From assembly GCA_021163445.1 (NCBI GenBank), contig JAGGWR010000126.1, positions 1 through 32,925 of the forward strand: 32,925 bases of DNA, read 5' to 3'. The translations under genes were made by a program, and so were the position numbers. How positions within the stretch are numbered: position 1 is the stretch's first letter; every line of letters begins with the position of its first letter. Source of the stretch: Candidatus Tharpella aukensis (GTDB lineage: Bacteria; Desulfobacterota; Anaeroferrophillalia; Anaeroferrophillales; Tharpellaceae). The notes under the pieces are model-generated. The model worked only from the letters and a program-made list of their open reading frames with translations. It was not told the origin of the DNA and ran no database searches. This document shows positions 1-32,925 of the stretch, piece after piece.

Positions 1-1569
1 ATTCTTTTCTACCTTTATGGTGGTTCTCCCGAAACCTCAACTTACATCAGTGGTTTTGCCATGGGTGCAAGTTCGATTGCACTGTTTGCTCGTATCGGTG
101 GCGGTATTTATACTAAAGCAGCCGACGTTGGGGCTGACCTGGTTGGTAAAGTCGAAGCTGGTATTCCGGAAGATGATCCCCGTAACCCGGCTACGATCGC
201 AGATAACGTTGGTGACAACGTTGGTGATATCGCTGGTATGGGTGCTGACATCTTTGAATCCTATGTTGGTTCAGTTGTCGCAACCATCGCTATTGCCGCA
301 ACTGCCACTGGTGCTGTTTATGAAGCGGCTCGTTATACCTTTATGGCCTATCCTTTGATTGTTGTCATGATCGGTATTGTCAGCTCCATGCTTGGCATTC
401 TTTCGATGAAGATCCTGGAAAAATACAATCCAGCTGATGCTTTACGTTATTGTACGTTCGTTGGTGCTGGTGCTCTCTTGATTGGGGCTTATTATGCAGC
501 CAAACAGATGGGTCTGCCAATTGGCGTATTCTGGGCTCTGACCTTTGGTTGTGCTTGTGGTATCTTGATCGGGTTGACCACCGAGTATTATACATCGGCT
601 AAACCGATTGTCAAGATTGCCGAAGCCAGCCTGACTGGGCCGGGTACCAACATCATCACCGGTCTTGCTGTTGGTCTTGAAAGTACCGCTGTTCCCGTTC
701 TTTTGATCTGTGCTGCAATCTACGGTAGTTTCCATTTTATCGGTCTTTACGGTATCGGTATTGCTGCGGTTGGGATGTTGGCAACGGTTGGTGTCACCAT
801 GTCGGTTGATGCTTATGGTCCGATTGCTGATAACGCCGGTGGTATTTCTGAAATGTGTGGACTTGGTGAAGAGACTCGGAAAATCACCGATGGTCTTGAC
901 GCTCTGGGTAACACGACTGCCGCAATTGGTAAAGGTTTTGCAATCGGTTCAGCCGCTCTGACAGCTTTGGCTCTTTTCGCGGCCTATAGCTCTGCGGTTG
1001 GCCTGAAAGTTATCAATCTGACTAATCCGATGGTTGTTATTGGACTTTTCCTCGGTGGTATTGTGCCTTACCTCTGTGGTGCTATGACTATGTCTTCAGT
1101 CGGTAAGGCTGCATACGCAATGGTTGAAGAAGTTCGCCGTCAGTTTCGGGAAATCCCTGGGATTATGGAAGGTACCGGTAAGCCTGAGTATGATAAGTGT
1201 ATTGAAATCAGTACCGATGCCTCTCTCAAAGAGATGATTGCTCCCAGTCTTTTGGCTATCCTGGCTCCGATTGCGGTTGGTTTTGCTCTTGGCGCAGAAG
1301 CTTTGGGCGGGATGCTGGCCGGTGCAACCTTGACTGGTGTCTTCATGGCTCTTTTCATGTCCAACGCCGGTGGCGCTTGGGATAATGCCAAGAAGTACAT
1401 TGAGCAGGGCAATTGTGGTGGTAAAGGTTCCGACGCTCATAAAGCTGCGGTAACCGGCGACACGGTTGGCGATCCTTTCAAGGATACCTCCGGCCCGGCC
1501 ATGAACATCTTGATCAAATTGATGTCTATTGTCTCTTTGGTTATTGCTCCTCTTTTGCTGAAAATGTAA
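1..1569 (+). CDS. hppA: Membrane-bound proton-translocating pyrophosphatase, 5'-truncated by window edge
   Basis: Frame is open from base 1 ([88 protein letters not shown]), with M-PPase signature motifs; C-terminus [29 protein letters not shown]. Confidence 0.97.
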
Positions 1570-1597
1570 GAGAAGCGAGACTGTTGTTTTAAATCTA

Positions 1598-1627
1598 AGG
1601 CCAGCGCTCACAAGGCGCTGGCCTTTT
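1598..1627 (+). terminator. Rho-independent terminator after hppA
   Basis: AAGGCCAGCGCTCACAAGGCGCTGGCCTTTTT hairpin plus T-run. Confidence 0.9.
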
Positions 1628-1664
1628 TACGTCTTGACAAAGAGGGCTGTATTTGGCTAGTTAG

Positions 1665-1905
1665 AGTCAGCAGTTGTCAGCCTGCTGATTGCAACCCGGG
1701 ATATAGGGTTATTTTCTTCCACTTTTTACGCAAAATTTTTATTTTTCCAGCGCTTATTACGCCAAAATTGCGAAACTCACTCGTGCCTCACTCAAACAGT
1801 CGCAATTTTTTGGCTCCATTCGCTGGGAAAAATAACAAAATTTTGCGAGACGTTACAGAAAACAACCCGATATCCCTAGAATTATTGCAAAGCAGGTTGC
1901 TGACT
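1665..1905. repeat. Long palindromic intergenic repeat, family 1 copy 1
   Basis: Nested inverted repeats: GGGATATAGGGTT(1698-1710)/AACCCGATATCCC(1864-1876), GCAAAATTTT(1730)/AAAATTTTGC(1837), TTTTTCCAGCG/CGCTGGGAAAAA, AAAATTGCGA(1764)/TCGCAATTTT(1800); outermost arms CAGCCTGCTGATTGCAA/TTGCAAAGCAGGTTGCTG. Diverged second copy at 24756-24949. Confidence 0.8.
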
Positions 1906-1953
1906 GGACAGTATTGAGTAGGGTTAGACAATTTGAGTTTTTATTTATAGCGT

Positions 1954-1959
1954 TATAAT
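1954..1959 (+). promoter_or_regulatory. Possible -10 box of yebC-ruvCAB promoter
   Basis: Perfect TATAAT upstream of yebC; -35 (TTTGAG) weak. Confidence 0.35.
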
Positions 1960-1977
1960 AGATGGCGGAGTTGAATT

Positions 1978-2733
1978 ATGTCAGGTCATAATAAGTGGAG
2001 TAGTATTAAACATAAGAAAGGTGCGGCTGATGCTAAGCGGGGTAAGATTTTTACCAAAATAATCAAAGAGATTATTGTTGCGGCCCGGGGTGGTGGGGGT
2101 GATCCTGATATGAATCCCCGTTTGCGGACGGCTATTGCGACAGCAAAATCTGCGAATATGCCGAAAGACAATATCGAACGGGCGGTTAAGAAAGGCAGCG
2201 GTGATCTTGATGGGGTCAATTACGAAGAGTTTACGTATGAAGGTTATGGTCCGGGTGGAGCTGCTATTTTGCTCGATATCATGACTGATAATAAAAATCG
2301 GGCGGCCGCCGATGTCCGTTATATTTTTAATAAAGGCAATGGTAATTTAGGTGAAAACGGGTGTGTCGCCTGGATCTTTGAGACCAAAGGTGTGATTGTT
2401 TGCGAGCGTGATAAGGTCGATGCGGAAAACCTTTTTGAGCTTGCACTTGAGGCCGGAGCTGATGATGTTATCGATGAACCGGGTGCTGAGATCATAGAGG
2501 TCTATACCGCTCCTGACGCTTTCGAGGAAGTTCGTCTGGCCTTAGAGAGTGCGGGGATCGAGATGGTTTCGGCCGAGGTCGACAAGGTTCCTTCAAATAC
2601 GGTTGATCTGGAGGGTAAGCACGCTGAGCAGATGTTGCGCTTGATGGATAATCTTGAAGATTGTGATGATATCCAAAAGATCTACTCTAATTTTGATATT
2701 GATGATGCTTTTCTCGAAGAGTTACAAGGATGA
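1978..2733 (+). CDS. yebC: YebC/PmpR (TACO1) family protein
   Basis: [33 protein letters not shown]-terminal signature. Confidence 0.97.
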
Positions 2734-2739
2734 TCTTCT

Positions 2740-3228
2740 ATGTTGGTTTTAGGCGTCGACCCCGGCAGTGCATTCACCGGTTTTGGTTTTGTTGAAAGTG
2801 TTGCCGGTCAGCTTAAGTATTGTCATGATGAGCAGTTAAAACTGCCGGCTAAGGCCGATGTCGGCGAGAAGTTGGCGTTACTCTATGATCATACGTCGGA
2901 TCTGTTGCGCCAATATAAGCCTGATCAACTTGCGGTAGAGGGGATTTTTTACGGCTGTAATGTTAAAAGTATGTTGGTTTTAGGTCAGGCGCGCGGAGCC
3001 GTGATGGTCGCCGGGGCGAAATTCAGTCTTGCTATCCATGAATATCCACCGGCTCTGGTCAAACAGGCTGTTGTCGGTTATGGTAAAGCTTCGAAGGAGC
3101 AGGTTCAGCACATGGTTAAATTGTTATTAAAGATCCCGGCGCTTGCCGGTGAACATGCAGCCGATGCGCTGGCGGTTGCAATCTGTCACCACCATCAGGC
3201 CCGTCTCCAGGGTTGGCAGCGCTCATGA
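2740..3228 (+). CDS. ruvC: Crossover junction endodeoxyribonuclease RuvC
   Basis: MLVLGVDPGSAFTGFGFVE...AVEGIFYGCNVKSMLVLGQARGA...GEHAADALAVAICH; synteny with ruvAB. Confidence 0.96.
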   Translation: MLVLGVDPGSAFTGFGFVESVAGQLKYCHDEQLKLPAKADVGEKLALLYDHTSDLLRQYKPDQLAVEGIFYGCNVKSMLVLGQARGAVMVAGAKFSLAIHEYPPALVKQAVVGYGKASKEQVQHMVKLLLKIPALAGEHAADALAVAICHHHQARLQGWQRS

Positions 3229-3848
3229 TTGGCCGAATTCGCGGGTTATTGGTTTATAAAGGGAGTGATGAAGTTATTGTCGAGGCTGCCGGAGTCGGTT
3301 ATCGATTGTCGATTTCTGCGACTTCTGCTGATCAGCTTCCCGCCTTGGAAGAAGAGGTGGTTTTGTGGGTGACGACAAAACTGCGCGACGATGCGATTCA
3401 TCTCTACGGTTTTTTTGAACGACGTGAACAGATGATGTTTTTGCGCCTGCTTAAAGTTAATGGCGTTGGGCCCAAGTTGGCCTTTGCGATTATCTCCGGG
3501 GGTGATCTGGGTCGGCTTGAGGGCCAACTTATTAATCAGGAGGTTAAAGAGCTGGCTAAGTTGCCCGGTGTCGGAAAAAAACTTTCCCAACGATTGGTCT
3601 TGGAGCTTGGAGAATTGTTGAAAAAAGAGCTTGGTGAACTGCCATTGTCGGAGCTTGTTGATCATCCGGCAGCGGGCTCGGTTAAGAGCACTATTCTGGC
3701 CCAGGAGTTGATGGCTGCCCTGCAAGCTTTAGGCTATCGAAGTAGTGAGGTTGAGACGATTACGACCCGACTCTTGCGAGAACATCCTGAATCAGGGCTT
3801 GAAGCACTGCTGAAGCGGGTTTTACAGGAGTTGCATAGTGGTGGCTGA
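3225..3848 (+). CDS. ruvA: Holliday junction helicase subunit RuvA
   Basis: [28 protein letters not shown]...[22 protein letters not shown] overlap with ruvC stop; start moved from the ORF-track 3213 to 3225. Confidence 0.96.
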
Positions 3849-4827
3849 TGAACGTCTGATGGAGGCCTCTGTAATTGAGGCTGATGGCTCCATTGAAGAG
3901 GGCTTACGTCCGCAACAACTGGTAAACTATGTCGGCCAGAAAAAGGCACTAACCAATCTCAAGGTCTTTATTAAGGCGGCCAGAGGCCGGGCTGAAGCGC
4001 TTGATCACCTGCTTCTTTATGGTCCGCCAGGATTGGGGAAAACAACTCTGTCCCGTATTGTTGCCGCTGAAATGGGGGCTCAGATACGCGGTACATCGGG
4101 GCCTGCAATCTCTCGGGCCGGTGATTTAGCGGCCATCTTGACCAACCTGCAACCCCATGATATTCTTTTTATTGATGAAATTCATCGTCTTAATCGAGTT
4201 GTCGAAGAGATTCTTTATCCGGCGCTTGAGGATTTCAAGATCGATATTATTATTGGGCAAGGCCCGGCGGCGCGTTCCATCTCCCTTGATTTGCCGCCCT
4301 TTACGCTGGTGGGCGCGACCACCAGGGTTGGACTTCTCTCTTCTCCTCTACGAGATCGTTTCGGCATTGTCATGCGGCTTGAATTTTATCAGGTTGATGA
4401 GCTGGCTAAAATTATCACCCGTTCAGCCCGAATCCTTGAAATAAAGATTGCAGATGAAGGAGCTTTAGAAATTGCCCGGCGTTCAAGAGGAACGCCCAGA
4501 ATTGCAAATCGCCTGCTCAAACGGGTGCGCGATTTTGCTCAGGTCGATGGCCTGGATCATATCTCTCAGCCCACTGCCGCCTCAGCTCTTGACAGCCTTG
4601 AGATTGATGAACGTGGTTTTGATAATCTTGACCGGCTCTTTATGGATGCTATTATTAATAAATTTAATGGCGGCCCGGTCGGAATTGAGACCCTGGCGGC
4701 AATGTTGAACGAGGAATCAGATACCCTGGAGGATGTTTGTGAGCCTTTTTTGTTGCAGGCCGGATTTCTGGCTCGAACCCCCAGGGGTCGGGTGGTGACT
4801 CGTCTGGCTCGTGAATATTTTACCTGA
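3838..4827 (+). CDS. ruvB: Holliday junction helicase RuvB
   Basis: GTG start; [54 protein letters not shown] (Walker A), [20 protein letters not shown]. Confidence 0.98.
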
Positions 4828-4922
4828 AGTGTAAATAGTTTCATTGTTACTTGACTTTACTTGTTGGTTGTTGTTATTGTTACCAGTGTAATAATTGAAT
4901 ACTTTAATACTTAGGGTTGTCT

Positions 4923-5636
4923 ATGGCGAGTTTTGCTGAATTTTCTGTTCATGATTGGGTCGCTTATGTTGTTGGACGGCACAACACAGAGAGAGGCTTG
5001 TTGGCCTCATTTTTGGAGCGAGAGTTTGGTTTTTTTTGTCAGGTGGCTGAGAATGAGTATGATCGGCCTACTTCCAAAATGGTAGGTGATCATCGTCTGT
5101 TGTTATTGCGGGATTGTACTGGTGATGATGCTACATCTATAACCTCATACCTTGATGCTTTTGGCAACAGTTTGTTGGGAAATGATAAGATTTATGTAGC
5201 TCTGATTAATCTTGACCCCGGTTTTAATGTTGAAGATTCAATGTTACGTCTTGGGGTACGTGGAGTTATTGATGCCAAGGTTACATCCAAGCTTCTGAAT
5301 CGTTTTATCAGAGCGATTATTGGGGGTGAACTCTGGTTTCCACGCCATCTGGTGAGTCGTTGTATTCTCGAAAGTCGGGTTCAGAGTTTTAATGATGATG
5401 ATGTTATTGATAATAATAATAATAATCCATCAAAGCCTCTGTTGTCGGTAACCTTGTCAGACCGAGAGCGGGAGGTCTTGAAGGAAATTGGTATTGGTTC
5501 AACTAATGATCAGATTGCAGATCATCTTTATATCAGCCGGCATACGGTAAAAAGTCATGTTTATCGTATATTTAAAAAAATAAATGTTCCCAATCGTCTT
5601 CAGGCGGCGCTCTGGGCGTCCAAATATCTTGCTTGA
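4923..5636 (+). CDS. LuxR-family regulator with CsgD-like N-terminal domain
   Basis: C-terminal HTH LSDREREVLKEIGIGSTNDQIADHLYISRHTVKSHVYRIFKKINVPNRLQAALWA; N-terminus has degenerate receiver-like GVRGVIDAKVTSKLLNRFIRAIIGGELWFPR. Confidence 0.88.
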   Translation: MASFAEFSVHDWVAYVVGRHNTERGLLASFLEREFGFFCQVAENEYDRPTSKMVGDHRLLLLRDCTGDDATSITSYLDAFGNSLLGNDKIYVALINLDPGFNVEDSMLRLGVRGVIDAKVTSKLLNRFIRAIIGGELWFPRHLVSRCILESRVQSFNDDDVIDNNNNNPSKPLLSVTLSDREREVLKEIGIGSTNDQIADHLYISRHTVKSHVYRIFKKINVPNRLQAALWASKYLA

Positions 5637-5792
5637 ATAATTTCATTAAGAAATAAAGTTAAATTCATACTTTTGACTGATTGATTTTTATGTAATCGTA
5701 GAGTATTATTAATGGAATATAAAACGTTGTCTAATTAATTTTAGATGATCTAGTAAATTGTAATAAGTTGTAAAGATAAATCAGGTGATATT

Positions 5793-6107
5793 ATGGAAAG
5801 AAGAGTAGTGACCAGGTATAATCTTCAGGTACCGGCTCATGTTGAAGCTCGGCTTAGCGGGAATCTACAGTCATATGAATGGAAAACCCGTGATGTTTCT
5901 TCCAGTGGAGTTTTTCTTTTGACTGAAGGTAAGATTTTAGAAAATGGAACTGATGTTAAGGTAAATCTCTATCTCAACTCTTTTTCAGGAACCGGATCAT
6001 GGGTCAAAATGAATGGCCGGGTAGTTAGGTTAGAGAGTGAAGGAGTCGGTGTCTGTTTTGATGGTAATTATCAATTTGTCAGTGACGCTCCCGACCTTGA
6101 TATGTAA
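5793..6107 (+). CDS. PilZ domain protein
   Basis: MERRVVTRYNLQ...TRDVSSSGVFLLTE: RxxxR and DxSxxG c-di-GMP-binding motifs. Confidence 0.85.
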   Translation: MERRVVTRYNLQVPAHVEARLSGNLQSYEWKTRDVSSSGVFLLTEGKILENGTDVKVNLYLNSFSGTGSWVKMNGRVVRLESEGVGVCFDGNYQFVSDAPDLDM

Positions 6108-6140
6108 GTGAAGGGTCTAAAATTGGGCTTAGTATTTATA

Positions 6141-6178
6141 AAGACCCGTGCAGCTTTGCTGTACTGGTCTTTTTTTTT
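6141..6178 (+). terminator. Rho-independent terminator
   Basis: AAGACCcgtgcAGCtttGCTgtactGGTCTTTTTTTT. Confidence 0.85.
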
Positions 6179-6204
6179 AAATTGAGAGCGGGAGTATAAG
6201 TTTG

Positions 6205-7212
6205 ATGACTGTATTAGTAACCGGGGCCGCTGGTTTTATCGGCTTTCATGTTTGTCGGAGGTTGCTGGCTGACGGGGTAAGGATTGTCGGCCTTGATAAT
6301 CTTAATGATTATTATGATGTCAGTTTGAAAAAAGACCGACTGGAAATTTTACGCAAAGAGGATAATTTTTTATTTGCTGAACTTGATCTGGTTGATAGTA
6401 AAGGGATGGAGAGGCTCTTTAAAGAGAACTCTTTTGATCAGGTTGTCAATCTTGCTGCCCAAGCCGGCGTTCGTTATAGTTTGGAAAATCCTAAGGCCTA
6501 CGTGGACAGTAATCTCTCCGGCTTCCTCAATATTCTGGAAGGTTGCCGCCATAACCAGGTTGCACATTTGATTTATGCATCATCAAGCTCTGTCTATGGA
6601 CTCAATACCCGGATGCCTTTTTCCGTGCATGATAATGTTGACCATCCGTTAAGCCTCTATGCCGCCAGTAAGAAGGCCAATGAACTTATGGCCCATGCCT
6701 ATAGCCATCTCTATAGTCTGCCGGTTACCGGTTTACGTTTTTTTACGGTCTACGGGCCTTGGGGACGTCCGGATATGGCTCTCTTTCTCTTTACTCGGGC
6801 TATCTTGGCGGGCGAGCCGATAGAGGTATTTAATCAAGGAGAAATGCTGCGGGATTTTACCTATATTGATGATATCGTTGAGGGGATTGTTCGTCTTCTT
6901 CCACATCTTCCTGCCCCTAATCGTGATTGGAACGGATTTTCACCCGATCCCGGCAGTAGTCCGGCTCCTTATCGCCTCTACAATATTGGTAACCACAGTC
7001 CGGTTAAATTACTCGATTTTATAGCTTTAATTGAGAAATCATTAGGGATGAAAGCGGAAATGGAGTTGTTGCCAATGCAGCCCGGTGATGTACCTGCCAC
7101 CTATGCCGATGTTGCCGATCTTCAGGCGGCTGTTGATTTCAGCCCGAAAACGCCATTGGAAACAGGTATAAAGAATTTTGTTCAGTGGTATCGTGAATAT
7201 TACAGGTGTTAG
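6205..7212 (+). CDS. NAD-dependent epimerase/dehydratase, UDP-glucuronate 4-epimerase-like
   Basis: [80 protein letters not shown]. Confidence 0.93.
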
Positions 7213-7237
7213 TAATTGATCCATGAACTTCTGTCAC

Positions 7238-7268
7238 AAAAAAAGGGCCGCTTTTGAGCGGCCCTTTT
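7238..7268 (+). terminator. Rho-independent terminator after epimerase
   Basis: AAAAAAAGGGCCGCTTTTGAGCGGCCCTTTT; could work on both strands. Confidence 0.88.
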
Positions 7269-7283
7269 CAGTTTAATTTATTG

Positions 7284-7412
7284 AAACTATTCAGCGTAGG
7301 TATAAAAGTACCGAATATTGATGGATTTCAGTAAATTCTGGGGACATAACCTGATTCTCCGAAGGAAATCGGGATTGTGTACCCTGAATTTACGGGTTAG
7401 TTGAATAGTTAC
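7284..7412. repeat. REP/MITE-like repeat, family 2 copy A
   Basis: AACTATTCAGC...TTGAATAGTTAC termini; internal hairpin CAGTAAATTCTGGGGACATAACCTGATT/AAATCGGGATTGTGTACCCTGAATTTACGGG; near-identical inverted copy at 12257-12386. Confidence 0.9.
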
Positions 7413-7429
7413 AATTTATTTATGCTTTC

Positions 7430-8038
7430 TTAGCCCATAGCGCTGAAAATGGCACCTGGTTGGCTGGCTCTACTGGCCGCTGGGCCGCCGTCTCCGAATT
7501 GGGCATAACTTTGTTGGAGAGGGCTATTCTTGGGTGCCTGGGTGCTGCTGCTGGCGCTTGTTTGTGGACTGTTTAATGTCGAAACAGCATCAGGTTCTGG
7601 GTTGGCAGGCTCTCTTTCAGGCGTTGGGGCTGCCGGCCTTGTTTCGTTAATCTCAGGAGCCACATTTTGCGGTGATTCAGCCTGGAATTGATTCTCATCC
7701 GGCGGCGTGGCCGCGCTCCCTTCATCGATAGCGTTATTGGCTGCTGCCTGGGGCGCTGAAGCTTCGCTTCCTTGTTGTTGCAGAGCAGCGGCTTGTTCAC
7801 TTATTTCAAGTTGCTCGGTGGTTTGGGAAAAATAGGTTTCTACCGGATTGGGTGAGGCTGTTCCAAATTCATCGGCTTGAGGCTCAGGTTGCTCGATTGG
7901 TTGAGAGGTATAAACTTCAGGGGTATTGGCCCCGTGAAATACAGCAACAGTGGTTTCTTGAGAAAGGTTAGGGTTTCCGTAAAAAGCATTCATTTGTGAT
8001 TGTAACGAAACACTGGCAACTGCTGGTTGGGTTTCCAT
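7430..8038 (-). CDS. Low-complexity, probably disordered protein of unknown function
   Basis: 202 aa ORF rich in P/Q/A/S/E; structured-looking N-terminus (VASVSLQSQMNAFYGNPNLSQET); GGAGGGG ribosome-binding site upstream. Confidence 0.65.
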   Translation of the reverse strand: METQPAVASVSLQSQMNAFYGNPNLSQETTVAVFHGANTPEVYTSQPIEQPEPQADEFGTASPNPVETYFSQTTEQLEISEQAAALQQQGSEASAPQAAANNAIDEGSAATPPDENQFQAESPQNVAPEINETRPAAPTPEREPANPEPDAVSTLNSPQTSASSSTQAPKNSPLQQSYAQFGDGGPAASRASQPGAIFSAMG

Positions 8039-8279
8039 TTTAATTCCCCTCCTATCTCTCTTCTATATCACTATCTTCGGGCCATCCCTTAATCTTCAAT
8101 ACCATGATTCAACGCAGTAACTCCACTTTCCTAATAAGGAGCTTAACATATATGGGCAGAAAAAGCAAATATGGGGTTTTAAGAAAAGAATACTCAGGTA
8201 TTGGTTATTCTCAAAGTTTGATAGGGGGGTGTTGCAAAGCGGCTTTCACACTATTTGTTTTGACTTTATAGTGGACAAC

Positions 8280-9410
8280 TTAACCGTTCTCTTTCAATAC
8301 GGCTATAATGGCATCCGCAGCCCGTTGAGGGGCTCCTGCTTTGCCTAGCTTTTTTTTAAGAGTTTTGAGCTCACAACAGATCTTATGGTAATTTTCAGGG
8401 TTGTCAAAGAGGCTTCTGATTTTGGCTGCGATCTTTTCCGGGAGAGCATTATCCTGGATCAGTTCAGGGACAATCTCTTTTTCAGCAATCAGGTTGACAA
8501 GGCTGATGTAGGGGACTGAGATTAATCTTTTTCCGAGTTGATAGGAGAGTTGATTGACTTTATAGATGACTACCATCGGGACTTCGGCCAGGGCTGTTTC
8601 CAGGGTTGCCGTTCCTGATGTAACAAGTGCAAAAGAGACCTTTTGCAGAGCCTGCGAAAGAGGTTGTCGGAGCAGGGTGATCTTGTCGGTTAAACAGGTT
8701 GGTATCATCTCTTTTATGAATTCGATATCAATTGATGGGGCCACCGGAATCAGGAAACGGGTGTTTGGTTTTTCTCTTGAGTAGAGTTGGACTGCTGTCA
8801 GCATAAGCGGTAAGAGGCGCTTAATTTCACCCCTGCGGCTGCCGGGGATCAGGGCAATATATGGTCTTTCACTGCGGGGTTTGCAGTGAAATGATTTAAA
8901 CTCATCCAAGAGCGGATGACCAACATATTCAACCGCAACTCCCCGGCGGCGATAAAATTCCTCTTCAAAGGGGAGGATAACCAGGATCTTTTCGACAAGT
9001 TTATTGATACTTTTAACTCGTCCCTGGCGCCAGGCCCAGACTTGGGGGCTGATGTAGTAGACAATTGGGATTTTGAGCTTAAGGGCATAAGGAGCGACCA
9101 GATGGAGATTGAAATCGGGAAAATCGATTAGAACCAGGAGGTCGGGTTTAGTTTCCCGAAGATGTTTGCGGATGGCTCTACAGCCAGCTAAAATATCGGG
9201 CAAACAGCCGATAACCTCGGTGATGCCGACTACGGCCAAACGGGCCGAAGGGAAAATTAACTCAACCTCGTTTTCTTCCATCTTCTGCCCACCAATACCG
9301 GAAAGTCTGATCTGTGGTAATTGTTGGCGTAGGGCTACAGCCAGGTTGGCACCGTGGAAGTCACCGGAATCTTCACCGGCGACAATAACTATGTGATTTT
9401 TAGAATTCAA
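8280..9410 (-). CDS. lpxB: Lipid-A-disaccharide synthase
   Basis: IVIVAGEDSGDFHGANLAVALRQQLPQIRLSGIGGQKME...ALIPGSRRGEIKRLLPLML; lpx cluster context. Confidence 0.97.
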   Translation of the reverse strand: MNSKNHIVIVAGEDSGDFHGANLAVALRQQLPQIRLSGIGGQKMEENEVELIFPSARLAVVGITEVIGCLPDILAGCRAIRKHLRETKPDLLVLIDFPDFNLHLVAPYALKLKIPIVYYISPQVWAWRQGRVKSINKLVEKILVILPFEEEFYRRRGVAVEYVGHPLLDEFKSFHCKPRSERPYIALIPGSRRGEIKRLLPLMLTAVQLYSREKPNTRFLIPVAPSIDIEFIKEMIPTCLTDKITLLRQPLSQALQKVSFALVTSGTATLETALAEVPMVVIYKVNQLSYQLGKRLISVPYISLVNLIAEKEIVPELIQDNALPEKIAAKIRSLFDNPENYHKICCELKTLKKKLGKAGAPQRAADAIIAVLKENG

Positions 9411-9434
9411 AGTTAAAATTCAATTTTTGTAACT

Positions 9435-10415
9435 TTAGAAATCAATCCAGGTATGTTGTTGCTCTTCGATTTTCTCTTTAATACGAGTCGCGGTTGATAG
9501 AGCTAAAAGACCTTCATCGCCGCTGATGATCGGTTTACGGCGATGGCGAACGGCATCGATAAAGTCCTCTATTTCAAGCAACAGGTTGTCGCTTTTCGGA
9601 AAGGTCAGCTCTTTGGTTGTGATCTTGGGCAGTGGTTCAATATAGGTGCCCTCCTTGCGTGTACAAACAGTGGCAGTAAAATTTCCGAAGTCGAGAGAAA
9701 AATAGCTGTCAGGTTGAAAAATTCGGATTCTTCGTTCCGGGTTTAAGGATACCCGGCTTGCGGTCAGGTTGGCGACTGTGCCGCTTGCAAAATGGATGCG
9801 TACGTTGGCAATGTCGGTTTTCTTGGAGATTACCGGAACCCCCACGGCGTCAATGCTGATGATTGGACTTTTAGTTATCTCATGTACCAGGTCAAGGTCG
9901 TGAATCATCAAGTCAAGAATGACATCAATGTCGACACTGCGAAAACTGAAAGGGGAGAGTCTGTGGACTTCTATAAAACGCGGGCTAACCAGCAGGTCGC
10001 GGGTTTTAGTGAATGCCGGATTATAACGCTCCAAGAGTCCGACCTGCAGAATAGATTTGTGTTCCTGAGCCAGTTTAATCAGAATTTCGGCTTCGGCTTC
10101 GGTCGTCGTAATCGGTTTTTCAACCAGGATATCAAGGCCTTGAAGCAGAGCCTTTTGGGCCAGCTTAAAATGGGCCGAAGTTGGTGCTGCAATGGAGACC
10201 ACATGGCACAGTGAAAACAACTTATCAATATCATCAAAGGCCGGAACTGAGAGTTTTTCGGCAATTTCTCGGGCTCGGTTGAGGTCAAGGTCATAGACTC
10301 CAACTAGTTCGACAAGGTCAAGCTTGGCATATTTTTCAGCATGAAAGGCTCCAAGGTGACCGACGCCGATTACTCCTGCCTTGATAATTTTTGACTCTTC
10401 TATTTTCTTCGACAT
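9435..10415 (-). CDS. Gfo/Idh/MocA family oxidoreductase
   Basis: KAGVIGVGHLGAFHAEKYAKLDLVELVGVYDLDLNRAREIAEKL Rossmann start; DILVEKPITTTEAEAEILIKLA (EKP motif); between lpxA and lpxB. Confidence 0.92.
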   Translation of the reverse strand: MSKKIEESKIIKAGVIGVGHLGAFHAEKYAKLDLVELVGVYDLDLNRAREIAEKLSVPAFDDIDKLFSLCHVVSIAAPTSAHFKLAQKALLQGLDILVEKPITTTEAEAEILIKLAQEHKSILQVGLLERYNPAFTKTRDLLVSPRFIEVHRLSPFSFRSVDIDVILDLMIHDLDLVHEITKSPIISIDAVGVPVISKKTDIANVRIHFASGTVANLTASRVSLNPERRIRIFQPDSYFSLDFGNFTATVCTRKEGTYIEPLPKITTKELTFPKSDNLLLEIEDFIDAVRHRRKPIISGDEGLLALSTATRIKEKIEEQQHTWIDF

Positions 10416-11185
10416 ACGCCCCGTTTAGATTCTTTGATAAAATTGATCAAATGTACGACCTCAGGAATGTTTTCGACTTCATTTTCAACCCTCTCAATGG
10501 CTTTTACCAGCGAAAGTCCAGTTGTGCGAAAAATAATACGAAAGGCTTGGTTAATGGTTTTTATAGTCTCTTTGCTGAATTTATGTCGCTTTAAACCCTC
10601 ATTGTTAAGCCCGTAGAGTTTTGTATGGTTGCCATTGGCCAGAACATAAGGCGGAATATCCTGCGACACTCCGGATGCGCCGCCGATAAAGGAGTAAGCT
10701 CCGATCCGACAAAATTGATGAATGGCACTCAATCCACCGATAATCGCGTGATCTCCAACCTCGCTGTGACCACCAAATGTGGCTCCGTTGGAGAGAATGA
10801 TATGGTCGCCAAATCGACAGTCGTGAGCTATATGGGAGTAGGCCATAATAAAGTTGTGTGAGCCGATGCTCGTACAACCACCGCCGTGCGCAGTTCCCCG
10901 ACTGATGGTCGCATACTCCCGAACTATGGTTTGGTCACCGATGATAAGCTCCGACCGGCCTTCCTGGTGTTTGAGATCCTGCGGATCCGTGCCGACCAGG
11001 GCGTAAGGGTAGATGCGGCAAGATGCACCGATAGTGGTTTTGCCTTTGATTGTGGCATGATGGTCAATAATCGTGCCGCTGCCAATCCGAACATCTCCCT
11101 CAATAACGGCATAGGCTCCGATAGTTGCATCATCAGCGATGCGAGCCTGATCCGAAAGTATGGCGGTTGAATGAATTGTTGACAT
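10400..11185 (-). CDS. lpxA: UDP-N-acetylglucosamine acyltransferase
   Basis: STIHSTAILSDQARIADDATIGAYAVIEGDVRIGSG hexapeptide repeats; SRGTAHGGGCTSIGSHNFIMAYSHIAHDC. Confidence 0.97.
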   Translation of the reverse strand: MSTIHSTAILSDQARIADDATIGAYAVIEGDVRIGSGTIIDHHATIKGKTTIGASCRIYPYALVGTDPQDLKHQEGRSELIIGDQTIVREYATISRGTAHGGGCTSIGSHNFIMAYSHIAHDCRFGDHIILSNGATFGGHSEVGDHAIIGGLSAIHQFCRIGAYSFIGGASGVSQDIPPYVLANGNHTKLYGLNNEGLKRHKFSKETIKTINQAFRIIFRTTGLSLVKAIERVENEVENIPEVVHLINFIKESKRGVCRRK

Positions 11186-11186
11186 T

Positions 11187-11639
11187 TTAGTTTCCTACAC
11201 TGGCCATCATTTCTGCTTCACAAACCAGAGTTCCATCGACCTCAGCCCGGCCCGCGAATTTCCAGATATTGCGGCGTTGGTTGATCAGTTTCATGGTCAT
11301 AATTAAAGTATCACCCGGTTGTACCGGTTTTCGGAAACGGGCTTTGTCGATACTCATGAAAAATACTTTGACATCCGGATCTTCAGCCACTTTAAGATTT
11401 AACGATTCCAGGGCATAAATACCACCGGTCTGGGCCAGGGCTTCGATAATTAAAACCCCGGGCATGACTGGAAACGAGGGGAAATGACCAGCAAAAAAAG
11501 GTTCGTTAATGGTTACATTTTTACATCCAACAATGCTGCTGCCCGGAGTTATTTCAATGATTTTATCAACCAGGAGAAAAGGGTAGCGATGCGGTAGATA
11601 GCGCATGATCTGCTGGATATCCAATCGTGGAGATGTCAT
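11187..11639 (-). CDS. fabZ: 3-hydroxyacyl-ACP dehydratase FabZ
   Basis: MTSPRLDIQQIMRYLPHRYPFLLVDKIIEI...NEPFFAGHFPSFPVMPGVLIIEALAQTGG; start set at 11639 rather than ORF-track 11693. Confidence 0.96.
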   Translation of the reverse strand: MTSPRLDIQQIMRYLPHRYPFLLVDKIIEITPGSSIVGCKNVTINEPFFAGHFPSFPVMPGVLIIEALAQTGGIYALESLNLKVAEDPDVKVFFMSIDKARFRKPVQPGDTLIMTMKLINQRRNIWKFAGRAEVDGTLVCEAEMMASVGN

Positions 11640-11652
11640 TTTACAGGCCTGA

Positions 11653-12201
11653 TTATTTTTTTGTTTTCTGGTTGTTTTCGACCCACTTATCATAAGCTTT
11701 GATCAGCGCATCGGTAACATCATTAGCTTCGGCCGCATAGATGATACCGCCTCGTTTTTCCAGGAGGAGCTGATAATTTCCTGCTTTAGCGAATTCATCG
11801 GTTACAACTTCCAGTTCTTTTAGCATTTTTTTGAGGAATTCACCTTCAAGACTCTTCATATCTTTTTCGGAATCAGAAACAAAGAGTTTGAAATCGCGTA
11901 CCATTTTTTGATAAGTGCTCTCTTTTTCTTTGCGTTTTTCAGGGCTTAACATCATTCCCTGGCGTTCAAGCTCTTCTTTAAGAGTTGAAACTTCAGCCTG
12001 TTTTTTCTGCAGTTCAGTCCGTAGCTCTTCCTGTTTGGCTTGCATTTTACCTTTGGCGATTTCACCCTGGGCAGAAAGTGCCATGACTTTTTGCAGGTCA
12101 ATGTAGCCAAACTTAAACCCTTGCTCTGCTGCCTGTGCAGAGGTAAGGCTCATAATCAACATGCCCATTGCGATGACAGTAAATACTAGATACTTTTTCA
12201 T
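11653..12201 (-). CDS. skp: OmpH/Skp family periplasmic chaperone
   Basis: Signal peptide MKKYLVFTVIAMGMLIMSLTSAQAAE then FKFGYIDLQKVMALSAQGEIAKGKMQAKQEELRTELQKKQAEV; between bamA and fabZ. Confidence 0.92.
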   Translation of the reverse strand: MKKYLVFTVIAMGMLIMSLTSAQAAEQGFKFGYIDLQKVMALSAQGEIAKGKMQAKQEELRTELQKKQAEVSTLKEELERQGMMLSPEKRKEKESTYQKMVRDFKLFVSDSEKDMKSLEGEFLKKMLKELEVVTDEFAKAGNYQLLLEKRGGIIYAAEANDVTDALIKAYDKWVENNQKTKK

Positions 12202-12256
12202 TTTTTACTCCTTAAGTTAAAATTTATGGTTGGCAGATAATAGTTCAATTCTTTTT

Positions 12257-12386
12257 GTAACTATTCAGCTAACCCGTAAATTCAGGGTACACAATCCCGA
12301 TTTCCTTCGGAGAATCAGATTATGTCCCCAGAATTTACTGAAATCCATCAATAATAGATGCTTTTCTACTTACGCCGAATAGTTAC
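12257..12386. repeat. REP/MITE-like repeat, family 2 copy B (inverted relative to A)
   Basis: GTAACTATTCAGC...GCCGAATAGTTAC; about 2 mismatches over the first ~97 nt when aligned to the reverse complement of 7284-7412. Confidence 0.92.
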
Positions 12387-12394
12387 TTCTTTTT

Positions 12395-12406
12395 TAACTA
12401 TTCAGC
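12395..12406. repeat. Solo terminal repeat TAACTATTCAGC next to copy B
   Basis: Third copy of the family-2 end sequence, directly before the bamA stop codon (12408-12410). Confidence 0.6.
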
Positions 12407-12407
12407 T

Positions 12408-14726
12408 TTAAAAGAAAGTGCCGACTGAAAAATCCCAGACATTATCTTCTTCATCATCTTCCGGACTCAGGTTAAAGCCCCACTCAATCCGCAAGGGACC
12501 CATCGGCGATTTCCAGCGGACTCCAAAACCGACGCTGTGGCGCAGGTCAAAACTCAAATTCTCATCATCATTAAAGGCTTTACCTGCGTCATAGAAGATA
12601 ACCCCTTTAAGACCCATATTATCAATCAGCGAAAAGATCCACTCGGCACTTAAGATCAGCTCCTTGGTGCCGCCGATGACATCGCCGTTCTCATCTTCCG
12701 GTCCGGCTTCGCCAAAATCAAAACCGCGCACGGTTTTTAGTCCGCCGACGTAGAAGCGTTCATAGAGTGGCAGATTCTGACCACCGTAACCATCGGCGTA
12801 ACTCACACGTCCCCAGAGATGAAAGGCGCTCTCCCACTTGAAAGGATAGAACTTGTGACCTTCAAGGATGGCTTTGTAAAAATCGTTGTCAAAGCCTAAA
12901 GGACCGCCAGCAAAAACCACGGTTCCCTTGAGTTTATACCCCCGGGTTGGGAAAAGATAGTTGTCACGCTTGTCCCGGGTTATAGAAAAATAGACCTGGC
13001 TGGTGGTTGAAGTTCCATATTCGTCTAGGATATAGTCGGACGCGCTCGGGCTGATATTGTCAATCTTGACTTTTTCCCAGCGGTAACCGGCCGACCAACT
13101 GGTATATTCATCGATCGGTTTGCCGACGCTGACCCGAAATCCCTGCTGGACGGTGTCATAGGCATCATATTCATACTCTTCATTATAAATATTGAGACCG
13201 GCACTCATGTCCATGTCAAGAAAATAGGGGTCGGTCAAGCCGATATTGTAGAACTGTCGCGCCCCGGAAAGTTCAACGTTGAAGGTCGCATCAAGACCTT
13301 TACCGAGCCAGTTAGTCTGCGAGATATTGGCCACCCCGATAATACTGTCGACCGTGCTGTAACCGAGCCCGACACTGAAGGCTCCGGTCGATCCTTCAAC
13401 GACTTTTACGTTAACATCAATGGTTTCATCGTCGTTCTGGATGGTCTGGATATCAGCTTCTGAAAAGAACTGGGTGTTGTTGAGCCGCTCTCGGCTTCGT
13501 TTAAGGGCTGATCCGCTGAAAAGATCACCTTCGGAGAACCTGAGTTCACGGCGAATGACCTTATCCCTGGTTTTGGTGTTGCCGGCGATATTGATGCGGC
13601 CGAAGAGAAACTTGGTGCCTCGGTTGATATGGTAAGAGACATCAATTGTCCGTTTTTTTGGGTCTATCTTGGTGCGTGGATCAATGTCAACATAGGCATG
13701 ACCGCGGTCGGCGTAAAAATTGGAGAGGGTTTCAATGTCATTTTGCAGTTTGAGATTGCTGAAGGTTTCGCCGGGTTTTCCCTGGAGAACTCTGAGCAGG
13801 TTGTCGGTCATCTCGGGTTTGCTTTCAGGGTCAACGACTTCAACTTCTCCCATCGTGAAGACTTCGCCCTCTTCGATATCGTAATCAAGGTAGATCCATT
13901 TGCGGTTGTCGTCAAGGGTGATTTTGGCTTTGCTGATTCGAACCTGAACATAGCCTTCACTTAGATAGAATGATTTGAGCAGTTTGGCATCGTTACTGAG
14001 TTGGTCTTTTTTTAGAATCCCGGCGTCAGTGATCCAGCTTAGGAAAAAACTATAGGTTTTGGTCTGTAGTTTACGTCGTAAAGTCCACGATCTAAAGTTC
14101 TCATTGCCATGAAAATTAATCTTTTTGACGTAACATTTCGGCCCTTCATCGACGATGAAAATGACCTGGATGCGGCTCTTGCCCGCTCTTACCGTTTTAG
14201 TCTTAATCCGAACCGAATAGAAGCCCTCCTCTTGATAGAAAGACTTCATTTTTTCAAGGCTCTCCTGGAGGCGTTCTTCATTGAGAATATTAAATGTATG
14301 TAACGTGATCTCTTTTAGTAAGTCTTTGCGTTTTACCTTTTTATTACCTTTGATAACGATTGCACTGATAGTTGGTTTTTCAACAACAATGATCGCGACT
14401 TCAATCCCATCTCTGACTGCGGCCAGGTTGATCATCAAGTTATCGAAAAAGCCTAAGCTGAAAAGAGCCTTGAGATCCTGGTCCAGAGTGGTTGTTGAAA
14501 GCGTTTCGCCGACTTTGGTTTTCATCTTGTCGGTGATCGTATCTTTAGTAACCTTCTGGTTGCCAAGAACAACAATCTCGATAACTGTTTTTCCCTCGAA
14601 GCTTTCCTCTTCGGCCCAGGTTAGCTCCGGGCTGCAAAAGAAGAGAAGAGCCGACAGAGTCCACAGGAGTAAGCTTGTCAGCAAGAGGCGGCAAATTTTT
14701 TGTTGATAATTAGGGGTGTATATCAT
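12408..14726 (-). CDS. bamA: Outer membrane protein assembly factor BamA
   Basis: POTRA repeats (IEIVVLGNQKVTKDTITDKMKTKVGE; FLFGRINIAGNTKTRDKVIRRELRFSEGDLF), barrel with GGLKTVRGFDFGEAGP and terminal FSVGTFF. Confidence 0.97.
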   Translation of the reverse strand: MIYTPNYQQKICRLLLTSLLLWTLSALLFFCSPELTWAEEESFEGKTVIEIVVLGNQKVTKDTITDKMKTKVGETLSTTTLDQDLKALFSLGFFDNLMINLAAVRDGIEVAIIVVEKPTISAIVIKGNKKVKRKDLLKEITLHTFNILNEERLQESLEKMKSFYQEEGFYSVRIKTKTVRAGKSRIQVIFIVDEGPKCYVKKINFHGNENFRSWTLRRKLQTKTYSFFLSWITDAGILKKDQLSNDAKLLKSFYLSEGYVQVRISKAKITLDDNRKWIYLDYDIEEGEVFTMGEVEVVDPESKPEMTDNLLRVLQGKPGETFSNLKLQNDIETLSNFYADRGHAYVDIDPRTKIDPKKRTIDVSYHINRGTKFLFGRINIAGNTKTRDKVIRRELRFSEGDLFSGSALKRSRERLNNTQFFSEADIQTIQNDDETIDVNVKVVEGSTGAFSVGLGYSTVDSIIGVANISQTNWLGKGLDATFNVELSGARQFYNIGLTDPYFLDMDMSAGLNIYNEEYEYDAYDTVQQGFRVSVGKPIDEYTSWSAGYRWEKVKIDNISPSASDYILDEYGTSTTSQVYFSITRDKRDNYLFPTRGYKLKGTVVFAGGPLGFDNDFYKAILEGHKFYPFKWESAFHLWGRVSYADGYGGQNLPLYERFYVGGLKTVRGFDFGEAGPEDENGDVIGGTKELILSAEWIFSLIDNMGLKGVIFYDAGKAFNDDENLSFDLRHSVGFGVRWKSPMGPLRIEWGFNLSPEDDEEDNVWDFSVGTFF

Positions 14727-14746
14727 TTATGTTAAAATGTATTATT

Positions 14747-14891
14747 TAGTGCCTGACCAAAATCCGCCAATTTCCCCGATTGCTGCGTTAGGCTCAAATT
14801 TTAATCCTCGGAATACTTAGTGTATACCTGTGGTTAAAATCTTAACCTGTCTTGCACTCAAGAAAATTGTCAGGTTTTCGGTCCAGCACTA
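14747..14891. repeat. MITE-like palindromic repeat, family 3 copy E
   Basis: TA-GTGCCTGACCAAAATCC...GGTTTTCGGTCCAGCAC-TA; inverted homologue at 22530-22674. Confidence 0.88.
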
Positions 14892-14911
14892 TTTACTGAA
14901 AAAGTTAAAAT

Positions 14912-15580
14912 TTAGGCTTCTGTAATCAATCCGTTTTCGATGAAGATAGTGCGATCCATCTGGGCCGCCAGGCGTTGACTGTGGGTCACTAGCAACAACG
15001 TGGTGTTGTCTTCCTGGTTGCACTCCATCAGCAGGTTGACAATTTCATCGCTGGTTCCGGCGTCAAGATTGCCGGTTGGTTCATCAGCCAGAACCGCTTT
15101 AGGCCGCATGATCAAGGCTCGGGCCAAGGCCACCCGCTGTTGTTCTCCTCCGGAAAGTTCTCCGGGTTTGTGCTTCAGACGTTCTGCAAGCCCAACTTTT
15201 TCCAGGAGCCGGGTGGCCATTTTTTTGGCTTCGGAGATCGACATATAGTTGATCAGAGCCGGGGTCATGACGTTTTCCAGAGCACTGAATTCCGGAAGTA
15301 GGTGATGGAACTGAAAGACAAAGCCTAGGCTTAAGTTGCGCCATTTCGCAAGCTCTTTTTCGGAGCGGGAAAAGATATCCACGCCGGAGAAACTGATGCG
15401 GCCGCTGGTTGGTTTGTCAAGTGAACCAATAATCTGCAATAATGTGCTTTTCCCGGTACCCGATTCTCCACAGATAGCGATTCGTTCCCCGGCTTCAATT
15501 AAAAAATCAATCCCTTTTAAAACAGAAATCTCTCGTTTGTCGAGAAAAAAACTCTTTTTCAGGGCTTCCACCTTAATCAT
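14912..15580 (-). CDS. lolD: Lipoprotein-releasing ABC transporter ATP-binding protein
   Basis: ICGESGTGKSTLLQIIGSLDKPTSGRISFSG; LSGGEQQRVALARALIMRPKAVLADEPTGNLDAGT; next to LolC/E permease. Confidence 0.95.
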   Translation of the reverse strand: MIKVEALKKSFFLDKREISVLKGIDFLIEAGERIAICGESGTGKSTLLQIIGSLDKPTSGRISFSGVDIFSRSEKELAKWRNLSLGFVFQFHHLLPEFSALENVMTPALINYMSISEAKKMATRLLEKVGLAERLKHKPGELSGGEQQRVALARALIMRPKAVLADEPTGNLDAGTSDEIVNLLMECNQEDNTTLLLVTHSQRLAAQMDRTIFIENGLITEA

Positions 15581-15618
15581 GATTGCTTCCCACTATAACC
15601 TTTAAGCATTCCGGTTTC

Positions 15619-16851
15619 CTATTCGTAGCGCAATGCTTCAGCCGGGAGCAGGCGAGAAGCGCGATAAGATGGATAGAGGGTTGCGACAAAGGAGAGGGCC
15701 AGAGATAAACTTGCGGTTGCAATCAGATGGAACATTTGCAGGTCTACCGGCAGGGAGGTTTCAAAGTAGTAGACATCACCCGGTAGGGTGATAAAGTCAT
15801 ATCGTTTAAGGATTTCACAGAGGATCAGAGAACCGAGCAGACCCAGGAAGGTTCCGGTAAAACCGATAATCATACCCTCCCAGATAAAGACTCGCATTAC
15901 GCGCAGGGCCGAGAGACCCATAGTCTTAAGTATGGCGATTTCCTTATGTTTTTCCATGACCACCATGATCAGGGTTGAGATGATATTAAAAGCAGCTACC
16001 ATAATAATTAGTGCCAAGATGATAAACATGGTGATTCGTTCAAGTTTAAGGGCGGAAAAAAGGTTGCGGTTCATGCTGATCCAGTCGCGAGCCCAGTAGG
16101 GATAGGGTAATTTTTGCCGAATTTTTTCGGCGACGGCTCCAGACTCATAGAGTTTCTCGATTTCGACGGCGATACCGGAGACTTGACCGGGCAGGGCGAA
16201 AAATCTTTGCGCGGCTGCCAGAGTCGTATAGGCCAGAGCCGAGTCATATTGATACATTCCCGAGGTATAGGTGCCGACAACCGTAAAACGTTGCATTCTG
16301 GGCACCAGACCTAATGGTGTTGGCGTACCGCTGGGGGCGACTAAGCGTAAATTTGAGCCCGGTTTGACGCCAAGGTTTTTGGCCAGTTCACTGCCTAGGA
16401 TAATCTCCGGAGCTAAGTTCTGTTTTTCATCACGAGCCGAGAAAAAGTGTCCGTCAACCAGCATTCCTTCAAGTTTTTTACGTAAAGGGTCGTGATTTTG
16501 ATCAATCCCGCGAATACCGGCGCCATTGACCTGGCGTCCGCGTGTCAGCATCGCCTGATTAAGGATAAAGGGTGCTGCTTCTATAACTTCATCAATTTCG
16601 CCGATGGTTGCAGTCAGCTCCTGATAGTTGCTGATACCGCCACCATATTTCATGACCATGATGTGGGCCGTATTGCCGAGAATCTTTTTCTTCAACTCTT
16701 TTTCAAAACCGCTCATTACCGCAATGACTACGACCAGAGCCATAACTCCAAGGGCAATTCCCATGATAGAGATCATGGAGATCAAAGATATGAAAACCTG
16801 TTTACGCCGTCCCAGCAGGTGACGTAGTGCAATAAATAGTTCAAACCGCAA
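15619..16851 (-). CDS. Lipoprotein-releasing ABC transporter permease (LolC/LolE family)
   Basis: MRFELFIALRHLLGRRKQVFISLISMISIMGIALGVMALVVVIAVMSGFEKELKKKILG; C-terminal FtsX-like TM region. Confidence 0.94.
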   Translation of the reverse strand: MRFELFIALRHLLGRRKQVFISLISMISIMGIALGVMALVVVIAVMSGFEKELKKKILGNTAHIMVMKYGGGISNYQELTATIGEIDEVIEAAPFILNQAMLTRGRQVNGAGIRGIDQNHDPLRKKLEGMLVDGHFFSARDEKQNLAPEIILGSELAKNLGVKPGSNLRLVAPSGTPTPLGLVPRMQRFTVVGTYTSGMYQYDSALAYTTLAAAQRFFALPGQVSGIAVEIEKLYESGAVAEKIRQKLPYPYWARDWISMNRNLFSALKLERITMFIILALIIMVAAFNIISTLIMVVMEKHKEIAILKTMGLSALRVMRVFIWEGMIIGFTGTFLGLLGSLILCEILKRYDFITLPGDVYYFETSLPVDLQMFHLIATASLSLALSFVATLYPSYRASRLLPAEALRYE

Positions 16852-16862
16852 AGTGATAGCCT

Positions 16863-18356
16863 TTACTGTTCCGGTTTGAGAAGCGGAAAGAGGATGACGT
16901 CGCGGATTGAAGCGGCATCAGTAAAGAGCATGACCAAGCGGTCGATACCGATACCTTCACCGGCGGTTGGCGGGAGGCCGTATTCGAGAGCACGCAGATA
17001 GTCGGCATCAAACTGGTGGGCCTCCTGATCGCCTGCGGCTTTCTCTTTAAGCTGTTGATCGAAGCGCTCTCTTTGATCCAGTGGATCGTTAAGCTCGGAA
17101 AAAGCATTAGCCATTTCGCGACCGGCGATGAAAAGTTCAAAGCGATCAGTTACTTCCGGGTTGGTGTCATTTCTGCGCGAAAGAGGGGAGATGGCAACCG
17201 GATAATCGGTAATAAAGGTCGGCTGGATAAGTTGCGCCTCAACCTTTTCGTCGAACAGTTTCATCAGACATTTACCGTAACATTCTCTTTCCTGGGGGGC
17301 TATTTCAAGTCCGATTTCATCGATAACTTCGAGTACGGTCTCTCGCGTTTGGAGCCGTGAAGCATCAATTCCGGCATATTTTTCAATAGATTCAATGACC
17401 GTTAAATGATCCCACGGCGGGGTGAAGTTTATCTCCTGGCCTTGATAAACGAGAGAGTCGCTGTTGTTCAGGCTGCGACAAATAAGGACAAAAAGTTCTT
17501 CGGTTATGCTCATTAGGTCAAGATAGGTGGCATAGGCCTGGTAGAATTCAATCATCGTGAATTCCGGGTTATGTTTTATCGAAATACCTTCATTGCGAAA
17601 GTTGCGGTTAATTTCGAAAACCCTTTCAAAACCACCGACTACCAGTCGCTTGAGATATAATTCAGGCGCAATACGAAGATTTAAATCAAGGTTTAAAGCA
17701 TTGTGGTGGGTGGTAAAAGGGCGGGCGGTTGCGCCGCCGGCAACCGCTTGCATCATCGGTGTTTCAACTTCAAGAAAATCTTTTTCTTTAAAGAAATCTC
17801 TGATAATATCGATAATCCTGGTTCTTTTGACAAATGTCTCCCTGACCTCCTGATTGACGATCAGGTCGACATAGCGCTGGCGGTAGCGGGTTTCGATATC
17901 TTTTAAGCCGTGCCATTTTTCTGGTAAGGGACGTAGTGATTTGGTCAGCATCTGGATGCTGGTCGCCTGAATTGTGAGTTCACCGGTACGCGTTTTGAAC
18001 ATAGTGCCGCAGATTCCAATCGTATCGCCGATGTCAACAAGTTTGAAAATTTTAAAATTTTCTTCCCCGATCAGATTCTTGCGGATATAGGCCTGAATTT
18101 TACCGCTGCGATCTTGAATGTGAGCAAAGGCGGCTTTGCCAAAATGTCGCAAAGAGACAATGCGTCCGGCAACGGTCGCCGGCGGAGCACTCTCTGCGAG
18201 AGTTTCGGGTTCTTGTTCGCTATACTCTTTGAGCACGGCCGCCGCCGTAGTTGATGGCGTGAAATTGTTGGCGAAAGGGTTGACCCCCAACTCCTTAAGT
18301 TGTTCAAGTTTAGTTATGCGCTGTTGGCGCAAACTGTTTTCGCTTTCTTGATTCAT
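16863..18356 (-). CDS. lysS: Lysyl-tRNA synthetase (class II)
   Basis: VAGRIVSLRHFGKAAFAHIQDRSGKIQAYI OB fold; motif 2 RNFRNEGISIKHNPEFTMIEFYQAYATY; motif 3 YGLPPTAGEGIGIDRLVMLFTDAASIRDVILFPLLKPEQ. Confidence 0.98.
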   Translation of the reverse strand: MNQESENSLRQQRITKLEQLKELGVNPFANNFTPSTTAAAVLKEYSEQEPETLAESAPPATVAGRIVSLRHFGKAAFAHIQDRSGKIQAYIRKNLIGEENFKIFKLVDIGDTIGICGTMFKTRTGELTIQATSIQMLTKSLRPLPEKWHGLKDIETRYRQRYVDLIVNQEVRETFVKRTRIIDIIRDFFKEKDFLEVETPMMQAVAGGATARPFTTHHNALNLDLNLRIAPELYLKRLVVGGFERVFEINRNFRNEGISIKHNPEFTMIEFYQAYATYLDLMSITEELFVLICRSLNNSDSLVYQGQEINFTPPWDHLTVIESIEKYAGIDASRLQTRETVLEVIDEIGLEIAPQERECYGKCLMKLFDEKVEAQLIQPTFITDYPVAISPLSRRNDTNPEVTDRFELFIAGREMANAFSELNDPLDQRERFDQQLKEKAAGDQEAHQFDADYLRALEYGLPPTAGEGIGIDRLVMLFTDAASIRDVILFPLLKPEQ

Positions 18357-18394
18357 CTTTGTAAAACACCTTCAATCAAATATTGTTTTGTTAA

Positions 18395-19207
18395 TTAATA
18401 ACGGTTTTCGGTAAGAATTTTTAACTCTGTAGTGGCGCGATCCGCAAAATTACCGACAGATTGTAGTTCCAGCACTTGTCTAAAAGCTATTATTGCCGCA
18501 GAATTGTTGTGTCGGGCTTTTTCGACTTCCCCAAGGTGGAGCCAGGCGCCGGGATGTTCAGGGGATAAATGGCAGGCTATTTCTGCTTCCTGGGCGGCCA
18601 AATCAAATTTTTTCAGGCTTAAATAGAGTAAACTGAGCTCGTAACGTGGAGGGAAATAGTCCGGTTCGAGCCTTGTTGCCTTAAGGTAGCATGTTTGTGC
18701 CTGTTCATTTTTATTTTGTAGCTGGTAGAGTTTGCCAAGGTTAAAATAGGCCTTTTCCGGAGTTGGATAGAGCTCGTTGTTACTGGCCTCTATGAACTCT
18801 GTTTCGGCCTCAGCTAAACGTTTTTGCTGCATATAGATACTACCCAAGGTGTTATGGGCTTCGCCATAGTCGGGGTCGAAGGTCAGGGATGCCTTGAGGT
18901 CTGTGATTGCATCTTCCGGTCTCTGTTCAATTAAAGCGACCAGTGCTTGAAGGTATAGAGTACGCTTGTCCTCAATTCCGGCTTCATTAATTTTTTGCAA
19001 ACCGGTTTTGACCAGAGCGTAGTCTCTGCCCGAGAACGCCGCCAGCAAATTATTATAGAATTTATTAGAGAGTTCGCGCTTTTCGGGCGGCGGCGCGTGA
19101 GAGCATCCCCATGTGCAGATAAGGCAAAAGAGAATAGTGTAAGTTATTCCGAATTTCACCATGTGACCGCAATGGGAACTTGCTGATTTTCTGATAATTG
19201 GTTGCAT
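18395..19207 (-). CDS. TPR-repeat lipoprotein (PilF/PilW-like)
   Basis: Hydrophobic N-terminus ending CTWGCSHAPPP (lipobox-like); repeated TPR motifs (YGEAHNTLGSIYMQQKRLAEAETEF, EKAYFNLGKLYQLQNKNEQAQTCYLKA). Confidence 0.78.
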   Translation of the reverse strand: MQPIIRKSASSHCGHMVKFGITYTILFCLICTWGCSHAPPPEKRELSNKFYNNLLAAFSGRDYALVKTGLQKINEAGIEDKRTLYLQALVALIEQRPEDAITDLKASLTFDPDYGEAHNTLGSIYMQQKRLAEAETEFIEASNNELYPTPEKAYFNLGKLYQLQNKNEQAQTCYLKATRLEPDYFPPRYELSLLYLSLKKFDLAAQEAEIACHLSPEHPGAWLHLGEVEKARHNNSAAIIAFRQVLELQSVGNFADRATTELKILTENRY

Positions 19208-19211
19208 ATCA

Positions 19212-19260
19212 ATAAAAAAATTAAGCCCTCGAACCTGCTTTGAAAGCTTATTTGAGGGCT
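19212..19260 (-). terminator. Minus-strand terminator downstream of the 19305-19988 gene
   Basis: Minus strand AGCCCTC...GAGGGCTTAATTTTTTT. Confidence 0.7.
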
Positions 19261-19280
19261 GTAGTTTAAAGAGGTGAGAG

Positions 19281-19303
19281 AGTGCTTTTTCGGTCGCGCA
19301 CTA
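19281..19303. repeat. Solo family-3 end (degenerate)
   Basis: AGTGCTTTTTCGGTCGCGCACTA resembles the GGTTTTCGGTCGTGCACTA end of family 3; directly precedes the 19305-19307 stop. Confidence 0.55.
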
Positions 19304-19304
19304 T

Positions 19305-19988
19305 TTAAGAGTTTGCAGCGTTCTTTAAACTAAGCAGGCGCTCTTGAGCCCAAGGTTTGAAAAAAGAGTTTTGCAGTAGTTGAATCATGTTTTCGTAGGT
19401 CGCAACAGCTTTTTCCGGTTGTCTGTTTTTCTCGTAACTGAGGCCCAAAAGAAGGTAGAGATCTTCGTTGATAAAGCTTTGTTCGGTCTGCATCCGTTCA
19501 AGTATTGAGATAGCCTCGGTATACTCTTTTTGCTGAAAATGAATAACTGCCAAGCCCAGGCGTTCAAGATCTCTAAGGTGACGGTCTGCAACTTTACTGT
19601 TGTTTTGGTAAATTTCCGTTGCGCCGCTGAGGTCGCCGGCCCGATACTTCCGGTTGGCACTCAAATAGCCGGCAACGGGTTGGGCAACTGTGTTTTTGTA
19701 TGATGAGAGAATGGTCTCCAGTTGCTGGCTGTTGCCAATTTCTGTTTCGGTTGGCTGATTGGCCAAAGTGATCAAAACTTGATTTAATAATTGCTGGGCC
19801 GATTGGTTGCGGTCGCTGGTATACCAGTATGCTCCCGTAGCTGTGGCGGCGACAGCTACTAGGATTACTGCAGCAATTGAAATAAGTTTCAGATGTTTTT
19901 TAATATAGTCAAGAGCCGTGTAGGTGGTTTTGATAAAGGCATCTGGTTCACGCAGTTCACGGCGTACGGATATTTTTCCCTTAGACAT
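19305..19988 (-). CDS. Membrane-anchored TPR-like protein
   Basis: One TM helix (LISIAAVILVAVAATATGAYWY) then helical repeats (EDLYLLLGLSYEKNRQPEKAVATYENMIQLL). Confidence 0.75.
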   Translation of the reverse strand: MSKGKISVRRELREPDAFIKTTYTALDYIKKHLKLISIAAVILVAVAATATGAYWYTSDRNQSAQQLLNQVLITLANQPTETEIGNSQQLETILSSYKNTVAQPVAGYLSANRKYRAGDLSGATEIYQNNSKVADRHLRDLERLGLAVIHFQQKEYTEAISILERMQTEQSFINEDLYLLLGLSYEKNRQPEKAVATYENMIQLLQNSFFKPWAQERLLSLKNAANS

Positions 19989-20207
19989 TTTAATTTCTTC
20001 CTTAAAAATTCAGGTGAGACGGTTCTGTTTTTGCGCATTGAATAGTAACCTTTCAGTACTTTTCAATTATGAAAAAACTTTAATAAAGTCCTGAAAAAGC
20101 TGATTTTTTCCAAAGTTGTGCTCCTTTAACACAAGAGCACAAATGAATCAATAAAAATCGCTTCGATTAGAGGTTATTTGTTGTTGTTGCTGAAGCTGTA
20201 AATCATT

Positions 20208-20250
20208 AAAAAAAGCCCAACATTTACAAAGGTTAAATGTTGGGCTTTTG
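20208..20250 (-). terminator. Minus-strand terminator (possibly bidirectional)
   Basis: AAAGCCCAACATTTAcaaaggTTAAATGTTGGGCTTT with T-run on minus strand, after the 20342 gene. Confidence 0.85.
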
Positions 20251-20341
20251 GAGTTCTGGAGGCTCTTTTTGCCGACCATAAAAAATAGTCAGCTAATGGG
20301 TGTAACAATAGCTGAATTCGGCCTGATTGATAATCTTTTTT

Positions 20342-20887
20342 CTACTTGTCAGCGTCACTTTTGGCCGGGGCTGGTTTTTTAGGGGCGACTTTTTTAGTTG
20401 TTGCCCTCCGGCGTGGAGTTTTGGGTTTGGGTTTTTCCTCAGTTTTTGCCGGGGCGGCGACAGTTGCTGCAACCTTTTTAACTTCTTTTTTAACTTCAGG
20501 AGCTTTCTTGGGTTCAGGGGTTTTAACCTTAACTTCAGGAGTAGTTGCAGCCGGAGCTTTTTCAGAAGCCGGGATTTCGGACTTTTCTTGACTGTCGCTA
20601 CTGATATCTTCCGGTGGGTTCTCGGCTTTTATCTCGTTAATCTCATCAATGATCATCTCCTGTTCCTGATCAAGATCAGCGATCGTAAGCAGGAGTTGGG
20701 AGATTTCATCTTTTTCCCAGATATCCTCATCTTGTTGCAAGGCCTTAAAAATATAAACTCTTTCTCCGAGGTGGCGAAGCTGTTGCTTACGTCGATTGCT
20801 GATCGCCATAAGTTTTGTTTTACGGCTTCCTAAACGGCACAGTTTTCCAACTTGATAGTTGATGTTTTTGAGCACTGAATTGGCCAT
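20342..20887 (-). CDS. Coiled-coil protein with histone H1-like Lys/Ala/Pro C-terminal tail
   Basis: Start at MANSVLKNINYQVGKLCRLGSRKTK (20887, GGAGG upstream) instead of ORF-track 21100; tail VKVKTPEPKKAPEVKKEVKKVAATVAAPAKTEEKPKPKTPRRRATTKKVAPKKPAPAK. Confidence 0.75.
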   Translation of the reverse strand: MANSVLKNINYQVGKLCRLGSRKTKLMAISNRRKQQLRHLGERVYIFKALQQDEDIWEKDEISQLLLTIADLDQEQEMIIDEINEIKAENPPEDISSDSQEKSEIPASEKAPAATTPEVKVKTPEPKKAPEVKKEVKKVAATVAAPAKTEEKPKPKTPRRRATTKKVAPKKPAPAKSDADK

Positions 20888-21038
20888 GTCCTTCCTCCTG
20901 AGTAATAATTTGCGAGTATAGGTAGTGAAAACACAAATGCTTGTCAAGTTTTTTTTTATTTTCGGGTTGTTTTTTATTTTTTTCTGTGTAGAGTAGATTA
21001 GTAGCAAAATAATTTTTGAGAACGAGGTTGTTAAAATA

Positions 21039-21818
21039 GTGAGTAGTGAATCATGGATAGTTATCCCGGCCCGGTACCAGGCCCGACGTTTTCCCGGCAA
21101 ACCTTTGGCCAGATTACATGGCCGTCCGATGGTTGCCTGGGTTTTAGAGGCCTGTCGTGCGTCTGCTTATGCTCAAGAAGTGGTGGTGGCCACCGATGAT
21201 CAGCGGATTGCCGAGGTTGTGCAGGACTTAGGCGGCAGGGTTGAGATGACTGCCGCCCACCATAAGAGCGGAACCGAGAGGCTGGCCGAAATAGCTTTAC
21301 GTAATCCTGAGGTGAAATGGTTTGTCAATGTTCAGGGCGATGAACCGGGAATTGATCCACAATTAATCGACCGGGTCATTAATTTATTGGTGGAGAGGGA
21401 TAATCCTGATCTTATAGTTTCAGCCGCTGCTTCTTTGCGAAATTATGACGACTACTTGTCACCTCATGTTGTAAAAGTAGTTGTTGGTCTTACGGGAAAA
21501 GCTCTCTATTTTTCACGTTCTCCGATTCCTTGTTATCAGGATTTGGAAGCTGGAGTCCGAGCTTTGCAAGAGGGGCATTTCGGATTCTTGCAGCATCTTG
21601 GTATTTATGGTTACAGTGGTAGTTTTTTGCGTAATCTCAACTGTCAAAAGCCTGGAGTTTTAGCCGCAGTCGAAACTCTGGAGCAGTTAAACTGGCTTGA
21701 GAATGGTTATCCGATTGAGATTTTGCAATGTGACTCGCCCTGGTCTGGAATTGATACGCCGGAAGAGTTGGAGCGTTTTGCCTCTAAATGGACTGGGCCG
21801 AAGTGTGGTAAAAGGTGA
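21039..21818 (+). CDS. kdsB: 3-deoxy-manno-octulosonate cytidylyltransferase
   Basis: GTG start; WIVIPARYQARRFPGKPLARLHGRPMVAWVLEAC; VVVATDDQRIAEVVQDLGGRVEMTAAHHKSGTERLAE; QGDEP. Confidence 0.97.
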   Translation: MSSESWIVIPARYQARRFPGKPLARLHGRPMVAWVLEACRASAYAQEVVVATDDQRIAEVVQDLGGRVEMTAAHHKSGTERLAEIALRNPEVKWFVNVQGDEPGIDPQLIDRVINLLVERDNPDLIVSAAASLRNYDDYLSPHVVKVVVGLTGKALYFSRSPIPCYQDLEAGVRALQEGHFGFLQHLGIYGYSGSFLRNLNCQKPGVLAAVETLEQLNWLENGYPIEILQCDSPWSGIDTPEELERFASKWTGPKCGKR

Positions 21819-22102
21819 TGAGTGACTGGATTGAGATTGAAAAGGATGACCGACATATCAAACGGGAGCGTGAAAAAGCGCGTCAACTGCGGAGCAGTCA
21901 GTATTGGCAGCGACTATTGCAAAAAGGTGTTTGTCACTATTGTGGAAGACGGTTTTCAGTTCAAGAGTTGACCATGGATCATATTGTTCCTGTTTCCCGA
22001 GGGGGGCGCAGTGTTAAAGGTAATGTGGTTGTCTGTTGTAAAGAGTGTAATAACCGGAAGATGTACAAGACCCCGGTTGAGATGATTTTGGAGGAGTTGT
22101 AA
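21818..22102 (+). CDS. HNH endonuclease family protein
   Basis: CHYCGRRFSVQELTMDHIVPVSRGGRSVKGNVVVCCKECNNRKMYKTP: two CxxC pairs and DHIVPxSRGG. Confidence 0.92.
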   Translation: MSDWIEIEKDDRHIKREREKARQLRSSQYWQRLLQKGVCHYCGRRFSVQELTMDHIVPVSRGGRSVKGNVVVCCKECNNRKMYKTPVEMILEEL

Positions 22103-22524
22103 TGGGAGAGGTGAGTAAAGAAGTCGAGATTGAGGTGGCGGTAGCCACGGAACCTTTTTTGGTGGCCGAGCTCTATGCTCAATTTATTGCAAAGGAGAGC
22201 GATGCTACCGGCACCATAGTTATGCACCATGGGCGGGTTAAATATCCGGGTAAGGAGCTCCCTGATTTTCGTGTGGTCAGCCTTGATGCTCTGGTTAGTG
22301 ATGTTTGTGAGGGATTACGCACGATTGGGGTTGATGCGGCCTGGAATTTTTCTCTGCACCGCATTTTTATTCTGCATCGCCTGGGAACTGTTGAACGAGA
22401 GGGTGACATTTTGTTGGTTATTTGTTCCGCCGCAACCCGCAGCGATGCCTTTGCGGCTTGTGCCTGGATTGTTGACGAGGTGAAAAAAGAGCAACTTATA
22501 GCCTTGCGCGAACTACCCTTTTAA
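22102..22524 (+). CDS. moaE: Molybdopterin synthase catalytic subunit (MoaE family)
   Basis: AWNFSLHRIFILHRLGTVEREGDILLVICSAATRSDAFAACAWIVDEVKKE. Confidence 0.9.
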   Translation: MGEVSKEVEIEVAVATEPFLVAELYAQFIAKESDATGTIVMHHGRVKYPGKELPDFRVVSLDALVSDVCEGLRTIGVDAAWNFSLHRIFILHRLGTVEREGDILLVICSAATRSDAFAACAWIVDEVKKEQLIALRELPF

Positions 22525-22529
22525 CTAGT

Positions 22530-22674
22530 TAGTGCCTGACCGAAAACCTGGCAATTTTCTTGAGTGCAAGGCAGGCGAGGATTTTAACCACAGGCATACA
22601 TTAGGTATTCCGAGGATTAAAATTTGAGCCTAACGTAGCAATCGAGGAAATTGGCGGTTTTCGGTCGTGCACTA
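22530..22674. repeat. MITE-like palindromic repeat, family 3 copy F
   Basis: TA-GTGCCTGACCGAAAACC...GGTTTTCGGTCGTGCAC-TA; fills the gap between convergent moaE and the 22676 gene; inverted homologue at 14747-14891. Confidence 0.9.
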
Positions 22675-22675
22675 G

Positions 22676-23107
22676 TTAGAAAGCGCCCAACTGGCAGGGT
22701 GAAATCTTGATCTTGAGGGTTTCACAGGCGGTCGTGATCTCGGTTTTTTTGAGCTTGAAACGGTCGGCTATCCGCCAGGCTTCAAGGCATGGTAGACTTT
22801 GATCTTTAAGGGCGCTTGTCAAAGCCTCCTGGAGTTCCTGGCTGGGGGGGTATTTGGCTTCCGTAATATTTTTTTCACGGCTTTGACCAAAAAGTCCAAG
22901 CTGGCATCCACTCAGGCGGATTTCCAGAAGGTCGGCAGCGCGGCCAACCTCAGCCGGAGAACAACTTGTTTCCAGGGCCAATTGATGAGCCTTGGTGCAG
23001 CTTAAACGTCTGTTTTCCGCAACTTTAAGCACTTTCTGTTTTAGCTCTTCAGGGATCGTTGGGTCGCTGTGTTTGGCGGCATAATTGCCGGTGTCTAAGT
23101 GAGTCAT
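22676..23107 (-). CDS. Uncharacterised protein with internal duplication (CQLGxF repeats)
   Basis: Two ~50-aa repeats: EELKQKVLKVAENRRLSCTKAHQLALETSCSPAEVGRAADLLEIRLSGCQLGLFG and QELQEALTSALKDQSLPCLEAWRIADRFKLKKTEITTACETLKIKISPCQLGAF. Confidence 0.82.
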   Translation of the reverse strand: MTHLDTGNYAAKHSDPTIPEELKQKVLKVAENRRLSCTKAHQLALETSCSPAEVGRAADLLEIRLSGCQLGLFGQSREKNITEAKYPPSQELQEALTSALKDQSLPCLEAWRIADRFKLKKTEITTACETLKIKISPCQLGAF

Positions 23108-23120
23108 CAGTTAGTTTCCC

Positions 23121-23309
23121 TTAGTTTTTCTTAGTTTTCGGTGAGTTTGTTTTTTTGCTGCTGTTTGGGTTCAGTTTATCTGTTTTTTTGGGGCCGGCCA
23201 CCTGGCAGGCGGGTTTCATTCAAGTCGAGATGCCCATTCTGGGTAAAATGTGAGCCTGGAGAAGATACCAGGCAGCGACGATGCCTAACATTAACAGTAT
23301 TTCTTTCAT
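23121..23309 (-). CDS. Candidate small membrane-anchored selenoprotein (in-frame TGA read as Sec)
   Basis: AGGAGGT ribosome-binding site upstream; MKEILLMLGIVAAWYLLQAHILPRMGIST-U-MKPACQVAGPKKTDKLNPNSSKKTNSPKTKKN*; TGA at 23220-23222 followed by SECIS-like hairpin. Confidence 0.65.
23193..23210 (-). promoter_or_regulatory. Candidate bacterial SECIS element
   Basis: GCC-U-GCC-AGGU-GGC-C-GGC: two 3-bp stems separated by unpaired U/C, AGGU loop, GG at +18/+19 after UGA. Confidence 0.62.
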
Positions 23310-23322
23310 GATTTTTTACCTC

Positions 23323-23853
23323 CTAATCTACTCTATAAATATCAATTTTTTTTCTGCCCCATTCCAAGGCTCGGTTATGAGAGTCGAAAAAAAGATCGAG
23401 CCTTTTTTTTCCTTTGATAGCTGAACCTCGATCTTCAACTACGCCATAACCATAACCGGGGATGTAGAAACGGGTGCCAAAAGGGTGGTAGCGGGTATCT
23501 GCCGCTAGGGTTCCGTCTTGGGCGGCCCAGAGCCAGGGGAACAAGATGCACCAGGGGCGGCTTAAAAGTCCGGGTCTGGGTTCTTTGGGAACCGAGCCGT
23601 TGGCGGTTAATCCGCTGTATTTTTGGCCACGGCTTTTTCCACTTGTAATATAACGGTTCCAAAAGTCAAGTTTGAGAAATTTCCAACTCCCTCGCTCCCA
23701 GCCGCAACATTGGCCGCAACCGCAATAAGCCGTAGTCTCCATCTTGATTGCCTGGCCGTGGCTGCTGCAACTGCAAAGAGTCAGCAGGATCAGGATGACG
23801 ATGAGCCATTGAAAGTTTTTGTTTATGGTGATAGAGTTGGTTTTGCTACACAT
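23323..23853 (-). CDS. 3D-domain lipoprotein
   Basis: Signal and lipobox LILLTLCSC; METTAYCGCGQCCGW...GTLAADTRYHPFGTRFYIPGYGYGVVEDRGSAIKGKKRLDLFFDSHNRALEWG. Confidence 0.88.
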   Translation of the reverse strand: MCSKTNSITINKNFQWLIVILILLTLCSCSSHGQAIKMETTAYCGCGQCCGWERGSWKFLKLDFWNRYITSGKSRGQKYSGLTANGSVPKEPRPGLLSRPWCILFPWLWAAQDGTLAADTRYHPFGTRFYIPGYGYGVVEDRGSAIKGKKRLDLFFDSHNRALEWGRKKIDIYRVD

Positions 23854-23885
23854 TATTTAAATTGATGCTTTAAGGAGATTGTTAA

Positions 23886-24698
23886 ATGAATTTTATAAAA
23901 AAGTTGGAACATATCCAGAAAAAAAACAGCTCATTGCTCTGTGTTGGCCTGGATCCATCGTTGGCGCGTCTGCCGGAGTCATGTCGGGCGCAGTCGCAAC
24001 CTTTTCTGGCTTTTAATCGAGCCTTGATTGATGCGACGGCTGATCTTGTCTGTGCTTATAAACCTCAAATTGCCCACTATGCCGCAGTTGGGGCCGAGAT
24101 GGAACTTTTGTCAACAATCAACTACATTCATGAGAAATATCCTGATATCCCGGTGATTTTAGATGCCAAGCGGGGCGATATCGGGAGTACGGCGGAAAAA
24201 TATGCCATTGAATCCTTTGTACGATATCAGGCCGACGCGGTTACTGTCAATCCTTATCTTGGTGGTGATTCACTAGAACCTTTTCTCAAATACCGGGAAA
24301 AGGGGGTGGTTATCCTCTGTCGCACCTCAAATCCTGGGGGCAGTGATCTACAGGGGCTTGAGGTTGACGGTGAGCCGCTCTATCTCAAGCTGGCTGAATT
24401 GGCGGCTGTTTCCTGGAATGAAAATCACAATATTTTGCTGGTGGTTGGCGCGACCTGTCCGGCTGAGCTTGCCCGAGTTCGCGAGAAAGTTGGCGATATT
24501 CCTTTGCTGGTGCCCGGAATTGGGGCGCAAGGGGGCGATTTGGCGGCGGTAATGCAGGCTGGATTAGATCGGCATGGGGCCGGATTGGTGATTAATTCAT
24601 CCCGAGGTATCATCTACGCCGACTCGGGTGAAGGTTTTGCCGAGGCGGCCCGGCAGGCGGCCTTAGAGTTGCGAGACGCGATCAATAGCCATCGTTAA
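23886..24698 (+). CDS. pyrF: Orotidine 5'-phosphate decarboxylase (type 2)
   Basis: SLLCVGLDPSLARLP; VILDAKRGDIGSTAEKYA; VTVNPYLGGDSLEPFL; LVPGIGAQGGD. Confidence 0.96.
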   Translation: MNFIKKLEHIQKKNSSLLCVGLDPSLARLPESCRAQSQPFLAFNRALIDATADLVCAYKPQIAHYAAVGAEMELLSTINYIHEKYPDIPVILDAKRGDIGSTAEKYAIESFVRYQADAVTVNPYLGGDSLEPFLKYREKGVVILCRTSNPGGSDLQGLEVDGEPLYLKLAELAAVSWNENHNILLVVGATCPAELARVREKVGDIPLLVPGIGAQGGDLAAVMQAGLDRHGAGLVINSSRGIIYADSGEGFAEAARQAALELRDAINSHR

Positions 24699-24702
24699 AT
24701 AA

Positions 24703-24723
24703 CAGTTACAAAATTTGTAACTG
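24703..24723. repeat. Perfect 21-bp palindrome after pyrF
   Basis: CAGTTACAAA-A-TTTGTAACTG. Confidence 0.8.
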
Positions 24724-24967
24724 TTCAGTGTCCTGTTGAGATTGAAACCACCACCGGGCGTAAAGGCGCTTGTCCCTCCACTTATTAAGTAAAATTTCTG
24801 TTTTTCCAGCGCTCATTACGCTGAAATTGAAGAACTCGCTACCTCACTCAAACAGCTTCAATTTCGGGCGCGTAATTTATGCCCTTTGGGTATTTGCTGG
24901 GAAAACGACGAAATTTTACGAGACGTTCCGAGAAACCGCCTGAACGCCCTCCATGCTGAATAGCTAC
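24717..24967. repeat. Composite repeat C: family-2-type ends around family-1 palindrome copy 2
   Basis: GTAACTGTTCAG...CTGAATAGCTAC termini; inside GGGCGTAAAGGCG/CGCCTGAACGCCC, GTAAAATTTC/GAAATTTTAC, GAAATTGAAG/CTTCAATTTC. Confidence 0.82.
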
Positions 24968-24978
24968 AAAACTTTTTC

Positions 24979-25007
24979 TTGACAAAGCTCTTTTTAGCTG
25001 CTAAATA
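24979..25007 (+). promoter_or_regulatory. Putative sigma-70-type promoter for the 25077 gene
   Basis: TTGACA-N17-TAAATA (-35 perfect, -10 3/6). Confidence 0.45.
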
Positions 25008-25076
25008 GGATTAAGAAGATAGAGTTAATCGTTTTTTATGAGGCATTTAAATCATATTTGAAAGAGGAGATTTATC

Positions 25077-25517
25077 ATGTGTATAGAGATTAAACAACAG
25101 TGCTCAGGTGGTCATCAAAGTGCTCAATTCAGCAACCTTGACAATGTTTTGCCGGCTACAGTGATCAATAAAGTTTATTGTCCCGAGTGTCAGGATAAAC
25201 CGGGATTTGATGCCGCCACAATGCTTGAAGATAATGGCTGGTTGATAGATTATGATATGGAACTTGCCGTCTATCTTCTCGACAAGCATGGTATTGAAAA
25301 AGAGCTGGTTACGCCTGAATATCTTTTTGATAGCCGCTACTCAACCTGGCAGGGAATGTCGCCGACCGATATGGTGGAGAGCATTCGTGAGCGCCAGGAG
25401 ATTATCGCGCTGGCCAAAGTTGATAAGAAAAAATATTTCGCGACCATGAAGAGCTGGAGTATTGATCGGATGAAAGCTTTTACTGAGGCCGGTTGGCGTA
25501 AAGCCCAGACTGCCTAA
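25077..25517 (+). CDS. Uncharacterised protein with Cys-containing N-terminus (CSGGH...CPEC)
   Basis: 146 aa ORF with GAGGAG ribosome-binding site, own promoter-like sequence and terminator; MCIEIKQQCSGGHQSAQF...VYCPECQ. Confidence 0.8.
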   Translation: MCIEIKQQCSGGHQSAQFSNLDNVLPATVINKVYCPECQDKPGFDAATMLEDNGWLIDYDMELAVYLLDKHGIEKELVTPEYLFDSRYSTWQGMSPTDMVESIRERQEIIALAKVDKKKYFATMKSWSIDRMKAFTEAGWRKAQTA

Positions 25518-25564
25518 GTTTATTTTTTTCTCTTCCCCTCCCCCTTCCGGGATAAGTTCCCGGG

Positions 25565-25608
25565 TAATGGCGGATTCGGTATGGTGCCGGATTCGCCATT
25601 ATTTTTTT
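25565..25608 (+). terminator. Rho-independent terminator
   Basis: AATGGCGGATTCGGtatggtgCCGGATTCGCCATTATTTTTTT. Confidence 0.88.
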
Positions 25609-25627
25609 CAGGATCAGCACTGCCCGG

Positions 25628-26494
25628 CTATAAATTTTCTAGACTTTTTAAGACCCCATCGATCAGCCATTTCGGGGTTGAGGCCCCGGCACTGATGCCG
25701 ATAGTTTGTTTGCCAATAAACCATTTGGCTTTTAGATCCTCTGCCGTTTCAATATGATAAGAGGCTGGTTGTCTCTCAGTGCAAAGTTCATGCAGGCGGT
25801 TGGTGTTGGCACTGTTACGGCCTCCGATAATGAGCATGCAATCGCATCTTTTTGCAAGTTCGAGGGCTTCACTTTGACGGTCGCTGGTGGCTGTACAGAT
25901 AGTGTTGAAACAGCGTAACTCACCTTTAATGGTGAGCAGGGATAAAACAATCTTGTTGTAGAGTTGTTGTGACAAGGTGGTTTGCGCCAAAAGGGCAATG
26001 CGGGAAGAGTTGGGTTTTGTGAAAAACTCGGCTGGAATGTCGTCTGGTTTGGAAATGACCAAAGTTCGTTGCGGCTCTCCATAGCTGATCAGGCCGGTAA
26101 CTTCTGGATGGTCAAGTTCTCCGAGAATAAGAACCTGGTAGCCGGCGTCACTCATCTTTGCGACAATTTCCTGAGCTCGCCGGACATAGGGACAGGTGGC
26201 GTCAATTACGGTCAGGTTTGGCCGTTGTGCCAGCTCCTGGGCAAGTTGTTTAGTGATGCCATGTGACCTGATGATGACAACGCCCTGTACCAATTCGTTA
26301 ATATTATCAACCTGTTTGATGCCGATAGAGGCAAGCTGGTTGACGACCTGGGGATTGTGAATGATAGGCCCAAATGTGCGGATCTGAAGGGTGGGATATT
26401 TGTCGGGAGCTTTGTTGGCTAGATTTATGGCCCGTTTTACGCCAAAACAGAATCCGGCAGTAGCGGCAATTTCAATCTGTAATTTTTTAACCAT
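25628..26494 (-). CDS. ispH: 4-hydroxy-3-methylbut-2-enyl diphosphate reductase
   Basis: IEIAATAGFCFGVKRAINLA; DATCPYVRRAQEIV; NTICTATSDRQSEALELA; start at MVKKL (26494). Confidence 0.96.
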   Translation of the reverse strand: MVKKLQIEIAATAGFCFGVKRAINLANKAPDKYPTLQIRTFGPIIHNPQVVNQLASIGIKQVDNINELVQGVVIIRSHGITKQLAQELAQRPNLTVIDATCPYVRRAQEIVAKMSDAGYQVLILGELDHPEVTGLISYGEPQRTLVISKPDDIPAEFFTKPNSSRIALLAQTTLSQQLYNKIVLSLLTIKGELRCFNTICTATSDRQSEALELAKRCDCMLIIGGRNSANTNRLHELCTERQPASYHIETAEDLKAKWFIGKQTIGISAGASTPKWLIDGVLKSLENL

Positions 26495-27191
26495 TGAAAC
26501 GGGCCTTATAAAGATCAATTATAAGTTGGCTGACACCTTCAATGTCAAGATTTGCAGTGTCGACAAAAATTGCATCTTCAGCTTTGCGTAAGGGCGCCTC
26601 AGAGCGGGAACTATCGGCCTGGTCGCGATTGGCGATAGCCTCAGTAACACTCTTCAGATCAATTTCGGCATTTTCAGTATTCAGTTTCTGCTCCGCAAAG
26701 CGGCGTTTGGCCCGGGTGGCAAGATCTGCATCAAGATAAATCTTAAGGTCTGCATGGGGGAAGATGACAGTGCCAGCATCACGGCCATCAATAATGGCAG
26801 GGTTGTATTGGGCTGCGGCTCTTTGTAGTGGAAGTAGAGCCTTTCTGACACAGGCGACGCTTGAGACGGCTGATGCGAGAGCATCAATCTCCGGGCTGCG
26901 GATGGCGCTGGTCACCTCATGTTCGTTGCAAAAGACAAGATTATTTTCATTAGATGCCTGAAAGCGGATTTTGAGATTTTGCAGAAGTGTCTGCAGAGAA
27001 CTTTCGCAAGTTACATCAAGTCCGGCTTCTCGGGCCGCCCAGGCGACACAACGGTACATGGCTCCGGTATCGATATAGCTCAGGTTAAGCCGGGCGGCAA
27101 TCTTTTTGCTCACCGTACTCTTGCCCGCACCCGAAGGGCCGTCAATCGTAAGGATGAAATTTTTTTCCGGCTTTTGCATGTCAGTTCTCAT
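26487..27191 (-). CDS. cmk: Cytidylate kinase
   Basis: LTIDGPSGAGKSTVSKKIAARLNLSYIDTGAMYRCVAWAA; IIDGRDAGTVIFPHADLKIYLDADLATRAKRRFAEQ. Confidence 0.96.
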   Translation of the reverse strand: MRTDMQKPEKNFILTIDGPSGAGKSTVSKKIAARLNLSYIDTGAMYRCVAWAAREAGLDVTCESSLQTLLQNLKIRFQASNENNLVFCNEHEVTSAIRSPEIDALASAVSSVACVRKALLPLQRAAAQYNPAIIDGRDAGTVIFPHADLKIYLDADLATRAKRRFAEQKLNTENAEIDLKSVTEAIANRDQADSSRSEAPLRKAEDAIFVDTANLDIEGVSQLIIDLYKARFNG

Positions 27192-27210
27192 ATTTTTATG
27201 AAAAGTTAAG

Positions 27211-27378
27211 GTAGCTATTCAGGTGGGTACTATCAAGCTATAGCATATAGCGGCGAACATCGCTTCGCTCTCCATAACCGATGGATACCCCAAGGGTACT
27301 TCCTCGCTATCGCTCAGGGCGCAAACTAAAGGTCTGTCCCCACACCGAGACAGTTTGAAGCGAAACCTGAATAGTTAA
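27211..27378. repeat. MITE/REP-like repeat D
   Basis: TAGCTATTCAGG...CCTGAATAGTTA termini; shares ACCCCAAG(G/A)GTACTTCC with repeat G (opposite strand). Confidence 0.75.
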
Positions 27379-27388
27379 AAATTAAGAA

Positions 27389-27568
27389 TTGATGGCGTCG
27401 TAAAAAATACGGGATGGCTAAGTAAAAATTTCGATAGACAAGATGATGTGGTTTTCCAGGCGCGAGACCATACATATAGTATGTCGAGTGTCTGGGAAAC
27501 CATATCATCGCAGGATATCGGAACTTTTTACGCCCCGCAGGAAGTACTCTTGGGGTGCAACGCCATCA
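27389..27568. repeat. Palindromic repeat G overlapping the efp stop codon
   Basis: TGATGGCGTCGTAAAAA...TTTTTACG...GCAACGCCATCA ends; AAGATGATGTGGTTTTCCAGGCGC/GTGTCTGGGAAACCATATCATCGC stem; CATAC-atata-GTATG apex. Confidence 0.82.
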
Positions 27569-28126
27569 GGATTTGACTCGTTCCATATACTCGCCGGTGC
27601 GCGTGTCGATTCTTAGGCGGTCACCAGGGTTGATGAAAAGTGGGACATTTATGCGGGCTCCGGTTTCGACGGTAACCGGCTTGGTGACGCTGCTGGCGGT
27701 GTCACCTTTGAGGCCGGGTTCAGCTTCGGTTACTTCAAGATTGACAAATGTCGGTAGTTCCAGATTGATGACCCGGCCTTTGTAAAATAGAACCGTGACA
27801 ACACTATTCTCCTGAAGGAAATCCTTGGCTTTGCCGACAATCTCGGCGGTCAAAGCGGTCTGCTCGTAGGTGTCATTGTCCATGAAATGAAAATCGCCGT
27901 CGGTGTAGAGAAATTGCATCTCTTTCTCTTCGATGTCCGGTTTGCCGACTTTTTCACTGGAACGAAAGGTGCGGTCGACGACATTGCCATTGAGCAGGTT
28001 TTTCAGTTTTGTTCGGACAAAGGCACCACCTTTGCCCGGTTTAACATGTTGAAAGCTAACTATAATAAAAGGTTCATCGTTGATCTCAATTCGCAATCCC
28101 CGGCGAAAATCAGGTGTTGAATACAT
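27566..28126 (-). CDS. efp: Elongation factor P
   Basis: LRIEINDEPFIIVSFQHVKPGKGGAFVRTKLKNLLNGNVVDRTFRSSEKV; C-terminus GDRLRIDTRTGEYMERV. Confidence 0.97.
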   Translation of the reverse strand: MYSTPDFRRGLRIEINDEPFIIVSFQHVKPGKGGAFVRTKLKNLLNGNVVDRTFRSSEKVGKPDIEEKEMQFLYTDGDFHFMDNDTYEQTALTAEIVGKAKDFLQENSVVTVLFYKGRVINLELPTFVNLEVTEAEPGLKGDTASSVTKPVTVETGARINVPLFINPGDRLRIDTRTGEYMERVKS

Positions 28127-28156
28127 AGTTTTTTCCTTTTTTGTAGTATTTAAGTT

Positions 28157-29245
28157 TTAAGCGATGATCATCTTGTTTAAACTTTTGTCGATGGTTGTAA
28201 GTTTTTCGGCTCCCTGATCACTGAGATAGACCATATCTTCAACCCTGATGCCCCAACGGTTGGGGAAATAGCAGCCTGGCTCAATCGTAAAAACCATACC
28301 TGGTTCCAGCCTGCCCGCCGGTGAGTTTTGTGAGATCGAAGGAGCTTCATGAATTTCCAGGCCGACACCATGTCCGGTTCCGTGGTTGAACCATTGGTCA
28401 AGTTCGGCTTTAGCGAGCACCGATCGAACTTGATGATCAAGTTCTTGGGCGGTTATGCTCTTTTCCAAGGCCTTTAGACCCTGATTCTGGGCGTTGAGAA
28501 GGGCATTATAGACCCGTTGAACTTCTTTGTCTGGTTCTTCGAGAAAGAATGTGCAGGTTTGGTCGCTGTGGTAGCCTTGATAACAGGCGCCAAAATCGAT
28601 GGTGACAATATCGCCGGGATTGATGATACGTTTTGAAGCAACCCCGTGCGGCAGGGCCGAGCGGGGACCGCTGGCAACAATCAAGGGAAATGCCGCTTTT
28701 TCACCGCCGGCCCGGCGTAGTTGATACTCCATTTCAGCGGCCAGATCACGTTCGCTGATGCCGGGGCGGAGCTGCTTGAGGCTGATCTGTAGAGCTTGTT
28801 CAGCAATGGCAACAGCTTTGCGTAAGAGTGTGATCTCCCCCTCTTCTTTATATTTTCGTGGTTGAGAAAGGATAGAGGCAGCAACAACCGGTTCTTTACC
28901 GCCCAGGCTGCGGCGCAGTTTGAGCCATGTGCCGGCGCTTAAATTTATTTCATCAATGCCGAGTTTTACTATTTTATGATTCTCATTTATTTGCTGACAA
29001 AGGTCATCTAAAGATCTGATACGAATCAACTCAAGTGCGGCTGGAATCTCTGCCGCAGCTTGGGTCGTGTAACGTCCATCAGTAAAAAAAATGCCTTGCT
29101 TTGCGGTTAACAGAAGGTAGGCGCTGTCGCCGCTGTAACCAGTATAATAGTTGAGATTGGCCGGATGATTAATGAGAAAGGCGTCGCATTTAGCAACATC
29201 CAGCAGATTGCGAAGTTTTTCAAGTCGTTGTAAATGTGTATTCAT
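28157..29245 (-). CDS. M24 family Xaa-Pro peptidase
   Basis: VTIDFGACYQGYHSDQTCTFFL; HGTGHGVGLEIHEAPSIS; LEPGMVFTIEPGCY; GIRVEDMVYLSDQG. Confidence 0.95.
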   Translation of the reverse strand: MNTHLQRLEKLRNLLDVAKCDAFLINHPANLNYYTGYSGDSAYLLLTAKQGIFFTDGRYTTQAAAEIPAALELIRIRSLDDLCQQINENHKIVKLGIDEINLSAGTWLKLRRSLGGKEPVVAASILSQPRKYKEEGEITLLRKAVAIAEQALQISLKQLRPGISERDLAAEMEYQLRRAGGEKAAFPLIVASGPRSALPHGVASKRIINPGDIVTIDFGACYQGYHSDQTCTFFLEEPDKEVQRVYNALLNAQNQGLKALEKSITAQELDHQVRSVLAKAELDQWFNHGTGHGVGLEIHEAPSISQNSPAGRLEPGMVFTIEPGCYFPNRWGIRVEDMVYLSDQGAEKLTTIDKSLNKMIIA

Positions 29246-29250
29246 CTAAT

Positions 29251-29688
29251 TTAAATATTCAGCAGCAGTTTAAATGTTTCAAGAGCGACCAGATAGGAGG
29301 TTGTACCAAAACCACTAATAGTGCCCCGGCAGACGGCTGCAGTCAGGGACTTTTGCCGGAACTCCTCTCGGGCGTTAATGTTGCTCAGATGAACCTCTAT
29401 AACCGGGAGCCCAATTGCAGCAATCGCATCTCGTATCGCGATGCTGGTATGGGTGAAAGCTGCAGGATTAATAATGATGCCGGAAAAACCTTCTTTCCCG
29501 GCGTTTTGCAGCCAGTCGATGATCTCGCCTTCATGGTTGCTTTGCCGGCAGACGGTTGTCAGTTCTAACTCTTGTCCGCGTCGGACAATCTCAAGGTTGA
29601 TCGTCTCCAGGCTTTTTGAGCCGTATATTTCAGGTTCACGCAGTCCCAGAAGGTTGAGGTTGGGGCCGTGAATAGTCAGAATCTTCAT
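29251..29688 (-). CDS. aroQ: Type II 3-dehydroquinate dehydratase
   Basis: MKILTIHGPNLNLLGLREPEIYGSKSLETIN; RQSNHEGEIIDWLQ; INPAAFTHTSIAIRDA; EVHLSNINAREEFR. Confidence 0.96.
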   Translation of the reverse strand: MKILTIHGPNLNLLGLREPEIYGSKSLETINLEIVRRGQELELTTVCRQSNHEGEIIDWLQNAGKEGFSGIIINPAAFTHTSIAIRDAIAAIGLPVIEVHLSNINAREEFRQKSLTAAVCRGTISGFGTTSYLVALETFKLLLNI

Positions 29689-29993
29689 GAACTCCTCTGC
29701 TTGCAAATGTTAGGTTGCTGTTTTTCAACGACCTTAAGCAGGTTCTTGAGGCGGCTGATCTGGCGTTGGGTGCGAATTGTTTTTTTGGCCGCAGCCGGGT
29801 TGGGTCGAGGTTTGAAATATTCCTTGATTTGGGAGATCTCTTTTTCATAAACTTGGGCCTTTTCCGGGTTTTGTCGGCCAAGTTTTTGGTAAATATCAAT
29901 AGCTTCACGCCAATGTCGCTGCTTGAGAAGGAGTTGGGCCATAGTTTCAGTCAAGATCGGCTGAGTGGAGCTATTGTTGTCGGAATCATTCAT
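29685..29993 (-). CDS. Small TPR-like protein
   Basis: MAQLLLKQRHWREAIDIYQKLGRQNPEKAQVYEKEI; 4-nt overlap with aroQ. Confidence 0.68.
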   Translation of the reverse strand: MNDSDNNSSTQPILTETMAQLLLKQRHWREAIDIYQKLGRQNPEKAQVYEKEISQIKEYFKPRPNPAAAKKTIRTQRQISRLKNLLKVVEKQQPNICKQRSS

Positions 29994-30198
29994 AAACTAT
30001 ATTTCTTATTTGCTGAATAATGTGAAAAGCGACAATTATGACTATATTTTTCTGATGGCTCCACCTGATAGTGGAAAAATTGCTTCAAGTCAAGTAGGTA
30101 GGAAGTTTGGAAATGTGGAATTGAACTGCTTAATGACTGGCCAGAGACTATTCTGCAGGATAGCAAAAATGAGGTTTCTGCTCTTGCTACCCTACGGA

Positions 30199-31170
30199 TT
30201 ACTGTTTGCCGAACAGGAGAATGAATGGGTTTATCAGTTCCGGGTCAAAATGTTCCGGGGTTTCACCTTTGATGATTTTCAGGGCGTCAAAGGTTGAAAG
30301 GGCTTTCTTGTAAGAGCGTTTAGTGGTCAGGGCATCGAAGACATCACAAAATGCACAGATTTTTCCGCCCTGTGAGATTTTTTCCCGGGAAAGTTTTTTT
30401 GGGTAGCCCGACCCACTGTAGCGTTCATGGTGACTGAGGATGATGTCAATAATGGCCGGGTTTCTGATCCCCATATCCCAGGCCAGCTCGGTTCCCAGCT
30501 TCGGGTGCTCCTGCATAAGCTCCCATTCACCTTGATCAAGAGCTCCTTGCTTGTTGATGATGGATGTGGGGATGCTGGCTTTGCCGAGATCGTGCAGAAA
30601 AAAACCCAGGCCTAAGGTTTTGAGTTCCGCATCACTTATTGATGGTAAGGTTTTAAGCGTCATCATGATGGCATATATGCCGACATTTATGGAGTGAGTG
30701 TAGGTGTAATAGTCCTGGTTGGTGATCATCATCAGCAGGTTGCTGGTTTTGGGGGATTGGGTGATGGTGTCAATCATGCAATCGACCAGGTTTCGGGTCT
30801 GGTCAATGCTTTCCGTGCAGGGGTGTAGAAAAAGTTCTTCAGTGATGTCGCTGGCGGTTTCGTAGATGATAGAAGCCTTGTCGTTTTCCGTTAGAGCGGG
30901 ATTGGACAGTATGGCCGTAAGATTTTTCTTGATATAGTTCAGGTAGCCATGTCGATCACAGGTATTGAGATAGAGATGGCTGACGCTGTTTTGTTTCAAT
31001 CGGTCGATTTTTGTGGTTGTCAGCAGGCTGTGTTCATTAAGGAAGAGGACATAGCGATCCTTGCCGGTGCGAAGAAAGAGTTTGATGCCGACTTGACGTT
31101 CAGGCGCAAGTGTGGAGAGAGGGACCTGTTGGTAGGGTGGGCCTGTAGGAGCTGGGGCTGTCGGTGTCAA
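30199..31170 (-). CDS. HD-GYP domain protein, putative c-di-GMP phosphodiesterase
   Basis: YYTYTHSINVGIYAIMM; GFFLHDLGKASIP; SHHERYSGSGYPKKLSREKISQGGKICAFCDVFDALTTKRSYKKA. Confidence 0.93.
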   Translation of the reverse strand: MTPTAPAPTGPPYQQVPLSTLAPERQVGIKLFLRTGKDRYVLFLNEHSLLTTTKIDRLKQNSVSHLYLNTCDRHGYLNYIKKNLTAILSNPALTENDKASIIYETASDITEELFLHPCTESIDQTRNLVDCMIDTITQSPKTSNLLMMITNQDYYTYTHSINVGIYAIMMTLKTLPSISDAELKTLGLGFFLHDLGKASIPTSIINKQGALDQGEWELMQEHPKLGTELAWDMGIRNPAIIDIILSHHERYSGSGYPKKLSREKISQGGKICAFCDVFDALTTKRSYKKALSTFDALKIIKGETPEHFDPELINPFILLFGKQ

Positions 31171-31322
31171 TTTGCTCGTCCTTGGTGGTTTCGTGATTTT
31201 TGTAAGTGTACCTGTCTTATCTTCTTATGTGCTGTTTTATAATGGGTTAAAGTAGTTAATATTTTTAGATTAGTCAAATGGTAATTATGGAGACTTGCAA
31301 TTGTTTCTTGAACTATAAATTC

Positions 31323-31356
31323 GCGAAATTTTTGCGGCAGTGCGAAAAATATTCGC
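31323..31356. repeat. Inverted repeat in the leader between the HD-GYP and CODH genes
   Basis: GCGAAATTTTTGC-ggcagt-GCGAAAAATATTCGC. Confidence 0.6.
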
Positions 31357-31649
31357 TGTATTTTGTTGCTGAAAGATTTTTGGTCACTTAATAATGATAA
31401 TTGACAGGTGAGAAACTTATAGTCATGTGGCTGTTTGCGGATAGAATTTTTTCTCGGATCGACTTATTAATTTAGAAAAAAGCGCAGGCATATACATAAA
31501 ATTCCAAGCTTTATTTTAAAAAAAATAATGATGAGCTGGGGAAAAGAACATTTTTCGGTATTATTAATGGGGCGAAGATTGGTTTTTTCTTTACTGACCA
31601 TGTCTGGGCGGTATACTGATTGCATATACCTGCCCGCAAGTATTCAGTT

Positions 31650-31686
31650 TCGTTTTGGCGGTGAACGCCGAACGATCTTTTATAAT
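31650..31686 (+). promoter_or_regulatory. Inverted repeat next to TATAAT upstream of the CODH gene (candidate promoter/operator)
   Basis: TCGTTTTGGCG-gtgaa-CGCCGAACGA then ATCTTT-TATAAT (31681-31686); Shine-Dalgarno AAGGAGG just before ATG 31722. Confidence 0.5.
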
Positions 31687-31721
31687 GCCACTTAAAAACA
31701 CTATCAAGGAGGTAGTAACCA

Positions 31722-32925
31722 ATGGCGAAAAAAGAGTTAAATGCTCAGGAAGCATCAATCTGTGCCAGTACAGTACAGATGATCGAGAAAGCCACTAAAG
31801 ACGGCGTTCAGTTCGCATTTCATAGAGCTAATGATATGGCAGCTTGTCCCATCGGGGCGGTTTCCGCATGTTGTAAAAATTGTTCCATGGGTCCCTGTCG
31901 TTTAAGCCCGAAAGATCCTTATGCCAAGGTTGGCGTCTGTGGTGCGACTATTGATACTATCGGCGCACGTAACTTCGCCCGCATGGTTGTCGCCGGTGCC
32001 GCCGCTCATACCGATCACGGCATGGGTATGCTTGATTGTTTCAAGGAAGTCGTCCATGGCAAGATTGATGGTTTCCGGATCAAAGATGAAGTGAAACTTA
32101 AAGAAGTTTGTGGTTATCTCGATATTCCGCTTACGGTTGAAGTTGACGGTGAAGTCAAAGATCGTGAGATTCTGGAGTTAGGGGTTGAGCTGGCTGAAGA
32201 GCTTGAAAAGACCTACACCCAGGTTGAAGGTGAGATTCCTTTTATGAAACGGGTTCCGGAAAAGACCTTGGAACGCTGGCGTGAACTTGGAATTGTGCCG
32301 CGTGGTGCGATGCGTGAAATCATGGAGATGATGCATCGGACGCATATCGGCGTCGATCAGGAATATGTAAATATCAGTCGCCAATTTCAGCGCGTTGCCC
32401 TCTCCGATGGTTGGGGTGGTTCGATGGTTGCGACCGAACTTTCCGATATTCTTTTTGGGACTCCGAAGCCGATTGCCGGTATAGTTGATATGGGTTGTCT
32501 GGATGAGAAATCGGTTAACATTGTCATCAACGGTCACGAGCCGATCATGTTCGAAGCCATGATTGACTCCGTTAATGATCCTAAATTGATTGAAAAAGCC
32601 AAAGCCGCTGGCGCTGCAGGTTTAAACCTTGTCGGGATGTGTTGTTCCGGGGCCGAGGTTCTGATGCGTCATGGAGTTCCCCATGCCGGTAACTTCATGT
32701 CGACTGAAGCTGTGCTCGTAACCGGTGCGGTTGATGCCATGGCGGTTGACGTTCAGTGTATCAAACAGGGTTTAGGCCCGGTTTCAGAATGTTATGGAAC
32801 TCCGCTGATTACAACCAATTATCGGGCGCACATCGAAGGGGCTCAGCACATTCAGCTTGATGAGACAAATCCTCGCGAATGTGTTGACCAAGTTGTTGAG
32901 TTGGCGATTAAGCGTTACAAAGGCC
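31722..32925 (+). CDS. Anaerobic Ni-CO dehydrogenase catalytic subunit (CooS/AcsA), 3'-truncated by window edge
   Basis: Translated from raw sequence: MAKKELNAQEASICASTVQMIEKATKDGVQFAFHRANDMAACPIGAVSACCKNCSMGPCRLSPKDPYAKVGVCGATIDTIGARNFARMVVAGAAAHTDHG...LSDILFGTPKPIAG...GLNLVGMCCSGAEVLMRHGVPHAGNFMSTEAVLVTGAVDAMAVDVQCI; absent from the ORF track. Confidence 0.96.
   Translation, partial: MAKKELNAQEASICASTVQMIEKATKDGVQFAFHRANDMAACPIGAVSACCKNCSMGPCRLSPKDPYAKVGVCGATIDTIGARNFARMVVAGAAAHTDHGMGMLDCFKEVVHGKIDGFRIKDEVKLKEVCGYLDIPLTVEVDGEVKDREILELGVELAEELEKTYTQVEGEIPFMKRVPEKTLERWRELGIVPRGAMREIMEMMHRTHIGVDQEYVNISRQFQRVALSDGWGGSMVATELSDILFGTPKPIAGIVDMGCLDEKSVNIVINGHEPIMFEAMIDSVNDPKLIEKAKAAGAAGLNLVGMCCSGAEVLMRHGVPHAGNFMSTEAVLVTGAVDAMAVDVQCIKQGLGPVSECYGTPLITTNYRAHIEGAQHIQLDETNPRECVDQVVELAIKRYKG

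Follow-up and report, generated by a model that had tools for sequence, protein, structure and literature searches.

A 32,925-nucleotide stretch of the genome of Candidatus Tharpella aukensis (contig JAGGWR010000126.1, positions 1 to 32,925; here called the window) carries two long palindromes that share the same nested stems, while the sequences of those stems differ between the two in a paired manner. The question is what these palindromes are, and whether their pairing is kept by selection on an RNA, by a structure in the DNA, or by the copying of one arm onto the other.

Two palindromic elements in the window

Both palindromes lie where an earlier note, made from the sequence, had placed them, and the stem pairs it quoted are present in both copies, though the outer stems contain mismatches, one in copy A and two in copy B. 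The true ends of the elements lie slightly beyond the limits it gave, at 1668-1916 and 24717-24967. Copy A is found between the genes for a membrane pyrophosphatase (61-1569) and yebC (1978-2733), both flanks being named by NCBIfam, and has the following features:

1668..1916, + strand: copy A, whole element, 249 bp, with CAGYRCTGTCCGGTTAG-type ends (ends set from same-type relatives)
1668..1684, + strand: left terminal inverted repeat, degenerate (CAGCAGTTGTCAGCCTG), from alignment with L002-L006 and the element-end scan of relatives
1698..1710, + strand: outer stem, 5' arm; 3' arm at 1864-1876 (RNA and DNA folds)
1730..1739, + strand: stem GCAAAATTTT, 5' arm; 3' arm AAAATTTTGC at 1837-1846 (covarying helix 1)
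1742..1752, + strand: stem TTTTTCCAGCG, 5' arm; 3' arm at about 1821-1832 (covarying helix 2)
1764..1773, + strand: inner stem AAAATTGCGA, 5' arm; 3' arm TCGCAATTTT at 1800-1809 (covarying helix 4)
1774..1799, - strand: tip, CTGTTTGAGTGAGGCACGAGTGAGTT, a longer variant of CTGTYTGAGCGNAGCGAGTT (columns invariant in the core alignment)
1847..1854, + strand: conserved unpaired block GAGACGTT on the 3' side (alignment of copies)
1900..1916, - strand: right terminal inverted repeat, CTGACTGGACAGTATTG on the plus strand (alignment and element-end scan)

Most same-type relatives of copy A in the element-end scan are also 248-250 bp long. Copy B lies between pyrF (23886-24698; NCBIfam) and a gene without an assigned function (25077-25517):

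24709..24716, + strand: left target duplication CAAAATTT; right duplication AAAACTTT at 24968-24975, 6 of 8 positions identical, eroded
24717..24967, + strand: copy B, whole element, 251 bp, with IS66-type ends GTAACTGTTCAGTG ... GCTGAATAGCTAC (equals locus L016, 1441-1691)
24789..24798, + strand: stem GTAAAATTTC, 5' arm; 3' arm GAAATTTTAC at 24910-24919 (fold and covariation)
24823..24832, + strand: inner stem GAAATTGAAG, 5' arm; 3' arm CTTCAATTTC at 24856-24865 (fold and covariation)
24833..24855, - strand: tip, CTGTTTGAGTGAGGTAGCGAGTT
24870..24896, + strand: small extra hairpin GCGTAATTTATGCCCTTTGGGTATTTG on the 3' side (alignment of copies)

A small extra hairpin of the GTGAAGTTTATGCCCTTTAGGGTGCTTCAC type also occurs at homologous places in the cores of L007, L014, L015 and L033. 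Measured against shuffled sequence, the fold of copy A has z-scores of -7.6 (RNA) and -9.2 (DNA), and that of copy B -6.1 and -2.5.

The site of copy A, judged by comparison of the pyrophosphatase-yebC spacer, is empty in genomes G008 (flank 94% identical), G003, G007 and G009, and that of copy B, in the spacer downstream of pyrF, is empty in G008 and G001. Only about 5 of 9 positions remain identical in copy A's own 9-bp target duplication, and since the duplications of both copies are eroded, these are not the newest copies of their kind. At the copy B site (locus L320, orthologous to window 24697-24967), G009 carries another palindromic insertion of unrelated sequence, CCAGACACTCGACATACTATATGTATAGTCTCGCGCCTGG, which is partly present in L019 too; this intergenic spot has been hit twice, by copy B and by the insertion in G009.

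A family of short transposons with two kinds of ends

The hairpin family occupies at least 17 separate places in the window's own genome, the closest copies being 92-97% alike. Within a sample of relatives, matches were found in 11 of 13 genus genomes (own included), all three sampled family members outside the genus and one of six genomes of a neighboring family of the order, with none in 37 genomes from elsewhere in the phylum. Copies A and B contain no transposase gene, and there are several copies per genome. When copies were aligned with their flanks, two subfamilies were seen that have the core in common but not the ends, and both alignment and end scan revealed terminal inverted repeats at the two element ends. 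A-type ends (CAGYRCTGTCCGGTTAG, inverted at the right) number 47 in the genus against one for the reversed pattern, while B-type ends (GTAACTATTCAGC) number well over 100 against none.

Each end type is flanked by target duplications of its own length. Among 78 B-ended elements the peak is at exactly 8 nt, with 32 exact duplications and 49 matching at 7 or more of 8 positions (0.6% expected from swapped flanks), and there is no signal at 7 or 9 nt. Among 18 A-ended elements it is at exactly 9 nt, with 7 exact and 11 matching at 8 or more of 9 positions (0.3% expected from swapped flanks). The difference in duplication length indicates different transposases for the two kinds of ends. Empty sites, terminal inverted repeats and target duplications of fixed length make transposition well supported, and bear out the earlier suggestion of a mobile element: copies A and B are insertions, non-autonomous MITE-like transposons of two different end families that carry one hairpin core.

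In the sister-species genome G008, a gene for an IS66-family transposase is closed by a B end, ACGCTGAATAGTTAC (L091); this link comprises the C-terminal 126 residues and one end, and the assemblies yielded no full-length IS66 element bounded by B ends on both sides. As judged from its sequence, copy B is derived from IS66, since it has both IS66 ends and an 8-bp duplication, and one such end is seen on a transposase gene. Copy A does not qualify, its ends being different and its duplication 9 bp. B ends also bound other hairpin elements of 67-250 bp that do not share the core. Examples with IS66 ends, about 130 bp long and with a different hairpin interior (GGGACACAATCC...GGATTGTGTCCC), are L094, L096, L098, L104, L105, L114, L115 and L123; several of these have clear 8-bp duplications, and B ends are common to several MITE families.

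Candidate owners of the A ends were rejected: DUF4372, expected of an IS4-type element, is absent from the 13 genus genomes, and DDE_Tnp_1 matches come without A ends. Some A-type left ends that carry a promoter-like stretch are cut off by the end of a contig, which is what a full element that failed to assemble would give; no transposase could be linked to A ends there, and the one candidate reading frame lying behind such an end has no Pfam or NCBIfam match. A group of A-ended elements of 77-144 bp (L059, L082, L084, L085, L126) has lost the hairpin at successive levels with the outer stems left, which suggests deletion at the hairpin. An IS1634-type transposon with B ends (L129) was also considered as an end owner, and proved on inspection to be an insertion into a hairpin copy: in G012 (L129, 336-2483), an IS1634-like transposon with a 603-aa transposase lies inside a hairpin-core element. 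The core of another copy (L040, 100-424, in G003) is interrupted by sequence similar to this transposon, and the palindromes may be targets of IS1634-like transposons.

On the tree of cores, four changes of end type are needed, and at least two to three remain when the well-supported branches alone are counted. It follows that the core has moved between end systems, or that the ends have been replaced around it.

Paired change in the core

To count changes at paired positions, 48 cores from the genus, the family and further Desulfobacterota were aligned (A1) on a four-helix structure of 29 pairs, with shuffled and slid partners as controls. In this structure 88.5% of cells are paired. The paired stem changes pointed out in the earlier note are real: both sides have changed in 22 of the 29 pairs, giving 139 double-change cells, against 39.2 +/- 4.9 with shuffled partners (none of 500 shuffles as high) and no more than 32 when the partners were slid by 1-3 columns. 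These counts are of sequences and not of events, and the rows are related by descent, but the slid control keeps that relatedness and still falls far short. The inner helix 4 (columns 51-59 with 86-95) has both-side changes at all nine of its pairs and is 94% paired. The tip columns beside it (60-64, 78-80 and 82-84) are invariant over the 48 rows while the adjoining stem columns change. Two column pairs inside a covarying stem, 16/155 and 17/154, are mismatched (T-C and C-T) in 18-19 of the 48 sequences, from several genomes.

The tip in other phyla

The tip was also searched for by itself, with no requirement for a palindrome around it. Within the phylum, the exact minus-strand 20-mer CTGTYTGAGCGNAGCGAGTT is present in 16 of 395 genomes, from 13 of 246 genera, and the reversed-pattern control gave none there; the 20-mer is also present in 14 viral contigs. 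The broad core pattern has no match in viral contigs, where only the tip matched. A blastn search with a 36-base tip probe added plasmids of Ilyobacter (11 places in one record), Marinobacter, Variovorax, Parabacteroides and Aureibacter. There was no match in the E. coli genomes searched, and a match in Spiroplasma phage C74, which has no matching stem adjoining it, was treated as chance. With a loose core-plus-tip pattern run over 84,980 species genomes, the matches listed are mainly from Desulfobacterota, others being from Bacteroidota, Campylobacterota, Pseudomonadota and further phyla, and a few of these are chance matches. Even before any exact-tip search was made, GNA loops had been the most frequent of the short apical loops; the window copies A and B carry longer variants of the tip.

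In Desulfobacterota, Bacteroidota, Campylobacterota, Pseudomonadota and Fusobacteriota, CTGTYTGAGCGNAGCGAGTT sits at the apex of perfect stems that are unrelated to one another. Distinct flanking stems are complementary at 6 or more of 7 positions in 47 of 52 cases, against 7% with swapped partners, and the pairs beside the exact tip comprise 327 Watson-Crick, two G-T and three A-C. Grouped by sequence, the tip-bearing stems make up 16 clusters. In 12 the arms pair at zero offset, and in another three they pair after a shift of one, as read by eye from the printed arms. The same apex stands on arms as unlike as AAATCATTTG/CAAATGATTT, GCGGCCCGGA/TCCGGGCCGC and GTCCAAAATA/TATTTTGGAC. A loop motif that caps unrelated palindromes in several other phyla suggests a widely spreading DNA structure.

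In a number of loci from other lineages (L296, L299, L301, L270, L271 and L275-L280), a second hairpin often comes after the tip palindrome; its T/C-rich and A/G-rich tracts (e.g., TTTTGGTTACTTTT...AAAAGTAAC) recall intrastrand triplex motifs. The tip motif is absent from the freely available article texts of the relevant literature, and an earlier description elsewhere is possible. Palindromic multicopy families are mentioned in Geobacter genome papers.

Causes of the paired change

Paired change in the core, and the strong RNA folds of both copies, are what would be seen if the core were a structured RNA, as the earlier note had also suggested, and one transcribed as a regulatory element or small RNA and spread by transposons. 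Short repeats of such a kind have been reported as transcribed in other bacteria (PMC3733652, PMC2229807). The manner in which the pairs depart from Watson-Crick is against it. An RNA kept on one strand should tolerate G-T on that strand but not A-C. Among the 48 cores, G-T departures are no commoner than A-C departures (34 vs 43), and G-T is nearly absent from the cross-phylum stems (2 of 343). The orientation of the element to its neighbors is random, with 24 tandem same, 27 tandem opposite, 18 divergent and 11 convergent among 80 copies with genes on both sides, the genes being called by a simple reading-frame rule. No relevant Rfam match was found in the window or in 14 other-phylum loci, and no promoter or terminator stands out clearly beyond chance. 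Given the equal G-T and A-C departures, the random orientation and the lack of an Rfam match, pairing is maintained with no sign of selection on an RNA strand; an RNA reading is not supported, a structured RNA is quite improbable, and a regulatory RNA is unlikely.

Equal numbers of the two departures, together with near-perfect stems, are the expected outcome of a different process, in which intrastrand template switching at replication copies one arm onto the other and no selection acts on the structure. Inverted repeats are known to undergo such arm copying. The earlier note had named covariation no greater than this correction would give as the result that would count against its own reading; the alignment instead has mismatches that persist at 16/155 and 17/154 and a tip that is invariant while its neighboring stem columns vary, both of which weigh against arm correction as the sole explanation. 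Nor could correction alone fix the sequence of the tip, which in other phyla stands on stems of unrelated sequence. It may contribute to the pairing, but as the sole process we regard it as unlikely. Recognition of a single-stranded hairpin would explain both the conserved tip and the lack of strand preference in the pairing. A REP/RAYT-like element, a single-strand palindrome moved by a Y1 HUH transposase that recognizes the hairpin, would also fit palindromes that are scattered between genes and share a conserved tip. Against such a mode of movement are the sharp 8- and 9-bp target duplications and the terminal inverted repeats. These are hallmarks of DDE transposases, while the IS200/IS605 group makes no such duplication. 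The elements are also about 250 bp long, compared to 20-40 bp for REPs, and have no GTAG or CGTC tag (PMC3733652). A REP/RAYT-like system is therefore a very remote candidate for the elements, though the tip alone could have had such an origin.

Proposed explanation

The palindromes are probably non-autonomous transposons of two end families that carry a DNA-level hairpin core. From their ends and duplications, copy B and its kin would be moved in trans by an IS66-family transposase, and those of the copy A type by another transposase, one that leaves duplications of 9 bp. The core would be held as a DNA hairpin, with stem letters that drift yet stay complementary, no preference for a strand, and a fixed tip sequence. 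It would fold when the DNA is single-stranded, at replication or transposition, and the tip may be kept since a widespread host or transposition protein recognizes it, which would help such elements to spread or be tolerated. The main alternative for the core is that it is cargo, its pairing kept partly by arm correction.

Our suggestion that the tip is read by a putative protein present in many bacteria is a tentative one, and the partner is a guess. A broader proposal, which we hold to be somewhat more doubtful, is that the tip CTGTYTGAGCGNAGCGAGTT, together with stems whose sequence is free to vary, makes up a DNA hairpin module found in many phyla. This module would have been passed across unrelated transposon families and phyla because a conserved cellular machine, such as a replication, priming or recombination protein on single-stranded DNA, recognizes the tip; the stems would be made or renewed at each site, hence unrelated palindromes with the same apex.

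Comparison with known systems

REP and BIME sequences (GTAG and CGTC types, PMC3733652) are likewise interspersed extragenic palindromes found in many phyla. REPs are 20-40 bp long and tagged, the GTAG types with tyrosine transposases, whereas the window copies are 249-251 bp and have DDE-type ends. Assignment to REP elements is ruled out by this length, the lack of a GTAG or CGTC tag at the ends, and the target duplications. The intrastrand triplex motifs BoxC and PIT (PMC4666352) are repeated bacterial DNA motifs thought to act via unusual single-strand folds, and several loci in other phyla have a hairpin of like appearance, rich in T/C and A/G, behind the tip palindrome. The window copies, however, have no triplex-like tract, and the tip motif is absent from the text of PMC4666352.

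In its most frequent variants the tip has the minus-strand sequence GCG-N-AGC, the same as d(GCGNAGC) mini-hairpins. Such mini-hairpins, with their GNA triloops, are of very high stability. They have been used, for example, in PMC4686876. The two window copies differ from them in being longer variants without a clean GNA triloop, and in the tip the mini-hairpin is flanked by fixed CTGTYTGA and GAGTT and stands on a long stem.

IS66-family insertion sequences share the GTAA... ends and the 8-bp duplications, but the window copies carry no transposase and their interior is the hairpin core. As mobile elements, the two copies are of a known kind, MITEs, with one type derived from IS66. Bacterial MITEs (PMC2229807, PMC3733652) are similarly about 250 bp long, without a gene, with terminal inverted repeats and target duplications, and are intergenic, present in many copies and able to fold into a long hairpin. 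MITEs are common, and two copies of one are ordinary; what is unusual here is that a single covarying core is carried by two end families of different duplication length. The elements also show that paired change is by itself no proof that a palindrome works as an RNA, and scans for new RNAs could include a simple check, the counting of G-T against A-C departures. Also unlike bacterial MITEs, the tip of this core recurs in other phyla: a probe made of the loop alone picks out the apices of perfect palindromes of unrelated sequence in five or more phyla as well as in viral contigs, a sign of a DNA fold whose putative partner is widespread.
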